Assembly: GCA_945860295.1 (NCBI GenBank)
Contig: CAMAQH010000004.1
Coordinates: 62,001-126,000 of the forward strand
Length of the DNA stretch: 64,000 bases
Direction: 5' to 3'
DNA from: Prosthecobacter debontii
GTDB taxonomy: Bacteria; Verrucomicrobiota; Verrucomicrobiia; Verrucomicrobiales; Verrucomicrobiaceae
Positions 1 to 64,000 of the stretch are shown in pieces (the stretch's first letter is position 1; every line of letters begins with the position of its first letter). The position numbers and the translations under genes are program-made. Under the pieces are notes generated by a model, which was not told the DNA's origin, ran no database searches, and saw only the letters and a list, made by a program, of their open reading frames with translations.

Positions 1-152
1 TTCAGCCGCAGCGTGAACTGCTCGGAGTGTGAGGAATCCAGACCGATGATGCCGATGCGGAGATTGTCAGCCATAGCAAGTGATGGGAGCAGGCCAACGA
101 GCGCGACGGATGCGATGCGCTGATGCCAAGGTTTTAAAATCCCATTCGACAT
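1..152 (-). CDS. Exported Gfo/Idh/MocA-family oxidoreductase, N-terminus only
   Basis: A minus-strand reading frame starts at ATG 152 and runs off the left edge after about 50 codons. Residues 1 to about 28 form a Sec-type signal ending LLPSLAMA. It is followed by LRIGIIGLDSSHSEQFT, the Rossmann-fold opening of Gfo/Idh/MocA NAD(P)-dependent oxidoreductases. The gene at 60333-61331 has the same opening (LRAGIIGLDTSHVPAFT), so both belong to one exported subgroup. The start lies 6 bases after the stop of the aminopeptidase gene, so cotranscription is likely. The substrate cannot be told from this fragment. Confidence 0.75.
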   Translation of the reverse strand, partial: MSNGILKPWHQRIASVALVGLLPSLAMADNLRIGIIGLDSSHSEQFTLRL

Positions 153-158
153 GTGGGT

Positions 159-1256
159 TTAGTTCAGCGGCTTGAGTTCAGGCAGCAGAAATTTGCCATC
201 CTTGCGGATCAGCACGCCATCGAACCAGATCTCACCACCGCCATAGTCAGGGCGCTGGATGTTGACGAGATCCCAGTGCACCTGGCTGCGATTGCCATTG
301 TCGGCCACGCCTTCATAAGCCTGCCCCGGCGTGAAGTGGAAGCTGCCTCCGATCTTTTCATCAAAGAGGATGTCGCGCATCGGCTCCTTGATTTCACGAT
401 TAAAGCCGATGGCGAACTCGCCGATGAAGCGCGCACCCTCGTCACTGTCGAAAATTTTATTGATCGCTTCTGTGTTGTTGGCCGAGGCCTTCACGATCTT
501 ACCTTTGGAAAATTCCAGCTTCACCGAGTCAAAGGCGATGCCTTGGTAAATGGTCGGCGCATTGTAGCTAATGACACCTTCCACGCTGTCCTTCACTGGC
601 GCGCTGAAGACCTCGCCATCGGGGATGTTGTGCCGCCCGCCGCAGACGACTGCTTTCAGGCCTTTGAGGCTGAAGCGCAGATCCGTACCAGGACCTTTGA
701 TGTGGACGTCTTTCGCCTTATCCATCAGCTTCTTGAGCACATTCATCGCAGGGATGAGCGCCGCGTAATCGAGCAGGCAGACCTTGAAATAGAAATCCTC
801 AAACGCCTGCGTGCTCATGCCCGCCTGCTGCGCCATTGCAGATGTCGGCCAGCGCAGCACACACCAGCGCGTGTTGTTCACTCGCTCATTTTGCAGCGGG
901 CGCAGTTTCGCCATGACCATCTTCATTTTCTCAGCGGGAACGTCACTGTTTTCGGTGATGTTGTTGCTGCCTCTAATGGCCAGGTAGCAGTCCATCTTCT
1001 TCATCAGCTCGAGCTGATATTCTCCCATGAGGCCGTACTGCTCTTCATCCCCATGCAGCATCAGTTCACGAGTCACCGTGGTGTCATGCAGCTGCACAAA
1101 AGGTCGCGCTTTGGCGGCCACCACCGCACGAATCAAAGCCTGGGCGACATAGCCGGGCACATCATAACAATCGATCCAAACAAAATCCCCCTTCTTCACT
1201 TGGGTGGAGTAACGGACAAGCTGCGTGGCGAGTTGGTCAATGCGAGGATCGTGCAT
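159..1256 (-). CDS. M29-family (AmpS-like) metalloaminopeptidase
   Basis: The 365-residue protein has the features of the M29 thermophilic aminopeptidase family, cytoplasmic two-metal enzymes that remove N-terminal residues from peptides. The C-terminal half carries the family metal-site motifs GEFAIGFN (about 275), GGSFHFTPG (about 300) and NRSQVHWDLV (about 320), which supply the Glu and His ligands. Length is close to the usual 360-410. No signal peptide is seen. The ATG at 1256 is the only sensible start. The gene is followed after 6 bases by the exported oxidoreductase at the left edge. The opposite strand is also open over the whole gene, but that frame has no recognisable protein features. 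Confidence 0.85.
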   Translation of the reverse strand: MHDPRIDQLATQLVRYSTQVKKGDFVWIDCYDVPGYVAQALIRAVVAAKARPFVQLHDTTVTRELMLHGDEEQYGLMGEYQLELMKKMDCYLAIRGSNNITENSDVPAEKMKMVMAKLRPLQNERVNNTRWCVLRWPTSAMAQQAGMSTQAFEDFYFKVCLLDYAALIPAMNVLKKLMDKAKDVHIKGPGTDLRFSLKGLKAVVCGGRHNIPDGEVFSAPVKDSVEGVISYNAPTIYQGIAFDSVKLEFSKGKIVKASANNTEAINKIFDSDEGARFIGEFAIGFNREIKEPMRDILFDEKIGGSFHFTPGQAYEGVADNGNRSQVHWDLVNIQRPDYGGGEIWFDGVLIRKDGKFLLPELKPLN

Positions 1257-1321
1257 GACCGCTTATAAACGAGCGCGGAGCCATGCCGCAAACATGTTTT
1301 TCGCTGAGATGTGCTTTCCTT

Positions 1322-2482
1322 TTAGCGTCCGCGCTTCAAGCCCGCCACCAGCTTCTCTCCTGCCGCGTGCAGCGTCTCTTCTTTTTTGGCAAAGTGAAAG
1401 CGGATGTAGCGGTGCTCGGGCTCGCGGAAAAAGCTACTGCCGGGCACGCCCGTAATGCCGACTTCACGGGTCATCCACTCTGCCGCTTCGGTGTCGGTTT
1501 TGAAGCCGAGAGATGAGATGTCCAGCAGCGTGTAATAGGCACCCTGCGGATCGGTGAAGGGCAGGCCGATCTGGCGCAGGTAGTCGAGAAACACATCCCT
1601 CTTCCGGTCATAGAGACGCTGGAGATCGGTGTAGTAACTGTCGGGAAACTCCAGCGCGGTGACAGCGGCTTCCTGCAAAGGCGCGGCGGCTCCGACGGTC
1701 AGGAAGTCATGCACCTTGCGCGCTCTTGAAATCAAATGCTCCGGCGCGATCACATGCCCGAGCCGCCAACCCGTGATCGAGTACGTTTTTGAAAGCGAGC
1801 CGCAACTCAGCGTGCGCTCCCACATGCCGGGCAGCGTGGCGAAGTAGGTGTGCTGATGCGGCGCATAGACAATGTGCTCATACACCTCATCCATCAGCAC
1901 GAAGGCATCAAACTCCTCCGCCAGTCCGGCGATGAAAAGTAGCTCTTCGCGCGTGAAAACTTTACCACTCGGATTCGCCGGATTGCAAATCACGATCGCT
2001 TTGGCTCCAGCCGCAAAAGCGCGGCGCAGTTCATCGCGATCAAAGCTAAAGTCCGTTGCGTGCAACGGTACATGAACGGGAATAGCACCTGTCAAAATTG
2101 CATCCGCCGCGTAGTTCTCGTAGAAGGGTGAGAAGACGATCACTTTGTCCCCTGGATCACAGGCGGTCATCATCGAAACCATCATCGCCTCAGTGCTACC
2201 GCAGGTGACCACCAGGTGCCTGTCAGGATCAATCTCCAGCCCGCTGAAGTGCTGATGCTTCTTGGCCAGCGCCTGGCGAAAACGCGGCGCACCCCAGGTG
2301 ACCGCGTATTGATGAAACGGTCCACGAATGGCGACAGCAAGTGCATCGATTAGCGCCAAGGGCGGATCAAAATCAGGAAACCCCTGCGCCAGATTGATCG
2401 AACCGTGACGGTTCGAAAGGCGCGTCATTTCGCGAATGACGGACTCAGTGAAAACTTCGAGGCGGCGGGCAGGCTGGGGCAT
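1322..2482 (-). CDS. Class I/II PLP-dependent aminotransferase
   Basis: The 386-residue protein is a fold-type I aminotransferase, closest in pattern to the methionine/kynurenine aminotransferase group (YbdL-like). Visible motifs are the N-terminal INLAQGFPDFDPP, the cofactor-contacting CNPANPSGKVFT and DEVYEHIVY, the PLP lysine in SLSKTYSITGWRLG (about residue 230), and a C-terminal YIRFHFAKK that holds the carboxylate-binding Arg. It should transfer amino groups between an amino acid and a 2-oxo acid in the cytoplasm. The exact substrate is not fixed by the sequence. It is separated by 65 bases from the aminopeptidase gene downstream and could share its transcript. Confidence 0.88.
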   Translation of the reverse strand: MPQPARRLEVFTESVIREMTRLSNRHGSINLAQGFPDFDPPLALIDALAVAIRGPFHQYAVTWGAPRFRQALAKKHQHFSGLEIDPDRHLVVTCGSTEAMMVSMMTACDPGDKVIVFSPFYENYAADAILTGAIPVHVPLHATDFSFDRDELRRAFAAGAKAIVICNPANPSGKVFTREELLFIAGLAEEFDAFVLMDEVYEHIVYAPHQHTYFATLPGMWERTLSCGSLSKTYSITGWRLGHVIAPEHLISRARKVHDFLTVGAAAPLQEAAVTALEFPDSYYTDLQRLYDRKRDVFLDYLRQIGLPFTDPQGAYYTLLDISSLGFKTDTEAAEWMTREVGITGVPGSSFFREPEHRYIRFHFAKKEETLHAAGEKLVAGLKRGR

Positions 2483-2505
2483 GGCAGGAACGCAATGGAC
2501 AGATT

Positions 2506-2862
2506 CTAGAGGCGGCTACCCGTGATTCTAATCTTGTTGAAATCAATGGCCTCAAAGCTGGTATAAGAGGCATTGAAGGTCAGCACCGCCTTGCCGCCTT
2601 TTCGTGTGAGTTCCACCACATGAATGTCTTTGATCTTAAAATTTGCTACAAAGTGCGGGTGCCGAAATGTGCCATCATCCATGAACACACATTCCCGGTC
2701 CGGCACTCCTGCGCTGACATTGCGCCAGGACCACTTGGTGGCTAAGAGCAACAGTCGAAAATGTTCCGTGGTGCCAATCCTACTGGGAACTTCCGGCGTG
2801 CGATCCGCACTCACCAGAAGTGGGGATAAGAGAGCGAGGGCGAGAAATGAGAGGCGTTTCAT
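2506..2862 (-). CDS. Small secreted protein of unknown function
   Basis: The 118-residue protein begins with a clear Sec signal (MKRLSFLALALLSPLLVSA). The mature part of about 100 residues is mostly beta-type and ends KIRITGSRL. I recognise no family. The segment VSAGVPDRECVFMDDGTFRHPHFV suggests a small lipocalin-like or SH3-like fold, but that is a guess. It lies 23 bases upstream of the aminotransferase gene on the same strand and 65 bases downstream of the MFS-acyltransferase gene, so it may be part of a minus-strand transcript. Confidence 0.6.
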   Translation of the reverse strand: MKRLSFLALALLSPLLVSADRTPEVPSRIGTTEHFRLLLLATKWSWRNVSAGVPDRECVFMDDGTFRHPHFVANFKIKDIHVVELTRKGGKAVLTFNASYTSFEAIDFNKIRITGSRL

Positions 2863-2927
2863 GCGAACTTCGATTCTTCACAAGACACCGATCTTGTCAG
2901 CCCAAATTACAGTGGAGGCGCAACATT

Positions 2928-5396
2928 CTAGGCGAGCACTTCTCCTTTGAGCATCAGGAAACCATCATCCGTCGTGGTGAGATTCCAGGCGGTGAGGTAT
3001 TCATCAAGCTTGGCCTGACTTGCCGCTCCGGGGAGTAGGCGTCCGAGTGAGTCGGCGCGTCGGCCCAGTTGATTGCCTTCCTCTCCTACAGGCATCGGAG
3101 GATTGGGCACGCAGATGGAGATGAGATCGCCCGTCGTCACATCGAGCAGGCCGCGATACACGGCTGGTGATTCAGGCGTCAGCATGGCTGCTGCATCCCA
3201 GCACATAACAAGACGGCCCACGCGCTCCCAATCGGGAATGACGGCGACTTTACGTATGTCAGCCGCATTGCCGACAGCGATGACGCTGGCTTTGGCACAG
3301 GCTTGAACTGTGTCTATGAAGGTGAAGAGATGCACCTGGGGTTTGAGCTTGGCATAAGCGGTAAGCGTTTGATGGATCGCGCTGCCAGCGGGTGCAAGGC
3401 AGAGCAGTGTGTCGCCGGATCTGGCCCACTCGACTTCCATGAGACGCAGGGCATTCGCCAGGGCCTGCGGGCTGATGCCGGGCATGGGCGGAGTCGCGGC
3501 AGCACGGGCAGCTAGAGCCTGCATACTGAGGTCGAGCCACTGGCCACGAACTACGGCAGCAGTCGCTTCACGCGCTGGGATCGGCTTGCCATAATGAACG
3601 GTCACGGGATAGCGCAGGGACTTCGGCCATTTCTTGAAAAAGGTGCCGCCTTCAAAGGAAAAGATGGAGCCATAAATGCCTTCCAAATAAACCGGTAGAA
3701 CCAGTGCGTCACCCTGACGGGCCATGAGTTCGTAACCCTTGCGCAACTCATTGAACATGCCGTGGCGGGTGATTTCACCCTCAGGGAAAAGACCGACGAT
3801 TTGGCCTTCCTTCAGCGCTCCAGCGACACTGCGGATCGCGTCTTTGGCGCGCGTTTGAGAGATCGGCACAGTGCCGACAATGCGCAGGAACCAGGTCAAC
3901 CACTTCACATTATAAAGCACGTCCCACATCACAAACCGCAGCTTGCGCACCGTGGCTGAGCCGAGCACGACGGCATCGACATAGCTCACATGATTTGGCA
4001 GCAAAAGAACACCGCCAGTCTCAGGCACATGCTGCGAATTCACGGTCTTCACATGGTAGGCCATGCGTACAATCGTCAGCAGCAGGAAGCGCAGGAAATC
4101 CTGACTCAGTAACCGAGTCATGTAGATCGCGGCGATGATGGCCAGCGGGGCTAGCACGATGAGCTGAGTGGAGGCGGACACATGCAAAAGCAGCATCGCT
4201 TTCACCACTACGATGTTCGCCACGATGGAGGCGATGCAGTCCATCAAATTCATCGCCGCGAGCACACGTGCGAGTTCGCCAGGCGGGCATCGGCTTTGCA
4301 CAAAAGCATATAGCGGTGTCATGAAAGCCCCGCCCGCTAGACCGACGCCGACCATAGCGAAGAATACCTGAGGCCCTACACTCGGTGCAAGCCCTGCCAT
4401 GAGCGTGGCCAAAGCTAGACCGATTCCTGCAATGGGCACGATGCCCAGCTCCACTTTGCGCCGTGAGACGAGGGATGAAATGCCGCTGCCCAGAATCACG
4501 CCCACGCCGAGCATCGCCGCCATCATTGAGAGATCTTTGGAAGCGGCTGCGGCATCGCCGACATGACGCTCATGACTCAGCGTCACCAAGATGGAACCCA
4601 CGGCGTTCGACATGAACCAGAAGTAGCTTACACCGATCGCCGCTAGCTTGATGGGCCGGTTTCCAAACACGAGATTTAGATGCGTGAAATGCTCCCCAAG
4701 TACACCGCGATGAAACGCCACCGACTCATGCTCCGGTGTGCGTTGGATCATCAGCGCGCCCACGATTTGAAGGAGCGCAAGCACCGTGACGATAAGCATC
4801 GGCACCCACACCGCCGCCCACGGGTCATTCGATTCCGCCAGTCGCGCACCGAACCACGTCCCGCCCGCCCACATACCACTGAGAATGCCCAGAAACATGG
4901 TCATTTGCAGTGCCCCATTGGCTGAGCCGAGCCGCCGCCCGCCGACGAGTTCTTTGATGATCCCCATCTTGGCCGGACTGAAAAATGCCGCTTGTGTGGC
5001 TAACAAAAAAAACGCCAGCAGACTCAGCCATAGTGTCAAAGTCGTCTGATGCAGCCATAGCGCGGCGATGAAGCAGCCAAACACGGCCACCTGGGCATAC
5101 TGCATCCACACGATCACGCGCTGCTTTGAATAGCGGTCGCTCAGCCAGCCAGCCAGCGGAGCGAAGAGGATGTAGGGCACCGAAAAAATCGCCCCGAGGT
5201 ACACCTGCATTGAGTCCCCTAGATCTGTCCCATGCGCCACCGCACCGGCAAAGGCGATCAGCAGCATCTTCACGAAGTTGTCATTGAAGGCATTCAATGA
5301 CTGCACCAGCAGCGTCAGCGTCAGCGACAGCCGATTTCGCGGCGGCAGCACAGGCAGATCGTTGAGTGAAACAGGTTCAGCGGGAGAAAGGGGCAT
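2928..5396 (-). CDS. MFS transporter fused to PlsC-type acyltransferase, with degenerate AMP-binding-like tail
   Basis: The 822-residue protein resembles the LplT/Aas system for recycling lysophospholipids at the inner membrane. Residues about 20-425 are a 12-helix major facilitator domain. Residues about 440-640 are a 1-acylglycerol-3-phosphate acyltransferase domain with the catalytic HX4D motif in LLPNHVSYVD and the FPEGE motif. The last 180 residues keep only scattered traces of an acyl-ACP synthetase (NQLGRRADSLGRLLPGA and the terminal DDGFLMLKGE). The nucleotide-binding TSGTTG-type loop is absent, so this part cannot be an active ligase. Family knowledge suggests lysophospholipid flipping and reacylation. 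The gene is divergent from the DUF2786-like gene, with a 99-base gap. Confidence 0.85.
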   Translation of the reverse strand: MPLSPAEPVSLNDLPVLPPRNRLSLTLTLLVQSLNAFNDNFVKMLLIAFAGAVAHGTDLGDSMQVYLGAIFSVPYILFAPLAGWLSDRYSKQRVIVWMQYAQVAVFGCFIAALWLHQTTLTLWLSLLAFFLLATQAAFFSPAKMGIIKELVGGRRLGSANGALQMTMFLGILSGMWAGGTWFGARLAESNDPWAAVWVPMLIVTVLALLQIVGALMIQRTPEHESVAFHRGVLGEHFTHLNLVFGNRPIKLAAIGVSYFWFMSNAVGSILVTLSHERHVGDAAAASKDLSMMAAMLGVGVILGSGISSLVSRRKVELGIVPIAGIGLALATLMAGLAPSVGPQVFFAMVGVGLAGGAFMTPLYAFVQSRCPPGELARVLAAMNLMDCIASIVANIVVVKAMLLLHVSASTQLIVLAPLAIIAAIYMTRLLSQDFLRFLLLTIVRMAYHVKTVNSQHVPETGGVLLLPNHVSYVDAVVLGSATVRKLRFVMWDVLYNVKWLTWFLRIVGTVPISQTRAKDAIRSVAGALKEGQIVGLFPEGEITRHGMFNELRKGYELMARQGDALVLPVYLEGIYGSIFSFEGGTFFKKWPKSLRYPVTVHYGKPIPAREATAAVVRGQWLDLSMQALAARAAATPPMPGISPQALANALRLMEVEWARSGDTLLCLAPAGSAIHQTLTAYAKLKPQVHLFTFIDTVQACAKASVIAVGNAADIRKVAVIPDWERVGRLVMCWDAAAMLTPESPAVYRGLLDVTTGDLISICVPNPPMPVGEEGNQLGRRADSLGRLLPGAASQAKLDEYLTAWNLTTTDDGFLMLKGEVLA

Positions 5397-5495
5397 GCGC
5401 GCCGAATCAGACAGAGATCAGGCGATGTTTCCAGCGTGGATGTCAGCACAAAAAAAGCGTGCGGCCTTCTCGAGTACTCGCCATCCCATCTCCAT

Positions 5496-5930
5496 ATGAA
5501 AGAAACCGATCTCCTGGAAAAGCTTCGAAAAATCGAGCGGCTGTACGCAGGTGCTGCCACCGCTGGGGAAAAGGAGGCCGCAGCTGAGGCCATGGGCCGC
5601 ATCCGCCAGCGGCTGGGTGACGTGGCCAAGGTGGACAAGCCCATCGAGTTCCGTTTCACGCTTATGGACGGCTGGGCGAAAAAACTCTTTCTTGCCTTGC
5701 TTCGTCGCTATGAGTTAAAGCCCTATCGCTATGCACGCCAGCGGCGGAACACTGTCATGGTGCGCGTTCCGCGTAGCTTTGTGAATGAAACCCTGTGGCC
5801 CGAGTTTCTAGAGCTCAGTGAGGTATTGAAAACCTACCTCGAAGACGTCACCAATCGTGTCATCTCTGATGCCATTCACAAAGATGATGGTGAGGAAGAA
5901 GTGATCGCAGGCGAGTATCTCGGCGGGTGA
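5496..5930 (+). CDS. DUF2786-like protein
   Basis: From ATG 5496 the protein is 144 residues. An upstream in-frame start at 5436 exists but would add only 20 low-complexity residues that overlap the divergent promoter region. The N-terminal helical part (LLEKLRKIERLYAGAATAGE, followed by EKEAAAEAMGRIRQRL) resembles DUF2786, a short helical domain of unknown function found with peptidase- or nucleic-acid-related regions. The rest is a compact alpha/beta domain with a basic patch (YRYARQRRNTVMVRVPRS) and an acidic tail. No signal or membrane segment is seen. Function is unknown, and the DUF2786 assignment rests on pattern only. Confidence 0.6.
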   Translation: MKETDLLEKLRKIERLYAGAATAGEKEAAAEAMGRIRQRLGDVAKVDKPIEFRFTLMDGWAKKLFLALLRRYELKPYRYARQRRNTVMVRVPRSFVNETLWPEFLELSEVLKTYLEDVTNRVISDAIHKDDGEEEVIAGEYLGG

Positions 5931-5958
5931 ATGTATCTGTAGCGTGACACTTAGTTAA

Positions 5959-5987
5959 TTGAGCACCGCAGATCAGGCATTTATAAT
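5959..5987 (+). promoter_or_regulatory. Orphan sigma70-type promoter candidate
   Basis: TTGAGC (5959-5964) and a consensus TATAAT (5982-5987) are separated by exactly 17 bases. No annotated gene starts within 240 bases downstream; the next feature is the perfect hairpin at 6042-6066. It could drive a short RNA or the broken small gene at 6229. The box may also be chance. Confidence 0.4.
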
Positions 5988-6041
5988 GAAGCAGGCGGCG
6001 GCCAAGCCACCATCAAAGTTTAAAGAGATACTTAGCTTTTG

Positions 6042-6066
6042 TAGCTTCGATTGTTAATCGAAGCTA
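6042..6066. repeat. Perfect inverted repeat, 11-base stem
   Basis: TAGCTTCGATT (6042-6052) and AATCGAAGCTA (6056-6066) are exact reverse complements around a 3-base loop. A second, competing pairing is possible between CTTAGCTT (6031-6038) and AAGCTAAG (6061-6068). There is no T-run on either strand, so a standard intrinsic terminator is unlikely. It may be a transcript-end hairpin, an attenuator-like switch or a protein-binding palindrome. Confidence 0.6.
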
Positions 6067-6202
6067 AGATGTAAAGCCTCATCCTCGCTCAGTCATTCTT
6101 TGGTGGGGTTTTCTGCGATGTGTTTTGAAATGCCCTCAGCGCCATTTCATCTTGTGCGATGTGATCGTAACTGTGCTTCTACCTGAAATCACTGATGTGG
6201 CT

Positions 6203-6223
6203 AGATAACGAGTTCCGTTATCT
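6203..6223. repeat. Inverted repeat just upstream of the broken small gene
   Basis: AGATAACG (6203-6210) and CGTTATCT (6216-6223) form a perfect 8-base stem with a 5-base loop. It ends 5 bases before the ATG of the frameshifted small gene at 6229, where it would mask or replace a ribosome-binding site. Its position suggests an operator or a translational control hairpin of the former gene. Confidence 0.5.
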
Positions 6224-6228
6224 TAAAA

Positions 6229-6424
6229 ATGCCTTTCCAGGGTTTGCGGAATGACCTTCAGCGCATGACCAGAATGAGGCGTGAGCAGCGGCAGAAGTTC
6301 CAGCAATTAATCGACAAAGCAGGCGCTTACTGCTGCCCTTAAAGGCCAGGCGCTAAACACTATCCGAGACATAATCGACCGCATTTGCAACGATCTGGAA
6401 CAAGACCTCACCGCCGAGCATTAA
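6229..6424 (+). pseudogene. Frameshifted small gene
   Basis: From ATG 6229 the frame reads MPFQGLRNDLQRM and continues through REQRQKFQQLIDK, then ends after a few odd residues. A second frame opens inside the overlap and reads KQALTAALKGQALNTIRDII and then DRICNDLEQDLTAEH before TAA at 6422-6424. Joined by one frameshift the two give a smooth, strongly helical and charged polypeptide of about 60 residues. This suggests one small gene broken by an indel; a sequencing error is also possible. No family is recognised. Confidence 0.45.
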
Positions 6425-6449
6425 GAACAGTGGATCAAGAAAAACTGAA

Positions 6450-6476
6450 GCGGCCTGATGTAATAAATCAGGCCGC
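6450..6476. terminator. Hairpin, possible transcription terminator
   Basis: GCGGCCTGAT (6450-6459) and ATCAGGCCGC (6467-6476) form a perfect GC-rich 10-base stem with a 7-base loop, 26 bases after the end of the broken small gene. A short T-rich run follows only when read on the minus strand (from AAAAA just left of the stem). It fits the shape of a terminator, but the strand it serves is unclear. Confidence 0.4.
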
Positions 6477-6588
6477 CGTGTTACCACGCCTGATTCCGCG
6501 CGTTAGTTCATCCGGCATCTGCACTCATAAGCGTGCGGTCTGAAGTCCACCCCAACCCTCGTCGTTCAACCCCTCATTATAACCTCCC

Positions 6589-7095
6589 ATGCTCTTCTCG
6601 ACTGTTCTCATCTGGCTGCTTGTGGCAGTCGCTTTTGTGGTGGCGCTTCCGGCGCTTTGGTTGCTCGCTCGTGGACTCTGGCCTGAGACGGTGGCTAAGC
6701 AGCGGGTGGTGGCGAGCCGGGGGCTGTTTAAATGTTTCCTGATGGGTTTGGTGCCGCTGATCGGCGGTGTCGTACTCATCGCGATCCTTTCCAAGGTTCC
6801 CAAGTTTGGTGCAGTCGCTGTGCTGGTGGGCGGGGTGCTCATCGCGTGTGGGTTTCTGGGAGCTGGCGGGATTGCGGCGCTGATCGGTGAGAGGCTGTGG
6901 CCGCAGATTGAGCCCTGGCGCCAGACGAAGCATGGTGGGCTGGTGCTGGTGTGCGGAGCGCTCCTGCCTGTCGTTGGTTGGGCGGTGCTGCTGCCGCTGA
7001 TCGCGATTCTTGGCTGGGGGATCGGGCTGGGGGCTTGGTTCTTGAAGGATCAGAATGATCGGTCGGATCAGACAGATTTGCAGCCATCCTCCTGA
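6589..7095 (+). CDS. Small polytopic membrane protein of unknown function
   Basis: The 168-residue protein contains four predicted membrane segments (roughly residues 4-27, 48-68, 76-98 and 118-150), with short charged loops and a polar C-terminus ending DQTDLQPSS. I recognise no family. The Gly/Val-rich helices suggest a compact integral membrane protein. It ends 6 bases before the DUF1800 gene on the same strand and is therefore probably the first gene of a three-gene operon with DUF1800 and DUF1501. A role in their export or anchoring would be inference only. Confidence 0.65.
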   Translation: MLFSTVLIWLLVAVAFVVALPALWLLARGLWPETVAKQRVVASRGLFKCFLMGLVPLIGGVVLIAILSKVPKFGAVAVLVGGVLIACGFLGAGGIAALIGERLWPQIEPWRQTKHGGLVLVCGALLPVVGWAVLLPLIAILGWGIGLGAWFLKDQNDRSDQTDLQPSS

Positions 7096-7101
7096 ATCAC
7101 C

Positions 7102-8589
7102 ATGCAAACCACACGCCGGTCTTTGTTAAAAGCCACCACGTTGAGTTTCAGCGCGGCCGCACTGGCGGGCTGTGATCGTGTGATCACTCAGGTCAATCGT
7201 GAGTTCTTCGGTGAAGGGTTGCCGTCCAAGCTGATCTTGCCGACGAGCGTGGAGATCGACCCTGAGTTTCATCTGCTGTCACGCGCCGCTTTCGGCTCCT
7301 GGCCGGGTGATGTGCAGCGTGTAAAGAAGATGGGTCGTGAAAAATGGATCGAGGAGCAGCTCAATCCCGGCTCCATCTCTGACACGGCCTGTGATCTGCG
7401 GGCGGAGCAGTTTGAGTCGCTCTACTTCAGCGCTGGTGATGCCTATGAATTCCGCAAGCCGGTGCTACGGGAGGAAATCACCCGCCACGCTATGCTACGC
7501 GCCATTTATAGCCGCCGTCAGTTGTTTGAGGTGATGGTCGAGTTCTGGACCGACCACCTGAACATCGACCTGGAGAAAGGTGACTGCATTTACCTCAAGC
7601 CTAGTGATGACCGAGACGTGATCCGCAAACATGCGCTGGGGAATTTTCATGATCTTATCCGTGCCTCCGCCACCTCGCCGGCGATGCTGGTTTATCTGGA
7701 CGGCAAGGCGAACAAGGTGCGCCGCAAGACGGACGACAAGCCTAACGAAAACTATGCGCGCGAGCTAATGGAGCTCCACACGATGGGTGCCAGCGGCGGC
7801 TACACGCAGGACGATGTGCGCGAGGCTGCGCGCTGCCTGAGTGGCTGGACCTTTGATCGAAACCGCTTCTTTGCGATGAATCAAAGCGAGTCCTTTTTCA
7901 AACCTGACTGGCATGACGATGGCGAGAAGCGCGTGCTCGGGCAGGTGATCCCGGCCAAAGGTGGCGAAAGCGATCTCGACCGGCTGGTGGACATCGTGTG
8001 CAGTCACACGAGCACGGCGAATTTTCTGGCGTTGAAGCTGTGCCGTCGCTTTGTGAGCGAGATACCGCCGGAGAATCTGGTGAAGCGTGTGGCCGCTGAG
8101 TTCACGCGCACGCATGGTGACATCAAGTGCGTGCTGCGCCTGCTGCTGAATTCGGAGGAGTTCATTGCGAGTCGTGGTCAGCTCTTGAAGAGGCCGCTTA
8201 AGTTCATGGTCTCTGCGATGCGCGCACTAGCGGCGGATACACAGGCGGAGAAGTCGGTGCTGGAGCCGTTGCAACGCATGGGGCACGGCTTTTTCCAATA
8301 CCCGACGCCCGATGGTTACACAGATGACGAACTGCCCTGGATGGGCACGCTGATGTGGCGCTGGAATTTTGGCATGGCGCTGGCGGCCGGAAAACAGCCG
8401 GGAGTCAGAGTGAATGTCTATGAACTGGGCAAGGCTCTGGGAAATGGGAAGGCTGCGAATCACGTGGCTTATTTTTCCCATCTCGTGGGGCGTTGTCCAA
8501 CGGAGGCGGAGATCACGGCCTTGGGTGATGGAGACGAGAAACAAACCGTCGGCCTCATCCTTGCGGGTCCAGCTTTTCAGAGGTGCTAA
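7102..8589 (+). CDS. DUF1800 domain protein, Tat-exported probable lipoprotein
   Basis: The 495-residue protein starts with a twin-arginine signal (TTRRSLLKATTLSF) followed by LAGC, a lipobox, so it is probably a Tat-exported lipoprotein. The body shows the DUF1800 hallmarks ARELMELHTMG (about residue 220) and CLSGWTFDR (about 248), and the usual ending with repeated short helical segments (CRRFVSEIPPENLVK, LLNSEEF). DUF1800 genes in Verrucomicrobiota and Planctomycetota are nearly always followed by DUF1501, as here (4 bases). The biochemical role is not known; a link to handling of complex extracellular substrates has been proposed only from context. Confidence 0.88.
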   Translation: MQTTRRSLLKATTLSFSAAALAGCDRVITQVNREFFGEGLPSKLILPTSVEIDPEFHLLSRAAFGSWPGDVQRVKKMGREKWIEEQLNPGSISDTACDLRAEQFESLYFSAGDAYEFRKPVLREEITRHAMLRAIYSRRQLFEVMVEFWTDHLNIDLEKGDCIYLKPSDDRDVIRKHALGNFHDLIRASATSPAMLVYLDGKANKVRRKTDDKPNENYARELMELHTMGASGGYTQDDVREAARCLSGWTFDRNRFFAMNQSESFFKPDWHDDGEKRVLGQVIPAKGGESDLDRLVDIVCSHTSTANFLALKLCRRFVSEIPPENLVKRVAAEFTRTHGDIKCVLRLLLNSEEFIASRGQLLKRPLKFMVSAMRALAADTQAEKSVLEPLQRMGHGFFQYPTPDGYTDDELPWMGTLMWRWNFGMALAAGKQPGVRVNVYELGKALGNGKAANHVAYFSHLVGRCPTEAEITALGDGDEKQTVGLILAGPAFQRC

Positions 8590-8593
8590 TCTT

Positions 8594-9808
8594 ATGTCCA
8601 CTTTCACCCGCCGCGCGCTTCTTTCCAAACTCGCCCTGGCTGCTGCGCCAACATTTGCGGCTGTGCCTCGCGAGGAAACTCACACGCTGATCCACGTCTT
8701 TCTACGCGGTGGCTGTGACACGTTGAATCTTTGGGTGCCGTATGCGGATGATCAGTATTACCGGCTGCGGCCATCGCTCGCGATCAAGGCGAGCGAAGCC
8801 ATCAGGCTCACGGACCGTTATGCGCTGCATCCGATGATGAAGCCGATGGAGTCGATGTTTAAAGAAGGTCGTCTGGGCGCGGTGCAGTCGGTGGGCGTGG
8901 ATAACACGACGGGCTCGCATTTCGAATGTCAGGACATGATGGAGCATGGCGACACGATGGATGGCACACCGGCTGGCGGCGGCTGGCTGGGGCGTTATCT
9001 GAGGCTGCGTGCGGTGGATAAACAATCGCCGCTCTCCGCTGTGGCAATCGGCACGACGCTGCCAGAATCTCTGCGCGGCGCACCAGCCGTGAGCGTGATT
9101 GAGCGGTTGGATGACATCGCCATCAAGACACCGTCAGGTGATTCTGAAGCGGTGGTGAAAGCATTGAAGGCGATGTATGGCGCGGACGTCACACTGCTGG
9201 GTGGGCGCGGTGTAGAGACGCTTGATCTCTTCAAGCGTGTGTCGGCGCTCCAGGGTAAAGATTACCAGTCGGAGAATGGCGCGGTGTATCCCAAAGATTC
9301 TTTTGGCAGCGGCATGCGTGAGATCGCGCGGTTACTGAAAGCACGGCTCGGATTGCAAGTGGCCTGCATCGATCTCGGTGGCTGGGACACGCACTTCTTC
9401 CAGGGAAATGCGATTGGCCAGCAGGCGGAGTGCATCAAGACACTGGCCGAAGGGATTGCGGCATTGGACGCTGACCTGAAAGGGCATCGCGGACGTTACA
9501 CGGTGATGATCACCACGGAGTTCGGGCGGCGTGTGTATGAGAATGCTTCACTCGGCACGGATCACGGTCGTGGCTTTACTTTCATGGCCCTCGGAGATCG
9601 AGTCAAAGGCGGGCAGGTTCTGGGTTCATGGCCGATCAAGGCGGATGACGACGTGAACGTGAACACACCGGGTCCTGGAGGTCTGCACTTGGAAACTGAC
9701 TACCGTCACGTCTTCGCCGAGGTACTGCGTGGCAGTCTTGGGCTGAGTAAGGCAGAGTCCGTGAAGCTCTTTCCTGGTGTGGTACCGAAAGCAGTGGGGC
9801 TACTTTGA
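8594..9808 (+). CDS. DUF1501 domain protein, exported
   Basis: From ATG 8594 the protein is 404 residues. The frame is open further upstream into the DUF1800 gene, but this start gives a twin-arginine-like signal (FTRRALLSKLALAAAPTFAA) and a 4-base gap. Characteristic motifs are FLRGGCDTLNLWVPY, IDLGGWDTHFFQG and ITTEFGRRVYENASLGTDHG. These show the sulfatase/alkaline-phosphatase-like fold of DUF1501, with His and Asp at the expected metal positions. The partner is the DUF1800 protein upstream. Function is unproven. The last 9 bases overlap the convergent NERD gene. Confidence 0.88.
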   Translation: MSTFTRRALLSKLALAAAPTFAAVPREETHTLIHVFLRGGCDTLNLWVPYADDQYYRLRPSLAIKASEAIRLTDRYALHPMMKPMESMFKEGRLGAVQSVGVDNTTGSHFECQDMMEHGDTMDGTPAGGGWLGRYLRLRAVDKQSPLSAVAIGTTLPESLRGAPAVSVIERLDDIAIKTPSGDSEAVVKALKAMYGADVTLLGGRGVETLDLFKRVSALQGKDYQSENGAVYPKDSFGSGMREIARLLKARLGLQVACIDLGGWDTHFFQGNAIGQQAECIKTLAEGIAALDADLKGHRGRYTVMITTEFGRRVYENASLGTDHGRGFTFMALGDRVKGGQVLGSWPIKADDDVNVNTPGPGGLHLETDYRHVFAEVLRGSLGLSKAESVKLFPGVVPKAVGLL

Positions 9809-10549
9809 AATAGCCCACGGCGACGACGGCGTCGGTGCCTTTATAGATTCCTGCGTATCACGTCGGCGGCGGGCGCGTCCGGCTTTGTGTTCCTGTCGTG
9901 CGTTGTCGATGGATTGCTTCTCCTGCTGCGCCTTGAGCTGTGCTGAGACATCGGCCAGCAGCTCGGGCGAGATCAACTTTGTCTTGTGTGATATGATGTA
10001 TCGACCCAGGCCCTTGGTGAGCACATGCTTGGGTAGATTTCTGCTTACAGTGACTGGCTTCTCAAAGAAGATAACGGAAAAGAATAGGCCGATTGGCAGT
10101 TCTAAAAATTGAGCCAACGACTTCACATGGAAGTCATTACGAATGATTGGATTGGAGAGACTTTGCGCCGCTGCACCCTTGCCACAATGCCAGTGGGGAC
10201 CATTGGCATTGCCAGTGATGATCCCACTCTCTTGCTGTACCTGAATGACGAAGATGCCGTGTCTGGACAGAACGACGTGGTCAAGTCGTGTAAGTCCAGT
10301 GTCTTCGTGGCGCGGGATATAGACTTCATCGAGCACGCTAAAATGGTTTGAGCCGAGACGCTTGAGCGAGTGGCTTGCCGTGTGTTTTAGAGAGGCTGCG
10401 GCCGCTTCATCGGCATCAGGGTTATATCGTCCACGTCGGTAGACGCGCCAGAGGCACACCAAAAAGGGTAAGCCGACCATAGCGATCACAACCAGATGAG
10501 GCCAAAACCTCTCCAATAAATCAAACGTAAGACCCAGAAGCCGCTGCAT
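9800..10549 (-). CDS. Membrane-anchored NERD-domain protein
   Basis: The 249-residue protein has one N-terminal membrane helix (about residues 15-35) and a NERD (nuclease-related) domain at about 60-190, recognisable from LTRLDHVVLSRHGIFVIQ and GITG-like turns. In the usual family motif the strand after GIFVI carries an E-x-K pair. Here it reads VIQVQQESG, so the acidic and basic catalytic positions look replaced and nuclease activity is doubtful. A very basic tail (GRARRRRDTQ) ends the protein. It lies 17 bases downstream of the lipoprotein gene, as a likely two-gene operon, and its 3' end overlaps DUF1501 by 9 bases. Confidence 0.75.
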   Translation of the reverse strand: MQRLLGLTFDLLERFWPHLVVIAMVGLPFLVCLWRVYRRGRYNPDADEAAAASLKHTASHSLKRLGSNHFSVLDEVYIPRHEDTGLTRLDHVVLSRHGIFVIQVQQESGIITGNANGPHWHCGKGAAAQSLSNPIIRNDFHVKSLAQFLELPIGLFFSVIFFEKPVTVSRNLPKHVLTKGLGRYIISHKTKLISPELLADVSAQLKAQQEKQSIDNARQEHKAGRARRRRDTQESIKAPTPSSPWAISK

Positions 10550-10566
10550 GAATAATTATCTATAGC

Positions 10567-11229
10567 TTAGGGATTGGATTTTAATGCTTCACTGAGTGGA
10601 ATGGCCTCACCCTTGGGTAGCTCGGGTTCGAACTCGCCGCGCGCTGCGCGTTTGGCGGCATCCGCATCGGTTTTGAGTTTTTCCTTGGCGGCTTTATCGA
10701 CACGGCGGCGTGAGTCTTTCTTCTCCTTAGTGGTGCTCGGAGTCATGTCGATCATGTCTGAGGAAGAGGTCACTTCATGGATGTGCGGGTACTCCTTTTC
10801 CATGACAGCGATGAGTTCGTCTGGCAGACCCCGCCAGATGGTGAAGATTCCGTCTGCTACGACGCTGTCGATGGCGACATAGTCCACCACGGTGCCATTG
10901 ACCATGCTCATGAGTATCTCACCCTGGCGCATCCGGGTGACGAGTTCGATGGCGTTGGTGCCTTTAAAATCGAGCTTCAGCGCAACGCCATGAGTGCCGT
11001 CCTGGGCGTCGAAAGGGTGAAAGGCTACGACGCTCTTTTCAGTGAACTCAGGGATGACTTTGAACACGACCTGCTTGCCTGCAATCGGGCGCCTGAAGAT
11101 GGTCTTGGGATTATCCATGTCACTTCCTTGTGAAAAGACCGTGATGATGACCTTGGGGTCTTTTTTGAAAGTGGAGCAGGCCGGAAGCAGGCTCAGTAAA
11201 CTAATGAGAAGAAGAAAGACGGGACGCAT
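10567..11229 (-). CDS. Lipoprotein with weak SecD-head-like domain
   Basis: The 220-residue protein begins with a lipoprotein signal whose lipobox is LLPAC, so it should be lipid-anchored at about Cys18. The central part (KLDFKGTNAIELVTRM followed by ILMSMVNGTVVDYVAI) resembles the P1-head subdomain of SecD, where a short strand-helix-strand unit precedes a similar V-x-G-x-V-V pattern. This match is weak. The C-terminal third is highly charged (TTKEKKDSRRRVDKAAKEK) and probably disordered or coiled. It is the first gene of a pair with the NERD protein. Function is unknown. Confidence 0.65.
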   Translation of the reverse strand: MRPVFLLLISLLSLLPACSTFKKDPKVIITVFSQGSDMDNPKTIFRRPIAGKQVVFKVIPEFTEKSVVAFHPFDAQDGTHGVALKLDFKGTNAIELVTRMRQGEILMSMVNGTVVDYVAIDSVVADGIFTIWRGLPDELIAVMEKEYPHIHEVTSSSDMIDMTPSTTKEKKDSRRRVDKAAKEKLKTDADAAKRAARGEFEPELPKGEAIPLSEALKSNP

Positions 11230-11348
11230 GGAATTGTGGTGACCAAATCAGAGATATGACATTAACGCAAACCGCCAGACCATTTCACGGTAACATCAAG
11301 AGGATTGCAGTCAGGGGCGTGGCATGCTTTTTGAGTAGAACCCTTATC

Positions 11349-12135
11349 GTGACACATCCCGTTCCATCTTTTGAAGCGCCCGAAACGAACGGATTCGACG
11401 TGACGGCTGCGATTGATGAGTTGCAGGATGCTCAGTCATTTTATCTGATCGAGAAGCAGCGCGAGCGCCCGCTTTGCCGCCGAGCGTGAATCCCTAGCGG
11501 TCATCGAGCACCCGATCATCGCTCGCGTGCTGGATGCAGGGGAGACGGAGCGTGGTAAGCCTTTGGTCTCGGCCATGGTTATGGCCCAGAGGCCGATGCA
11601 TCAAATCCTGTGCGATCAGGTGAAACTCGATCCGCCACAGCCTTCTTCACGTGAGCCCCTGCTCAAGGGTGACTTGGATTGGATCATACTGAAGACCCTG
11701 GAAAAAGATCCCGCACGCCGTTACGGCAATGCGGGTGATTTGGCGGATGATCTGAGATGCTACCTGCATGATCAGCCCGTTCGGGCCTGTCCACGCAGCA
11801 AAGGCTACTTGATTAGAAAGTTTGTACGGCGTCACCGAGTCGGTGCGGCAGCAGGGCTATCGGTGGCTTTGGCCGTGCTCGCGCGGTGCATCACCAGCAC
11901 GGTGCTATATTTTGAAGCGGAAGAAAGCCGGGTGGCTGCTCAAAAGGCCTCCTCTGTCTCTGACGAACGCATGGCTGGGAAGCTCATAGAACTGACCGGC
12001 TGCGTTAGTTCGTTGGCACTGCACACGGATCCTGACAATGGAATTGTGGCTATCAGTTTACTCATCCTGATCGAGCACGAGCATTGCATCCAGCCCTCCC
12101 TCGCCGAAACTGCCGCTACTGCAGGGTGGCGCTGA
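11349..12135 (+). pseudogene. Remnant of a large Ser/Thr protein kinase gene
   Basis: Pieces of a Pkn-type kinase remain in order but in broken frames. A GTG-initiated N-terminal stretch (11349 on) ends by frameshift near 11489. A second frame then reads FAAERESLAVIEHPIIARVL and DAGETERGKPLV, the N-lobe of the kinase. It jumps from CDQVKLDP directly to LLKGDLDWIILKTLEKDPAR, which is the end of the C-lobe. A membrane helix and the start of a repeat region follow. The catalytic loop (HRD) and DFG segment are missing, so no kinase activity is possible. The loss of about 150 codons from the middle points to an internal deletion. Confidence 0.75.
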
Positions 12136-12270
12136 GTCCGCAGAAGTGCCGAGTCGTAGCCATCGGCAGCCCACGAACTGCTGCCACCGCCGCTGCAAGT
12201 GAATCCAGCACCCAGTGCTGCCGCAGAGTTAGCGGGCTTCCCCCAGGTTTTCTCAATGACCGGCGGCGGA

Positions 12271-13146
12271 TCAAACCACTGTCGGTAGGGATATCTGCGT
12301 CAGCAGCACATGACGGCCACCAGGCATCACGGTCACGGCGGCATCACCGGCATTGGCTGCCTCCACGCAGAGAAACCCGTGATAGGCCTCATCAGGTAAA
12401 TCAGCAAGCCGCTTGGACTTCTCGATCCAGGGATTCCACACCACCGTAGTGCCACTACCGAGCTTATTCACCACGAGATTGCGGCCTAACGAACGATCTT
12501 CCACGATCACTCCAGCCGAGCTTGTGTATTGACGATCCACTTCACCATCAAATGTGATGTCGCCTTCCTGCTCCCGCATCGTGCGATCACCCACCGTGTC
12601 CAGATAACTCGCTTCAGTAAGACCGCGCACGGTCACTTGTTTGATGTCGCCCACAGTGAGGTAGGTGTGCAAAGCCTCCGTCAGTTGGAAGGATGTCTCA
12701 CCCGTATTTTCAGACATCAGAGACACCTCCAGCGCGGCGCCGAAACTGATACCGAGGTGACAGCGGAAATCATGCGGCCACAGCGCATGCGTTTCCTCAT
12801 TGCTCTCCAGTTTAAAGAGCATGGCCACATGCCCCTCCTGCGCATCTGCACGCACCAGTTCCCATGAGCGGATGCGGGCAAATCCATGCATCGGCTTCGT
12901 CGCATCCGTCGGGTGTCCGCCGAACCACGGCCAGCAGATCGGGATGCCGCCACGGATCGCTTTGTCATGCTCCAGCAGCGCCTCTGGACTCATGTAAAGC
13001 ACTGGTTGCGCCTGGCCGGCCGGTTGCCACTCCATCACATGCGCTCCATGCAGAGCCACGCGCGCTGTAGCCGCGGGATGGTTAATAACCAAGACAGGAT
13101 AGCCCGGCGTGGGTTCTTGAATCGTGATGCAATCAGGGAGTGTCAT
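12271..13146 (-). CDS. D-hexose-6-phosphate mutarotase (YeaD-like)
   Basis: From ATG 13146 the protein is 291 residues. An upstream ATG at 13215 is possible but adds a poorly conserved leader. It belongs to the aldose 1-epimerase superfamily, YeaD branch, which interconverts the alpha and beta anomers of glucose-6-phosphate. Motifs are the N-terminal ARVALHGAHVMEW, PICWPWFGGHP with MHGFAR (catalytic His) and a C-terminal GFLCVEAANAG (catalytic Glu). It is a cytoplasmic enzyme without a signal. It stands alone between a kinase remnant and the sulfatase pair and may serve glycolysis or glycogen entry. Confidence 0.87.
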   Translation of the reverse strand: MTLPDCITIQEPTPGYPVLVINHPAATARVALHGAHVMEWQPAGQAQPVLYMSPEALLEHDKAIRGGIPICWPWFGGHPTDATKPMHGFARIRSWELVRADAQEGHVAMLFKLESNEETHALWPHDFRCHLGISFGAALEVSLMSENTGETSFQLTEALHTYLTVGDIKQVTVRGLTEASYLDTVGDRTMREQEGDITFDGEVDRQYTSSAGVIVEDRSLGRNLVVNKLGSGTTVVWNPWIEKSKRLADLPDEAYHGFLCVEAANAGDAAVTVMPGGRHVLLTQISLPTVV

Positions 13147-13376
13147 GGCCGATCTAATACCCAGAAAACCGCACCAGCGAAAGAGGGTTTTGAATGCGCT
13201 GACGCCCTTGTTCACTGGGCAGAACCTCAGAGTCGAAGGCGGGTCACGAGTGCCCCTCGCCCTTTACGACAAAATTGCCAAAAGCATTAAAACCGATGCA
13301 GTGAAACCAGTTCATTCCGTTTATCCATAACAGGTATTTCGTGGAGTCAGACTTCTCCGCAGCTTCAAAGAAGCGT

Positions 13377-13643
13377 TCAAAGCCGTGCTTTTGAGGTAAA
13401 CAAAAAAATGGGACTTTCAGTGTGTGGCGGACCGAGCTTTTTCAAGACGTCATTTTTGCGCCATCCAAAAGGAATCTGCTCATAGCGAGTTTGCATACGC
13501 CGATCAAACCCTGCGAAAAGAGATTTGGATCCACGACCGAACTCCAAAATGCAGAGGCTGATTGCAGCGCCTAGCACTGCAAGTGTGATGAGCGCTTTTG
13601 ATTTCATGAATCCATTGGTATCCCGAAACGCATCGAGTTTCAT
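13377..13643 (-). CDS. Small membrane-anchored protein, BamE/OmlA-like pattern
   Basis: The ATG at 13643 directly follows the TGA of the sulfatase gene (TGAATG), with AAAGGA just upstream. Translational coupling is therefore likely, and this start was chosen over ATG 13607. The 88-residue product has one membrane helix (about residues 16-34) and a short outer domain with QIPFGWRKNDVLKKLGPP. This resembles the strand-turn-helix of SmpA/OmlA/BamE proteins, where a G-x-x-x-x-D-V-x-x-x-L-G-x-P motif is common. No lipobox is seen. Coupling suggests a helper for the sulfatase, but this is inference. Confidence 0.55.
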   Translation of the reverse strand: MKLDAFRDTNGFMKSKALITLAVLGAAISLCILEFGRGSKSLFAGFDRRMQTRYEQIPFGWRKNDVLKKLGPPHTESPIFLFTSKARL

Positions 13644-14978
13644 TCAATCCTTTACTACGACGTCCCGGTCGGCCTTGGAAAGCTCATCCATCGTGGCTCG
13701 CAAAATGGCGATTTTCTCCGGCATCTTTGCGGCAAGATCGGTGGTCTCGTTTGGGTCGGTGGCGAGGTCGTAAAGCTCGGAAGCTTCGCTCTTGTCCCCT
13801 TTGACGGAAACGATGATTTTCCAGTCGCCGTCGCGCACGGCGCGGGCTTTGAATCCGGGGCCGACGGTGTAAATCGCGCGCGGCTTCAGCGGCTCTGCGC
13901 CGCTGAGTTGTGGCCAGAGATTGATGCCATCCCATTTCAAATCCTTATCCTGGACCGCTCCGGCGAGGGCGCAGAGCGTGGGCATCCAGTCGGTGATTTG
14001 TGCGACACTATTGAAGGTGCCGGGCTTCAGTTTCGCGGGCCATGAGAGCAGCGTGGGCACGCGGGTGCCGCCTTCATACACGCTGGCCTTCTGCCCGCGC
14101 AGGGGAAGGTTGTTGCCGGTGAGCTTGCCGTTAGGACAGTGGTCGTCTGGATAGTCAAGGTCGTTGTTCTCCGTGGTGCTGCCGCCGTTGTCGCTGGTGA
14201 AAATGATAAGAGTGTTTTCGCGGCGACCTTTCTTCTCCAGCGCGGTGATGATGCGGCCTATAGCATGGTCGAGGTGCATCACTGAGGCGGCATAGTGACG
14301 CGCCACGTCGCCTGTGATTCCGGCAGGCACGCGCGCGATCCACTCGGCGGGTTCTTTGAGTGGCAGATGCACGGCGGTGAATGGCGCGTAGAGGAAAAAC
14401 GGTGTTTCACCGCGCGACTCGATCCACTTCGTCGCCTCCTCCGCGATGAGGTCGGTGACGTGACCTTCTTCTTCGATAAGCTTTTCATCCCGATGCCAAG
14501 TGACGGAAAACGGTCCTTCTTTGTAGCGATGATTCCACGGACTCACTCCGCCCGCGAGTGAGCCATAAGAGTGATCGAAGCCGAAGTGATTCGGCCCATC
14601 CTCTGGTCGCGAGCCGAGATGCCATTTGCCCGTGAGACAGGTGTCGTAGCTCGCAGCTTTTAGCGCACGCGGCAGTGTGATCGTATCCCGCGGCAGTGCG
14701 CGATTATTCTGCGGCGTCGTCACGCCAAAGCGGCTCCAGCAGCGGCCCGTCATCAAACCAGTGCGTGTCGGGCTGCACACCGGCGCGACGTAATGCTGCA
14801 TGAGTTCGACGCCTTCACGCCTGAGTCGATCAAGATGCGGCGTCGGCGCATTGCCACCATGAAAGGCCACGTCCGCCCAGCCAAGGTCATCGGCGATGAT
14901 AAAGACGATGTCCGGCTTCGTTCCGGTTGCGTGAAGCGCGGCTAGCAGTACCGCAAAAAGAATGAGTGTGTGTTTCAT
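13644..14978 (-). CDS. Secreted arylsulfatase (S1 family)
   Basis: From ATG 14978 the protein is 444 residues; a TTG 15 bases upstream is an alternative. A Sec signal (MKHTLILFAVLLAALHA) leads into the S1 sulfatase domain. The start KPDIVFIIADDLGWADV provides the metal-binding Asp pair. The formylglycine motif CSPTRTGLMTGR (about residue 72) shows a Cys-type sulfatase that needs an anaerobic or FGE maturase. Further ligands lie in IIFTSDNGG. The family removes sulfate esters from glycans and is expanded in this phylum. The substrate cannot be predicted. The small membrane protein gene follows with no spacing. Confidence 0.9.
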   Translation of the reverse strand: MKHTLILFAVLLAALHATGTKPDIVFIIADDLGWADVAFHGGNAPTPHLDRLRREGVELMQHYVAPVCSPTRTGLMTGRCWSRFGVTTPQNNRALPRDTITLPRALKAASYDTCLTGKWHLGSRPEDGPNHFGFDHSYGSLAGGVSPWNHRYKEGPFSVTWHRDEKLIEEEGHVTDLIAEEATKWIESRGETPFFLYAPFTAVHLPLKEPAEWIARVPAGITGDVARHYAASVMHLDHAIGRIITALEKKGRRENTLIIFTSDNGGSTTENNDLDYPDDHCPNGKLTGNNLPLRGQKASVYEGGTRVPTLLSWPAKLKPGTFNSVAQITDWMPTLCALAGAVQDKDLKWDGINLWPQLSGAEPLKPRAIYTVGPGFKARAVRDGDWKIIVSVKGDKSEASELYDLATDPNETTDLAAKMPEKIAILRATMDELSKADRDVVVKD

Positions 14979-15051
14979 GAGTTTGGGGTTCAAACGTAAT
15001 CTTCATCGCCATTCTGCTGGCAATTAAGCGCATCGTGACGGAAGGCAGTTC

Positions 15052-16170
15052 ATGCAGCATCCCTTCAAAGATCTGGGAATCCCAGAGAACATGATCCGTG
15101 GCTTGGACGAGCTAGGCATCGTCACGCCGACTCAAATTCAAAAAAGAGTTATCCCGTTCCTGCTGAAAGATGGCAGTGACCTCATCGCCCAAGCGCAAAC
15201 CGGCACGGGCAAGACGGCGGCGTTTGGCCTGCCTCTCTTGACAAAGATGGACCCGACGCGGCGGGACATTCAGGGGCTGGTCATCGCCCCGACACGTGAG
15301 CTTGCGAAGCAGATCGGCAAGCAGCTCTTTCGCTTCACGAAGTTCACCGAAAAGATCTTCATCGAAGTGCTGTGCGGTGGTGATAACATCGACCGCCAAG
15401 TGGACTCGCTACGCCGTCCGACTCACATCGTCGTCGCCACACCGGGACGGCTGATCGACTTGATTCAACGTCAGGCTCTATCGCTCGAAACCGTGCAGTA
15501 TCTTGTGATGGATGAGGCGGATGAGATGCTGAGCTTAGGCTTCAAGAAGCAACTGACAGAGATCCTCAAGCTGACGCCCAACAAGCGCAGCACATGGCTG
15601 TTTTCGGCGACTTTCCCCGAGGCTATCCAGACGCTGATCAAAGGCAGCATGGCCGATAACGCACACTCGATCAAAATTGACCAAGGCAGCGTTGTGAACC
15701 GCGACATTGATCATCGTTTCGTCATCTGCAAAAGAGAGGACAAGACCGAGTTCATCACTGATTTCCTCAAGCGTCAGAAGGAGGCCCGCGGCTTGATTTT
15801 CTGTCGCACACGCGAGGGAGTCGTCACGCTCGGCAGAGAGTTATCCGCGCTTGGTTTATCCGTGGATGTGTTGCAGGGAGATCTCATGCAGAAGGAGCGT
15901 GACAAGGTGATGCGCGCCTTCAAAAAGGAGCGTGTTCAATTCATGATCGCCACCGATGTCGTGGCGCGCGGGATCGATGTCGCAGGCCTGACTTTTGTCA
16001 TTCATCACCAGCTCCCTGACCAACTGGAATACTACACGCACCGAAGCGGCAGAACGGCGCGCGCTGGCAAAAAGGGCGTGTCCATCGCTCTCGTCGATCC
16101 GAAAGAGAAGTGGAGAATACCGCAGCTCGAAAAGGAACTGCGTGTCTCCTTCAGTGAGTATCGGTCATAG
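15052..16170 (+). CDS. DEAD-box RNA helicase, short form
   Basis: The 372-residue protein contains both RecA-like domains and nothing more. Motifs in order are the Q motif (TPTQIQKRVIPFL), AQTGTGKT (I), PTRELA (Ia), VMDEADEML (II, DEAD), LFSATFP (III), LIFCRTREG (IV), VARGIDVAGL (V) and HRSGRTARAG (VI). The length is near the minimum for the family because the basic C-terminal tail of RhlE or DeaD types is absent. It should unwind short RNA duplexes in the cytoplasm, for example in ribosome assembly or RNA turnover. It is monocistronic, with the divergent sulfatase gene upstream. Confidence 0.92.
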   Translation: MQHPFKDLGIPENMIRGLDELGIVTPTQIQKRVIPFLLKDGSDLIAQAQTGTGKTAAFGLPLLTKMDPTRRDIQGLVIAPTRELAKQIGKQLFRFTKFTEKIFIEVLCGGDNIDRQVDSLRRPTHIVVATPGRLIDLIQRQALSLETVQYLVMDEADEMLSLGFKKQLTEILKLTPNKRSTWLFSATFPEAIQTLIKGSMADNAHSIKIDQGSVVNRDIDHRFVICKREDKTEFITDFLKRQKEARGLIFCRTREGVVTLGRELSALGLSVDVLQGDLMQKERDKVMRAFKKERVQFMIATDVVARGIDVAGLTFVIHHQLPDQLEYYTHRSGRTARAGKKGVSIALVDPKEKWRIPQLEKELRVSFSEYRS

Positions 16171-16231
16171 GCGTGTGCTTGATGTAGTAAACGCTGGGCT
16201 TCCAGGGAGTCTCTGGGGTTAAACTGGGCGG

Positions 16232-16654
16232 ATGAAAACTCTCGCCCTTATCTTTTTACTCGCTGCAACGTCTGCCATTTGCGCGGAGCGCGTGAAGTGT
16301 GCGAAGGATGCACCCGCAGAGGTTCACATGCTGGCGCCAGGCTTTCAGGTGAAGGAACTGCCGGTGCAACTAACGAGCCTCGTAACTGGCAGCATGGTTG
16401 CGAGTTTTTTACAGTGGCAAAGCGCGCTGCTCCAAGAACTACGCGGTGCGTGGAAGTGGCGGCAAGATCGGGCCGGACCTGAGCAATCTCACCAGCCGCG
16501 ACTACACCAGCGTGAAGCGCGACAGTGATCATACGAATGCCACGCTGAAGGATGGGCGGCAGTTCTCCGCCGAGATGCGTGATGATGCTGGCGAGGTCGT
16601 GCTCGGACTCGGTGCTGGTGTGGAGATGCGAATAAAGCACGAGGTCGTCGGTCG
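16232..16654 (+). pseudogene. Remnant of a membrane-bound dehydrogenase / heme-binding domain gene
   Basis: A signal peptide (MKTLALIFLLAATSAICA) and EVHMLAPGFQVKELPVQLTS match the start of large planctomycete/verrucomicrobial membrane-bound dehydrogenases. The frame then breaks. Another frame gives the very end of such a protein: GSGGKIGPDLSNLTSRDYTS and TLKDGRQFSAEMRDDAG. In intact relatives the cytochrome motif before this is CxxCH; here it reads CSKNY, so the heme site is lost. Roughly the first 40 and last 90 codons remain of a gene normally several kilobases long. The right border is approximate. Confidence 0.65.
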
Positions 16655-16739
16655 ATCGCTTCAACTCATTCGTGGAGGCTGGGCTGGAGTAGTTTGGCCT
16701 TGCGCGGCTGCGGGGATGCAGAGATACCTCACCCCCAGT

Positions 16740-17459
16740 ATGCCCATCTCATTTTTTGCCCTTTTTCCACTCCTCGCGGCTGCTGCGCCTGCTGCCACTG
16801 GCCTTGCGCGGCTGTGGGAGTTCTTGGCTATCGGCGGCGGCGTGATGCTTTTCATCGTGCTGTGCTCCTTCCTTGCCGTCACGGTGATGATCTCAGCGTG
16901 GATGAGGCTCCGCGAAAATTTGGTGCTGCCGGCCAGCGTCGCCAGTCAGTTGCGCTCTCTGCCAAACTACGCCGCAAAGGGTGACATCAAGCCGCTGCAG
17001 GAGTTTCTGGATCGAGATGGCTCCTTGTTATCAAAGCTCGGCGCGCTGGCGATCAGCGGCACCTTTTCCTCACGTCAGGAGTGTGTGGATACACTCACGG
17101 CTCGGGCCAAAGAAGAGCTGCATCACTTAGAGCGAGGCATCCCGCTGCTAGAGGTCATGGTGACGGTGGCACCACTGCTCGGACTGCTCGGCACGACGGT
17201 GGGACTCGTGGGCATGTTCTCTGCCTTTGGCAGCGCCGAGGGACCGGACACAGCCGCCGTGGCGCATGAGATCGGCGTGGCACTGCGCTGCACCATTGCC
17301 GGCCTCTTTGTCGCGGTTCCATCCGTGCTGGCGCACACCTATTTTGTTCGGCGTCTCGACAGTGTTGCCGTTCGTCTGGAGTCCATCTTGCATGAGACGA
17401 TCCAGACATTCTTTGCCCACTTCGAGGTGCAGCGTCCCTCATCGCCTGATCGCGCCTGA
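16740..17459 (+). CDS. MotA/TolQ/ExbB-family proton channel protein
   Basis: From ATG 16740 the protein is 239 residues; the frame is open upstream only because it runs through the dehydrogenase remnant. It has an N-terminal hydrophobic leader, a first membrane helix (about 30-52) and two further helices containing TVAPLLGLLGTTVGLVGMFS and IAGLFVAVPSVLAHTYFV, the core of the MotA/TolQ/ExbB family. With its partner at 17459 it should form an inner-membrane proton-driven motor, energising outer-membrane uptake or envelope processes. The stop overlaps the next start (TGATG), which indicates translational coupling. Confidence 0.87.
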   Translation: MPISFFALFPLLAAAAPAATGLARLWEFLAIGGGVMLFIVLCSFLAVTVMISAWMRLRENLVLPASVASQLRSLPNYAAKGDIKPLQEFLDRDGSLLSKLGALAISGTFSSRQECVDTLTARAKEELHHLERGIPLLEVMVTVAPLLGLLGTTVGLVGMFSAFGSAEGPDTAAVAHEIGVALRCTIAGLFVAVPSVLAHTYFVRRLDSVAVRLESILHETIQTFFAHFEVQRPSSPDRA

Positions 17460-17890
17460 TGCATCTGAACCTTCGTCCTAAACGCCGCCCAGTGCCCGCG
17501 ATTCCCATCGTGTCGCTGATCGACATCATGCTCATCCTGCTGATCTTCTTTGTCGCGACGACGACGTTTCGTGAAAAGAAAGTGCAGATGAAGATCAACC
17601 TGCCTGAGTCGAAAAGCATGGGCAGTGCGGAGTCGAGTCCCGAGGTGCGCAAGGCCATCACGCTGACCAAAACCAAGGAGCTTTTTCTGGATGGAAATCC
17701 GGTAGAGATCGAGAAGCTCGCGGAGTCACTCATGAAGATGAAGGTAGCCAATCCCAGCCTGAAACTTGAACTCGAAGCTGACACTGAGACGGCACTCGGC
17801 GTGCTCATGAAAGTATGGGACGGCCTGCGCGCTGCCGGCTTCTCCATCAATGACGTTCCCGCGCGCATCCAACGCAGTGAAGGTAAATAA
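17459..17890 (+). CDS. ExbD/TolR-family protein
   Basis: The 143-residue protein has the ExbD/TolR plan: a short basic cytoplasmic start, a single membrane helix (VSLIDIMLILLIFFVATTTF) with the essential Asp near its N-terminal end, and a periplasmic domain (about residues 45-143) of alternating strands and helices. It converts proton flow through the ExbB partner into periplasmic work. The start codon overlaps the ExbB stop by one base. No TonB gene is in the window. The deformylase gene follows after 12 bases. Confidence 0.87.
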   Translation: MHLNLRPKRRPVPAIPIVSLIDIMLILLIFFVATTTFREKKVQMKINLPESKSMGSAESSPEVRKAITLTKTKELFLDGNPVEIEKLAESLMKMKVANPSLKLELEADTETALGVLMKVWDGLRAAGFSINDVPARIQRSEGK

Positions 17891-17902
17891 ACAATTCATC
17901 CC

Positions 17903-18463
17903 ATGGTCCTCAAAATCGTCCGTCATCCAGATCCCGTCCTACGCGCAAAATGCCGTGCTATCACTGAAGTCACGCCTGCGATCCGCCAGCTCGCCGCTGA
18001 TATGATCGAGACCATGCGTTCCGCCAATGGCGTGGGACTTGCGGCCCCTCAAGTAGCCGTCGATCAGCAGCTCGCAGTCATTGATGTGTCGCACAATCCG
18101 CAGTGCCTCACCTTCCTCCGCATCAATGGTGAGCGTGCGGACATGGTAGCCAACATGCCCGTCATATTTTTGAATCCGACGCTCGAACTGGGCAAAGATA
18201 AAGACGTGGATGAAGAAGGCTGTCTGAGCTTCCCTCGACTGCGCGGCGACATTCGCCGTAGCGAGCAGGTAAAGGTCACTTTCCAGACGCTCGAAGGCGA
18301 GACGCAGACCTGGGAAATGGACGGCCTGCTGGCGCGGGCCTTTCAACATGAGATCGATCACCTCAATGGCATCCTGTTCATCGACCGCCTTTCCGCTGTC
18401 GCCAAAGTCAGCCTCAAGCGCAAGCTTGCTCGGCTCATGGAGGAATGGGAAGAAGACGATTGA
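17903..18463 (+). CDS. def: Peptide deformylase
   Basis: The 186-residue protein carries the three deformylase motifs: I as GVGLAAPQVA (about residue 45), II as EEGCLSFP (about 108, with the metal-ligand Cys) and III as QHEIDHLNG (about 150, HExxH). It removes the N-terminal formyl group from new proteins in the cytoplasm. Length is slightly above the usual 165-180 because of an insert between motifs I and II that includes INGERADMVANMP. It lies between exbD and the acetyltransferase gene, with gaps of 12 and 3 bases, so all four genes from 16740 may form one transcript. Confidence 0.95.
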   Translation: MVLKIVRHPDPVLRAKCRAITEVTPAIRQLAADMIETMRSANGVGLAAPQVAVDQQLAVIDVSHNPQCLTFLRINGERADMVANMPVIFLNPTLELGKDKDVDEEGCLSFPRLRGDIRRSEQVKVTFQTLEGETQTWEMDGLLARAFQHEIDHLNGILFIDRLSAVAKVSLKRKLARLMEEWEEDD

Positions 18464-18466
18464 GCC

Positions 18467-19561
18467 GTGAAAGCCATCAACACACCGCATCCGCTGCTGC
18501 CCGAGATCGTTCGACACTATGAGGCGTCAGAACTTGGCGTGTTTGGTCAAGAGCGTGGTCCTGCGTTTTATGAGATGTGTCATTTGTATGCGCAGTCGCT
18601 GTGGTGCTCTGGCTACCCGGCCAAATGTATCTTGCTGCTGAATCGAGCGCTGTCCTGCACGCTGCCAGCCACGGAGCTCATCATGCGGCGCTGGCCCCTG
18701 CCCTATCAGGCGTTGGCGTGGCTCATGATTCACCGACCCGCCGTACAGTTTATCGGTAATCCGCGGCGCCACTGGCAGCACCTGGCTACTCGCATGGTCG
18801 AGCCGAACAAAGAGTTACGAACTTGGCGTGCCTGGGCCTGTTGGTATCTCGCTAAAGAGATTCTGCCAGAAGCTTCATTCCCTGCGGATCTGCAGCAGAT
18901 TCGTGAAGAAGGCGTGTGCGAGCCAACTTATGCCGACATCCTTGAGGGTCTCGCCGCGCTTTCGCCGGCGGATGATGTGACGCGCTGGCAGGAGGCCTTG
19001 GATTGGAGCCGCGAGCAGCTCGGTAAATCGGTTCGTCATAGCGTCATCACCCGCATTCGGCGCATTGCGGCGGATGAGTTGCCGCTGGTGCAGAAGCTCG
19101 CCCACCGCATCTGGCCGCAGTGTTATCCCGGCATCATCACAGACAAGCAGATCGACTACATGCTCTCGATTTGGTATCAGCCCGATGCTATGGCGCGTGA
19201 GATGGAGCAGCGCGGTGTGTGGTATGCGCTCATTGAAGCGGTCGCGTATGGGGCCGTCGGTTATGTATCCTTCGAGCGCTATCCGAGCACCGACATCTGC
19301 TTCATCAACAAGCTCTATTTGCTCACCGAAATGCATGGTCTTGGTCTAGGTGCTGCGGCCTTGCAGTGGACGGCTGCGCGAGCCAAAGAGGTGGGTTGCG
19401 ACCGCCTCCAACTGCGCGTCAACCGCGCCAACATTACCGCCATCCGCGCGTATCAGCGTGCTGGTTTTACCTTCGTCGAAGACATCTGCACGGACATTGG
19501 CAGTGGCTTCGTCATGGACGACTACCGGATGGAAAAAGTGCTCAAGCCCGTAGTCAGCTAG
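18467..19561 (+). CDS. GNAT acetyltransferase with an N-terminal domain of unknown function
   Basis: The likely start is GTG 18467, 3 bases after the deformylase stop. The 364-residue protein has two parts. Residues 1 to about 190 form a helical domain rich in Trp and His that I do not recognise. Residues about 195-360 are a GNAT acetyltransferase, with the acetyl-CoA loop in EMHGLGLGAAAL and the C-terminal LRVNRANITAIRAYQRAGF. The tight position after def suggests coordinated expression and, by inference, a role in protein N-terminus or small-molecule acetylation. The stop overlaps the convergent MFS gene by 4 bases. Confidence 0.82.
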   Translation: MKAINTPHPLLPEIVRHYEASELGVFGQERGPAFYEMCHLYAQSLWCSGYPAKCILLLNRALSCTLPATELIMRRWPLPYQALAWLMIHRPAVQFIGNPRRHWQHLATRMVEPNKELRTWRAWACWYLAKEILPEASFPADLQQIREEGVCEPTYADILEGLAALSPADDVTRWQEALDWSREQLGKSVRHSVITRIRRIAADELPLVQKLAHRIWPQCYPGIITDKQIDYMLSIWYQPDAMAREMEQRGVWYALIEAVAYGAVGYVSFERYPSTDICFINKLYLLTEMHGLGLGAAALQWTAARAKEVGCDRLQLRVNRANITAIRAYQRAGFTFVEDICTDIGSGFVMDDYRMEKVLKPVVS

Positions 19562-20868
19562 ACCTTCTTTTTTCCGAGTCCGACGAAGAACAAGATCGTC
19601 GCGGCGACGAGCATTGAGCAGCAGAGGTAATACAGTCCGCCGACAAAGGAGCCGGTGAGATATTCGACCTTACCCAGCACGGTTGGGCCGAGAAAGCCGC
19701 CGAGATTGCCGATAGAGTTGATGAGGCCAATGCTGCCTGCCGCCGCCGACTCGGTGAGGAACATGCTGGGCAGCGCCCAGAAAGCGGGCATGTAGCTCTT
19801 GAAGCCGGCAAAGGCGAGCATCAGGCACACCATGGTAAGCGGCAGATTACCCTGCGTGTGCGGCATCACACCTAGAGCGGCAGAGCCCATGACGATGGGC
19901 AGCACGGCGTGCCAGCGGCGCTCTTTAAAATGATCCGAACTCCAACCTGCAATGAGTTGACCGCACATGGCCACAAAAGGTGGCATCATGATCAGCCATG
20001 TGAGCTTGTTCATGTCCATGGCATACCAGGATTTCAAAATGCTCGGCATGAAGAACTCGATGCCGTAGCTGCCCGTGACCGTGCAAAAATAAGCCAAAGC
20101 GAGCAGTAACACCTTGGGGTGACGCAGCGCTTCGATCACCGTCATGCGCTTGCCTTTGCGCATCTCCGCACGTTCGCGTTCCAGTTCCGACTCCAGCGCC
20201 TCGGCTTCCTCTGCTGTCAGCCATTTCGCATGTTTGGGTCGATCCACCAGCCAGAAGTAAACCAGCACACCTAGCACCACCGCAGGCACGGCCCAAAACA
20301 CATAGACCCATTGCCAGCCTACCATGCCAAGCACGGGTGGGTTCTCTGGGCCATGACCGATGGCGAGCAGCCAGTTTGAAATCTTCGGGCTGATGATTTG
20401 AGCAAAGGGCGTCGCAATCAAAAATGTCGCGAGCGCGCGGCCACGATCCCGGCTCGGAAACCAATGGGTCAAATACACCACCACACCAGGAAAGAAGCCC
20501 GCTTCGGCAAGTCCCAAGAAAAACCGTACCACATAAAACTGCATGGGCGTTTTCACCAGCGCCGTGAGTCCAGCCATGATGCCCCAGGTGATCATGATGC
20601 GGCAGATCCATTTGCGTGCGCTCCAGCGTTCCACCATCAGCGTGCCTGGAATCTCCAGTAAGAAGTAACCGAGAAAGAAAATGCCCGCGCCGAAGCCGAT
20701 GACAGCATTGTCAAAATTGGGCAAATCGCGCGTCATCGTCAACTTCGCCACGGCGACATTCTGGCGGTCCACATAGGCGATCATGTAGCTCACAAAGAGC
20801 AACGGTAGTAGACGCCAGTACGCTTTGGAGCGGGCGCGGTCGAGTGGGGAGGGAGTGTCGGCAGCCAT
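19558..20868 (-). CDS. MFS transporter, anion:cation symporter (ACS) type
   Basis: The 436-residue protein has twelve predicted membrane helices. The opening pattern AYVDRQNVAVAKLTMTRDL is typical of the ACS branch of the major facilitator superfamily, whose members carry sugar acids, phthalate, allantoate or related organic anions with protons. A charged loop (about residues 205-240, EEAEALESELERERAEMRKG) links the two halves. The substrate is not predictable. No catabolic genes are adjacent, so the gene stands alone. The 3' end overlaps the acetyltransferase gene. Confidence 0.87.
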   Translation of the reverse strand: MAADTPSPLDRARSKAYWRLLPLLFVSYMIAYVDRQNVAVAKLTMTRDLPNFDNAVIGFGAGIFFLGYFLLEIPGTLMVERWSARKWICRIMITWGIMAGLTALVKTPMQFYVVRFFLGLAEAGFFPGVVVYLTHWFPSRDRGRALATFLIATPFAQIISPKISNWLLAIGHGPENPPVLGMVGWQWVYVFWAVPAVVLGVLVYFWLVDRPKHAKWLTAEEAEALESELERERAEMRKGKRMTVIEALRHPKVLLLALAYFCTVTGSYGIEFFMPSILKSWYAMDMNKLTWLIMMPPFVAMCGQLIAGWSSDHFKERRWHAVLPIVMGSAALGVMPHTQGNLPLTMVCLMLAFAGFKSYMPAFWALPSMFLTESAAAGSIGLINSIGNLGGFLGPTVLGKVEYLTGSFVGGLYYLCCSMLVAATILFFVGLGKKKV

Positions 20869-20998
20869 AGTTATGAAGGCGCGATGCTAGCGACCCGTTT
20901 AGCGAACACCAGATAAATACTTCAGACTTCACTTTGGCAGATGAAACCTCATGCAAAGCTTTCTGCATGAGGCATGATCGGCGCACCAAGCACGCTTT

Positions 20999-21553
20999 AT
21001 GTCCGCTCCCTCAGACACACCGCTCTACACCGGCAGCCTGTTACTCGCTGCTCCATCCATGCGTGATCCGAATTTTACGCGCACGGTCATTTTCATGGCA
21101 GCACACACGTTGCAGGAGGGTGCCTTTGGCTATGTGCTAAATCGCCCGCTAGAACAGCGCGTGGCGGATCTGCTGCCAGATCAGGATTTGGGTGGGCTGG
21201 GTGATGTGCCTGTTTTCATCGGCGGGCCAGTGGCCACAGACAAGCTGGCCTTTGCCTCCCTGCACTGGAACCGACAGAAGAGCACCTTGCGCTGTCAGAC
21301 GCATCTCTCGGTATCCGATGCGCTTCATGAGATCAGTCTCGGGCATGATGTGCGCGGTTTTGTCGGTTATACCGGCTGGTCAGAAGGGCAGCTTGAAAAG
21401 GAAGTGCAGCATCGCTCATGGATCATCACCGCTGCTCGAAAAACCATTCTCACCTCCGAACCGCCAACGGCGATGTGGACAAGTGTCATGGAGGAGATGG
21501 GCCCGCTGCACCAACTCATGGCGCACATCCCAAATAAGGTGCAGCTCAACTAA
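20999..21553 (+). CDS. YqgE/AlgH family protein
   Basis: The 184-residue protein matches the YqgE/AlgH family from the start: GSLLLAAPSMRDPNFTRTVI, then GAFGYVLNRPL and VFIGGPV, and the C-terminal GYTGWSEGQLEKEV. Length is normal (about 185). The family is a conserved cytoplasmic protein named after an alginate regulation phenotype in Pseudomonas; its molecular function is still unclear. It is monocistronic and converges on nadB with a 28-base gap. Confidence 0.9.
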   Translation: MSAPSDTPLYTGSLLLAAPSMRDPNFTRTVIFMAAHTLQEGAFGYVLNRPLEQRVADLLPDQDLGGLGDVPVFIGGPVATDKLAFASLHWNRQKSTLRCQTHLSVSDALHEISLGHDVRGFVGYTGWSEGQLEKEVQHRSWIITAARKTILTSEPPTAMWTSVMEEMGPLHQLMAHIPNKVQLN

Positions 21554-21581
21554 GGCGGCACCTCAGACTAACGTAGCAGCT

Positions 21582-23186
21582 TCAATACCGCCGCAGTGAT
21601 GTATCCGCAGGCTGGCGCGTGCCGTCTTTCTCTGGAAAATCCATGGTGTAATGCAAGCCACGACTCTCGTGACGACGGATTGCGCACTCGACGATGAGTG
21701 AAGCGATCTCTACGAGATTGCGCAGCTCTAACAGCTCGCTGGTGATGCGGAAGTTCCAGTAAAACTCCTGCACCTCGCGCTTCAAATTCCTCAGACGTGC
21801 GGCGGCGCGTTGCAGGCGCTTCGTGGTGCGAACGATGGAAACGTAGTCCCACATTAGGCGGCGGATCTCATCCCAATTATGGTAGATGACTACGAGTTCG
21901 TCATTGTCCACAGCCACGCCACTTTGCCATGGCGGCACGATGTAAACTTGTTCAGATTCTTTGCCGATGGGCATCTTCCGCAGCATGTGCTCCACAGCAC
22001 GGTGAGAAACGACGAGGCACTCGAGCAATGAATTACTGGCGAGACGATTCGCTCCATGCAGGCCCGTGCAGCCGACCTCCCCCACAGCGCAGAGACCGCG
22101 GATTCGCGTGGCTCCATTGACGTCCGTGACGACTCCACCGCACTGATAATGCGCGGCGGGCACGACTGGAATGGGCTGCTTTGTGATGTCGATGTCGACC
22201 TCCAGGCAGGCTTTGTGAATGTTCGGGAAGTGGCTGAGAATGAAGTCCGCAGACCGGTGTGAGATGTCGAGATAGACGCACGGACCGCCCGTGCGCTTAA
22301 TCTCGTGATCGATGGCACGCGCCACGATGTCACGCGGCGCGAGTGAGCCGCGCTTGTCGTAGTTCTGCATGAACTCCTTTCCATCCGCGCCGATGAGCCG
22401 CGCCCCTTCGCCACGCATCGCCTCGGTAATGAGGAAGGAGCGCTTCTCGGGATGATAGAGGCATGTCGGGTGAAATTGGATGAACTCCATGTTTGCCACG
22501 CTGGCTCCGGCACGCCAAGCCAGCGCCACCCCATCACCCGTGGCCACTCGGGGATTCGTCGTGTAAAGATAGACGCGCCCGCAGCCACCCGTGGCGAGTA
22601 CGACGCGGTCAGAACGGAAGGTCAGCACTTCCTGCGTATTTTCATTCAGCGCATAAAGGCCAAGCACGCGGTCCTCAGAAACAAAGCCTAGCTTACCCGT
22701 CGTGATGAGATCGACGGCGAAGTGATTTTCATAAAGCGTGATGTTTGGCCGCTCACGCGCAGCAACCAGCAGCTTCTCCGTCAACTCCCGGCCAGTAGCG
22801 TCGGCGGCATGAAGCACACGCCGCCGCGAATGACCGCCTTCCCTGGTCAGATCGAACTCCAGATGCCCATCCTCAGCCGCACGCTGATCAAAGTGGACGC
22901 CCCACTTCACTAGCTCGGCGATGCGGTCTGGCCCCTCGCTGACAATGGTACGCACGGCCGCTTCGTTGCACAAACCCGCCCCGGCGATGAGCGTGTCACT
23001 CACATGCTGCTCAATGCTGTCCTGCTCGCTAGTCACGCAGGCGATTCCACCCTGCGCCCAGTTTGAGTTGGAGTCCAGCGCCCCGCGCTTCGTGATGATG
23101 GCCACGCGACCGTGTTCACTGGCATGGAGTGCGGCGCTGAGGCCTGCGGCACCGCTGCCGACGATGATGAAGTCGTAGTCAATCAT
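21582..23186 (-). CDS. nadB: L-aspartate oxidase
   Basis: From ATG 23186 the protein is 534 residues, the usual NadB length; the frame is open a further 111 codons upstream but these overlap the divergent clpX promoter region. The FAD-binding start IIVGSGAAGLSAAL, the substrate-loop SNWAQGGIA, GGHSRRRVLHAADATG and GEVGCTGLHGANRLASNSLL define L-aspartate oxidase rather than fumarate reductase. It oxidises L-aspartate to iminoaspartate, the first step of de novo NAD synthesis. No nadA or nadC is in the window. Confidence 0.95.
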   Translation of the reverse strand: MIDYDFIIVGSGAAGLSAALHASEHGRVAIITKRGALDSNSNWAQGGIACVTSEQDSIEQHVSDTLIAGAGLCNEAAVRTIVSEGPDRIAELVKWGVHFDQRAAEDGHLEFDLTREGGHSRRRVLHAADATGRELTEKLLVAARERPNITLYENHFAVDLITTGKLGFVSEDRVLGLYALNENTQEVLTFRSDRVVLATGGCGRVYLYTTNPRVATGDGVALAWRAGASVANMEFIQFHPTCLYHPEKRSFLITEAMRGEGARLIGADGKEFMQNYDKRGSLAPRDIVARAIDHEIKRTGGPCVYLDISHRSADFILSHFPNIHKACLEVDIDITKQPIPVVPAAHYQCGGVVTDVNGATRIRGLCAVGEVGCTGLHGANRLASNSLLECLVVSHRAVEHMLRKMPIGKESEQVYIVPPWQSGVAVDNDELVVIYHNWDEIRRLMWDYVSIVRTTKRLQRAAARLRNLKREVQEFYWNFRITSELLELRNLVEIASLIVECAIRRHESRGLHYTMDFPEKDGTRQPADTSLRRY

Positions 23187-23298
23187 GAGATAAGAATACG
23201 AAATTAGAACAGAATAAGCCGGAACATAACTAAAATGTGTGATCGCTCGTAGGCTCTTGACGCCACAAGCCGTCGCGTGCGACATTCTAGCAATTCCC

Positions 23299-24576
<1,278 letters not shown>

Positions 24577-24581
24577 GTTCC

Positions 24582-27095
24582 TCAGTTCAAATAGCGGAAC
24601 TCCGCACTCGCAATGAGAGACTGACAGAAGGCGGATAGAGCAGCCAACTGCGCTTTGTCTTTCGTCTCCTTGGTGCTCTTTCCTTCCGCTGCTTGCTGCG
24701 GGAAACGGGACCAGAAGCTACGGATTGCCGCCATTTCCTGCTCTGTTGGGGCACGGGCAAAGGCAAGCTGGTAAGCATAGGTCAGGCGCGCGCTTGGTGT
24801 GCCTTCATACTTGGCGATCCGCTGTGCAAAGGCATCTGCCGAGCCGATCGCTTGCTGATTGTTCATCAAGAATAGGCTCTGACTCGGCACGTTCGTCGAA
24901 TCACGCTCACCATTCACGAGGCTGGCATCTGGGAAGTCGAAGACGCTTAGCACCTCAGGGATTTGATCGCGCACGATGGGTAAATAGACGCTGCGATAGG
25001 TCACGGGCTTTGAGATCACTTCACGCAACAGGCTGATCATTCCCTCACGCCCCTCACCTGCACGCGCGACGGGTGATCCATCAATCGGATACAGATTCAG
25101 CGCGCCAGCGACGGCGAGCATGGAGTCTCGAATGGCCTCCGCATCCAGGCGTCGCTGGCTCATGCGCCAATGCATTTTGTTATCAGGATCGGCGGCATAG
25201 TTTTGCGCATCATAGTTGGAGCCCATTTGATAAACGCGGCTCAGCATGATCGTTCGGATCAGTTGCTTCACGGACCAGTCCTTCTCCATGAAAGTCAGCG
25301 CCAAATGATCCAGTAACTCGGCGTGTGACGGCTTCATGCCCATGATGCCAAAATTATCCGGCGTGGCAACGAGGCCACTGCCCATGAGCTTGAGCCAAAT
25401 ACGATTCACCATCACTCGGGCCGTCAACGGGTTGTCCTTGGAGGCGATGAAGTAAGCCAAATCAAGACGGCCACTGCCTTCGCTAATGTTCCGTGGTTCA
25501 TCTTTAGCGCAGAGCACCTCGACAAGGCCGCGTGGCACAATGTCACCTGCCTGCTTGATATCACCGCGCACAAGTAGCGGACTGTTGATCGGGCGATCAC
25601 GATCCAGCAAGCCCATGGCAAGCGTGCGTGGTGTGCCATCGCTATGAAACAAATCGAGGTCGGCTTTGACCGACTCCGCACGATCAGAAGAGCTGCGAAT
25701 GCGCAGGAAATTCGATGCATTCTGCGAATCACGCTGCATGGCACTCATGCCACGAACTTGATCTCGGATATTTGCTGCCGTGAACGCCGCTTCGTCGTGT
25801 CTTTTCTTCAGTTCCGCATACTCAGAACCCGAGATCGCCGCGAGTGCAGAGGTCGCAGAGGCCTCGCGATCCAGCTCGATCAGACTACTCGTATTCGCGT
25901 TCTGTAACTGACTGTAGGTCCCAAAAAGCGCCTCACTGCTCAGAAAGATGCCCGCGAGTGCATAGTAGTCGCGTTGAGTCACGGGATCGAATTTGTGATC
26001 GTGGCAGCGCGCACAGGCCAATGTCAGGCCGAGCATGGATTGCGACATCGCATCAATCTGCTCATCCACCAGATCCATGGCGAACTGGCGCTTGTCGCGA
26101 TTGTTGTGGCCTTTCGAGCCGATGGCCAAAAAGCCCGTGGCCACAATTTTCTGAGCCTGATCGCGCTTGCTGTCGAATTTCATCAGATCACCCGCGATCT
26201 GCTCTTTGAGAAACTGATCGTAAGGCTTGTCGCGATTGAAGGCGTCGATCACGTAATCTCGATAACGCCAAGCGTGAGGATAAATCACGTTTACATCCTT
26301 GCCGCTGCTTTCGCCATAGCGCGCCACATCCAACCAATGACGTCCCCAGCGCTCACCGAAACGCTGAGAGTCGAGATACACATCAATGATACGTTTCACC
26401 GCATCCGGCGAAGTGTCAGCGATGAAGGCCTTCACTTCGTCAGGCGTAGGCGGTAGGCCCGTAAGATCAAAAGCGATCCTCCGAATCAGAGTAGCTCGGT
26501 CAGCGTCTTTCACGGGCTTCAGTCCCTGCTTCTCCATTCCAGCCAGGATGAAAGTATCGATGTCGGACTTTGCCCAGCCTTTGGTTTTCACCGCAGGCAG
26601 CGCTTGATGCACGGGCTTCTGGAATGACCAGTGCTTGCGGCCTTCATCCATGTTGATATCGCGCCGACCACCCGTCGCATTCGCCACTTTTTGTTCGCGT
26701 GGATCGGGAGCGCCCATCTCGATCCATTTCTTGAAATTGGCCAGCACTTCAGCTGAAAGCTTTTTCTTGGGCGGCATCTGCATGTCATCGTTCTTCCACG
26801 AAATCGCCTCGTAGATGGAGCTATCCACGAGATTTCCAGGCGTCACGCCTGCATGGCCGGACTCACCGCCGATGACCACGCCATGCTTGGTATCCAGTGT
26901 CAGGCCACCTTTGATCTTCTCCGAGTTGGACGAGTGGCATTTGTAGCAATGCTCCACGAGCACTGGGCGGATGTTCTTCTCAAAGAAGTTCAACTGATCC
27001 GCCGAGATGCCAGCGTGGGCATTCGAAGTCGTGTCTTCAGCCGCCAAGGTGGCAAGAGGCAGAAGCAGCAGGTTAAGGAGAGACTTCATTTTCAT
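24582..27095 (-). CDS. PSD1-type secreted protein: cytochrome c, DUF1549, DUF1553
   Basis: The 837-residue protein starts with a Sec signal (MKSLLNLLLLPLATLAA from the third codon). Next comes the planctomycete-type cytochrome c domain with a CYKCHS heme site (about residue 52) and the MPPKKKLS methionine region. Then come DUF1549 (about 160-370; DLTGLPPTPDEVKAF, RWGRHWLDVARYGES and a second CARCHDHKFDP) and DUF1553 (about 540-800; TARVMVNRIWLKLMG, RRLDAEAIRDSML). Such proteins are a signature of this superphylum and are thought to act in periplasmic redox steps of polysaccharide breakdown. It stops 5 bases after clpX on the opposite strand. Confidence 0.92.
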   Translation of the reverse strand: MKMKSLLNLLLLPLATLAAEDTTSNAHAGISADQLNFFEKNIRPVLVEHCYKCHSSNSEKIKGGLTLDTKHGVVIGGESGHAGVTPGNLVDSSIYEAISWKNDDMQMPPKKKLSAEVLANFKKWIEMGAPDPREQKVANATGGRRDINMDEGRKHWSFQKPVHQALPAVKTKGWAKSDIDTFILAGMEKQGLKPVKDADRATLIRRIAFDLTGLPPTPDEVKAFIADTSPDAVKRIIDVYLDSQRFGERWGRHWLDVARYGESSGKDVNVIYPHAWRYRDYVIDAFNRDKPYDQFLKEQIAGDLMKFDSKRDQAQKIVATGFLAIGSKGHNNRDKRQFAMDLVDEQIDAMSQSMLGLTLACARCHDHKFDPVTQRDYYALAGIFLSSEALFGTYSQLQNANTSSLIELDREASATSALAAISGSEYAELKKRHDEAAFTAANIRDQVRGMSAMQRDSQNASNFLRIRSSSDRAESVKADLDLFHSDGTPRTLAMGLLDRDRPINSPLLVRGDIKQAGDIVPRGLVEVLCAKDEPRNISEGSGRLDLAYFIASKDNPLTARVMVNRIWLKLMGSGLVATPDNFGIMGMKPSHAELLDHLALTFMEKDWSVKQLIRTIMLSRVYQMGSNYDAQNYAADPDNKMHWRMSQRRLDAEAIRDSMLAVAGALNLYPIDGSPVARAGEGREGMISLLREVISKPVTYRSVYLPIVRDQIPEVLSVFDFPDASLVNGERDSTNVPSQSLFLMNNQQAIGSADAFAQRIAKYEGTPSARLTYAYQLAFARAPTEQEMAAIRSFWSRFPQQAAEGKSTKETKDKAQLAALSAFCQSLIASAEFRYLN

Positions 27096-27167
27096 CAGGT
27101 GTTGGGGAACGCCTGCTGAAACTCTGCCGCATTGAAAAGGTTTCGTTCTGACTGTCGAACGAGCGCC

Positions 27168-28337
27168 TTACTTCAGCTTCCAAAGCTTCTTGTCACTACG
27201 CACAAAGACTGCGCCATCACTGATGGCTGGCGTGCAGAGAAGGGTGTCTTTCAACTCCACGGTGTGGACGACTGCGCCCTCCTTCGCCGTGGTGTCGATG
27301 ACTTGAAAATCACCGCGCTCGCTGACGATGTAGATGTATTGGCCAGCTGCGACGGGGGAGCCGCTGAGCGGCCCCTTGAGGCGTAGCTTCCAGGCTTCGT
27401 CACCATTTGTGATGCTGGCCCTGATCAGCACGCCCGTGCCATTGAGAACATAAATCGCATCGCCAAGCACGAGTGGGCTGCCGGTGCCGGGCTTCAATCC
27501 CCCCGCGCGCCAGATTTGCGAGGCAGAACCCTTTTCAGGAGACAGTGCCGTGATGCCGTTGGAGGGAACATAGATCGCATTCTTTGTCACGGCGGAGCTT
27601 GGAGTCGTGCTCGCGCCATCGGTGTAGTCCCACTCGATCTCGCCCGTCCTTGGGTTCACGCCGGTCAATCCTTTGCTGGATTGCAGAGCCACGACGTTTT
27701 GGTAAACCACGGCGCTGGTCCAGTTCGCGGCTTTCGGGCGTTCCTTCTTCCAGCGGTTCTTGCCCGTCGTCACATCAATACCGACCGCAAGGGATTCGCT
27801 GTCGTTCTCACTCTGCACGACCAGCGTATCACCGACCACGACGGGTGATGATGACATACCGAGGCTGTTGCTGGCATTCGAGTAATCATAAGTTAGCCCA
27901 CGCAGCCAGAGCAAATTACCCGCGAGGTCGAAGGCAAAGAGGTCATTGGACGAGTACAGCGCGAACACACGCTCGCCATCGCTGCAAGGCGTCGGTGCAG
28001 CGACGCAGGTTTTGTTGTGCGACATCGTACGCCCCGTGGCCTTCATCACACGTTCCCAGATTTTCTTGCCATCCGCAGCGCTAAAGCAAAACACATGCAG
28101 GTTTGATTGATCCGGCCCGCTGGAGCAGGTGATGAAGACCTTGTCTCCCACCACAATCGGACTGCTCAGCCCACGACCAGGGAGATCGACACTCCAGTCG
28201 ATGTTCACCTTCGGTCCGGGTGCCGTGGCTTCGGTGGAAACCGCACTGGCATTCGGGCCGCGGAACTGAGGCCAGTCAGCGGAGAATGACGAATGCAGTA
28301 GTGCAAATGTGGAAAGGAGGGTGAGTGAACGCTTCAT
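27168..28337 (-). CDS. Secreted PQQ-like beta-propeller protein
   Basis: From ATG 28337 the protein is 389 residues; the longer frame adds 40 residues without a signal, so this start was chosen for its Sec signal (MKRSLTLLSTFALLHSSFSA). The mature protein begins DWPQFRGPNASAVS, a standard opening of the family. It contains about seven PQQ-like repeats with Trp-docking patterns such as GKNRWKKE and GEIEWDYT. The fold is an eight-bladed propeller. Members bind redox cofactors or act as scaffolds like BamB; which applies here is unclear. The gene lies between two secreted-protein genes on the same strand (gaps of 72 and 20 bases). Confidence 0.85.
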   Translation of the reverse strand: MKRSLTLLSTFALLHSSFSADWPQFRGPNASAVSTEATAPGPKVNIDWSVDLPGRGLSSPIVVGDKVFITCSSGPDQSNLHVFCFSAADGKKIWERVMKATGRTMSHNKTCVAAPTPCSDGERVFALYSSNDLFAFDLAGNLLWLRGLTYDYSNASNSLGMSSSPVVVGDTLVVQSENDSESLAVGIDVTTGKNRWKKERPKAANWTSAVVYQNVVALQSSKGLTGVNPRTGEIEWDYTDGASTTPSSAVTKNAIYVPSNGITALSPEKGSASQIWRAGGLKPGTGSPLVLGDAIYVLNGTGVLIRASITNGDEAWKLRLKGPLSGSPVAAGQYIYIVSERGDFQVIDTTAKEGAVVHTVELKDTLLCTPAISDGAVFVRSDKKLWKLK

Positions 28338-28357
28338 GAAAAAGAGAAATTGAAAGA

Positions 28358-29482
28358 TTACTTGGCAGAAAGGATCGCCGTGCCAGTGGCATCGCAGATA
28401 CGGAGTTGGAATTGCCACTCCACGGTCCATGACTCGGTCTGCTCGTTTTGGCAGCATTTGACGAGGATCGCGTTTTTGCCTTTCTTGAGTTTCACGGGGA
28501 GTTTGTATTGGTCGAGCTTGGCTCCGCGATGATATTCATCTCGGGCGAAGAGGAGTTCGCCGTTGAGCCAGACTTTCCAGCCATCTTTGCAGCCGAGCCG
28601 GATCTGGGCGTCGCGCGCTTCGGCGGATTCAAACTCGGTGTAGGCGTAGCCGGTGACTTCCTTGAGCATGGTGAAGGGCTTGTTGAAGTCGATCTGGCCA
28701 TAGTCGTCGGCGCTGTTGAAGTCGATCCATTTGGCGTCAGCGTTTTTGCCGGGATAGACCGCGTCTGGTCTGATCTCTTGCTCCGGCGGGAAAGCGGTGT
28801 CGAAGCCTTTACGCTCCACATTGGTGAAGGGGGCAATCAGCTTCCAATTCATGAGGAAACCGAAGTGCTTTGGCAGATCGACGGGCTTGTCGAGATCCTT
28901 GAGCTTCTTTGCGAGGTCTTTGATCTGGTCCTCGTCACGGGCGCTATTCATGGCCTTGAGATAGGCGTTGGTGGCCTCTTCTTTGCGACCCTGGGCGAGA
29001 TCTTCATCACCGGATTGCAGCAGCTTGGCCACGGGATGGCGGCGCAGTTCGCTGCTGGGGTCTTCGAGCAAGGAAGGCGTGATTTTTTCTGCCAGCTCAG
29101 GCTGTGCGCGCTGGATGATGTCATAGGCGACGACGCGCGGAGCTGGGCTGTTTTTCGTGTCGGATAAAAACGCCTGCACGGCTTCGATAGGCAGCTTCTT
29201 CGCAGCGCTGGCTTGATCGGCGATGACGCCGACAGCGGCTCTCAACCAGTTCTCAGCAAGCGGGTTTGCGCCATTCATTCCGGCGAGTACTTCAGGCAGC
29301 GTTGCGGGATCGGCCTGCGTAAGCTTTTGCCAGGCACTGGTGGCTTTTTCATTGCCCGTGCCTTCACGATCCACCGCTCGGATTTCGGCGAGCGGCCCGC
29401 TGAGACTGGCGGCAGCTAGATGGGAGGAATAGGGGGCGACGAGTCCGATGGGAGCGAGCAGGCTGAGAAGATGGGCTTTCAT
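28358..29482 (-). CDS. Secreted protein with helical repeats and a galactose-binding-like end
   Basis: The 374-residue protein has an N-terminal Sec signal, then a helical region (about residues 30-210) with TPR/HEAT-like periodicity (LAQGRKEEATNAYLKAMNSA, DEDQIKDLAKKL). The C-terminal domain (about 215-374) contains DGWKVWLNGELLFARDEYHR and KKGKNAILVKCCQNEQ. This is the pattern of the beta-sandwich that appends to many secreted enzymes of the phylum, with a W-x-N-G turn. No catalytic motif is visible. It is upstream of the PQQ-propeller gene by 20 bases, so the two are probably cotranscribed. Function is unknown; binding of carbohydrate or another ligand is likely. Confidence 0.7.
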   Translation of the reverse strand: MKAHLLSLLAPIGLVAPYSSHLAAASLSGPLAEIRAVDREGTGNEKATSAWQKLTQADPATLPEVLAGMNGANPLAENWLRAAVGVIADQASAAKKLPIEAVQAFLSDTKNSPAPRVVAYDIIQRAQPELAEKITPSLLEDPSSELRRHPVAKLLQSGDEDLAQGRKEEATNAYLKAMNSARDEDQIKDLAKKLKDLDKPVDLPKHFGFLMNWKLIAPFTNVERKGFDTAFPPEQEIRPDAVYPGKNADAKWIDFNSADDYGQIDFNKPFTMLKEVTGYAYTEFESAEARDAQIRLGCKDGWKVWLNGELLFARDEYHRGAKLDQYKLPVKLKKGKNAILVKCCQNEQTESWTVEWQFQLRICDATGTAILSAK

Positions 29483-29596
29483 GCGTGGCGAATGCTTTCA
29501 CAAAGAACGCTCGACGCCAAGCCACAGTTTCGGCGTGAATGAAGAGATACTGAAGCTTGCGCGTGCGCCTCCGCATTCGTAACCCCTGCGCCCCGC

Positions 29597-32101
29597 ATGC
29601 TTCCATCCATCAACAGCCTCAAACTTCCCGACATCTGGCAGCACCAGGCGGTGAACTATTTGCGCGCGGGCGCAGACGTGGTGGTGAGTGCGCCGACCGG
29701 GGCGGGTAAAACGTACATTTTTGAGCTGCTGCATCAGTCACGCTCGCTCCACGGGCAGGCGGTTTACACAGTGCCGACGCGGGCGCTGGCAAATGACAAG
29801 TATGCGGAGTGGAAGGAGGCAAAGTGGGATGTGGGCATTGCCACGGGCGATGTTTCGGAGAATGTCAGCGCGCCTGTGTTGGTGGCCACGCTGGAGACTC
29901 AGCTCGAACGAATGGTGCGCGGTGATGGGCCGACGCTGCTGGTCATTGATGAGTATCAAATGATCGCTGACTCGGCACGCGGTAGTCACTATGAAGCGGC
30001 CATCGCACTGGCACCCAAAGGCACACGATTACTGCTGCTCAGCGGCTCGGTAGCGAACCCTGAAGACATCGTGACTTGGCTGCGCAGGCTCGGGCGCACG
30101 GCGGAAGTCGTGATGACGAAAGAACGGCCCGTGCCACTGGAGGAAGCACCGTGGGAAGCCCTTCCGCAGCGCATGGCGCGCAGCTTTGAGCACTTCTGGC
30201 CGAAGTTCGCCGCAGCGGTGATGCTGGCGGACATGGCCCCCATGCTGATCTTTTCACCGAGGCGCAAAGAGGCCGAATCCATCGCACGTCGTCTCGCTGC
30301 TGATCTGCCGCATGGAGAGTCGATGGAACTGACGCAGGAACAGCGCGCGGTGTGCGGCAAGGATCTCGCTACGCTGTTAGAAAAGCGCATCGCCTTTCAT
30401 CACAGTGGCCTGTCGTATGCGGCACGCGCAGGCGTGATCGAGCCGCTGGCGAAAGCCGGGCAATTGCGTGTCATCGTGGCGACGATGGGACTCGCAGCAG
30501 GGATCAACTTCTCTGTACGCAGCGTGCATGTGGCGGCGACGACGTATCACGATGGCAAGTCGGAGCAAAAACTCGCGCCCGATGATCTGCTGCAAATGTA
30601 TGGCCGCGCTGGGCGTCGTGGTTTGGATGAGCGGGGTTACGTCATCACCTCACGTCAGAGTCCGACGCTCATGGATGCGCGTGCGGCACGTCTCCACCGC
30701 AGTAGTTTGCTAGCTTGGCCGATCTTTCTGCGCGTGATGAAGCACGCCGCGCAAACCGAGCAGAATGCCTTTCGTGCAGCAGAAGATTTTGCCCAGCGGC
30801 TGTTTGCCAAAGAGCCGCCGCTGCTCGGATTGGAAGCCAATGCGCCCGAGGGAAATCTGCCCCAGGAAGCGAAGGCGCTGTTTGGCTTGGAAGCGACTGA
30901 GAAACAGATCTTCAATTCCAAAGGTGAGTGGGAGCGCCGCATGAATGCACCCGTGCAGCATCAGCCTTTGGGTAAAGCTTGGATCGCCGGACCGATCAAG
31001 ATTGCGCAGGCGCTGAGTATCCCAGGCTTTGTGGCGAAGTTCGCCCACGGCATCGGTCGTGTTGGGAAGATCGAAAAGGATCGCTATGGCGTGGAGATCC
31101 CACTCGGTAGCACGCTGGAGGAGCATCCGGACATCATTCGCCCAACTAAAAGTCTGCGTAAGTTGCTGAAGCTGAATCGACAGCAGGAGACGATTCCAGT
31201 GGAAGAGGTGGAGGTGCTGTATGGCAGCGCGCTGGCCGAGGCTTTGCATGGGAGTTATGAGAGTCATGTGACTCATGGGAGTCATGGCCTTCCAGCGCTA
31301 ACGCACACTCTTGCCAAAGAAGGACTTGTCTTCGCGGTCTTCGATCTCAGTGGCATCGAGATACAGGTGTATCGCGACACGCATGGCGTGCCGCTTTATG
31401 AGCCACTGGAGCGCACGCGGTTGGTGAAAAATGAAACAAGCGTGCATGATCAAGGCGTCACGATTACGACCACTGATCGTCAACCGCGCGTGGGTTCACC
31501 GATCCATGCCTGGCGCTCGCTTGGACTTATCGATGAAGACGGAGCGCCGACACGACGTGGTGAAATCTTCTCATTCTTCCAAGACGGCGAGGGCCTGGCC
31601 ATTGCGGCAGCGCTTGAGGATGATGGCTACCATGTCGATGAACTGATCCCGCATCTCGCTAATCTGCGCGCCGGGGTGAAATTTGATCTGCCTCTGGCCT
31701 GCGGCTCGGAGAAGCTAGGCTCCATCTGCCGGAACACGTATGGCTTCATCAATCACCACGGCTATCTCGAAAATGGCCTACCCATCGACTACGGCGAAGG
31801 CGCGGCGGAACTGCTCGACACTCTCCTGCATCCTCAGAAAACCGAGTCCCGCGAAATGCAACATGACATCGCGGAGGGCGACATTTCCCGCGCTTATGTC
31901 GAATGGCTCAGCCTGCTGCGTCACATCACGCACGCGCCTGCACATCCGTGGCGGCGATGGATTGCTCTACAGGAGGAAACAAAGCGTGTGCTCAAGCGGC
32001 ATGACAAAACCATGCGGCACCTGTTTTACCTCGATCTGCCACCCCTGACGAACAAGCAGCGCCATGGCAAGCCACGGCATTACATCATGGTGAAGAGTTG
32101 A
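29597..32101 (+). CDS. Ski2-like superfamily 2 helicase
   Basis: The 834-residue protein has the SF2 helicase motifs in its first half: I as SAPTGAGKTYIFE (about residue 32), II as LLVIDEYQMIAD (about 117), III-like LLLLSGSVANPED, GINFSVRSVHVA (V) and LLQMYGRAGRRGLDE (VI). The order and the FHHSGL segment (about 267) place it with the Ski2/Mtr4/Hel308 group. Motif II is DEYQ rather than DExH. The long C-terminal half (about residues 400-834) is mostly helical and not recognised, with no zinc finger. RNA unwinding is the expected role. It is divergent from the secreted-protein gene at 28358. Confidence 0.85.
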   Translation: MLPSINSLKLPDIWQHQAVNYLRAGADVVVSAPTGAGKTYIFELLHQSRSLHGQAVYTVPTRALANDKYAEWKEAKWDVGIATGDVSENVSAPVLVATLETQLERMVRGDGPTLLVIDEYQMIADSARGSHYEAAIALAPKGTRLLLLSGSVANPEDIVTWLRRLGRTAEVVMTKERPVPLEEAPWEALPQRMARSFEHFWPKFAAAVMLADMAPMLIFSPRRKEAESIARRLAADLPHGESMELTQEQRAVCGKDLATLLEKRIAFHHSGLSYAARAGVIEPLAKAGQLRVIVATMGLAAGINFSVRSVHVAATTYHDGKSEQKLAPDDLLQMYGRAGRRGLDERGYVITSRQSPTLMDARAARLHRSSLLAWPIFLRVMKHAAQTEQNAFRAAEDFAQRLFAKEPPLLGLEANAPEGNLPQEAKALFGLEATEKQIFNSKGEWERRMNAPVQHQPLGKAWIAGPIKIAQALSIPGFVAKFAHGIGRVGKIEKDRYGVEIPLGSTLEEHPDIIRPTKSLRKLLKLNRQQETIPVEEVEVLYGSALAEALHGSYESHVTHGSHGLPALTHTLAKEGLVFAVFDLSGIEIQVYRDTHGVPLYEPLERTRLVKNETSVHDQGVTITTTDRQPRVGSPIHAWRSLGLIDEDGAPTRRGEIFSFFQDGEGLAIAAALEDDGYHVDELIPHLANLRAGVKFDLPLACGSEKLGSICRNTYGFINHHGYLENGLPIDYGEGAAELLDTLLHPQKTESREMQHDIAEGDISRAYVEWLSLLRHITHAPAHPWRRWIALQEETKRVLKRHDKTMRHLFYLDLPPLTNKQRHGKPRHYIMVKS

Positions 32102-32174
32102 CGTTTTCGTCACAAAGCACAGTCGCGCATTGACATACGGTCTGTTCTCTCGCTAACAAAGGGCTGACACCCTC

Positions 32175-32753
32175 ATGAATCTGCCCAACAAGCTCACCGT
32201 CTCCCGCCTGATTCTCACAGGGGCGTTCGTGGCTTGCTTTTACATCCCCTGGTTACAGGCAATGACGGCAGCGCTGCTGATTTTTTCAGTGGCCTCCATC
32301 ACCGACTATTTGGATGGCAAAATTGCGCGTGATCGGAACCTCGTCACAAACTTTGGCAAGCTCTTCGATCCCCTCGCTGACAAAGTGCTCATTGCTGCTG
32401 CTTTCATCCTTCTTGTTGAGCGCACCGAGATGAAAGCCTGGATCGCCATCGCGATTTTAGCACGCGAGTTTTTCGTCACCGGCATCCGACTCATCGCCGC
32501 CAATCAGGGCGCTGTGCTGGCGGCAGAAAAGTTAGGCAAGCACAAGATGGTCTGGCAGATCGTCACCGTGCTCTACTTCCTGCTCAGCGCGGCTTCAGCG
32601 GAGATGCTCTTCGGTTTCCTTCGTCCGTGGCTGGAGCCTTCGCCTGCCCATTGGTGGGTTGGCGCATCTATCGTCGGCATCACCACGGCTCTCACACTCG
32701 TCTCTGGGTTCAGCTATTTTTGGAAGAACAAGCATCTGTTTAATGATGCGTGA
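32175..32753 (+). CDS. pgsA: CDP-diacylglycerol-glycerol-3-phosphate 3-phosphatidyltransferase
   Basis: The 192-residue membrane protein carries the CDP-alcohol phosphotransferase signature D-G-x2-A-R-x8-G-x3-D-x3-D as DYLDGKIARDRNLVTNFGKL followed by FDPLADK. Four or five membrane helices follow, and the length is typical of PgsA. It makes phosphatidylglycerophosphate, the first committed step to phosphatidylglycerol, in the inner membrane. A TTGACA box (32130-32135) lies upstream, but the matching -10 is poor. The RidA-like gene follows after 59 bases. Confidence 0.93.
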   Translation: MNLPNKLTVSRLILTGAFVACFYIPWLQAMTAALLIFSVASITDYLDGKIARDRNLVTNFGKLFDPLADKVLIAAAFILLVERTEMKAWIAIAILAREFFVTGIRLIAANQGAVLAAEKLGKHKMVWQIVTVLYFLLSAASAEMLFGFLRPWLEPSPAHWWVGASIVGITTALTLVSGFSYFWKNKHLFNDA

Positions 32754-32812
32754 GTTTTAGGATTGAGTCGGAGACGGATGCTTGGCAGCATGGCAGCGAA
32801 ATCATCACCACT

Positions 32813-33277
32813 ATGTCCGCAGAATCCCAACTCACCGCTCTCGGTCTCACGCTTCCTCCGGCTCCACCCAAGGGTGGGGTTTACAAGCCCGTCGTCATCG
32901 TCGGCAATATCGCCTACATCTCAGGGCATGGACCCTACCTCGCCGATGGTGGAATGATCCGAGGCCGTGTGGGAGAGGACTTGGATCTTGCTGAAGGCCA
33001 CGCCGCTGCGCGACAGACTGGCTTGGCGCTACTTGCCACACTCAGAAAGGAACTCGGCAGCCTGGGTCGCATCAAGCGTGTGGTGAAACTTCTCGGCATG
33101 GTGAACAGCACGCCCGAGTTTGCCGATCACCCCAAAGTGATCAATGGTTGCAGCGAACTCTTTGCGCAAATCTGGGGTGAGGAGAACGGCGTCGGTGCCC
33201 GCAGTGCCGTGGGTATGGGATCACTGCCTGGAAACATCGCCGTGGAGATCGAGGGGATCTTTGAGCTGGTGGAGTGA
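32813..33277 (+). CDS. RidA/YjgF-family protein
   Basis: From ATG 32813 the protein is 154 residues; the longer frame starting at 32750 overlaps the pgsA stop and was not used. It shows the RidA family pattern with VGNIAYISGHGP (about residue 31), VKLLGMVNSTPEF and the C-terminal ARSAVGMGSLPGNIAVEIEG. The Arg that binds the substrate carboxylate in imine/enamine deaminases is present. The variant with a long N-terminus (LTLPPAPPKGGVYKPVV) corresponds to a subgroup distinct from classical RidA, so deaminase activity is likely but not certain. It acts as a cytoplasmic trimer in the family. Confidence 0.87.
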   Translation: MSAESQLTALGLTLPPAPPKGGVYKPVVIVGNIAYISGHGPYLADGGMIRGRVGEDLDLAEGHAAARQTGLALLATLRKELGSLGRIKRVVKLLGMVNSTPEFADHPKVINGCSELFAQIWGEENGVGARSAVGMGSLPGNIAVEIEGIFELVE

Positions 33278-33292
33278 AGGACAAAAACTTTC

Positions 33293-33490
33293 ATGAGCGC
33301 CTGTGGTCTCCAACCTGATTCAACAGAGAAATGTCTCTGCTATTGCAGTGGGTTCATCTTTGGTGGCATCATCAGTTTCCTGGTGGCCATCCGTGAAATT
33401 CAGGAGATCACAGGTATGTTCTGGGCGATTGTGATTGGCGCGGCACTCCAATTTGGGTTTAGCGCTATGCGCTATGGAGATAGCTTTTAG
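33293..33490 (+). CDS. Small membrane protein, hypothetical
   Basis: This 65-residue frame starts 15 bases after the RidA-like gene. It has a Cys-rich start (CLCYCSG) and two hydrophobic stretches (about residues 19-36 and 42-58) that would cross the membrane as a hairpin. No family is recognised. Its position and clean reading frame make it plausible, but coding is not certain. Confidence 0.4.
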   Translation: MSACGLQPDSTEKCLCYCSGFIFGGIISFLVAIREIQEITGMFWAIVIGAALQFGFSAMRYGDSF

Positions 33491-33531
33491 GAAGACTTTT
33501 CCAAATGCTTCCACTGGAGATAATCCGGCAG

Positions 33532-34326
33532 CTAAGCCACTTTGAATAGTCGTCGGTAATTCTTCCCGATCTGCACCTTCATTTCCTCCATGGGCAGGCC
33601 TCGCACTTGAGCCAGCAGTTCATAACTCACGCGCAGATTAGCCGGGTGATTGATCGACTTGCCTTCATGCATCAAGGGATGCGGATTCAACTCGTCAGGC
33701 GGCCACATGTCGGGAGCGTCAGTTTCGGCGAGGAGGCGGTCGAGGGGAACGGATTTGAAGACGGCGAGCTTCTGCACTTTGCGGGCGTGACCGAAGTAGG
33801 GTGAGAGCGAGAAGTAAGCGCCCAGCTTCACAAAGCCAGGAATCATCTCGACCGGACCACCATAGGAGTGCAGTAGGAATCCCCGCTCAGGGAGGCGTAA
33901 GGTACGGAGCTGCTCATCAAGTAGGCCCCAAGCTCGCAGGCAGTGAATGGAGGCAGGGCGGTGGAGATCAGTCGCGAGTTCGAGCTGCCAGCGAAAGCAC
34001 TCGATCTGCGCGTCGATGTCTGGATTCTCGATCCAACGATCGAGTCCGATCTCACCGACAGGTGCATTCGGGAAAGCCATCAAGTATCTGTAGAGATGCT
34101 CCTGCCAGGCGGACGTGCGCTCTTTGACATACCAGGGATGCAGGCCAAACGATGGGCGAACCCAAGGATAAGCGCGAGCAAGCCGAGCCACATCTTCCCA
34201 GTCATCTTCGGCGGAACCATTCACGACAGATTCGCTCAGGCCGGTCTCCGGCAGTATCTGCATGATGGCCTCGCGCTCAGCATCGAGTCGAGCGTCTTGC
34301 AGGTGATTGTGTGCGTCGTAGAGCAT
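33532..34326 (-). CDS. TatD-family metal-dependent hydrolase
   Basis: From ATG 34326 the protein is 264 residues; a start at 34368 is possible but adds only basic residues. TatD motifs are complete: DAHNHL (two His ligands, about residue 4), FGLHPWYV, VGEIGLDRW (Glu), IHCLRAWG (His), LHSYGG (His) and LLAETDAPDMWP (Asp). The family comprises cytoplasmic two-metal hydrolases acting as 3'-5' DNases or on D-amino-acyl groups. The sequence is short for TatD and the loops are atypical, so a narrower specificity is possible. It is transcribed towards the RidA-like gene. Confidence 0.87.
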   Translation of the reverse strand: MLYDAHNHLQDARLDAEREAIMQILPETGLSESVVNGSAEDDWEDVARLARAYPWVRPSFGLHPWYVKERTSAWQEHLYRYLMAFPNAPVGEIGLDRWIENPDIDAQIECFRWQLELATDLHRPASIHCLRAWGLLDEQLRTLRLPERGFLLHSYGGPVEMIPGFVKLGAYFSLSPYFGHARKVQKLAVFKSVPLDRLLAETDAPDMWPPDELNPHPLMHEGKSINHPANLRVSYELLAQVRGLPMEEMKVQIGKNYRRLFKVA

Positions 34327-34397
34327 GATCAGGGCGGTCTTTTTTGGACTATTCTTATATGATGGCAAATCTCTGACCAGGGATCGAAGTACTCACC

Positions 34398-34499
34398 ATG
34401 GACGCCAATTTCCAAGCTTTCATTGGTGGGCGCTACACCCATGATCCCGATGCCGCAAACCGAGCCGTCGCCAGCATCAATGCAAACGACAACCCTTGA
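34398..34499 (+). pseudogene. Fragment copied from the barrel domain of the multicopper oxidase gene
   Basis: The 33-codon frame from ATG 34398 reads DANFQAFIGGRYTHDPDA and then NRAVASIN. It matches residues of the multicopper oxidase near 39353-39430 (ANFQAFIGGRFTNDADA, NRAVAGIN) at 21 of 26 positions, and nothing else of that gene remains. It abuts the broken small gene at 34496, mirroring the order of the intact genes at 37574-39952 with most of the oxidase and the spacer deleted. It is therefore a relic of a former duplicate. Confidence 0.7.
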
Positions 34500-34733
34500 A
34501 AACAAAACTCATCACACTCTTCATTACCGCCTTGCTCGGCCTTAGCCTCAATGCTGCGGACGTGTAACCTTACCCTCTCAAAAACTGCCAGGTCAGCGAC
34601 AATAAGTACGGAAAAATTGGCAGAGCGATCACCGAGGTTGACGAAAACTAGGACATCAATTTCTGCTGCAAGTCCCTTCATCAAGATGTTTGAGGCGAAC
34701 CCGGCCAAGTATCTCAGCAAGCTGCCGAAGTAA
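34496..34733 (+). pseudogene. Broken copy of the small Cys-rich exported protein gene
   Basis: The sequence parallels the intact gene at 39716-39952 along its whole length. The signal region KTKLITLFITALLGLSLNAA differs at 3 of 22 positions (counting the next two residues), and both end in KLPK before TAA. An in-frame stop (TAA) follows AADV, another (TAG) follows later, and a frameshift breaks the CCK region. TTG 34496 stands in place of the ATG. It is a clear decayed paralog. Confidence 0.8.
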
Positions 34734-34788
34734 CTCGATCATGACGCATGGTGAAGCCGCAACGGCACATGATTTGAAAATAATCAAA

Positions 34789-34842
34789 GGGGTTGGGCTC
34801 GGGGTGGAGTTGCAATGCATGAACGCCTGTGATGGCGCTCAT
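34789..34842 (+). promoter_or_regulatory. Shared promoter-like block and hairpin, copy 1
   Basis: GGGGTT (34789-34794) and TGGAGTTG (34805-34812) are followed by the hairpin ATGAACGCC/GGCGCTCAT (34819-34827, 34834-34842; one mismatch). Blocks and spacing are the same as in copy 3 at 37183-37238. The block precedes the exported Cys-rich protein gene by 27 bases. The arrangement suggests a promoter of the locus ECF sigma factor with a leader hairpin. Confidence 0.55.
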
Positions 34843-34869
34843 CAAAAAACCAAAAAAATAGACCCCATC

Positions 34870-35118
34870 ATGAAAACGAAACTCACCCTCCTCAGCGCTA
34901 TCATCCTCGCAGGCATCGGCTCCACCTTGGCCATCGCGGGTCAGGAAGATCAGGCTGCTGCGGCTGCCAAGCCTGCTGCCAAGAGCTGCTGCGCCATGAA
35001 AGAAACAGGGCCTGCGACTCCCGCCGACAAAGACGCAGCCAGCGGCATGTCCTGTCACTCCAACGCACCTGTGGCGAAGGAAGTCACGGCGGCGAAACCC
35101 AAGGGCTGCTGCAAGTAA
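34870..35118 (+). CDS. Small exported Cys-rich protein
   Basis: From ATG 34870 the protein is 82 residues; the longer frame upstream runs through the relic genes and was not used. A Sec signal (MKTKLTLLSAIILAGIGSTLA) is followed by a low-complexity, Ala/Lys-rich mature part with three Cys-containing sites: KSCCAMKE, MSCHSN and GCCK at the end. No named family is recognised. The cysteines with Met and His suggest metal, probably copper(I), binding in the periplasm. It carries the shared upstream block of the locus and lies just before the anti-sigma/sensor/sigma genes. A terminator-like hairpin follows. Confidence 0.65.
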   Translation: MKTKLTLLSAIILAGIGSTLAIAGQEDQAAAAAKPAAKSCCAMKETGPATPADKDAASGMSCHSNAPVAKEVTAAKPKGCCK

Positions 35119-35138
35119 TGGGGCACCCGCCCTTCGCG

Positions 35139-35168
35139 ACCCGTCAGGCATCGGATGACCTGGCGGGT
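35139..35168 (+). terminator. Hairpin after the small Cys-rich protein gene
   Basis: ACCCGTCAGG (35139-35148) pairs with CCTGGCGGGT (35159-35168) over 10 positions with one G-T pair and a 10-base loop. It lies 20 bases after the stop at 35118 and is followed by TGTGTT. It probably ends that transcript; the next gene starts at 35204. Confidence 0.5.
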
Positions 35169-35203
35169 TGTGTTCGGTCAATCATCCGGCACTTTCACCT
35201 GTC

Positions 35204-35527
35204 ATGAATAACGACGACCTCCACCTTTTGATCCGCCAGACGCAGCCGAAGCCTGAGTTCTCAGCCTCGTTCCAGCGTGAAGTCTGGGCGCGCATCGCCG
35301 TCGCTGAACAGCGCTCATGGTCCGCCCAGTGGCGGACATGGAGCGAGTCCCTGTTCCGCTGGATCGCCCAGCCCGCGCCTGCTGTGGCGGTCGTCACAGC
35401 GATGCTGGTTCTCGGTGCCGGCCTCGGAAGCATGACGTCCGTTAACAATGAGCCCGCCAATTTGCGCACAGCCTACATGGCCTCCATCAACCCTCTGACC
35501 GCGGCCCATGTCGCGATGCCGAAATGA
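35204..35527 (+). CDS. Single-pass membrane protein, anti-sigma-like (CnrY position)
   Basis: From ATG 35204 the protein is 107 residues. A cytoplasmic part of about 55 residues starting NNDDLHLLIRQTQPKPEF is followed by a membrane helix (VAVVTAMLVLGAGLGSM, about 61-78) and a short outer tail. This is the build of CnrY-type anti-sigma factors, which hold an ECF sigma at the membrane; sequence identity to CnrY is not evident. The gene overlaps the metal-sensor-like gene by 4 bases (ATGA), and the sigma gene follows, giving the cnrYXH order. The role is inferred from this order. Confidence 0.65.
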   Translation: MNNDDLHLLIRQTQPKPEFSASFQREVWARIAVAEQRSWSAQWRTWSESLFRWIAQPAPAVAVVTAMLVLGAGLGSMTSVNNEPANLRTAYMASINPLTAAHVAMPK

Positions 35528-36009
35528 AACGCGGCCTCTGGATTTTAGCGGCGGCAGTGCTGGCCGGTCTTGCGGGCTTCATAGTCACCCGCAGTCAATG
35601 CGACTGCACCATCCCTGAAAAAATAGCGGCCCATGACCGCCAGTCGCAACTACCAGAACTCGAATGGCTGCGCCAGGAGTTCAAGCTGACGGATGAGCAA
35701 TTCGCCAAAGTCTCCGAGCTGCATCTGGCCTATCGCCCCACCTGTGAAGATCTTTGTGCCAAGGTGATGGCTTCACAGACGAAGATGAAAAAGCTGGTCG
35801 GTGTCGGAACCCAAGTGTCACCGGAACTCAAAGCCGCCCTGCAAGAGCACGCCGCCCTGCATGTGGAATGCCAGACCGCGATGCTTAACCATCTTTATCA
35901 AACGGCGACCTGCCTGTCGCTCGATCAAGCGCGGCACTACCTGGATGCCATGCTGCCGCAGGTCATTGAGATGGTCATGGAACCTGAAACCTCGCACCCC
36001 GGTCACTGA
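35524..36009 (+). CDS. Periplasmic metal-sensor-like protein (CnrX/Spy-type)
   Basis: The 161-residue protein is anchored by an N-terminal helix (about residues 5-21) and has a helical periplasmic domain with the LTxxQ-like FKLTDEQFAKVSELHLAYR. This is the pattern of heavy-metal resistance proteins of the CnrX/ZraP/Spy group. Possible ligands are CDC (about 26-28), CEDLC (about 76-80), two further Cys, and a C-terminal run of Met and His (MLPQVIEMVMEPETSHPGH). Cys is richer than in nickel-sensing CnrX, which would suit copper. It overlaps the anti-sigma-like gene by 4 bases and lies 15 bases before the sigma gene. Confidence 0.72.
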   Translation: MKRGLWILAAAVLAGLAGFIVTRSQCDCTIPEKIAAHDRQSQLPELEWLRQEFKLTDEQFAKVSELHLAYRPTCEDLCAKVMASQTKMKKLVGVGTQVSPELKAALQEHAALHVECQTAMLNHLYQTATCLSLDQARHYLDAMLPQVIEMVMEPETSHPGH

Positions 36010-36024
36010 GCCCGATCTGCACGC

Positions 36025-36594
36025 ATGGACTTCACCCAAGATGCCGATGTCGTGCTCATGCAGCGACTCGCTGACGGCGAGGATCTGGCCCTGAACGAAC
36101 TCATGTCCCGCTGGCGCGAGCGCGTGGCCGCCTTTCTCCTGCGCATGGTCGGCGATCATGCCACGGCCATGGATCTCGTGCAGGAGACGTTTGTGCGCCT
36201 CTACACCAGCCGACACAGCTACCGGCCCACCGCCGCCTTTTCGACCTACCTGTTTCACATCGCCACGAATCTGGCCCGCAGTCATGCGCGCTGGAAAGGC
36301 AGGCACCCGACCGTGCCGATGGAGGATGAGCAGGGCACACTCATTCATGAGCCGGTCGATCCGCAGTTGCAGCCTGATGAAGCGGCTACCCTGCATGAGA
36401 AGACAGCCCTGGTGAACCGTGCCATCGCCGCCCTGTCCGCCGAGCTGCGTGAGGCGCTGCTGCTCTTCACCGTGGAGGACATGGGCCATGCCGAGATCGC
36501 CGCCACACTTGGCTGCTCGCCAAAGGCCATCGAAGTCCGCATCTACCGCGCCCGGCAACTGCTCAAAGAAGCTGTCGCCAAACTCTCGATGTAG
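36025..36594 (+). CDS. ECF-type RNA polymerase sigma factor (CnrH position)
   Basis: The 189-residue protein has sigma region 2 (MVGDHATAMDLVQETFVRLY, about 47-66) and region 4 (ALSAELREALLLFTVEDMGH, then AEIAATLGCSPKAIEVRIYR and ARQLLK), joined by a linker without extra domains. It is an extracytoplasmic-function sigma factor of the length usual for this group. It is the third gene of the control unit after the anti-sigma-like and sensor-like genes. It is therefore likely released when periplasmic metal, probably copper, is sensed, and then drives the copper genes downstream from the shared promoter blocks. The regulon is inferred. Confidence 0.88.
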   Translation: MDFTQDADVVLMQRLADGEDLALNELMSRWRERVAAFLLRMVGDHATAMDLVQETFVRLYTSRHSYRPTAAFSTYLFHIATNLARSHARWKGRHPTVPMEDEQGTLIHEPVDPQLQPDEAATLHEKTALVNRAIAALSAELREALLLFTVEDMGHAEIAATLGCSPKAIEVRIYRARQLLKEAVAKLSM

Positions 36595-36608
36595 AAGAGA
36601 GGCACAGT

Positions 36609-36660
36609 CGGGTTACTCCCCATAGCAGTGCCGACGCATGACATGAAGCGTGTGCTTCGT
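36609..36660 (+). promoter_or_regulatory. Shared promoter-like block and hairpin, copy 2
   Basis: The block begins CGGGTTACT (36609-36617) and has GCATGAC (36636-36642) one base closer than in the other two copies. A hairpin ATGAAGC/GCTTCGT (36643-36649, 36654-36660) follows with a 4-base loop and one G-T pair. It lies 34 bases upstream of the Met/His-rich protein gene. The conserved elements are looser than in copies 1 and 3. Confidence 0.45.
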
Positions 36661-36694
36661 CTTCAGCTCAACCCGCTGAAGCCACCCCACGACT

Positions 36695-37165
36695 ATGAAA
36701 ACACAAACACCGACAAACCTGCTCATTCGCTCCAGTCTCGCCCTGACCCTGGCCTTCGCCGTTCTGACACCTCTCCTATCTCCATCTGCCGAGCCTGCCG
36801 ACGAGAAGAAGATGGACAGTCAAATGATGGAACACTGCGAGAAGATGAAGGAACAGAAGAAGGAGATGAAGGCCGACATGAAGGCTCAGGATGACGATCT
36901 CACCGCGCACGCGGCCAAGATGAACAGTGCTGCGGCTGACAAGAAGGTGGACGAGGTGGCCGCTCTGGTCACTCACATGCTGGAGCAACGAATCTCCATG
37001 GATGCGCGTAAAGCCAAGATGGAAGAGGAGATGATGGAACACATGATGAAACACATGAAAATGGGCAAAAAGTCCATGGCGAAGTGCCCCATGATGAAAG
37101 ACATGAAGGACATGGATCACAAACCAACCGATGCGGACAAAGAGCCAGCAGAGGCGAAGAAATAA
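36695..37165 (+). CDS. Exported Met/His-rich protein, probable copper binder
   Basis: The 156-residue protein has a Sec signal (residues 1 to about 32, ending SPSAEP) and a strongly helical, charged mature part. Met, His and Cys are concentrated at QMMEHCEKMKEQKKEMKADM and MMEHMMKHMKMGKKSMAKCP. Such Met/His clusters are typical of periplasmic copper(I) binders such as PcoE or CopA-type Met motifs; no named family is certain. It follows the sigma gene under a promoter-like block. A decayed paralog lies at 41153, directly before the copper ATPase gene. Confidence 0.7.
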   Translation: MKTQTPTNLLIRSSLALTLAFAVLTPLLSPSAEPADEKKMDSQMMEHCEKMKEQKKEMKADMKAQDDDLTAHAAKMNSAAADKKVDEVAALVTHMLEQRISMDARKAKMEEEMMEHMMKHMKMGKKSMAKCPMMKDMKDMDHKPTDADKEPAEAKK

Positions 37166-37182
37166 CCGCCGAGAAATTTAGA

Positions 37183-37238
37183 GGGGTTACTGCTTCGCTG
37201 GAGTTGTATTGGATGACCGCCTATTTTCAGGCGGTCAT
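37183..37238 (+). promoter_or_regulatory. Shared promoter-like block and hairpin, copy 3
   Basis: GGGGTT (37183-37188) and TGGAGTTG (37199-37206) are followed by a perfect hairpin ATGACCGCCT/AGGCGGTCAT (37213-37222, 37229-37238, 6-base loop). Spacings of 16 bases between the two blocks and 14 from the second block to the hairpin equal those in copy 1 at 34789. It lies 22 bases upstream of the small Cys-rich gene at 37260. It could also act as a terminator of the gene before it, though no T-run follows. Confidence 0.6.
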
Positions 37239-37259
37239 TAATACCAAAACAAACAACTC

Positions 37260-37526
37260 ATGAAACTCACCCTCGCTCTCCTCTCCAGCCTGCTCTTCGG
37301 AGTCGGCATTGCCCCCGCCGCTGATGCCAAAGACACCGGCGTGCCTGCCAGCTATCCGCTCAAGAAATGCATCATCTCAGACGAAGAACTTGGCGGGATG
37401 GGCAAGGCCTTCAAAGTGACCTATGAGGGCACAGATGTGTATCTGTGCTGCAAGTCCTGCCTGAAAGACTTTAATAAAGAACCTACCAAGTATGTGGCTC
37501 TGGTGAAGGCTGCAGTGAAAAAGTAA
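37260..37526 (+). CDS. Small exported metal-binding-like protein with CCKxC site
   Basis: The 88-residue protein has a Sec signal (MKLTLALLSSLLFGVGIAPAADA). The mature part contains YPLKKCIISDEELGGMGK and LCCKSCLKDFNKEP. The same frame of residues (YPLKxC, S, ELG, MGK, CCKxCxKxF, P-x-KY) recurs in the protein at 39716 and in the broken copy at 34496. It resembles the zinc/copper-binding YHS and TRASH-type domains, with Cys pairs placed to bind one metal ion. A periplasmic copper carrier is a reasonable inference. It is 48 bases upstream of the multicopper oxidase gene and probably cotranscribed. Confidence 0.7.
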   Translation: MKLTLALLSSLLFGVGIAPAADAKDTGVPASYPLKKCIISDEELGGMGKAFKVTYEGTDVYLCCKSCLKDFNKEPTKYVALVKAAVKK

Positions 37527-37573
37527 TCTTCAAAGCTCGTCTGAGCTTAGCGACGGCTTGCTCCAAGCGATCC

Positions 37574-39676
37574 ATGATCATGCACCTTCCCCTTGCCTTC
37601 ATCTTCTCGGCTCTACTGCTGCCTGCGGCAGTCTCAGCATGTGATGCCTGCAAAAAGAAATCGATCACCGGTCCGGTGGTTGAGTACGATCTCTACATCG
37701 CCGAGCAAACGGTCAGTCCGGCGGGAAAGAAGGTGCATGGATTCACCATCAATGGTGGCATCCCAGGGCCGACGCTGCGCTTCCGCGAGGGAGACTTCGC
37801 GCGCATCCGCGTGCACAATCAACTCAAGAGCGAGACGACCTCGACGCACTGGCACGGCCTGCTTTTGCCCAACGAACAGGATGGCGTGCCGCATGTGACC
37901 ACGCCGCCGATCCTGCCGGGAACGACGCACACCTTTGAGTTCGAGCTGCGGCACAGCGGCACTTATTGGTATCACTCGCACACCCATTTACAGGAGCAGA
38001 ATGGCATTTTTGGCAGCATCGTCATCACGCCTAAAGGCGGCGAGCCAGTGAAGGCGGATCGCGAGCAGATGCTGGTCTTCTCTGACTGGACGAACACCGA
38101 TCCCATGGAGGTCATGCGCATGTTGATGCGCGGCAGTGATTACTTCGGCCTCATGCGCAGAAACTCGCAGTCCATCCTCGGTGCCTGGCAGCGTGGCAAT
38201 TTGAAGGACTACTTTTCGCGCGAGTGGGATCGCATGATGCCGATGGACATCTCGGACGTGGGCTATCACGCCTTTCTCGTCAATGGACAGCGCCAGACGC
38301 GCATTGAGGGCGAACCCGGCGATCGCGTGCGACTGCGGATCGTGAATGCCTCGGCAGCGACTTATTTTTATTTGAACTCGTCTGCCGGACCGATGACCAT
38401 CGTGGCGGCTGATGGTCCTGCTGTGCAACCGGTGAAGGTAGATCGCTTCCTGATGGCCATCGCGGAGACCTATGATGTGATCGTCACCATTCCCGCCAGC
38501 GGTCAGTATGAGCTGCGTGCCACGGCCCAGGATGGCAGTGGTCATGTTTCTGCCGCCTTTGGTTCGGGCGAGCTGCATACCGCCACAGATCCGCCGAAGC
38601 CCAATCTTTATCAGATGGACGAGATGCTAAACCTCGCGCTGGAAGAGCAGGAAGACGATGTGCGTGCCTCATTGAAGCTGCCACGGCCAGGATCGCCGTA
38701 TCGCGTGCTGCGGTCGGTGAAGGACACCACTTTGCCTGCAAAGCTGCCACGTCGGAAAATCACGATGCATCTCACGGGCGACATGAATCGCTATGTCTGG
38801 TCCTTTGATGGCAAGACCATCGCGCAGGAGCCCTATGTGATGATCAAGCAAGGCGAAATCATCGAGTTGGAACTCAGCAACGACACGATGATGCATCACC
38901 CGATTCATCTGCACGGGCACTTCTTCCGCCTGCTCATGGGTAATGGCGCGCGCTCACCGCTGAAGCACACCGTCGATGTCCCGCCGATGAGCAAGCGTAC
39001 GGTCGAGTTCGAGGCGAATGAAGCGAAGGACTGGATGTTCCACTGCCACATTCTTTATCACATGATGAGCGGCATGGCCCGCGTGTTCCGCTATGAAGAT
39101 GAGGTCGCCGCCGCGCCACCAGCTGTCTCAAAGCCGGTGGATCACAGCCTTCATCACGCCACCGGTCTCGGAGAGCACAACCACGACATGGCCTATGTCT
39201 GGGGCGCGGCCTCGATCCAGTCACACATGAGCGAAGGGCTGCTCACCTGGATGAATCCGAAGAACGATCTCCTGCTCTCCTGGGAAGTCGGCTGGCAGGG
39301 CGTGGACAATCCTGAATACGAGATCGACGCGCTCTACCAGCGCTACTTCAACGCCAATTTCCAGGCCTTCATCGGCGGTCGCTTCACCAATGATGCCGAT
39401 GCCGAGAACCGTGCTGTCGCTGGCATCAACTACCGCCTGCCGCTCATGGTCTGGGCCAATGTCAGTCTCGACAGTGAAGGCGATGCGCGCTTCACGCTCG
39501 CCAAGCGTTTCCAGCTCACGCCACGTCTCGGCGTCTGGGGTCGCGTGGAGTATGACACGAACACCCGCTGGGAGTGGACCACTGGCGCGGACTTTACTCT
39601 CACACGCAGCATCTCGATCATCGCCCAGTATCACTCGCAGTTTGGCCTCGGTGCCGGAGTCCTCATCCGCTTTTGA
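37574..39676 (+). CDS. Multicopper oxidase fused to a CopB-like outer-membrane barrel domain
   Basis: The 700-residue protein has a signal ending AAVSAC, a good lipobox, so it may be lipid-anchored at Cys23. Residues about 30-520 are a CopA-type multicopper oxidase with all four copper motifs: THWHGLLLP, YWYHSHTHLQEQ, HHPIHLHGHFF and MFHCHILYHMMSGM, including the Cys and axial Met of the type 1 site. After a His-rich linker, residues about 539-700 form a CopB-like barrel segment with alternating strands, ending GLGAGVLIRF with a terminal Phe typical of outer-membrane proteins. In other bacteria CopA and CopB are separate. Cu(I) oxidation in the periplasm is the expected role. Confidence 0.85.
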   Translation: MIMHLPLAFIFSALLLPAAVSACDACKKKSITGPVVEYDLYIAEQTVSPAGKKVHGFTINGGIPGPTLRFREGDFARIRVHNQLKSETTSTHWHGLLLPNEQDGVPHVTTPPILPGTTHTFEFELRHSGTYWYHSHTHLQEQNGIFGSIVITPKGGEPVKADREQMLVFSDWTNTDPMEVMRMLMRGSDYFGLMRRNSQSILGAWQRGNLKDYFSREWDRMMPMDISDVGYHAFLVNGQRQTRIEGEPGDRVRLRIVNASAATYFYLNSSAGPMTIVAADGPAVQPVKVDRFLMAIAETYDVIVTIPASGQYELRATAQDGSGHVSAAFGSGELHTATDPPKPNLYQMDEMLNLALEEQEDDVRASLKLPRPGSPYRVLRSVKDTTLPAKLPRRKITMHLTGDMNRYVWSFDGKTIAQEPYVMIKQGEIIELELSNDTMMHHPIHLHGHFFRLLMGNGARSPLKHTVDVPPMSKRTVEFEANEAKDWMFHCHILYHMMSGMARVFRYEDEVAAAPPAVSKPVDHSLHHATGLGEHNHDMAYVWGAASIQSHMSEGLLTWMNPKNDLLLSWEVGWQGVDNPEYEIDALYQRYFNANFQAFIGGRFTNDADAENRAVAGINYRLPLMVWANVSLDSEGDARFTLAKRFQLTPRLGVWGRVEYDTNTRWEWTTGADFTLTRSISIIAQYHSQFGLGAGVLIRF

Positions 39677-39715
39677 TGGAATCATTCATAACCAAAACCC
39701 CAAACGACACACACC

Positions 39716-39952
39716 ATGAAAACTAAACTCACCACCCTTCTCATCACTGCCCTCCTCGGTCTCAGCCTCAGTGCTGCGGACGTGAAGCCTTATCCGCTCA
39801 AGAACTGCCTCGTCAGTGGCAATGAACTCGGCACGATGGGCAAACCCATCACCAAGGTTTACGACAACCAGGAGATCAAATTTTGCTGCAAGCCCTGCAT
39901 CAAGAAGTTTGAAGCGAATCCGGCGAAGTATCTCGGCAAGCTGCCGAAGTAA
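39716..39952 (+). CDS. Small exported metal-binding-like protein with CCKxC site, second copy
   Basis: The 78-residue protein has a Sec signal (MKTKLTTLLITALLGLSLSA). The mature sequence runs YPLKNCLVSGNELGTMGK and FCCKPCIKKFEANPAKY, sharing the residue frame of the protein at 37260. It likely binds one copper or similar ion through its Cys set. It follows the oxidase-barrel gene by 39 bases and is the intact parent-type of the broken copy at 34496. Its family resembles YHS/TRASH domains, but the match is by pattern only. Confidence 0.7.
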   Translation: MKTKLTTLLITALLGLSLSAADVKPYPLKNCLVSGNELGTMGKPITKVYDNQEIKFCCKPCIKKFEANPAKYLGKLPK

Positions 39953-39985
39953 GACCATACCCAATGGCAACGTCACTTCGGTATT

Positions 39986-41095
39986 ATGAAATTCGTCCTT
40001 CTCCTGTGTATCTTCTTGGCTGCCACCATGCACGCGCAGGTACAGGTCGAGTCTCTCCCAGAGCTGGGAATGCAGCCGCAGGTTGTGGCGACTGCCGCAG
40101 GCGTGGTGCATCTGGTTTATCTCAAGGGCGATCCCAAGGCCTGTGACATCCGCTACACGATACGCCGAGCGGATGGCGTTGATTGGGCAGCGCCGATCAT
40201 GGTGAATAGTGAACCGCATTCAGCCATTGCCGCTGGCACGATTCGCGGCGCGCAAATCGCGCTGGGGAAAGACGGCAGCGTGCAAGTCATCTGGAATGGC
40301 AACACCGGCGGCAAGAAAGAGATGATGATGCGCGCGCCGCTGCTCCATGCACGACTCCAGTCCGGAGCGAAGGCCTTCAGTCCGCAGCAAAACCTGATGG
40401 GCGGGACCACCGCACTCGATGGCGGGGCCTCCATCGCCGCCAATGAACAAGGCCACATCAGCGTCGTCTGGCACGCCGCACCTGCCGGTGCGACAGGAGA
40501 AGCCGCGCGCATCGTCTATGCGCGCTATTCCACCGATGACGGCGGCACATTCTCCCCGCCGACGCCGCTTAATGCCAAGCAGCCCGGCGTCTGTGCCTGC
40601 TGCTCACTTCGCGCTCATTTGTCCGCCGATAACACGCTGGCCGTGATCTATCGCGCTGCCACGACGCCGACATCACGCGGCATGACACTGCTCACCAGCA
40701 AAGCCGGACGCAGCACTTTAACGAAGCTCGACGATTGGCAAATAGCCATGTGTCCCATGAGCAGCGCCAGTCTGATGCCTGCCGCGCAAACGCTGCGTGC
40801 TGCATGGGAAAATGACGGGCAAATCATCACCGGCCTCATGGGCGCTTCCACCAGCACTGCACAGCAAATCGGGCCAAAGAATGCTAAGCATCCCGTTCTG
40901 GCACAGAACGCGAAAGGTCAGACGGTCATCGCCAGCATCATCGGCTCCGGCTGGTCAAAGGCTGGCACACTGCATTGGGATCTGCTCGATCCACAGGGCA
41001 GCGTTATTGATTCCGGCGATGGTGAAAAGCTGCCTGTCTGGAGCTACGCCGCAGTGTATGTGCGGCCTGCTGGCAGCTTTGTTATTCTGCGGTGA
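39986..41095 (+). CDS. Secreted sialidase-like (BNR) beta-propeller protein
   Basis: The 369-residue protein has a short Sec signal (MKFVLLLCIFLAATMHA) and repeated Asp-box-like strands (YARYSTDDGGTFSPP, about residues 178-192) typical of BNR/sialidase propellers. An unusual Cys cluster, GVCACCSLRAH (about 202), sits on a blade loop and could bind metal. The catalytic Arg triad of sialidases is not evident, so a binding or scaffold role is more likely. It lies 33 bases after the small Cys-rich gene in the copper locus. Its link to copper is inferred only from position and the Cys cluster. Confidence 0.65.
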   Translation: MKFVLLLCIFLAATMHAQVQVESLPELGMQPQVVATAAGVVHLVYLKGDPKACDIRYTIRRADGVDWAAPIMVNSEPHSAIAAGTIRGAQIALGKDGSVQVIWNGNTGGKKEMMMRAPLLHARLQSGAKAFSPQQNLMGGTTALDGGASIAANEQGHISVVWHAAPAGATGEAARIVYARYSTDDGGTFSPPTPLNAKQPGVCACCSLRAHLSADNTLAVIYRAATTPTSRGMTLLTSKAGRSTLTKLDDWQIAMCPMSSASLMPAAQTLRAAWENDGQIITGLMGASTSTAQQIGPKNAKHPVLAQNAKGQTVIASIIGSGWSKAGTLHWDLLDPQGSVIDSGDGEKLPVWSYAAVYVRPAGSFVILR

Positions 41096-41152
41096 TCCAA
41101 GGTAGGGTTGTGCCCCATGGTGAGACTGCGCAAGGCTGAGCACCATGAGCGC

Positions 41153-41566
41153 ATGAAAAACCAACCGCGCACAAACCTGATCCCTTGTTCATGCCTCGCC
41201 CTGATCTTGGCGCTGGCGATCATGTCACCAGTCCAATCGCCATCAGCCGAGCCTGCAGAGGAGCAAAAGATGTGCGTGCTGGCCTCAGCCCTCACTCAGA
41301 TGGCGGCACAGCCGACGGACGTGAAAACGCCAAAAACAAAAGAGAATGCGGCAATGATGAAGCGGATGGCCAAGCCAACGGCTGATCTCGAGAAAGGGCC
41401 TTATGAAACGAGGAAGCTGATATCGATGCGCCAAAGTGACCGTGCCCTTTTTGGCCCTGGTGAAGGTGGCGTAGAAGTCACAAGCAGCCTATTCTTTGAT
41501 GCCGAGCGAATGGGAGATCCCAACACAAATCCAGCTGTGGCTCTCCAACTTTATGTCATCTCCTAA
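41153..41566 (+). pseudogene. Decayed paralog of the Met/His-rich exported protein
   Basis: From ATG 41153 the first 45 residues follow the protein at 36695 closely: NQPRTNLIPCSCLALILALA and SPSAEPAEEQKM against TQTPTNLLIRSSLALTLAFA and SPSAEPADEKKM. After that the Met/His clusters are gone (only MMKRM remains) and the C-terminal third reads like untranslated sequence that overlaps the ATPase start by 14 bases. The region upstream (41105-41125) also resembles promoter copy 2. The frame is open, so a shortened protein could still be made, but loss of the metal sites suggests decay. Confidence 0.5.
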
Positions 41567-43865
41567 ACATTCCTGCTGCCAGCACCACGGACACTCGGCT
41601 GATGAAGAGGTGAAGCCGTCTTCTGGTGCGAAGTATTTCTGCCCGATGTGTTCTGGCGTGGAGTCGGACAAGGCGGGTGCGTGCCCAAAATGCGGCATGG
41701 CTTTGGAGCGCAATCCGGCCTGGAAGCCGTCGGCGAAGACGATCTACACCTGCCCGATGCATCCCGAGGTGCAGCAGGATCATCCGGGCACATGCCCGAA
41801 GTGCGGCATGGCCCTGGAGCTGATGCCTGCGACGGAGACCGATGATGCCGAAGATGACGCCGAACTCCGCGACATGACGCGGCGATTCAAAGTAAGCGCG
41901 CTGCTGACGCTGCCGGTGTTTGTCACGGCGATGGCGCATATTGTGCCCGCGTGGAGTCATGCGGAGTGGGCGAATGGCATGGCTACACGCTGGATGCAGT
42001 TTGTGCTCGCGACGCCGGTGGTGCTGTGGGCTGGCTGGCCGTTCTTTGTGCGGGCGTGGCAGTCGTTACTGCATCGCAGCATGAACATGTTCACGCTGAT
42101 CGCTCTGGGTGTAGGCTCGGCGTATGCGTTCAGTGTCGCGGCCATTTTGGCACCGGGATGGTTCCCTAAATCCCTCGGGGACATGCATGGTCAGATGCCT
42201 TTGTACTTTGAAGCGGCGGCGGTGATCATCGTGCTGGTGCTGCTCGGTCAGGTGCTGGAGTTGCGGGCACGAGCACGCACGGGCAGTGCGATCCAGGAAC
42301 TGCTCGGCCTTCAGCCAAAGACAGCGCGACTCGTCACAACCGAGGGCGATGTGGATGTTGCGCTCGATGCCGTGCAGGTGGGCCAGCGTCTGCGCGTGCG
42401 TCCGGGTGAAAAGATTCCTGTCGATGGCGTGGTGATCGATGGCAGCAGCCATGTGGATGAATCTATGCTCACCGGCGAACCCGATCCCGTGGAGAAATCT
42501 GCCGAAGCCCAAGTGACGGGCGGCACGCTGAATCAACACGGCAGTCTCGTGGTGCGGGCCGAGCGCGTGGGCGCGGACACCATGCTGGCGCAGATCGTCC
42601 AGCTTGTCGGGCAGGCGCAGCGTAGTCGTGCGCCGATCCAGGCGCTTGCGGACAAAGTGGCGGCGTGGTTTGTGCCTGCCGTGCTGGTCGCGGCGGCAGT
42701 GACTTTTGGGCTGTGGTTGTGGTTCTGGCCGGAACCTGCGTTGGCGTATGCCATTGCCAATGCGGTCGCTGTTTTGATCATCGCCTGTCCCTGTGCGCTT
42801 GGCCTTGCCACACCGATGAGCGTGATGGTCGGCATCGGTCGCGGAGCGAAGATGGGCGTGCTGATCCGTCAGGCGGAAGCCATCGAGAAGCTGGCCGCGC
42901 TGAACACGCTGGCTGTGGACAAGACCGGCACGCTCACGCTCGGCAAACCCGAAGTGACCGAGATTCTCCTCTCACCGCAGAGCCAGCTCAGCATCGACGA
43001 GGCGCTTCGTTTTGCCGCAGCGCTGGAGCGTCACAGCGAGCATCCACTGGCCTATGCAGTCATCCATGCGGCAGAGAAAAAGAAGCTCGCTTTGCCTGAC
43101 GTGCCCGACTTCCAAGCCAAGCCCGCAGCGGGTGTCAGCGGTAAGGTGGATGGCAAAGCGGTGATGGTGGGTAAAGCGGACTTCCTGCGCGAGCAAGGCA
43201 TCGAAAACCTCGCGACACTCGAAGCGCTCGCTGAGCCACATCAAAGCGACGGCAAGTCGGCCATCTTCCTCGCCGTGGATCGTCGGGCGGTGGCCGTCAT
43301 CGTCGTCAGCGATCCCATCAAGGCGACGACACCCGAAGCGCTGGCTCAACTTCGCGCGCTCGGCATCTCCGTGGTCATGCTCACGGGTGACAATGAACGC
43401 ACCGCGAAGCGCATCGCGAGCGCGCTGGGCATCGAGCGCTTCCACGCCGGTGTCACACCGCAGGAGAAGCACACCTTCATCACCCAGATGAAGAAGCCCG
43501 GTGCCGTCGTCGGTATGGCGGGTGATGGCATCAATGATGCGCCCGCTTTGGCCGAAGCCGATGTCGGCATCGCCATGGGCACCGGCACGGACATCGCGAT
43601 GGAGACCGCACCTGTCACGCTCGTGCGTGGCGACCTGCGCGGCATCGTCCATGCGATTCAGCTTGGCCGCGCGATGATGCGCAACATCCGGCAGAACCTG
43701 CTCTTCGCCTTCCTCTACAACGCGCTCGGCATCCCCATCGCGGCGGGCATTTTGTATCCCTGGCTCGGCATGCTACTCAGCCCCATGATCGCCGGTGCGG
43801 CGATGAGTTTGAGCTCCGTCTCCGTCATCGCCAATGCGCTACGGCTGCGCCACATGCGGCTTTGA
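41553..43865 (+). CDS. Copper-translocating P1B-type ATPase
   Basis: From ATG 41553 the protein is 770 residues. It begins with a His/Cys-rich stretch ([17 protein letters not shown]) and two tandem heavy-metal-binding domains, [10 protein letters not shown] and [10 protein letters not shown], each ending CPKCGMALE, instead of the usual CxxC HMA domains. The membrane core holds the CPC motif in [12 protein letters not shown], the phosphorylation site DKTGTLT and the hinge [10 protein letters not shown], with eight predicted helices. It should export Cu(I) from the cytoplasm, working with the periplasmic oxidase and binders upstream. The start was chosen because a longer frame overlaps the decayed gene at 41153. 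Confidence 0.93.
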
Positions 43866-43871
43866 TCAGGC

Positions 43872-44780
43872 TCAGCGATTTTGAAACTGGCCGCTGCCGT
43901 TCTGCTTGAAGTAATCGTCACGCATTTTGCGCAACTCTTGGAGACGAGCAGCGCTGGAGGTGGCGTCCTGCACCTTTTGCTGCTGCTGGGCACGGACAAA
44001 GTTGTTGTTGGCTCCGAGTGAGCGCCATGGACCCGGCGACACTTCATTGACATCGACAAAACGCCAACTGCATTTGCCACTGCTGGACATGCCGAGGTAG
44101 TCGCGGACGGCGGGGGAAATATCCAGACCCGATCCTTTGTTGCTCGTGTTCTTCGGGCGGGCATTGCCGAAGACGTATTCGTGATCGTCAGTCACAAAGG
44201 GGCCGCAGTCCTCCCACTGTGCGTAGCAAACGCGATTGCCATAACGGATGGCCAGCCAAGTCCCACGCAGCACAGTCTTGCCGGAGCGGGTGAACTTTTC
44301 TTTGAACCACGGGATCACGCGCTCCGCCTCAGGCTTGTGCGAGTTGTAGTCGATGCAGTCATTGTACGGCAGCGCGATGTAGAAAGGATTCAGCCCTGGT
44401 GTGAAAGTAAGCGGGCAATAGTTCGACCCGCGTTTGTTCGCATCAGGATCATCGTAGCCGCCGAAGTTTTTTTCCCATTCGGTGTCCCATGAACTCATGT
44501 TGTTCGGCGTGGGATTATTTTCCGTTGGCTGCTCACCCACCCAAAAGACTGTGGCCACAATGTCTGTCCTCCAGGGATACTTGGCATAACCCAAGCGTGG
44601 CATGGTCGGGCTATTGACTCGCGGAACCACGATCGTCGGCGAGCTGGCCTTTCCCCGCGTAGCGGCGGCAGCGCCAGTGGCGGTCACCTTTGGCAGTGAC
44701 TGCGCCATGCCCATGCCAACGAGCGCAAGGACGAATCCGGGCAGCAGAAGATGGAAGCATTGAGGGCGGGGGGCAAACAT
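43872..44780 (-). CDS. Secreted protein with possible double-psi beta-barrel
   Basis: The 302-residue protein has a Sec signal (about residues 1-27) and a mature part with few family clues. A central region includes WEDCGPFVTDDHEYVFG and later GSGLDISPAVRDYLGM. This resembles the D-x-G-P and L-D-L-S-x-x-A elements of RlpA-like double-psi barrels; the resemblance is weak. The C-terminal 45 residues are helical and Gln-rich (VRAQQQQKVQDATSS). It converges with the copper ATPase gene (6-base gap) and is the last minus-strand gene after the suf operon, 95 bases downstream of sufD. Confidence 0.6.
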   Translation of the reverse strand: MFAPRPQCFHLLLPGFVLALVGMGMAQSLPKVTATGAAAATRGKASSPTIVVPRVNSPTMPRLGYAKYPWRTDIVATVFWVGEQPTENNPTPNNMSSWDTEWEKNFGGYDDPDANKRGSNYCPLTFTPGLNPFYIALPYNDCIDYNSHKPEAERVIPWFKEKFTRSGKTVLRGTWLAIRYGNRVCYAQWEDCGPFVTDDHEYVFGNARPKNTSNKGSGLDISPAVRDYLGMSSSGKCSWRFVDVNEVSPGPWRSLGANNNFVRAQQQQKVQDATSSAARLQELRKMRDDYFKQNGSGQFQNR

Positions 44781-44875
44781 GCTGGCGGGGAGGGCAGGGC
44801 CAGAAAAGTATCAGAGCCCTGGGGCGCTAGGCAATTTTTAAAATTCGATGACCCATAGCCGTGTTCAACTGACGA

Positions 44876-46234
44876 CTACACTGCGCGCTCCAGCTTCTCA
44901 TCAATGCGGGCCACGAGGGTGTCGAGCAGCTCGCTGTTGCCAAAGCGCTCGACGACGCCAGCGAGGAAGCCTTCGATAATGAGCTTGCGGGAGTCGATGT
45001 CGCTGATGCCGCGGGCTTTGAGGTAGAAGAGTTCTTCATCACTGATCGGACCACAGGTCGCACCGTGGCTGCACTTCACCTGATCGGCATTGATTTCGAG
45101 CCCGGGGAGCGATGTGGCCTCGGCTTCATTGCTATTCAGTAGGTTCCGGCAAGTCTGATAGGCATCTGTATAATGCGCGCCTTCATCGACGATGATGAGG
45201 CCGCTGAAAATGCTGCGCGAGGTGCCGTAGAGTGCGTTTTTGTAAAGCAGATCGCTGGTGGCGTGTGGCGCCTTATGACGCTGAAGCGTGCGCTGATCGA
45301 CGATTTGATCGCCAATAGGCAACGAGACGCTAAGCATGTCACTGCGGGCACCCTGGCCCACGAGATCGCTCACGCTTTCGCTACGGCTAAAGGAAGCGCC
45401 GAGCTGCACCTGGAAGCTTTTCACGCTGGCATCACGACCCGCAGTGATGCTGGAAAGATGCAGCGCCTGGGCGTCATCGGCCAGTTCCTGGCAGGCCGCA
45501 TAAGTGATCTTGCTGCCCGTGCCACCGACGAGATCGGCGATGGCAATGCTGAGTCCGCCTTCACCCGCGAGACTGCAGTAATGATCGACGACGCTGACCT
45601 CAGAATTGTCGCCTGTGACAATGAGCGTGTGCGGGAAGATCGCCGCGTGATCACCGACGACCCAATGGAAGACTTCGACAGGTTTTTTGATCACGACATT
45701 CTTTGGCACGATGATGACCGTGCCCGCCTTCACATGAGCGAGATGCAGCGCCGCAAATTTGCTGGAACCAAGTGCCTGCTCGCCCTTCATGAAATGCTGC
45801 TGGAGTCCATCGCCATGCGTTTGCAGTGCCTCAGCAAAACTGACACAAACAACGCCCGCAGAAAGGCCCGTCGTGTCGGACTCGACCAGCGTGTCATTCA
45901 CGAAGACAAAGCGTGCCGCACGTTCCTCGAGACCTTTCGTAGCAGCAAGAGCGGCCTGGATGTTTGCAGGAGTCGGCGCGGCAGCAGGCGAGTGATCAGA
46001 AAGCTCGATCTTCTTTGCGTTGGAGTAACGCCAGTGCTCGTCCTTCAGGCCTGGCAGCGGCAGAGATTGAAATTCAGTCCATGCGGCTTCAGAACGGGTA
46101 TGAAACCAGCCGGACGCCGAGGATTCGTCGCGGGTTGGGGCGATGAGGAGGAGACCAGAAGGGGAGGGAGATTCGAGAGTTTGAGACACAGTAAAGGATG
46201 TGTTTATGGAGACAGGAGCAGGGACGGCGGACAT
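44876..46234 (-). CDS. sufD: Fe-S cluster assembly protein SufD
   Basis: From ATG 46234 the protein is 452 residues; a longer frame to 46294 overlaps the end of sufB. It has the SufB/SufD beta-helix core with repeated short strands and the C-terminal family pattern VKCSHGATCGPISDEELFYL followed by RGISDIDSRKLIIEGFL, typical of SufD. With SufB and SufC it forms the cytoplasmic SufBC2D scaffold for building Fe-S clusters. No sufS or sufE/sufU is in the window. The gene lies 28 bases after sufB. Confidence 0.93.
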   Translation of the reverse strand: MSAVPAPVSINTSFTVSQTLESPSPSGLLLIAPTRDESSASGWFHTRSEAAWTEFQSLPLPGLKDEHWRYSNAKKIELSDHSPAAAPTPANIQAALAATKGLEERAARFVFVNDTLVESDTTGLSAGVVCVSFAEALQTHGDGLQQHFMKGEQALGSSKFAALHLAHVKAGTVIIVPKNVVIKKPVEVFHWVVGDHAAIFPHTLIVTGDNSEVSVVDHYCSLAGEGGLSIAIADLVGGTGSKITYAACQELADDAQALHLSSITAGRDASVKSFQVQLGASFSRSESVSDLVGQGARSDMLSVSLPIGDQIVDQRTLQRHKAPHATSDLLYKNALYGTSRSIFSGLIIVDEGAHYTDAYQTCRNLLNSNEAEATSLPGLEINADQVKCSHGATCGPISDEELFYLKARGISDIDSRKLIIEGFLAGVVERFGNSELLDTLVARIDEKLERAV

Positions 46235-46262
46235 GGAGGACGATGAATGATGGCGTTCTTGC

Positions 46263-47681
46263 TCAGCCGACGCTGTCTTCCATCTCCAGATCAATGAGGC
46301 GCTTCAATTCGACGCTGTATTCCATCGGGAATTCCTTCACGAGGTCGTTGATGAAGCCATTCACGCTCAGGCTCATGGCTTCGGCTTCGGTGAGGCCGCG
46401 CTGCATGAGGTAGAAGATTTGGTCGGCGCTGACTTGGCTGACGCTGGCTTCGTGCTGAGTCGCGTGCTGATTGCCGCGCACGGAGATGGCGGGATAGGTG
46501 TCGGTGCGGCTGCTGGAATTGATGAGCAGGGCGTCACACTCGGTGTTGTTTTTGCAGCCTTTGAGGTGCTTGGGAATGTGCACGAGTCCGCGATAGGTGG
46601 CGCGGCCTTCGCCGATGGAGATGGATTTGCTGATGACGTTGCTGGTGGTGTCATCGGCGGCGTGGACCATCTTGGCGCCAGTGTCCTGATGCTGGCCGCT
46701 GTTGGCCAAAGCGATGCTGATGACTTCACCACGGGCGCGCTTGCCTTTCATGATGACGCCAGGGTATTTCATGGTGAGCCGGCTGCCGATGTTGCAGTCG
46801 ATCCAGCGCACTTCGGCGTCTTCCATGGCGATGCCGCGTTTGGTGACGAGGTTGAAGACGTTGCTGCTCCAGTTCTGCACGGTGACGTACTGGATCTTGG
46901 CGCCTTTGAGGGCGACGAGTTCGACGACGGCGCTGTGAAGCGTGGCGGTTTCAAACTTCGGCGCGGTGCAGCCTTCCATGTACATGACCTCACTGCCCTC
47001 ATCGCAGATGATGAGCGTGCGCTCGAACTGGCCGAACTGCTCGCTGTTGATGCGGAAGTAGGCCTGGAGCGGATGTTTCACCTTCACGCCAGGTGGCACG
47101 TAGATGAATGAGCCGCCGCTGAATACGGCGCTGTTGAGCGCGGAGAATTTGTTGTCGCCGGTCGGGATGACTTTGCCGAACCACTTCTTGAAGATCTCGG
47201 GATGCTCTTTGAGACCTTCACTGCTGTTCACAAAGATGACGCCCTGCTCGGCAACGGCGGCTTTGATGTTCGAGTAAGCGGCTTCGGAGTCGTATTGTGC
47301 CTCGACGCCGGAAAGAAATTTACGTTCCTGTTCAGGGATGCCGAGACGATCAAACGTCTTTTTGATGTCCTCCGGCACGTCGTCCCAGGAGCGCTTCGGC
47401 TTCTGGCCGTCGCTGAGGTAGTAGCGGAACTCGTCGAAGTGGATGTTCTCCAGATCCTTCGTGGCCCAATGCGTTGGCATCGGCTTGTCCTGGAAGATTT
47501 TGAGCGCCTTGTGACGGAACTCACGAACCCAATCCGGGTCATCCTTCACGTCGCTGATGTAATCGACGGTCTTCGACGTGATGCCGAAACCGGAGTCGAA
47601 CTTGTTGCGCTCGGGGAAGGTGAAATCGCCGATGTTATCGACCTTGATGTCGGAGATATCGTTGTCTGGGGCGGTGACCAT
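46263..47681 (-). CDS. sufB: Fe-S cluster assembly protein SufB
   Basis: The 472-residue protein matches SufB over its full length: the start has the segment [20 protein letters not shown], followed by the [17 protein letters not shown] strand, the conserved YTYPxxSxxG-type helix region and a C-terminal [20 protein letters not shown]. SufB provides the main site where the cluster is built in SufBC2D. It is separated from sufC by the PIN toxin pair and about 350 bases of apparently non-coding sequence, which is unusual. The short tandem repeat at 47709 lies directly upstream of its start. Confidence 0.95.
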
Positions 47682-47708
47682 AAAATTAGAGTTTTAAGTG
47701 TTTAGTTT

Positions 47709-47736
47709 TTAGTGATTAGTGATTAGTGATTAGTGA
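47709..47736. repeat. Four tandem copies of a heptamer
   Basis: TTAGTGA is repeated four times without change (47709-47736) between sufB and the antitoxin-like gene. Read on the minus strand each unit is TCACTAA, and the last one supplies the TAA stop of the antitoxin-like frame. The tract lies 28 bases upstream of the sufB start and is likely to vary in copy number by slippage. Confidence 0.8.
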
Positions 47737-47975
47737 GCAGTCGTAGGCGCGGGCGGATCTTCGCGGACAGAAAAGGACTCGATGGGAACTGACTGATAAG
47801 TTACCGCTCGGCGAACGATCGGGCGGTCGGCAAAGACCCAGCCTTCACGTTTGAGCTGCGCGCTTACTTCGCGCATGTGGGCGTTGAATTTAGTGTGATC
47901 GTAATCACAACTGGCAAAGATGGCTTCACGATTAGCGCGCACTTCGGCGACGATGGGATCTTCAATGGCATTCAT
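47730..47975 (-). CDS. Small antitoxin-like partner of the PIN toxin
   Basis: The 81-residue protein follows the PIN gene by 8 bases. Its first half (DPIVAEVRANREAIFASCDY, then DHTKFNAHMREV) is a short helical unit often seen next to PIN-domain genes of the YIET type. The second half (KREGWVFADRPIVRRAVTYQ) may be the toxin-binding arm. No DNA-binding domain is obvious. As a pair with the toxin it probably forms a small toxin-antitoxin module. The antitoxin role is inferred from size and position. Its stop lies in the heptamer repeat. Confidence 0.6.
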   Translation of the reverse strand: MNAIEDPIVAEVRANREAIFASCDYDHTKFNAHMREVSAQLKREGWVFADRPIVRRAVTYQSVPIESFSVREDPPAPTTAH

Positions 47976-47983
47976 GGTGGTGA

Positions 47984-48451
47984 TCAGATGAGTTCGTCAG
48001 GCGTACCGATGACCGGCGGAGTAAAACCTGCTTCCCGACAGGTTTCTTCGATGCGCCGAAGCATGTGCAGATTGTTTATGTGTGTGCAGTTCCAGGTAAG
48101 CAGAAAGTCCATCGTGTGAACTGCGGCAATGGCGATGTGATAAGCATCTGCTTCAGCTTTCTGCGGAAGACCAAGGCGGGCAATCAATCGCAAGGCGAGT
48201 GCATCGGATTCTGGAGTGTCTGCGAGAATGGAGATGCCTTTGAGGCTTTCCAGGCGCTTCGCCGCCATTTCCGCTTCGCCTCCGCGCGACTCCTCAATAA
48301 CATACGAAGAGATGAAGAGATCGAACTCCATCCGGCGGTGAGTCCAAAAATCACGAGTCGCTTCCTGATGCCCGGCGAGCACGACATCACGACTCGGCCG
48401 AGCTACGAGGTAGCTCGGGATGGTCGTTTCAATGTATACGGAAGGCTTCAT
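47984..48451 (-). CDS. PIN-domain protein, VapC-type toxin
   Basis: The 155-residue protein has the PIN fold with acidic catalytic positions: YIETTIPSYL at the start (Glu in place of the first Asp), YVIEESRGGEAE (about 53) and KAEADAYHIAIAAVH (about 103), ending with TWNCTHINN. The family are Mg2+-dependent RNases, many of which act as toxins that cut tRNA or rRNA. It sits on the same strand as, but inside, the suf operon between sufC and sufB, with the small partner gene 8 bases downstream. Insertion by transfer is likely. Confidence 0.82.
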   Translation of the reverse strand: MKPSVYIETTIPSYLVARPSRDVVLAGHQEATRDFWTHRRMEFDLFISSYVIEESRGGEAEMAAKRLESLKGISILADTPESDALALRLIARLGLPQKAEADAYHIAIAAVHTMDFLLTWNCTHINNLHMLRRIEETCREAGFTPPVIGTPDELI

Positions 48452-48795
48452 AAGTCAGAGTTGGCAGCCGAGTTTCAAATGCTTGGTCTTGGCGGCGAGG
48501 AGGTCGAGGAAGCGGGTGTAGTCGGCTATGTGAGGAATGATTGATTGGTGAATCGGATTTCAAGATGCAGGATGACCAACGATTTTTCTCACGGCTTCTG
48601 GATCACAGGAGAGTTCAAGAAAACCGCATTTCATACAGGCGCGAACTTCGATCTAAGTCGTAGATTTAGACGCAAGAAATCTGTGATTGTGCGGACGGAA
48701 GCTGCTGCTTTGCGGTCCAAGTCCGAGCATCAAATTTCCTGGCTCGAAAACCAAGTTACCACAGCGCAAACATGGAGTTTCACTTTGCATGAGTT
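48452..48795. other. Spacer between sufC and the PIN gene, no convincing gene
   Basis: Reading the minus strand, about 30 codons just before the PIN gene spell IIPHIADYTRFLDLL followed by KTKHLKLGCQL and a stop. This looks like the C-terminal tail of some lost gene but is not assigned. A plus-strand frame at 48545-48838 is open but has no protein-like features. The remaining sequence has lower order and no hairpins that stand out. It may be the left-over of the insertion that split the operon. Confidence 0.4.
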
Positions 48796-49554
48796 TTACG
48801 CCGCTTTCGCCAAAGGCTCCTCGACCACCCAGTCGTAGCCGCGTTCTTCGAGTTCGAGCGACAGCTCTTTACCGCCAGTTTTGACGATGCGGCCGTCTTT
48901 GAGGACGTGGACGATGTCGGGCTGGATGTAATTTAAGAGGCGCTGGTAGTGGGTGATGACGAGGAAGCCGCGGTTCTCGCTGCGCATGGCGTTCACGCCG
49001 CGGGAGACGATCTTGAGAGCGTCGATGTCGAGGCCGGAGTCGGTTTCATCGAGGATGGCGTATTTGGGTTCCAGCATCATGAGCTGGAGGATTTCGTTGC
49101 GCTTCTTTTCACCGCCGGAGAAGCCTTCGTTGACGCTGCGGCTTGTGAAGCTGCGGTCCATTTCCAGCTGATCCATGCGGGCATACATCTGTTTGTAAAA
49201 CTTCACTGCGTCAATGTCTTCACCCTTTGGCAGGCGGGCTTTGAGGGCTGCGCGGAGGAAGTTGGCGTTGCTGACGCCGGGGATTTCGTTTGGATACTGG
49301 AAGGCGAGAAAGAGGCCAGCGCGGCTGCGTGCATCGACGGCCATGTCATGAATGTTGACGCCATCGAGCAGGATCTCGCCGCTGGTGACTTCGTAGTCGC
49401 TGTGGCCACAGAGGACTTTACTCAACGTGCTTTTGCCAGAGCCGTTTGGCCCCATGATGGCGTGGATTTCACCTGGGTTGATGGTGAGATTGAGGCCTTT
49501 GAGGATTTCGCGGCCGGGGATCTGAGCGTGGAGGTCTTTGATGACGAGTGACAT
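48796..49554 (-). CDS. sufC: Fe-S assembly ATPase SufC
   Basis: The 252-residue ABC-type ATPase has Walker [10 protein letters not shown] (about residue 34), the SufC-typical signature [17 protein letters not shown] (about 145) and Walker [20 protein letters not shown]. It powers cluster assembly by the SufBC2D complex in the cytoplasm. It is the first suf gene after the Fur-like regulator (30-base gap) and is likely repressed by it. It is now split from sufB by a toxin module. Confidence 0.95.
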
Positions 49555-49584
49555 GTGGGGGAGGTGAAAATTTGAGATTTGAAA

Positions 49585-50037
49585 TCAGCGTGCGGCGCAG
49601 CCCGAACAGGTGCCGTGTATGGCGACGTCGAGTCGGGAGACTTTGGTGCCAGCGGGGAGATTCCAGAATTTGGAGGGGTCGAAGTCGGCGGCTGGGTGCG
49701 CATCGCTAACTTTGCCACAGGTCTCGCAGTGGAAATGGACGTGCTCGTGAAGATTAGCGCAGTAGCGGGACTGTCCACGCTCAAGCTGAACCTGCTTAAT
49801 GAGGCCAGCCGTGGTGAGGTGCTCCAGGCAGTTGTAAACCGTGGCTAGGGAGATGTGCGGCGAGCGGCTTTTTACCCGGTCCAAGATGTCGTAGGCCGTC
49901 GGGTGATCGGTGGAGGAGGCCAACACATCGAAGACTTCACGGCGGTGGGGCGTGAGCCGGACGTCGGAACCTAACACGGCGAGGCGGCAGTCCAAGCCCG
50001 AGGCTTTGGTCGGAGTGCGTGTGGTGGAGGGACTCAT
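49585..50037 (-). CDS. Fur-family metalloregulator
   Basis: The 150-residue protein has the Fur winged-helix domain (LTPHRREVFDVLASSTDHPT, about 29-48; ISLATVYNCLEHLTTAGLI, about 65-83). The metal-binding domain has HEHVHFHCETCGKV (about 98-111) and a second Cys pair in HGTCSGCAAR at the end, forming the structural zinc site. The subtype (Fur or PerR) cannot be decided; the operator form would suit PerR. A perfect 7-1-7 palindrome lies 13 bases upstream of its start, so it probably controls itself and the suf genes downstream. Such regulators act as the iron or peroxide switch of suf operons. Confidence 0.9.
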   Translation of the reverse strand: MSPSTTRTPTKASGLDCRLAVLGSDVRLTPHRREVFDVLASSTDHPTAYDILDRVKSRSPHISLATVYNCLEHLTTAGLIKQVQLERGQSRYCANLHEHVHFHCETCGKVSDAHPAADFDPSKFWNLPAGTKVSRLDVAIHGTCSGCAAR

Positions 50038-50049
50038 GAGTTTTTAGAA

Positions 50050-50064
50050 TTAGAATGATTCTAA
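50050..50064. promoter_or_regulatory. Perfect 7-1-7 palindrome, probable Fur/PerR box
   Basis: TTAGAATGATTCTAA is an exact palindrome around a central G and closely matches the PerR/Fur consensus form (TTATAATnATTATAA). It ends 27 bases and begins 13 bases upstream of the regulator start on the minus strand, where a repressor would block RNA polymerase. It also lies 104-118 bases upstream of the plus-strand cupin gene. Confidence 0.7.
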
Positions 50065-50167
50065 CTGCATTGAAAACACGGCCTTGGCAAGTGTGGATGC
50101 CGCTTCCATGAAAAAAGATCGTATTGGCAGGCGACGACCAAGCTTTCCTGATGCTAATCCTGCTGCC

Positions 50168-50644
50168 ATGACTCGAACCCAAACCGATGACCTCCCTTGG
50201 ACTGAGCAAAGCTCTCCGAAGGACAAATATGGCATCCTGCGCCGCAGTGTTTCCCAGGCGGCGGGTGGACAAAAGGACATCGGTACTTGGGCTGGCGGGC
50301 ATCCCTTTGATTTCGAAATCCACCGAGTCCTGCCAGGTAAGATCAATTTCCCTCACCATGAGCACTCGGCGCAATGGGAGGCCTATTACATTCTGTCCGG
50401 CACCGGCAGGGTGCGCACGCCAAAGGGTAAGGAAGCGATCAGCGCAGGAGATTACCTTGTCTTCCCGCCTGGGGAAGCGCATCAGCTCATCAACACAGGC
50501 TCAGAAGACCTTACCTATATCGTCATCGCCGACCATCCGCAGGCTGACGTGATCCACTATCCGGACTCAGGCAAATGGTTCATCAAGCCGCACAAAAAGA
50601 TCTTTGAGATGGCCGAGGTGCACTACTTCAAGGGGGAAGAATAA
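50168..50644 (+). CDS. Cupin-domain protein
   Basis: From ATG 50168 the protein is 158 residues; ATG 50108 in the same frame is an alternative, and neither has a clear ribosome-binding site. It is a single cupin barrel with the two motifs NFPHHEHSAQWEAYYILSGT (about 58-77) and GDYLVFPPGEAHQLINTG, giving His, His, Glu and His metal ligands. Cupins of this size are enzymes or metabolite-binding proteins; no substrate can be assigned. It is divergent from the Fur-like gene, and the palindrome lies in the shared upstream region. folA follows after 5 bases. Confidence 0.82.
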   Translation: MTRTQTDDLPWTEQSSPKDKYGILRRSVSQAAGGQKDIGTWAGGHPFDFEIHRVLPGKINFPHHEHSAQWEAYYILSGTGRVRTPKGKEAISAGDYLVFPPGEAHQLINTGSEDLTYIVIADHPQADVIHYPDSGKWFIKPHKKIFEMAEVHYFKGEE

Positions 50645-50649
50645 TCATC

Positions 50650-51114
50650 ATGCCAACCCTTATCGCCATCGTCGCCATGTCTAACAATCGTGTTATCGGA
50701 CGCGATGGAACTCTGCCCTGGCACTTCCCGGAGGATCTGAAGTTCTTCAAACGCACCACGCTCGGACATTCAATCCTCATGGGGCGCACGACCTTTGAAT
50801 CCATCGGTCGGCCTTTGCCAGGACGGCAAAACATCGTCCTGAGTCGCACGATGTTGCCTCGTGAAGGTATCACGGTCATTCGAGATGTCTCAGAGCTGGC
50901 GCAGCATTGCCCGGCAGACAGCACCGTTTTCGTCATCGGCGGAGCACAGGTCTATGGCGACCTACTGCCGCAATGCGCTGGGCTTTACCTCACCTGGATC
51001 GAGCAGCCGTATGAGGGCGATACCTTTCTGCCTGCCTTTGAGCATTTGTTCACGATGAAAGAAGTCATCGAAAAGACGGATGGTCTGGAGTTTCGCTACT
51101 ACGAGCGGAAGTAA
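50650..51114 (+). CDS. folA: Dihydrofolate reductase
   Basis: The 154-residue protein is a standard-length DHFR with the conserved LIAIVAMSNNRVIGRDGTLP, the substrate-binding WHFPEDLKFFKRTT (Glu at the active site), GRTTFESIGRPLPGR and VFVIGGAQVYGDLL. It reduces dihydrofolate with NADPH in the cytoplasm. It follows the cupin gene by 5 bases and is likely cotranscribed. No thymidylate synthase gene is adjacent. It converges on rplS, with a bidirectional hairpin between. Confidence 0.96.
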   Translation: MPTLIAIVAMSNNRVIGRDGTLPWHFPEDLKFFKRTTLGHSILMGRTTFESIGRPLPGRQNIVLSRTMLPREGITVIRDVSELAQHCPADSTVFVIGGAQVYGDLLPQCAGLYLTWIEQPYEGDTFLPAFEHLFTMKEVIEKTDGLEFRYYERK

Positions 51115-51130
51115 GCGCGGTCCCAGTGAC

Positions 51131-51165
51131 AAAAACAAAAAAGCCCAGTGGTGAGCCACTGAGCT
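51131..51165 (-). terminator. Rho-independent terminator of rplS
   Basis: AGCCCAGTGG (51142-51151) pairs with CCACTGAGCT (51156-51165) with one mismatch and a 4-base loop. Read on the minus strand the stem is followed by TTTTTTG and TTTTTG (51131-51141), a classic terminator 28 bases after the rplS stop. On the plus strand only GTTTT follows, so it may weakly end folA too. Confidence 0.85.
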
Positions 51166-51192
51166 GTTTTGGAAAATTTGAAAGGCGCTGAA

Positions 51193-51555
51193 TTAAGCAG
51201 CCACCACGCGAGCCACGTCCTTGACGGTGATGGCTTGCTTGCCCTTACGGCCACGAAGGTAGTGCAGGCGAGCGCGACGCACACGGCCAGACTTCGTGAC
51301 TTCGATCTGAGCGACCTTTGGGCTGTGCACAGGGAAGACACGCTCCACACCTTCTCCATAAGAGATCTTGCGGACCGTGAAAGCTTCGTTCAGGCCGCAG
51401 CCCTTGTGGGAAATGATAATGCCTGCAAAGATCTGGATACGTTCCTTGTCACCTTCGATGACTCGGGTATGCACTTTCACAGTGTCGCCGATCCTGAAAG
51501 GCGATACGTCCTTCTTGATTTGCTCGGCGTCAATTTTGTCGATGATGTTGCTCAT
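51193..51555 (-). CDS. rplS: 50S ribosomal protein L19
   Basis: The 120-residue protein is L19: [33 protein letters not shown], the basic [18 protein letters not shown] and the [14 protein letters not shown] end. It sits at the interface of the ribosomal subunits. It is transcribed alone here and ends at a strong hairpin; the trmD and rimM genes that often accompany it are not in this window. Confidence 0.97.
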
Positions 51556-51697
51556 AAGATACAGTTTGTGTCCTGACCGCGAAGTTCCCGTGAGAGGCGA
51601 ACCGGATGAGGGGCGCGCATATTGGATGGGCTGGAGAGTTCCGCAACCACTTTTTCCAGCCTTGCTGACTGTGACGACCCCGGCGATAAGCAGCGCG

Positions 51698-52447
51698 ATG
51701 ATCGCCGACTATCTCCTCATCGACGTGGGCAACGGACGCACCAAGCTGGGCCTAGCCACCCGAGACACCATTTTGGACCGTCGGGACTGCCCAACTCGTG
51801 GTGTCACGCCTGCCCAAGTAAAGGAAGCCATCGCCGGATGGAATTTCCGCGCTGCCGTGCTTTGCAGCGTGGTGCCAGATGCCGTCGCGGCATTTCGGGA
51901 GGCGCTGACCGTGGAATTAATCGAGCTACGCCACGACACGCCGCTGGGCATCGGCATTCGCTACCCGAGTCCGGCCAGCATCGGCCCTGATCGACTCGCC
52001 AACGCCGTGGCGCTGGCTCATCTGCACGGAGCGCCAGGCATCGTGATCGACTTCGGCACCGCCGTCACTTTCGACATCCTTTCGGCTGATAAACACTACA
52101 TCGGCGGCGTCATCGCACCTGGGCTGCGCTTGATGACGGATTACCTTCATGAGCGCACCGCTCTGCTGCCACAAGTCGAATTGCAAGAGCCCGCCACCGC
52201 CATCGGCCAGTCCACCGTTGGCGCGATCCAAGCCGGGGCCGCCATCGGCTACCGAGGCATGATTCGCGGCATCTTAGAGGCTGTGCGAAAAGAACTGCCA
52301 CAGGGTGAAATCGCACACGTCGTGGCCACCGGTGGCGATGCCCAATGGATCATCTCCGGCATGGAGGAGCACATCCCAGTGGACCCAGATTTGACCTTGC
52401 ACGGGCTGCGTTTGGTGGGCAATCTCCGCGCCCCTTCTCATGCCTGA
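51698..52447 (+). CDS. coaX: Type III pantothenate kinase
   Basis: From ATG 51698 the protein is 249 residues; the longer frame from 51368 overlaps rplS and was not used. It belongs to the ASKHA-fold CoaX family with [13 protein letters not shown] (phosphate loop), [14 protein letters not shown] (pantothenate site) and [15 protein letters not shown]. It phosphorylates pantothenate, the first step of coenzyme A synthesis. Unlike CoaA it is not feedback-inhibited by CoA in the family. The end overlaps the ROK gene by 8 bases. Confidence 0.94.
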
Positions 52448-53384
52448 AAAATCCAGCACCTCTGTCGGAATCGATTTCGGCGGCACCTCGGTCAAGCTCG
52501 GCGTCTGCCGTGACGGCGAACTGCTCGCACTCGATACGCCCATCATCACCGCCGACTTCAACGGCCCAGCGGCGCTGATCACCGAGATGGCGGCGCGTGT
52601 GGCGAAACTCCGTGTGCAGCATCCCGAGATTGCCTCCATCGGCGTCGGGGTCCCTGGACTCGTCGATTTCGAGCATGGCTTTGTCCACATCCTCACAAAC
52701 GTTCCTGGCTGGAAACATGTGCCTTTGAAGGCCATCCTCAGTGAGAAGACCGGCCTGCCTGTGGTGGTCGAAAATGACGCCAACGCCATGGCTTATGCCG
52801 AATTCCGCTATGGAGCAGCGCGTGGGCTGAATAACATCGTTGCCCTGACCATGGGCACTGGCATTGGCGGCGGTTTGATTTTGAACGGCCAGATGTATCG
52901 CGGCAGCGGCTGCGCTGCCGGAGAGATCGGCCAGATGAGCATTCATTGCGATGGCAAAGCCGGTCATTACGGCAATCTCGGCGCGCTGGAAAAATACACC
53001 GGTAACCGAGAGATCGCCGAGCACGCCGTGCAGCGCTACGCCGAGGCTAACGTCATCAAGACCATCGAAGAATGCACGCCCAAGATGATCGCTGATGCTG
53101 CGAAAGCGGGTGACGATATAGCCCGCCAAATTTGGCAAGAGATCGCTGAATGGCTCGGCACAGCACTCGCCAGTATCGCTTGGCTGCTCAATCCTGATGC
53201 CTTCGTCATCGGTGGTGGTGTGGCCCAGGCGGGTGATCTCATCTTCGATCCTCTAAAGCGCAAAGTGCAGTCCATGCTCAGCACCGTCGTCTGGGAGCGC
53301 CTGCAAATCGTGCCCGCCAAATTCAGCAATGAAGCTGGCATCATCGGCAATGCCTCTTTGGCAGCCGATGCGATTAAGGCGTAA
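52440..53384 (+). CDS. ROK-family sugar kinase lacking the zinc Cys cluster
   Basis: The 314-residue protein has the ROK kinase fold with IDFGGTSVKLGVCRDGEL, the catalytic ENDANAMAYAEFRYGA and LTMGTGIGGGLI. The family zinc motif CxCGxxGCxE is replaced by GHYGNLGALE (about 180-189), with none of the three Cys left. Glucokinase or N-acetylmannosamine kinase activity is possible, but zinc-free ROK proteins can have altered specificity. The gene starts 8 bases before the coaX stop, so the two are coupled. Confidence 0.85.
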   Translation: MPEKSSTSVGIDFGGTSVKLGVCRDGELLALDTPIITADFNGPAALITEMAARVAKLRVQHPEIASIGVGVPGLVDFEHGFVHILTNVPGWKHVPLKAILSEKTGLPVVVENDANAMAYAEFRYGAARGLNNIVALTMGTGIGGGLILNGQMYRGSGCAAGEIGQMSIHCDGKAGHYGNLGALEKYTGNREIAEHAVQRYAEANVIKTIEECTPKMIADAAKAGDDIARQIWQEIAEWLGTALASIAWLLNPDAFVIGGGVAQAGDLIFDPLKRKVQSMLSTVVWERLQIVPAKFSNEAGIIGNASLAADAIKA

Positions 53385-53387
53385 GCC

Positions 53388-53738
53388 TCACTCTTGGCCA
53401 TCCACAGCCTTTGCTGCCTGGTCAAAGCGCAGCACATAACCCAGCAGCGCTTTCATGCGCCCGGTCTGCGTGAAGCGGACTGTGATGCACCATTTTTTCG
53501 ACAGATCATACATCGCCTGCACGCTATCGTTGCTGCGGTCAGCGCCTGATGGATTCACGCTCATGTGCAACTTCGGCGGCTCTTCACGCACGATTTTCTT
53601 TTTGTTAAACGTCTTTCGATACAGCTCGCTGACAAACAACAGCGCCGCCCTGCTTGCTGCTTCAGAAGCCAGATCACTCGCACTGCCATTTAGAGTCGTG
53701 CCCGTCGCTAGCAGCGTCACGATGTCTGGCTCACTCAT
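53388..53738 (-). CDS. C-terminal piece of a TamB-like gene, still open
   Basis: The 116-residue frame reads SEPDIVTLLATGTTLNGSAS and later KKWCITVRFTQTGRMKALLG and YVLRF. This is the pattern of the TamB (DUF490) C-terminal domain of the outer-membrane assembly module. In another frame the upstream codons give FVSSPPMSEPD, the usual approach to this domain, which shows the frame was once joined to the remnant at 53739-54415. A separate protein of this size is unlikely to work as TamB. It converges on the ROK gene with a 3-base gap. Confidence 0.55.
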   Translation of the reverse strand: MSEPDIVTLLATGTTLNGSASDLASEAASRAALLFVSELYRKTFNKKKIVREEPPKLHMSVNPSGADRSNDSVQAMYDLSKKWCITVRFTQTGRMKALLGYVLRFDQAAKAVDGQE

Positions 53739-54415
53739 CGGCGGAGAACTGACAAAGCGCGACCTTTAGTTATTATCACCAGACTGAAGGGCAGCTTCAA
53801 AAGCAGCCGATCAATGTCCGCGCTACCCGTGAGCTGAGGGTCAGCGCCCGCGCCACCGAGCAGTATGTCCGCAGAGATCGCGCCATTGGCCAAATTGCCA
53901 GCGATGAGCAGCGGATCACGAGCCTTCGCATGTATATCAAAGGTCCGGTCTTTAACCGCTGGTGGCAGCGTTAGCTTTCCTCACTGCGCTGCGTATTCTC
54001 CGACACGGGCGTCACGCCTGCAGGTTCGGGCATGATCGATGCATGAATATCGTCGCCGTGAGATTTGTTTTGCCTTCACATTTCCATGGCTGCAGTTCGC
54101 CGTGCGCATCCAGCACCGTGAAGAGGCTTCCAGTCCTGATCTCTGGTGCACCGACGCTTTTGAGCAGCGCGTTGAGCTTCTCCATCGCGGGCATGGTGAT
54201 GCCGCCTTTCGTTTCAAAAACATACGGAGCCTTTACCGACTTGCAGCGTGAGACCATGCAACATCATTTTTTGCCATCAGCCATGATGACATTCGCATTC
54301 AGATTTCTGAGATCAATGAAACGCGGCCACACAGGAGGAATCCAGCAAGTATCAACCTTTTCAGCCACCGCCAAAAACGACTCGGGCGCTTCGGTGTTTT
54401 CGATTCAATAGACAC
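53739..54415 (-). pseudogene. Collapsed TamB/AsmA-like gene, N-terminal and middle pieces
   Basis: Reading the minus strand from GTG 54415: KTPKRPSRFWRWLKRLILAG and FLLC give the N-terminal membrane anchor. After frame breaks there are ETKGGITMPAMEKLNALLKS and GKTNLTAT, then GKLTLPPAVKDRTFDIHAKA, IAGNLANGAISADILLGGAG and GSADIDRLLLKLPFS, the repeated beta-type segments of TamB-like proteins. The order N-terminus, middle, C-terminus is kept, but only about 1 kb remains in total of a gene normally over 3 kb. Several deletions and frameshifts must have occurred. No function can be expected. Confidence 0.7.
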
Positions 54416-54451
54416 AGCCTCTCCACGCTCTTAAGCCTACGCCGTGGCAAG

Positions 54452-55102
54452 TCAACGCGGCGGCGGATTAAGCGATTCATTGGCAGCGCCGCGATGTTCT
54501 AAAAGGAAGCGCTCTGGCGGCAGCCGATTCAGTGGAGCATCGGCATAGCCCACGCTCGGATTCACATACGGTCCCTCACGCACCTCGAAATGCAGATGCG
54601 CGAGATACTGCCCATCTGCCGTGCCGACAGTGCCGATCTTTTCCCCACGGGAGACGAGTTGGCCATGCTTGACCAAGATCTGATCGAGGTGCGCATACAC
54701 CGTCTGAATGATTTGGATCTTTTGCGGATCAGCGGGCTCCGGAACGCGATGCGCGAGGATGACCATCCTACCCCAACCTGATCCCGGCACGCCAGCATAA
54801 ATGACGCGCCCAACACCCGCCGCATACACAGAATCACCGAGATCAGAATTCTGACCACCGATGCCATTGAGGTCATCTCCAAGGTGGCGATTGAGGCGAA
54901 AAGGCTGCGCATTGTAAGTCAGTGCTCCATGCTCAGAACCCATGGGCTGATCAAAACGCACGGCCAGTGGCAACCGAGCGATCTCCAAAGGACTCAGGCG
55001 CAGGAAGGCAGGATCAAAGGGTTCCTCCGCTCGCTGTGCAAACTGCCAAACCAGTGCAGCAAGCACGAGCGTTAGCCCGATGACGATGGCACTTCGTTTC
55101 AT
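54452..55102 (-). CDS. M23-family peptidase, membrane-anchored
   Basis: The 216-residue protein has an N-terminal membrane anchor (about residues 5-22) and a LytM/M23 domain with the zinc ligands in RLNRHLGDDLNG (H-x3-D, about residue 76) and AHLHFEVREGP (H-x-H, about 172), the usual lysostaphin-type site. Such enzymes cut peptide bridges of peptidoglycan in the periplasm, or act as activators when a ligand is missing; here all are present. The C-terminal 40 residues are Pro/Arg-rich. It follows gatB by 12 bases on the same strand and may be cotranscribed. Confidence 0.87.
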   Translation of the reverse strand: MKRSAIVIGLTLVLAALVWQFAQRAEEPFDPAFLRLSPLEIARLPLAVRFDQPMGSEHGALTYNAQPFRLNRHLGDDLNGIGGQNSDLGDSVYAAGVGRVIYAGVPGSGWGRMVILAHRVPEPADPQKIQIIQTVYAHLDQILVKHGQLVSRGEKIGTVGTADGQYLAHLHFEVREGPYVNPSVGYADAPLNRLPPERFLLEHRGAANESLNPPPR

Positions 55103-55114
55103 GCCTGACAGGTG

Positions 55115-56578
55115 CTAGCCGAGCACTTTCTTTCGCACGATTTCGGTGACGATCTTGGGATTGGCTTTGCCTTGGCTGGCTTTCATCGCTTGGCCAGTGA
55201 ACCAGTTCATGGCCTTCTCGTTGCCACCTTTGACTTCGGCGACTTTCTCGGGATTGGCAGCCAGGATTTGATCGACGATGGCTTCAAGCGCACCCGTATC
55301 ACTGACCTGCTCGAAGCCTTTTGCCTTGATGATTTCAGCGGCGGGTTTGCCGGACTCAAACATCTCGGCGAAGACTTCCTTGGCCTGGTTGTTGGAGATA
55401 TTGCCACTCTCGATGGAGGCGACGAGTTCAGACAAACCAGCGGGCTGCACGGAGCATTCGGTGATGCTCAGGCTGCGCTCATTGAGCACGCCGAGCAGGT
55501 CGTTGATGACCCAGTTGGCGATCTTTTTCGCAGGCACCTTTGTATCTGCGCCTACAGCCGCTTCATACCACGCGGCGAGTTCCTTTTCACTAGCGAGCAC
55601 ACCTGCATCATAGGCGCTGCAGCCATAGTCTTTCTCAAAGCGGGCGCGCTTCTCATGCGGCAGTTCCGGCACCTGAGGCCTCATGCGGGCGACGATGCCC
55701 TCGGTGCGCAGCGGGATGAGATCTGGATCAGGGAGGTAGCGATAATCATGCGCGTCTTCTTTGGTGCGCATGAGTGTAGTTTCAGCGCGATCATCGTCCC
55801 AACGACGTGTGCTCTGGATGAGTTTTTCACCACGATCAAGAGCCTCTGTCTGGCGCTCAGTCTCATATTTGATGGCTCGGCGCACAGCGGACATGGAGTT
55901 TAAATTTTTCAGCTCGATTTTAGCGCCGAGTTCTTGCTGCCCTTCGGGACGCAGGCTGATGTTCACATCGCAGCGCAGGTTGCCTTTCTCCATGTCGGCA
56001 TCACTGACACCACCATAAATCAAAATCTGGCGCAGGCTGGTCAGGTAGGCAAAAGCCTCTTCCGCGCTGTCGATGTCTGGGTCACTGACGATCTCCATCA
56101 GCGGCGTGCCGGCGCGATTGAAGTCGATGGTGGTGAACTTGTCGTGGTGCGTGCTCTTGGCCACGTCCTCTTCCAAATGGATGCGCGTGAGCTTCACCAC
56201 CTTGCCGGGATTGACGATGCTCTTCTGCGCATCTTTTGGATAGGCCAGATCATAGAGCGGCACGCCACCACCGATGCAGAGTGGCAGGTCGAACTGCGTG
56301 ATTTGGTAGTTCTTCGGCATGTCCGGGTAGAAGTAGTTTTTGCGATCCCACTTCACGATCGGCGGCGTCTCGCAACCCAGCATCATGCCAGTGAGGATGG
56401 TCTTTTCGATAGCGGCTTCATTGAGCACCGGCAGAGCACCCGGTAGGCCCAGGCAAGTGGGGCAGGTGTGCGTGTTCGGTTCCGCGCCGAACTCCCGTGG
56501 GCAGGCGCAGAACATCTTGCTCTGCGTGGTGAGCTGCGCGTGGACTTCGAGGCCGATGGTGACGATGTACTTGGACAT
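55115..56578 (-). CDS. gatB: Asp-tRNA(Asn)/Glu-tRNA(Gln) amidotransferase subunit B
   Basis: From ATG 56578 the protein is 487 residues. The start KYIVTIGLEVHAQLTTQSKM and the signature IDFNRAGTPLMEIVSDPD (about 153) identify GatB, followed by the YqeY-like tail domain that binds tRNA (NISNNQAKEVFAEMFESGKP). GatB activates the carboxyl group of mischarged Glu or Asp on tRNA for amidation in the GatCAB complex. Its partners gatA and gatC are not in the window. The M23 gene follows after 12 bases. Confidence 0.96.
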   Translation of the reverse strand: MSKYIVTIGLEVHAQLTTQSKMFCACPREFGAEPNTHTCPTCLGLPGALPVLNEAAIEKTILTGMMLGCETPPIVKWDRKNYFYPDMPKNYQITQFDLPLCIGGGVPLYDLAYPKDAQKSIVNPGKVVKLTRIHLEEDVAKSTHHDKFTTIDFNRAGTPLMEIVSDPDIDSAEEAFAYLTSLRQILIYGGVSDADMEKGNLRCDVNISLRPEGQQELGAKIELKNLNSMSAVRRAIKYETERQTEALDRGEKLIQSTRRWDDDRAETTLMRTKEDAHDYRYLPDPDLIPLRTEGIVARMRPQVPELPHEKRARFEKDYGCSAYDAGVLASEKELAAWYEAAVGADTKVPAKKIANWVINDLLGVLNERSLSITECSVQPAGLSELVASIESGNISNNQAKEVFAEMFESGKPAAEIIKAKGFEQVSDTGALEAIVDQILAANPEKVAEVKGGNEKAMNWFTGQAMKASQGKANPKIVTEIVRKKVLG

Positions 56579-56691
56579 GAGTGGTAGCCGCAAGCCAAAG
56601 CCGAAATCACGAACAGTTGCAAGGCCAAGCTGCGTCCATGGACGTGAGATCGTAACAAGCGGTGAATCATGGGCGTATTTGGCTGCCTCAG

Positions 56692-59001
56692 ATGAAGCTC
56701 CGCCGATCTCAATTGCTCCTCCATGCCGCAGGCTTGGCAGTGAGTCTCTGTGTCAATGCGACGGAGATGACACCGGAGCAGCGGACCTTTTTTGAGAGCA
56801 AAATCAGGCCGGTGCTCGTGAAGCAGTGCTACGAATGCCACTCGCAAGACGCCAAAAAGCTCGGCGGCAAGCTGCTGCTGGATGCGCCCTCGGAAATGAT
56901 CGAAGGCGGAGAGTCAGGCCCGGCGATGATTCCCGGCAAACCGGATGACAGTCTCATCATTCAAGCCCTGCGCTATGACGGTCTCGAAATGCCGCCCAAG
57001 ACGCGACTGCCTGAGCAGGTGGTGAACGACTTCATCACCTGGGTAAAGATGGGCGCGCCTGATCCGCGTGTGGGTATGCCGAAGTCGGCGAAGAAGCCCG
57101 TGACCACGGACAAAACGGCGCTGTGGTCTTATCAACCCGTCTCGAATCCAAAGCCGCCAGCGGTGAAAAATAAAGTCTGGCCGCGTGAAAATCTCGATGT
57201 GTTCATTTTGGCCAAGATCGAGGCAAATGGCTACCAACCAGCCCCCGATGCCGATCCAGCCACTCTGCGGCGCAGGCTTAGCTTTGACCTTATCGGACTG
57301 CCACCGCCATCGGAGATATCAGATACATCTGAGATCTCCGCCTATGTGGACGCTTTGATCAGCAGTCCGCACTTCGGCGAAAAGTGGGGCCGCCACTGGC
57401 TCGACGTCGCGCGGTATGCTGAATCAAACGGCAATGATGGCCTGAGCCGTAATCCGAGCTTCCCGCACGCCTGGCGCTACCGCGACTATGTCATCTGCGT
57501 GTTCAATGAAGACATGCCGTATGATCGCTTCATCGCAGAACAGATCGCCGGTGATCTGCTCCCTGCGGATTCAGAGGCGCAGCGTGACCGGCAGCTCATC
57601 GCTACGGGTTTCCTTGCTCTTGGTGCCAAGCCAGCGAAGGCGATGAATGACAACTTCGAGATGGATGTTGTGGCCGATCAAATCAACGCCATCAGCAGCG
57701 GCATCATGGGACTGAGCGTCGGCTGCGCGCGCTGCCACGATCATAAGACCGATCCCATCCCGACGCGCGACTATTACGCGCTCGCCGGAATCTTCAAAAG
57801 CACCGAGACCATGTGGGGCGCGGCGGCGCACCAGGGTCTCACGGCACCACAGACGCCGCTGCATGAGCTCAAAACGCCCGCGAAAGTCAGCGTGCGACCC
57901 GAGGCGGAAGCCATCATCTCCAAGCACGAACCACGCCGCCCTCCGGCGAAGCCCGCCTTCAAATATGCCGCCAATGCGCCTCTTGCCATGGGTGCGCGTG
58001 AGGCAAAGGCGGTGCTGGATTGCAAACTCAACATCGACGGCGAATCCAAGAAACTCGGCGCTGCCATCCCACGTGGATTCCTGACCGCATGTGGTGCCAT
58101 CGACCCCGCGATGAAGATAGATACAAAGCAAAGCGGACGTCTCCAGCTCGCGCAATGGCTCGCCAGCAAGCAACATCCGCAGACCGCCCGCGTGATGGTG
58201 AACCGCGTGTGGCAGCACCTCTTTGGTGAAGGACTCGTGCACACGCCGGATGACTTCGGCATCACGGGCCAGCGTCCGACACATACTGAATTGCTCGATC
58301 ACCTAGCCACGCGCTTCATGAGCGAAGGCTGGTCCATCAAGCGTCTCGTCCGCAGCATCGTTCTCAGCCGCACCTATCAGCTCAGTAGTCAGTGCGCTGA
58401 AAAACTCCGCGAGGCAGATCCTGAGAATCTCATCCTGGCACGTCATAATCGTCGCCGACTCGATGCTGAAGCAGTGCGTGATGCCATGCTCGCCGCCACG
58501 GGTGATCTGAATTCGCAACCGGGTCAGGGGTCGCTCATCCAGCATCAGAATGTGCTGATCAACGAGCTTCCGCCGCTGCATCAGCCGAGCACGCATCGCA
58601 GTGTTTATCTCCTCATGCTGCGCAATTCGATGCCGCCTGAACTGACGCCATTCAATCTGCCGGATGCTGTCACCGTGGCAGGCAAACGCGACTCCAGCAC
58701 GCTCGCCACGCAGTCGCTTTATTTGTTGAACAATGCCTTCCTCATCGAGCAGTCACACCGCTTTGCCGTAAGGATTCAGAAGGTCGCCCAGGAGGATAAT
58801 CAACGAATTCAATTCGCCTATCGCAGTGCTCTCGGCCGCTCCGCCACCGATACCGAGGTGCAGCGCGCACGCGACTTCGTCCGCGAGACGGACTCGATGC
58901 TTATCTCCACACAAAACGACGAAAACATTCGACTCAGTGATTCCTGGGCCGCTTTTTGCCAGGCGCTGCTCGCAAGTAATGAGCTGCGATATTTGGACTG
59001 A
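56692..59001 (+). CDS. PSD1-type secreted protein: cytochrome c, DUF1549, DUF1553
   Basis: From ATG 56692 the protein is 769 residues; ten further codons upstream lack signal features. A Sec signal (KLRRSQLLLHAAGLAVSLC) is followed by the cytochrome c domain with CYECHS (about residue 45), a DUF1549 domain with DLIGLPPPSEISD, KWGRHWLDVARYAESNG and CARCHDHKTDP, and DUF1553 (ARVMVNRVWQHLFGEGL, RRLDAEAVRDAMLA). It parallels the protein at 24582 but is shorter in the middle. It opens an operon with the ceramidase-like gene (21 bases) and the exported oxidoreductase. Confidence 0.92.
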   Translation: MKLRRSQLLLHAAGLAVSLCVNATEMTPEQRTFFESKIRPVLVKQCYECHSQDAKKLGGKLLLDAPSEMIEGGESGPAMIPGKPDDSLIIQALRYDGLEMPPKTRLPEQVVNDFITWVKMGAPDPRVGMPKSAKKPVTTDKTALWSYQPVSNPKPPAVKNKVWPRENLDVFILAKIEANGYQPAPDADPATLRRRLSFDLIGLPPPSEISDTSEISAYVDALISSPHFGEKWGRHWLDVARYAESNGNDGLSRNPSFPHAWRYRDYVICVFNEDMPYDRFIAEQIAGDLLPADSEAQRDRQLIATGFLALGAKPAKAMNDNFEMDVVADQINAISSGIMGLSVGCARCHDHKTDPIPTRDYYALAGIFKSTETMWGAAAHQGLTAPQTPLHELKTPAKVSVRPEAEAIISKHEPRRPPAKPAFKYAANAPLAMGAREAKAVLDCKLNIDGESKKLGAAIPRGFLTACGAIDPAMKIDTKQSGRLQLAQWLASKQHPQTARVMVNRVWQHLFGEGLVHTPDDFGITGQRPTHTELLDHLATRFMSEGWSIKRLVRSIVLSRTYQLSSQCAEKLREADPENLILARHNRRRLDAEAVRDAMLAATGDLNSQPGQGSLIQHQNVLINELPPLHQPSTHRSVYLLMLRNSMPPELTPFNLPDAVTVAGKRDSSTLATQSLYLLNNAFLIEQSHRFAVRIQKVAQEDNQRIQFAYRSALGRSATDTEVQRARDFVRETDSMLISTQNDENIRLSDSWAAFCQALLASNELRYLD

Positions 59002-59022
59002 GCACGCGATCCCCTGTCACCC

Positions 59023-60336
59023 GTGATGAAAACTCTATTCTTCTTAACCCTGCTTTCGGTTCAAGCCTTTGCGGTCCAAATCGCGCCGTTTCGTGCGGAT
59101 GTCACACCGCCCATTGGTGCGCCGCTTTGTGGTGGGCTCGTCAAACCAGCGGTCGGAGTCAGCGAGCCGCTGCTGGCACTCGGAGTCGTCCTCATCGGTG
59201 ATGAAAAGCCCGTCGTGCTCTGCGCCATCGACTTCTGCGAGATTCGTGGGGCGGATCACATCCACTGGCGCGAGCTTTTGGCAAAGGCCGCTGGCACCTC
59301 GGCGGAGCGGGTGGCCTTGCAATCGCTGCATCAGCATAATGCGCCGCTGGTGGATAACGCGGCGCAAAAGCTGCTGCCTGAGATCGGCATCCTCGATGCT
59401 GCGGCGACGGAGAAAGCACTCGCAGGCATCGCGGCAAGCATCGAAGCCGCTTTGAAGACTCCGCAGACCGTCACGCACATTTCGACAGGCGAGGCCAAAG
59501 TGCTCGAAGTCGCCGGAAACCGGCGCGTGCAGGTCATCGACGGCAAAGTTGGCAAAATGCGTGGCAGCGGCAGCAAAGATCCGGTGCTGCGTGCGTTGCC
59601 CGAAGGCCTCATCGACCCATTCTTGAAGACGGCGAGCTTTTGGAACGGCGAGAAGAAGCTCGCTGCGCTGCACTACTACGCCACGCACCCCATGAGCTAC
59701 TACAACGACGGCATCGTGAGCCATGACTTCGCAGGCATCGCCCGTGAAAAGCGCACGCAGGAGGATGGCGTGCCGCACATCTACTTCACCGGCTGCGGCG
59801 GAAACATCGGCGCAGGCAAATACAACGACGGCAGTCCCGCGATGCGTCCGTTGCTCGCCGGTCGCATTCACGCGGCGATGGTCGAGTCCGAGAATAATGC
59901 AAAGCGTGTGCCACTCACCAATCTCGCGTGGAAGCATGTGCCCGTCGTCTTGCAGCCCGATCCCGAGTTCCCCGAGGAGCGCATGCTCAAGGTGATGCAA
60001 AACACCGCAACCGCGCCCACCACGCGCATCGCAGCAGCCCTGCGAATTGGCTTCATCCGCCATCGCGAGCCGATTCCCTTCACCAGCCTGCATCTCAATG
60101 GGGATGTGTGCCTGGTGCATCTGCCCGGCGAGAGTTTTGTCGAGTATCAGCTATTCGCCCAGCAGCAGCGTGCAGGTGGTTTTGTATGCACCGCGAGCTA
60201 TGGCGATGGCGTGACAGGTTACATCCCGTTGGAGCATTCCTTCGTCGAAGGCGGCTACGAGCCCACGCAGGCCTACGCAGCTCCTGATTCAGAAAAAATG
60301 ATGAAACAGACGATCTCAGACCTTTTGAAGAAATGA
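59023..60336 (+). CDS. Secreted neutral/alkaline ceramidase-like hydrolase
   Basis: The 437-residue protein has a Sec signal (MMKTLFFLTLLSVQAFA) and the start of the neutral ceramidase N-terminal domain: FRADVTPPIGAPLCGG, then VALQSLHQHNAPLVD (about 97), whose His residues are candidate zinc ligands. HYYATHPMSYY and YFTGCGGNIGAGKYND follow. The C-terminal domain of true ceramidases is not evident, so lipid substrate is uncertain. Planctomycete relatives are often listed as hypothetical. It overlaps the oxidoreductase gene by 4 bases and lies after PSD1. A role in a periplasmic degradation step is inferred. Confidence 0.78.
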   Translation: MMKTLFFLTLLSVQAFAVQIAPFRADVTPPIGAPLCGGLVKPAVGVSEPLLALGVVLIGDEKPVVLCAIDFCEIRGADHIHWRELLAKAAGTSAERVALQSLHQHNAPLVDNAAQKLLPEIGILDAAATEKALAGIAASIEAALKTPQTVTHISTGEAKVLEVAGNRRVQVIDGKVGKMRGSGSKDPVLRALPEGLIDPFLKTASFWNGEKKLAALHYYATHPMSYYNDGIVSHDFAGIAREKRTQEDGVPHIYFTGCGGNIGAGKYNDGSPAMRPLLAGRIHAAMVESENNAKRVPLTNLAWKHVPVVLQPDPEFPEERMLKVMQNTATAPTTRIAAALRIGFIRHREPIPFTSLHLNGDVCLVHLPGESFVEYQLFAQQQRAGGFVCTASYGDGVTGYIPLEHSFVEGGYEPTQAYAAPDSEKMMKQTISDLLKK

Positions 60337-61331
60337 CCATGAAACGCATCCTCCTCTCTCTCCTCGTCGCCAGCACCGCTTTCGCTCAAAACGACCTCAA
60401 ACCGCTCCGTGCTGGCATCATCGGCCTCGATACCTCACATGTGCCAGCCTTCACTAAGCTCTTCAACAAGGGCGAGACGACGGGCGAGCTCGCGGGCATT
60501 AAAGTGACCACCGGCTACACCGGCGGAACAGACATGCCGGCGAGCAAGGACCGCAAAGAGAAGTTCACTCAGCAGCTTCGCGAGATGGGCGTGGAGATCG
60601 TGCCAACGATTCCTGAACTGCTCGCCAAGGTCGATGTGGTGCTGCTGGAGAGCGTGGATGGCCGCATCCATCTGCAAGAGGCGCGGGAGATTTTCAAAGC
60701 GGGCAAGCCGGTCTTCATCGACAAACCCGTCGCAGGCACGCTAGCCGAAGCCATCGCGATCTTTGAACTCGCGAAAAAGAGCAATGTGAAGGTCTGGTCC
60801 AGTTCGTCGTCGCGCTTCGGAGCCGATTTGATCGCCATGAAGACGAATCCCGAGATCGGCGACATCCTCAGCGTGACGACGTGGGGACCGTGCTCCTATC
60901 AAAGCGGCACGCCCGACCTTTTCTTCTATGCCATTCACGGCATCGAGTCGCTCTTCGCGCTCATGGGCACCGGCTGCGAGACCGTTTCTCGCACCAAAGG
61001 CCCCATCACCGACCAAGTCACCGGCGTGTGGAAAGATGGCCGCGTCGGCACCTATCGCGGCATCGTGAAAGGCAAGTCGGAGTTCGGCGCGCTCGTCTTC
61101 GGCAGCGCAGGCGTGCGTCAAGGCGCCAAGACCATCAGTTACGAAGCCCTCTGCCGCCAGATCGGCACCTTCTTCCGCACCGGCACCCCACCCGTGAGCG
61201 AAGCCGAGACGATCGAGATCTTCACCTTCATGGAAGCCGCCGACGAAAGCCTTCGCCAAGGTGGCAAGCCGGTCGCTCTGGCCGATGTGCTCGCGAAGGC
61301 GAAGGCAGAGGCGGCGAAGCTGACAAAGTAG
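60333..61331 (+). CDS. Exported Gfo/Idh/MocA-family oxidoreductase
   Basis: The ATG at 60333 overlaps the ceramidase-like stop (ATGA); ATG 60339 is equally possible. The 332-residue protein has a Sec signal (MKRILLSLLVASTAFA) and the NAD(P)-binding start LRAGIIGLDTSHVPAFTKLF. VVLLESVDGRIHLQEA and PVFIDKPVAGTLAEAI (the E/D-K-P motif of the family, with Asp in place of Glu) follow. The C-terminal part lacks a recognised domain. An exported member must obtain its cofactor inside and be folded before export, or use tightly bound NAD. It is the third gene of an operon and a homolog of the gene at 1-152. Confidence 0.85.
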   Translation: MTMKRILLSLLVASTAFAQNDLKPLRAGIIGLDTSHVPAFTKLFNKGETTGELAGIKVTTGYTGGTDMPASKDRKEKFTQQLREMGVEIVPTIPELLAKVDVVLLESVDGRIHLQEAREIFKAGKPVFIDKPVAGTLAEAIAIFELAKKSNVKVWSSSSSRFGADLIAMKTNPEIGDILSVTTWGPCSYQSGTPDLFFYAIHGIESLFALMGTGCETVSRTKGPITDQVTGVWKDGRVGTYRGIVKGKSEFGALVFGSAGVRQGAKTISYEALCRQIGTFFRTGTPPVSEAETIEIFTFMEAADESLRQGGKPVALADVLAKAKAEAAKLTK

Positions 61332-61360
61332 TCGTGAGCTTTAGCTCCCGAAGCCATTGA

Positions 61361-61924
61361 TCATTCAGCCAACGCCTTCTCCAGCAAATCAGACACGCCA
61401 AGTTCGGCAGCGCTGCTGCGAAGTAGTTCATTGTCGAGCTTGCCCTCATTGAGTCTCAACACGCCGAGAATGTCGCCCCACTGACGCTCCGAGTCCTCTC
61501 CGCCGAGACGATACCATTCCAGCTTGGCAACTACGATGTCCTCGGCGCAGCAGATGCGAACATCAAAGTCAGATCCTTCCATCTTGATGGACTGTGAACG
61601 AGCGAACTCACCACCATCAAAACGCCGAAGCTTCGGGACAAAGACATCCACCTTCATTGCAGTGTCGCGGTGGATGAGATTGAAGGAAGAACGATCACGG
61701 ATGGCATCCTGCATTGCGCCCTCGTCAGCATACCAAGCTTCACCCAGAGCTTTCAAAAACGGCTTCACATGTTGAGGACGAATGTCCGCCATGATGTCGG
61801 CATCGAAAGTCGCTCGTGGAGTGCCGTGAATAGAACTCGCCAGTGAGCCACCGAGAAACCAGCGCACGCCCAGCTTTCCTAGTTCGGCGGCAGCAGCTAA
61901 GGCAGCTCGCAGGGTGTCATCCAT
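61361..61924 (-). CDS. Nucleotidyltransferase-fold protein, AbiEii-like
   Basis: From ATG 61924 the protein is 187 residues. The motif FLGGSLASSIHGTPRATFDA followed by DI (about residues 22-43) is the nucleotidyltransferase core G-G-S with the Asp pair, as in AbiEii/MNT-type toxins and related proteins. Later AEDIVVAKLEWYRLGGE (about 137-153) is characteristic of this group. It overlaps the small upstream gene by 8 bases. The pair resembles toxin-antitoxin or phage-defence modules in which the transferase modifies a tRNA or protein, but activity here is unproven. Confidence 0.75.
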   Translation of the reverse strand: MDDTLRAALAAAAELGKLGVRWFLGGSLASSIHGTPRATFDADIMADIRPQHVKPFLKALGEAWYADEGAMQDAIRDRSSFNLIHRDTAMKVDVFVPKLRRFDGGEFARSQSIKMEGSDFDVRICCAEDIVVAKLEWYRLGGEDSERQWGDILGVLRLNEGKLDNELLRSSAAELGVSDLLEKALAE

Positions 61925-62159
61925 GGCTGACAAGCGGACCGTAAGCTTTTTGAGCCAGTTCTTTGCCCAGCAACCGCTCCGCGAGCAGGCGATGAAGCTC
62001 CTGTGGAGGCAACTCAGGATGTTGTTGATACAGTGAACTCCGAGTCAGCTCACGCACTGAACGGCTCCAGCCGAGCGCGAGGCTCAATCGCCTAGCAGGC
62101 GTCATCGCCTGAAGAGCACGGAGGCGCATGGTTTCGGCAATTGGAGTGGTGTCGTTCAT
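61917..62159 (-). CDS. Small helical partner of the nucleotidyltransferase-like protein
   Basis: From ATG 62159 the protein is 80 residues, all helical and basic: TMRLRALQAMTPARRLSLAL, then SRSVRELTRSSLYQQHPELP and PQELHRLLAERLLG. No family name is certain; the L-x-x-x-M-T-P-x-x-R-L pattern recurs in small proteins next to transferase genes. Its stop overlaps the next start by 8 bases, so the two are translationally coupled. It is the probable antitoxin or regulator of the pair. The divergent oxidoreductase gene starts 101 bases away. Confidence 0.65.
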   Translation of the reverse strand: MNDTTPIAETMRLRALQAMTPARRLSLALGWSRSVRELTRSSLYQQHPELPPQELHRLLAERLLGKELAQKAYGPLVSHG

Positions 62160-62260
62160 GTCGCCAGACTGACATGACGAGCCGGATTGGCAACTCTCGC
62201 GATGCGTAAACTCCATTCTGAACAGCAAAACGATTCATCTTACCCCGTATCCCTCTCACC

Positions 62261-63697
62261 ATGCACACACCCACACGCCGACGCTTTTTTGAAGACTCAC
62301 TCATGGCGGCTGCGGCCGTCGCTTTGCCGAAAACTATGCTGGGGGCCGATCCGGCATCCGTTTCTGCGAATGACAAGATCACGGCAGCGATCATCGGCTG
62401 CGGGATTCGAGGGAAAGCGCATGCGCGGGAGCTGGCGCGACTGGCGGACTGCGATGTGGCGTATGTTTGCGATCCAGATCTCGACCGGGCGGATGAAGTA
62501 GGCGCGTTGCTCGTCGAGCTGAAGCGGCCGATGCCGAAGAAGGTGCAGGACTTGCGGAAGGTGCTTGAAGACAAATCCGTCGATGTCGTTTTCATCGCCA
62601 CGCCGAACCACTGGCATGCGCTGGCGGCCATCTGGGCGATGCAGGCGGGCAAGGACGTGTATGTGGAGAAACCCGTGAGCCACAACGTCGTTGAAGGCCG
62701 TCGCATCGTGCAGGTGGCGCGCAAATTGGGCCGCATCGCGCAGACAGGCACGCAGAATCGCTCGCGTGGTGCTTTGGCCGAGGCGGTGAAGTTCATGCGC
62801 GAGGGCAAACTGGGCGAGGTGAAGCTGGCGAAGAGCATCATTTACAGCGGACGTGGTAGCATCGGCGGCACGGCGGAGTGCTTAATGCCGCCGAAGTGCG
62901 ATTACGACCTGTGGGCCGGCCCCGCGCCGATGACGAAGCTCACGCGGCCAAAGTTCCATTATGACTGGCATTGGTTCTGGGACACCGGCAGCGGCGAGAT
63001 CGGCAACAACAACGTCCACTCGCTCGACATCTGCCGCTGGGGCCTTGGCGTGACCGGTTTGGGTCGCAGCGTGATGAGTTACGGTGGTCGTCTCGGCTAC
63101 ACCGATGTGGCCGAGACACCCAACTCGCAGGTCGGCATCTTCGACTTCGGCGACAAGACCATCGTCTCCGAAACACGCGGCCTCAAAACCTCGCCGTTTC
63201 ATCCCACGATCAAATCCATGTGGTTCTTCTACGGCAGCGAAGGCATCATCGCCGACACCAGCCTCTTTGATCCGAAAGGCAACCTCGTCCGCGCCTTCGA
63301 GGGCAAATCGGAGAACCACTTCGCCAACTTCCTCCGCGCCGTGCGCAGTCGCAAACACACCGACCTCGCCGCCGACATCGAAGAAGGCCACCAAAGCACC
63401 GCGCTTTGTCACATCGCGAACATTTCGTATCGGCTCGGCCAGATGGCTTCCGTGAACGACATCTCGAAGCGCCTCAGCGACATCAAGGCCCAAGAAGACG
63501 TGCAGGATACACTGGAGCGCACGAAGCACTACCTCGCCGAAGCCGGAGTCAATCTCGACAAGACCAAACTCACCCTCGGTCAGCATCTCCGCGTCGATGG
63601 CGACAAAGAAAGCTTCCTCGACAACCCCGCCGCAAATGCGCTGCTCACCCGCGAGTATCGTGCGCCTTTTGTGGTGCCGAAGGAGAGCGAGATTTGA
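62261..63697 (+). CDS. Tat-exported Gfo/Idh/MocA-family oxidoreductase
   Basis: The 478-residue protein starts with a twin-arginine signal ([20 protein letters not shown]), so it is probably exported folded with its cofactor. The NAD-binding start is [40 protein letters not shown] and [17 protein letters not shown] (catalytic-type Lys) follow, and then the family C-terminal part with [20 protein letters not shown]. This Tat-type subgroup is abundant in Planctomycetota and Verrucomicrobiota. The substrate is unknown. A DUF1501 gene follows after 14 bases. Confidence 0.9.
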
Positions 63698-63711
63698 GCG
63701 TGGCAGGCCGT

Positions 63712-64000
63712 ATGAATGCGCCTATGAACTCCCTATCCAGACGCCAGATGCTGCACACCGCTTCGTGCGGGTTTGGCTATTTAGCGATGTCTGGCATGGT
63801 AGGCGCCGCGACTTTAGACGCACGACCACCACGGCTGCGAGCCAGGGCACAGCGGGTCATCTTTCTCAACATGGCTGGTGGGCCAGCACAGATGGACACC
63901 TTTGATTATAAGCCGCAGGTCGGAAAAAATCCGCACGGTGGTTCCGTGGCTGAGTTCAAGCGGCGTGGGAAAAGTGGACTCTGGGTGAGCGAGCTACTGC
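63712..64000 (+). CDS. DUF1501 domain protein, N-terminus only
   Basis: The frame opens at ATG 63712 (ATG 63724 is an alternative) and runs off the right edge after 96 codons. It has a twin-arginine-like signal ([20 protein letters not shown]) and the DUF1501 opening [20 protein letters not shown] followed by [11 protein letters not shown]. This longer variant (with [11 protein letters not shown]) is the planctomycete type, different from the DUF1501 protein at 8594. It probably forms an operon with the oxidoreductase upstream. Confidence 0.85.

Follow-up and report, generated by a model that had tools for sequence, protein, structure and literature searches.

A copper locus of Prosthecobacter debontii probably encodes a CnrYXH-like metal-sensing ECF system (we put the probability at about 0.7), in which predicted promoters of the form AGGGGTT-N11-GGAGTTG are followed by selected hairpins that would protect the 5′ ends of the mRNAs. 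Support at the sequence level comes from the promoter motif, its spacing, its link to one sigma factor clade and conserved pairing in the leaders. The locus is part of a 64,000-nucleotide stretch, which as a whole is called the window here. Its genes and the elements between them are:

34870..35118, + strand: P82, a small exported-looking, Cys-containing protein of 82 aa (no Pfam match above cut-off)
35136..35171, + strand: stem-loop separating P82 from the anti-sigma gene (−25.0 kcal/mol, z −3.9)
35204..35527, + strand: putative anti-sigma factor, from its position and as a conserved partner gene (no Pfam match)
35524..36009, + strand: CnrX-like periplasmic metal sensor (Pfam Metal_resist, LTXXQ weak, below cut-off)
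36025..36594, + strand: ECF sigma factor, 189 aa (Sigma70_r2 1e-16, Sigma70_r4_2 2.4e-14)
36606..36625, + strand: box of a different motif, AGTCGGGTTACTCCCCATAG (matrix score, genus motif search)
36695..37165, + strand: Met-rich exported-looking protein (sequence, Pfam search, relatives)
37260..37526, + strand: YHS-domain exported-looking protein, 88 aa (YHS 9.5e-07, just below cut-off)

The sigma factor has regions 2 and 4 without region 3, both above the Pfam cut-off, as expected for an ECF protein. The putative anti-sigma factor shows one hydrophobic stretch, judged by eye. In the sensor, residues H67, C74, C78, E115 and H123 are invariant, which suggests a thiol-containing metal site; the best sequence matches of its profile in the PDB are NccX and CnrX, at E-values of only 0.0011–0.013. 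Judged from their N-termini, the products of the genes at 34870, 36695 and 37260 do look exported, as a first-pass annotation had proposed. The stem-loop at 35136..35171 is possibly a terminator or attenuator; it was not called by terminator prediction, and similar repeats are present in relatives. Duplication has affected copper genes near the locus: a decayed copy of the oxidase/YHS end is found directly upstream of promoter 1. The host of the two switch-like copper-defence sites is a freshwater-type bacterium.

The gene order anti-sigma, sensor, sigma is common to the window, most of the relatives fetched, and the nickel-cobalt systems CnrYXH/NccYXH of Cupriavidus metallidurans. The local ECF profile matches CnrH at 3e-18, although sigma-E-type ECFs match the local sigma factor better. 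In the Cnr system, PMC9045368 describes two sigma-dependent promoters, one before the regulatory and one before the efflux genes. RND efflux genes do not appear among the neighbours examined here, which instead encode a multicopper oxidase, YHS proteins and a P-type ATPase; the locus would work like CnrYXH, yet it is not classed as a Cnr system. A further point of comparison is CorE of Myxococcus xanthus, a copper-dependent ECF sigma factor that also has its own promoter motif (PMC3107203). CorE-type sigma factors are described in the same source as carrying a Cys-rich domain and as having no linked anti-sigma factor, whereas at the present locus an anti-sigma-like gene is linked and the sensor is separate.

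Two sites in the locus share the same arrangement of boxes and hairpin:

34788..34794, + strand: promoter 1, predicted −35 box AGGGGTT (sequence, genome and genus pattern searches, module matrix)
34806..34811, + strand: promoter 1, predicted −10 box GGAGTT (sequence, genus pattern search, module matrix)
34819..34842, + strand: hairpin 1, ATGAACGCC/GGCGCTCAT, with one A.C mismatch (inverted repeat; −11.2 kcal/mol, z −2.1)
37182..37188, + strand: promoter 2, predicted −35 box AGGGGTT (sequence, genome search, module matrix)
37200..37205, + strand: promoter 2, predicted −10 box GGAGTT (sequence, genome search, module matrix)
37213..37238, + strand: hairpin 2, ATGACCGCCT/AGGCGGTCAT, a perfect 10-bp stem with a 6-nt loop (−22.0 kcal/mol, z −6.6)

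The geometry given by the first-pass annotation holds at both sites: GGGGTT starts at 34789 and 37183, TGGAGTTG 16 bases further 3′ (34805 and 37199), and ATGA 14 bases beyond that (34819 and 37213). Comparison with relatives corrects the conserved core from GGGGTT-N10-TGGAGTTG to AGGGGTT-N11-GGAGTTGCA. Loops, spacers and arms have diverged, as had been noticed for loops and flanks, while boxes and spacing are kept. Different spacers and an identity of 25% over the 60 nt upstream show that the two upstream regions did not arise by recent duplication. The genome-wide search that the annotation had called for finds the exact GGGGTT-N10-TGGAGTTG pattern only at the two window sites in the 4.7 Mb genome; with a spacer of 8 to 12 there is one extra match, on another contig, and no control match. 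With two mismatches the pattern becomes unspecific (43 matches against 19 for the reversed control), and up to three mismatches within the window give 8 matches where 4.3 are expected. No sigma-70 promoter was found between 34300 and 37600.

The distribution of the module follows the sigma factor. In 48 genomes of the genus, the strict pattern gives 28 matches in 15 genomes and no control match, and the spacer is 11 in all 28, with 9–12 permitted; a GGM variant brings in a 16th genome (G059). These 16 are identical to the 16 of 48 that carry a relative of the local ECF sigma at ≥72%, a correspondence that does not amount to 16 independent events, since the genomes are related, and that includes one relative seen as a 91-residue fragment at a contig end. 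The module is absent from all 32 genus genomes without this ECF clade. Across the order it occurs in 21 of 288 genomes, again with no control match, and in each of the six module-bearing genomes outside the genus the homologous operon adjoins at least one site. Around 79 named ECF loci, a general pattern gives 106 matches, 92 of them on the ECF strand, against 2 for the reversed pattern. A relaxed box pattern is unspecific (58 against 34 in the reversed control, some in genomes without this clade), and its use was limited to gathering candidate sites. A sister ECF clade adjoins an altered box pair, AGGGTTT-N11-GGTGTT, with unchanged spacing. On sequence comparison, box pair and spacing follow the ECF clade and may be the sigma factor's own promoter type; the promoter reading is well supported for the two main window copies (34788 and 37182). 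The literature search found no description of a promoter for this Verrucomicrobiota metal-sensing ECF family.

The proposal that the local ECF sigma factor serves promoters with leader hairpins had covered three sites. It stands for two of them, given the clade link (16 of 16 against 0 of 32), the adjoining ECF operon and boxes that differ where the sigma factor differs. The third, looser copy at 36609/36610 falls outside the set: the module matrix, from which both window sites, six probably spurious sites and L074:3606 were excluded, scores −39 there, whereas the two window sites reach 32 and 21. It matches another motif, GGGTTANWCCCCATNG, which has 104 matches in 27 of the 48 genomes and none in the control.

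In the window itself, hairpin 1 is imperfect, and z is −0.98 when more of leader 1 is folded, against −2.1 for a shorter stretch. The two stems had been read as compensating each other; they do not, because copy 1 has a mismatched A and C at the position of a C-G pair in copy 2. Compensation becomes visible only across relatives. The ATG within hairpin 1 was rejected as a conserved start codon, since it is in frame with the gene in some relatives but not in L046 or L054. A search of the window at Rfam gathering thresholds gave no match, and a known RNA family was therefore rejected.

Differing loop lengths prevent the stems of 37 aligned modules from being brought into register. Conservation was therefore assessed by permutation: an arm 8–12 nt past the −10 box was compared with the downstream sequence of its own site and with permuted partners. 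The 117 distinct sites collected were edited by hand before the test: six were removed as probably spurious, and three were transferred to the anti-sigma class because of their product or context; the doubtful L074:3606, L044:3496 and L064:10331 were kept among the targets. Sites sharing an identical 70-nt core counted once, and the named and G-handle sets are not independent, because many loci from L134 onward are the same contigs. Four-base arms pair in 37 of 47 non-redundant target-gene sites, against 20.5 (SD 3.0) with permuted partners (0/2000), and five-base arms in 23 of 47, against 8.2 (SD 2.5; 0/2000). Sister-type boxes taken separately give 12/15 against 8.3 (146/5000) and 10/15 against 4.3 (2/5000), respectively. 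Ten of the 47 targets fail the four-base test, and a perfect 4-bp stem is absent from 13, including exported-looking ones in L049, L051 and L054. Oxidase promoters were too few for the test (three non-redundant). Anti-sigma promoters show no excess (5/18 against 5.5), a contrast to which the sister clade contributes 20 of 22 sites, several with leaders so short that the tested stretch enters the gene. In the window's own clade, P82 and the anti-sigma gene probably lie on one transcript, and the window accordingly yields no anti-sigma promoter that lacks a hairpin. The 34 perfect stems have 28 different arms. The distance from −10 box to stem start has an SD of 2.4 nt, that from stem end to ATG one of 21.7 nt (33 sites). 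By these comparisons the hairpin is real: its letters vary, but the structure is kept and its distance from the promoter hardly changes.

What the stem does can be read in several ways. It may act while the RNA is being made, on pausing, on escape from the promoter or on the choice of start site, rather than shield the completed transcript; the distance kept to the promoter and not to the start codon speaks for this rather unlikely alternative, while the stem lacks the sequence conservation that a pause signal would need and is missing at sister-clade anti-sigma promoters with the same boxes, neither point being decisive. Control of translation, for example by a thermometer or metal-responsive switch, would suit a stem in the leader of metal-defence genes; the widely varying distance to the start codon and the lack of an Rfam match in the window make it improbable. 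Slightly less probable still is that the inverted repeat is the DNA operator of a second, dimeric regulator at the transcription start. A repressor there could block initiation, and hairpin 2 is a perfect palindrome, but one protein would need one sequence, and the arms are diverse and unlike each other even across targets in one genome (L049 at 8521, 10397 and 10890). That the boxes are chance resemblances, or that one upstream region was duplicated recently, as the duplicated copper genes beside promoter 1 might hint, is contradicted by the comparative data (no control match in 48 and in 288 genomes, 25% upstream identity, diverged loops, spacers and arms around constant boxes and spacing) and was rejected as scarcely credible.

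Protection of the mRNA, the preferred reading, has a precedent in the stabilising 5′-terminal stem-loop of the ompA type. Stem-loops are listed among mRNA-protecting features in a review citing Emory et al. 1992 (PMC7509114). The present case would share with this type a short stem-loop close to the 5′ terminus of the mRNA and, after it, a leader with little pairing; the present stem differs in that members of a sigma regulon have it in common, at a near-fixed promoter distance and with free sequence, and its stabilising effect is predicted.

In the proposed mechanism, the periplasmic sensor would detect a metal, probably copper, whereupon the membrane anti-sigma factor would free the sigma factor, which would guide RNA polymerase to the AGGGGTT-N11-GGAGTTG promoters. 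Promoter 1 would serve P82 and the regulatory genes that follow it; promoter 2 would serve the YHS gene and the copper genes that follow that one. Transcripts would start just before or at the short hairpin. On the small target genes, selection keeps this hairpin's structure and its register with the promoter. The hairpin would most likely act as a 5′-terminal stem-loop that keeps short mRNAs from being degraded, which would allow metal-binding products to be made in quantity.

A broader reading is more tentative, and we lean against it: the sigma regulon may have an RNA signature of its own, in which most high-output targets bear a promoter-fixed hairpin of free sequence and the anti-sigma promoter, with identical boxes, has none (in the sister clade at any rate), the design being kept across Verrucomicrobiales while sigma factor and boxes co-diverged. 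If true, structural genes would have a large, long-lived output and the sigma factor's own brake a modest one; in the window's clade, this brake would sit behind the terminator-like stem after P82. A predicted promoter is now available for this Verrucomicrobiota metal-sensing ECF sigma family, and since two natural versions of sigma factor and promoter have co-diverged, the residue-to-base reading is directly testable. The promoter-linked hairpin suggests that mRNA stability may be built, gene by gene, into a stress regulon.

Exact matches to the box pair GGGGTT-N10-TGGAGTTG occur at only two sites in the 4,676,447-base genome, both in the window; allowing a spacer of 8–12 adds a single match, on another contig. 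The first site (boxes from 34788) precedes the gene for P82, an 82-residue protein, and the second (from 37182) a YHS gene. Each is followed by an inverted repeat (34819–34842 and 37213–37238), and a sequence check places boxes and repeats where the first-pass annotation had described them. The 60 nt upstream of the two sites are only 25% identical, so that apart from the module itself they are dissimilar. The annotation had read three such modules as promoters of the local ECF sigma factor with a leader hairpin. For two sites this is well supported, as a prediction from sequence: they are predicted to be ECF promoters whose 5′ hairpin is conserved. The third carries a different box (see below).

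The two predicted promoters flank a compact regulatory unit:

34870: P82, small exported-looking protein
35204: putative anti-sigma factor
35524–36009: CnrX-like sensor
36025: ECF sigma factor (Sigma70_r2, 1e-16; Sigma70_r4_2, 2.4e-14)

Downstream lie genes for a Met-rich protein, a YHS protein, a multicopper oxidase and a second YHS protein, and further on a BNR-like protein (weak match) and a P-type ATPase. Directly upstream of promoter 1, at 34402–34733, is the decayed end of a second oxidase/YHS gene, with internal stop codons and 81–82% identity to the intact downstream copy. In profile comparisons with solved structures, NccX and CnrX rank first for the sensor, though weakly (E 0.0011–0.013); for the ECF, the profile hits CnrH at 3e-18, outranked by structures of the sigma-E/sigma-H type. 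Sensor residues H67, C74, C78, E115 and H123 are invariant in 17 of 17 aligned sequences. Cysteines C74 and C78, with histidines H67 and H123, differ from the nickel/cobalt ligand set of CnrX; the sensor perhaps has a copper site.

The same promoter motif recurs among relatives, where the homologous operon was located and 36 stretches were retrieved. AGGGGTT-N11-GGAGTTG stands upstream of P82 homologues (seven of the seven upstream regions inspected) and of many YHS genes 3′ of the ECF gene. A strict pattern, AGGGGTT-N(9-12)-GGAGTTGCA, gives 28 matches in 15 of the 48 genus genomes and none for the control; all 28 have an 11-base spacer although 9–12 was permitted. Tolerating GGCGTT brings in a sixteenth genome (G059), and these 16 are the same as those encoding an ECF of at least 72% identity (in one genome a 91-residue fragment, 92% identical); neither pattern matched in the remaining 32. 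Order-wide, 21 of 288 genomes match (control 0), and in the six outside the genus the homologous operon adjoins at least one site. Among 79 named loci found via the ECF, from Prosthecobacter and other Verrucomicrobiales and chiefly metagenome bins, 56 carry one or more sites of the general form: 26/26 at ECF identities of at least 65%, 28/37 at 47–64%, and 2/16 at 46% or less. These loci hold 106 general-form matches, 92 on the ECF strand, versus two for the reversed pattern. The predicted promoters would belong to a copper-locus regulon found across Verrucomicrobiales.

Conservation of the hairpin is a matter of structure. From the retrieved loci, 117 distinct sites were gathered and classed according to what the next gene encodes, ignoring the hairpin, as 85 target, 22 anti-sigma and 4 oxidase, with 6 set aside. 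At each site the arm lying a set distance past the −10 box was compared with its own next 16 nt and with the corresponding stretches of other sites. A 4-base arm beginning 8–12 nt after GTT, the end of the −10 box, has a partner in 37 of 47 non-redundant target sites, against 20.5 (SD 3.0) with partners permuted (0/2000 as high); 5-base arms give 23/47 against 8.2 (SD 2.5; 0/2000), and the excess is greatest at offset 12 (25 versus 8.3). Anti-sigma promoters show no excess (5/18 versus 5.5), with the caveat that several of their leaders are just 24–29 nt long, so that the tested stretch enters the gene; oxidase promoters, at three sites, are too few to inform. As 20 of the 22 anti-sigma sites carry boxes of a sister type, the test was repeated within box types: targets with GGA/GGC boxes give 25/32 versus 14.0 (0/5000), and those with sister-type boxes 12/15 versus 8.3 (146/5000) or, with 5-base arms, 10/15 versus 4.3 (2/5000).

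Perfect stems of at least four pairs are present in 34 of the 47 targets; their arms come in 28 different sequences and their loops span 3–11 nt. Over 33 sites, the distance from −10 box to stem start has an SD of 2.4 nt, compared with 21.7 nt from stem end to start codon; the reference point of the stem is thus the promoter, and together with the varied arms this indicates that structure is kept and sequence is not. The stems in the window fold at −11.2 kcal/mol (copy 1, z −2.1) and −22.0 kcal/mol (copy 2, z −6.6). Compensating changes between these two copies, which had been offered as a sign of selection on the stem, fail as an argument because an A·C in copy 1 lies opposite a C–G in copy 2; the conclusion itself holds across relatives.

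By analogy with ECF promoters, transcripts would start about 5–8 nt after GTT, which would put the stem within a few nucleotides of the mRNA 5′ end. Inspected by eye, the window leaders are A- and C-rich 3′ of the stem, and no Shine–Dalgarno sequence was seen there. This anatomy resembles that of stabilising 5′ stem-loops like the one of ompA (mRNA stability review, PMC7509114). On that resemblance, mRNA protection is the likeliest role, at about even odds when considered by itself; action of the stem at the transcription stage ranks next. Besides the leader stems, a strong stem-loop (z −3.9) lies at 35136–35171, between P82 and the anti-sigma gene, and similar repeats precede the anti-sigma gene in many relatives. 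It is absent from the calls of a terminator scan. The stem-loop may terminate the bulk of P82 transcripts, with a few continuing into the anti-sigma gene, and is a possible attenuator of the regulatory genes.

The proposed third copy, at 36610, scores −39 with the module's matrix and was rejected as a member for lack of fit; the site (36606–36625) matches another motif, GGGTTANWCCCCATNG, with 104 matches in 27 of 48 genus genomes (control 0). Across 89 distinct contexts its 5′ flank is mostly (A/G)GT(A/C), and a TAnnnT-like element follows after some 36–41 nt (67 contexts have A at +37, 61 have T at +41). In 25 of the 89 the first long ATG frame begins exactly 49 nt from the box start, so those mRNAs would be nearly leaderless. 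The box often precedes exported-looking proteins and a small, presumably CsbD-like protein starting MTTLEIKGDWN; our guess is that it marks a stress regulon with nearly leaderless genes. The window site reads CT at a point where 85 of the 89 contexts have A as the second base, and the gene it precedes begins 85 nt farther on; this makes it a likely member, not a certain one.

Judged by titles and the beginnings of abstracts, the literature searched on ECF promoters and classification, copper, Verrucomicrobia (transcription starts included) and Prosthecobacter yielded no description of the module, nor a paper covering both ECF promoters and stem-loop leaders. Papers on CorE (PMC3107203) and Cupriavidus (PMC9045368, PMC4803752) were consulted. 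The kinds of component are already known and their combination is new.

Sigma factor and boxes diverge together. In a sister ECF clade (~50–62% identical) the boxes, which precede anti-sigma, oxidase and target genes, are mainly AGGGTTT-N11-GGTGTT with unchanged spacing; some loci mix types, such as AGGGATT with GGTGTT. Nine alignment columns, two of them gaps or the start residue, distinguish 15 ECFs of one clade from six of the other. They include V171→T in region 4, which corresponds to the serine within the E. coli sigma-E stretch VRSRIFRAR, and S86→N in region 2, four residues past the invariant N82, itself the counterpart of the asparagine in AVNTAK of sigma-E. The aligned sigma-E residues presumably sit at the −35 and −10 DNA. 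In one genome (G027; L045:9115-13312) both sigma types are adjacent on a single contig, each with its own version of the boxes nearby, and this arrangement constitutes a natural within-cell test of promoter specificity.
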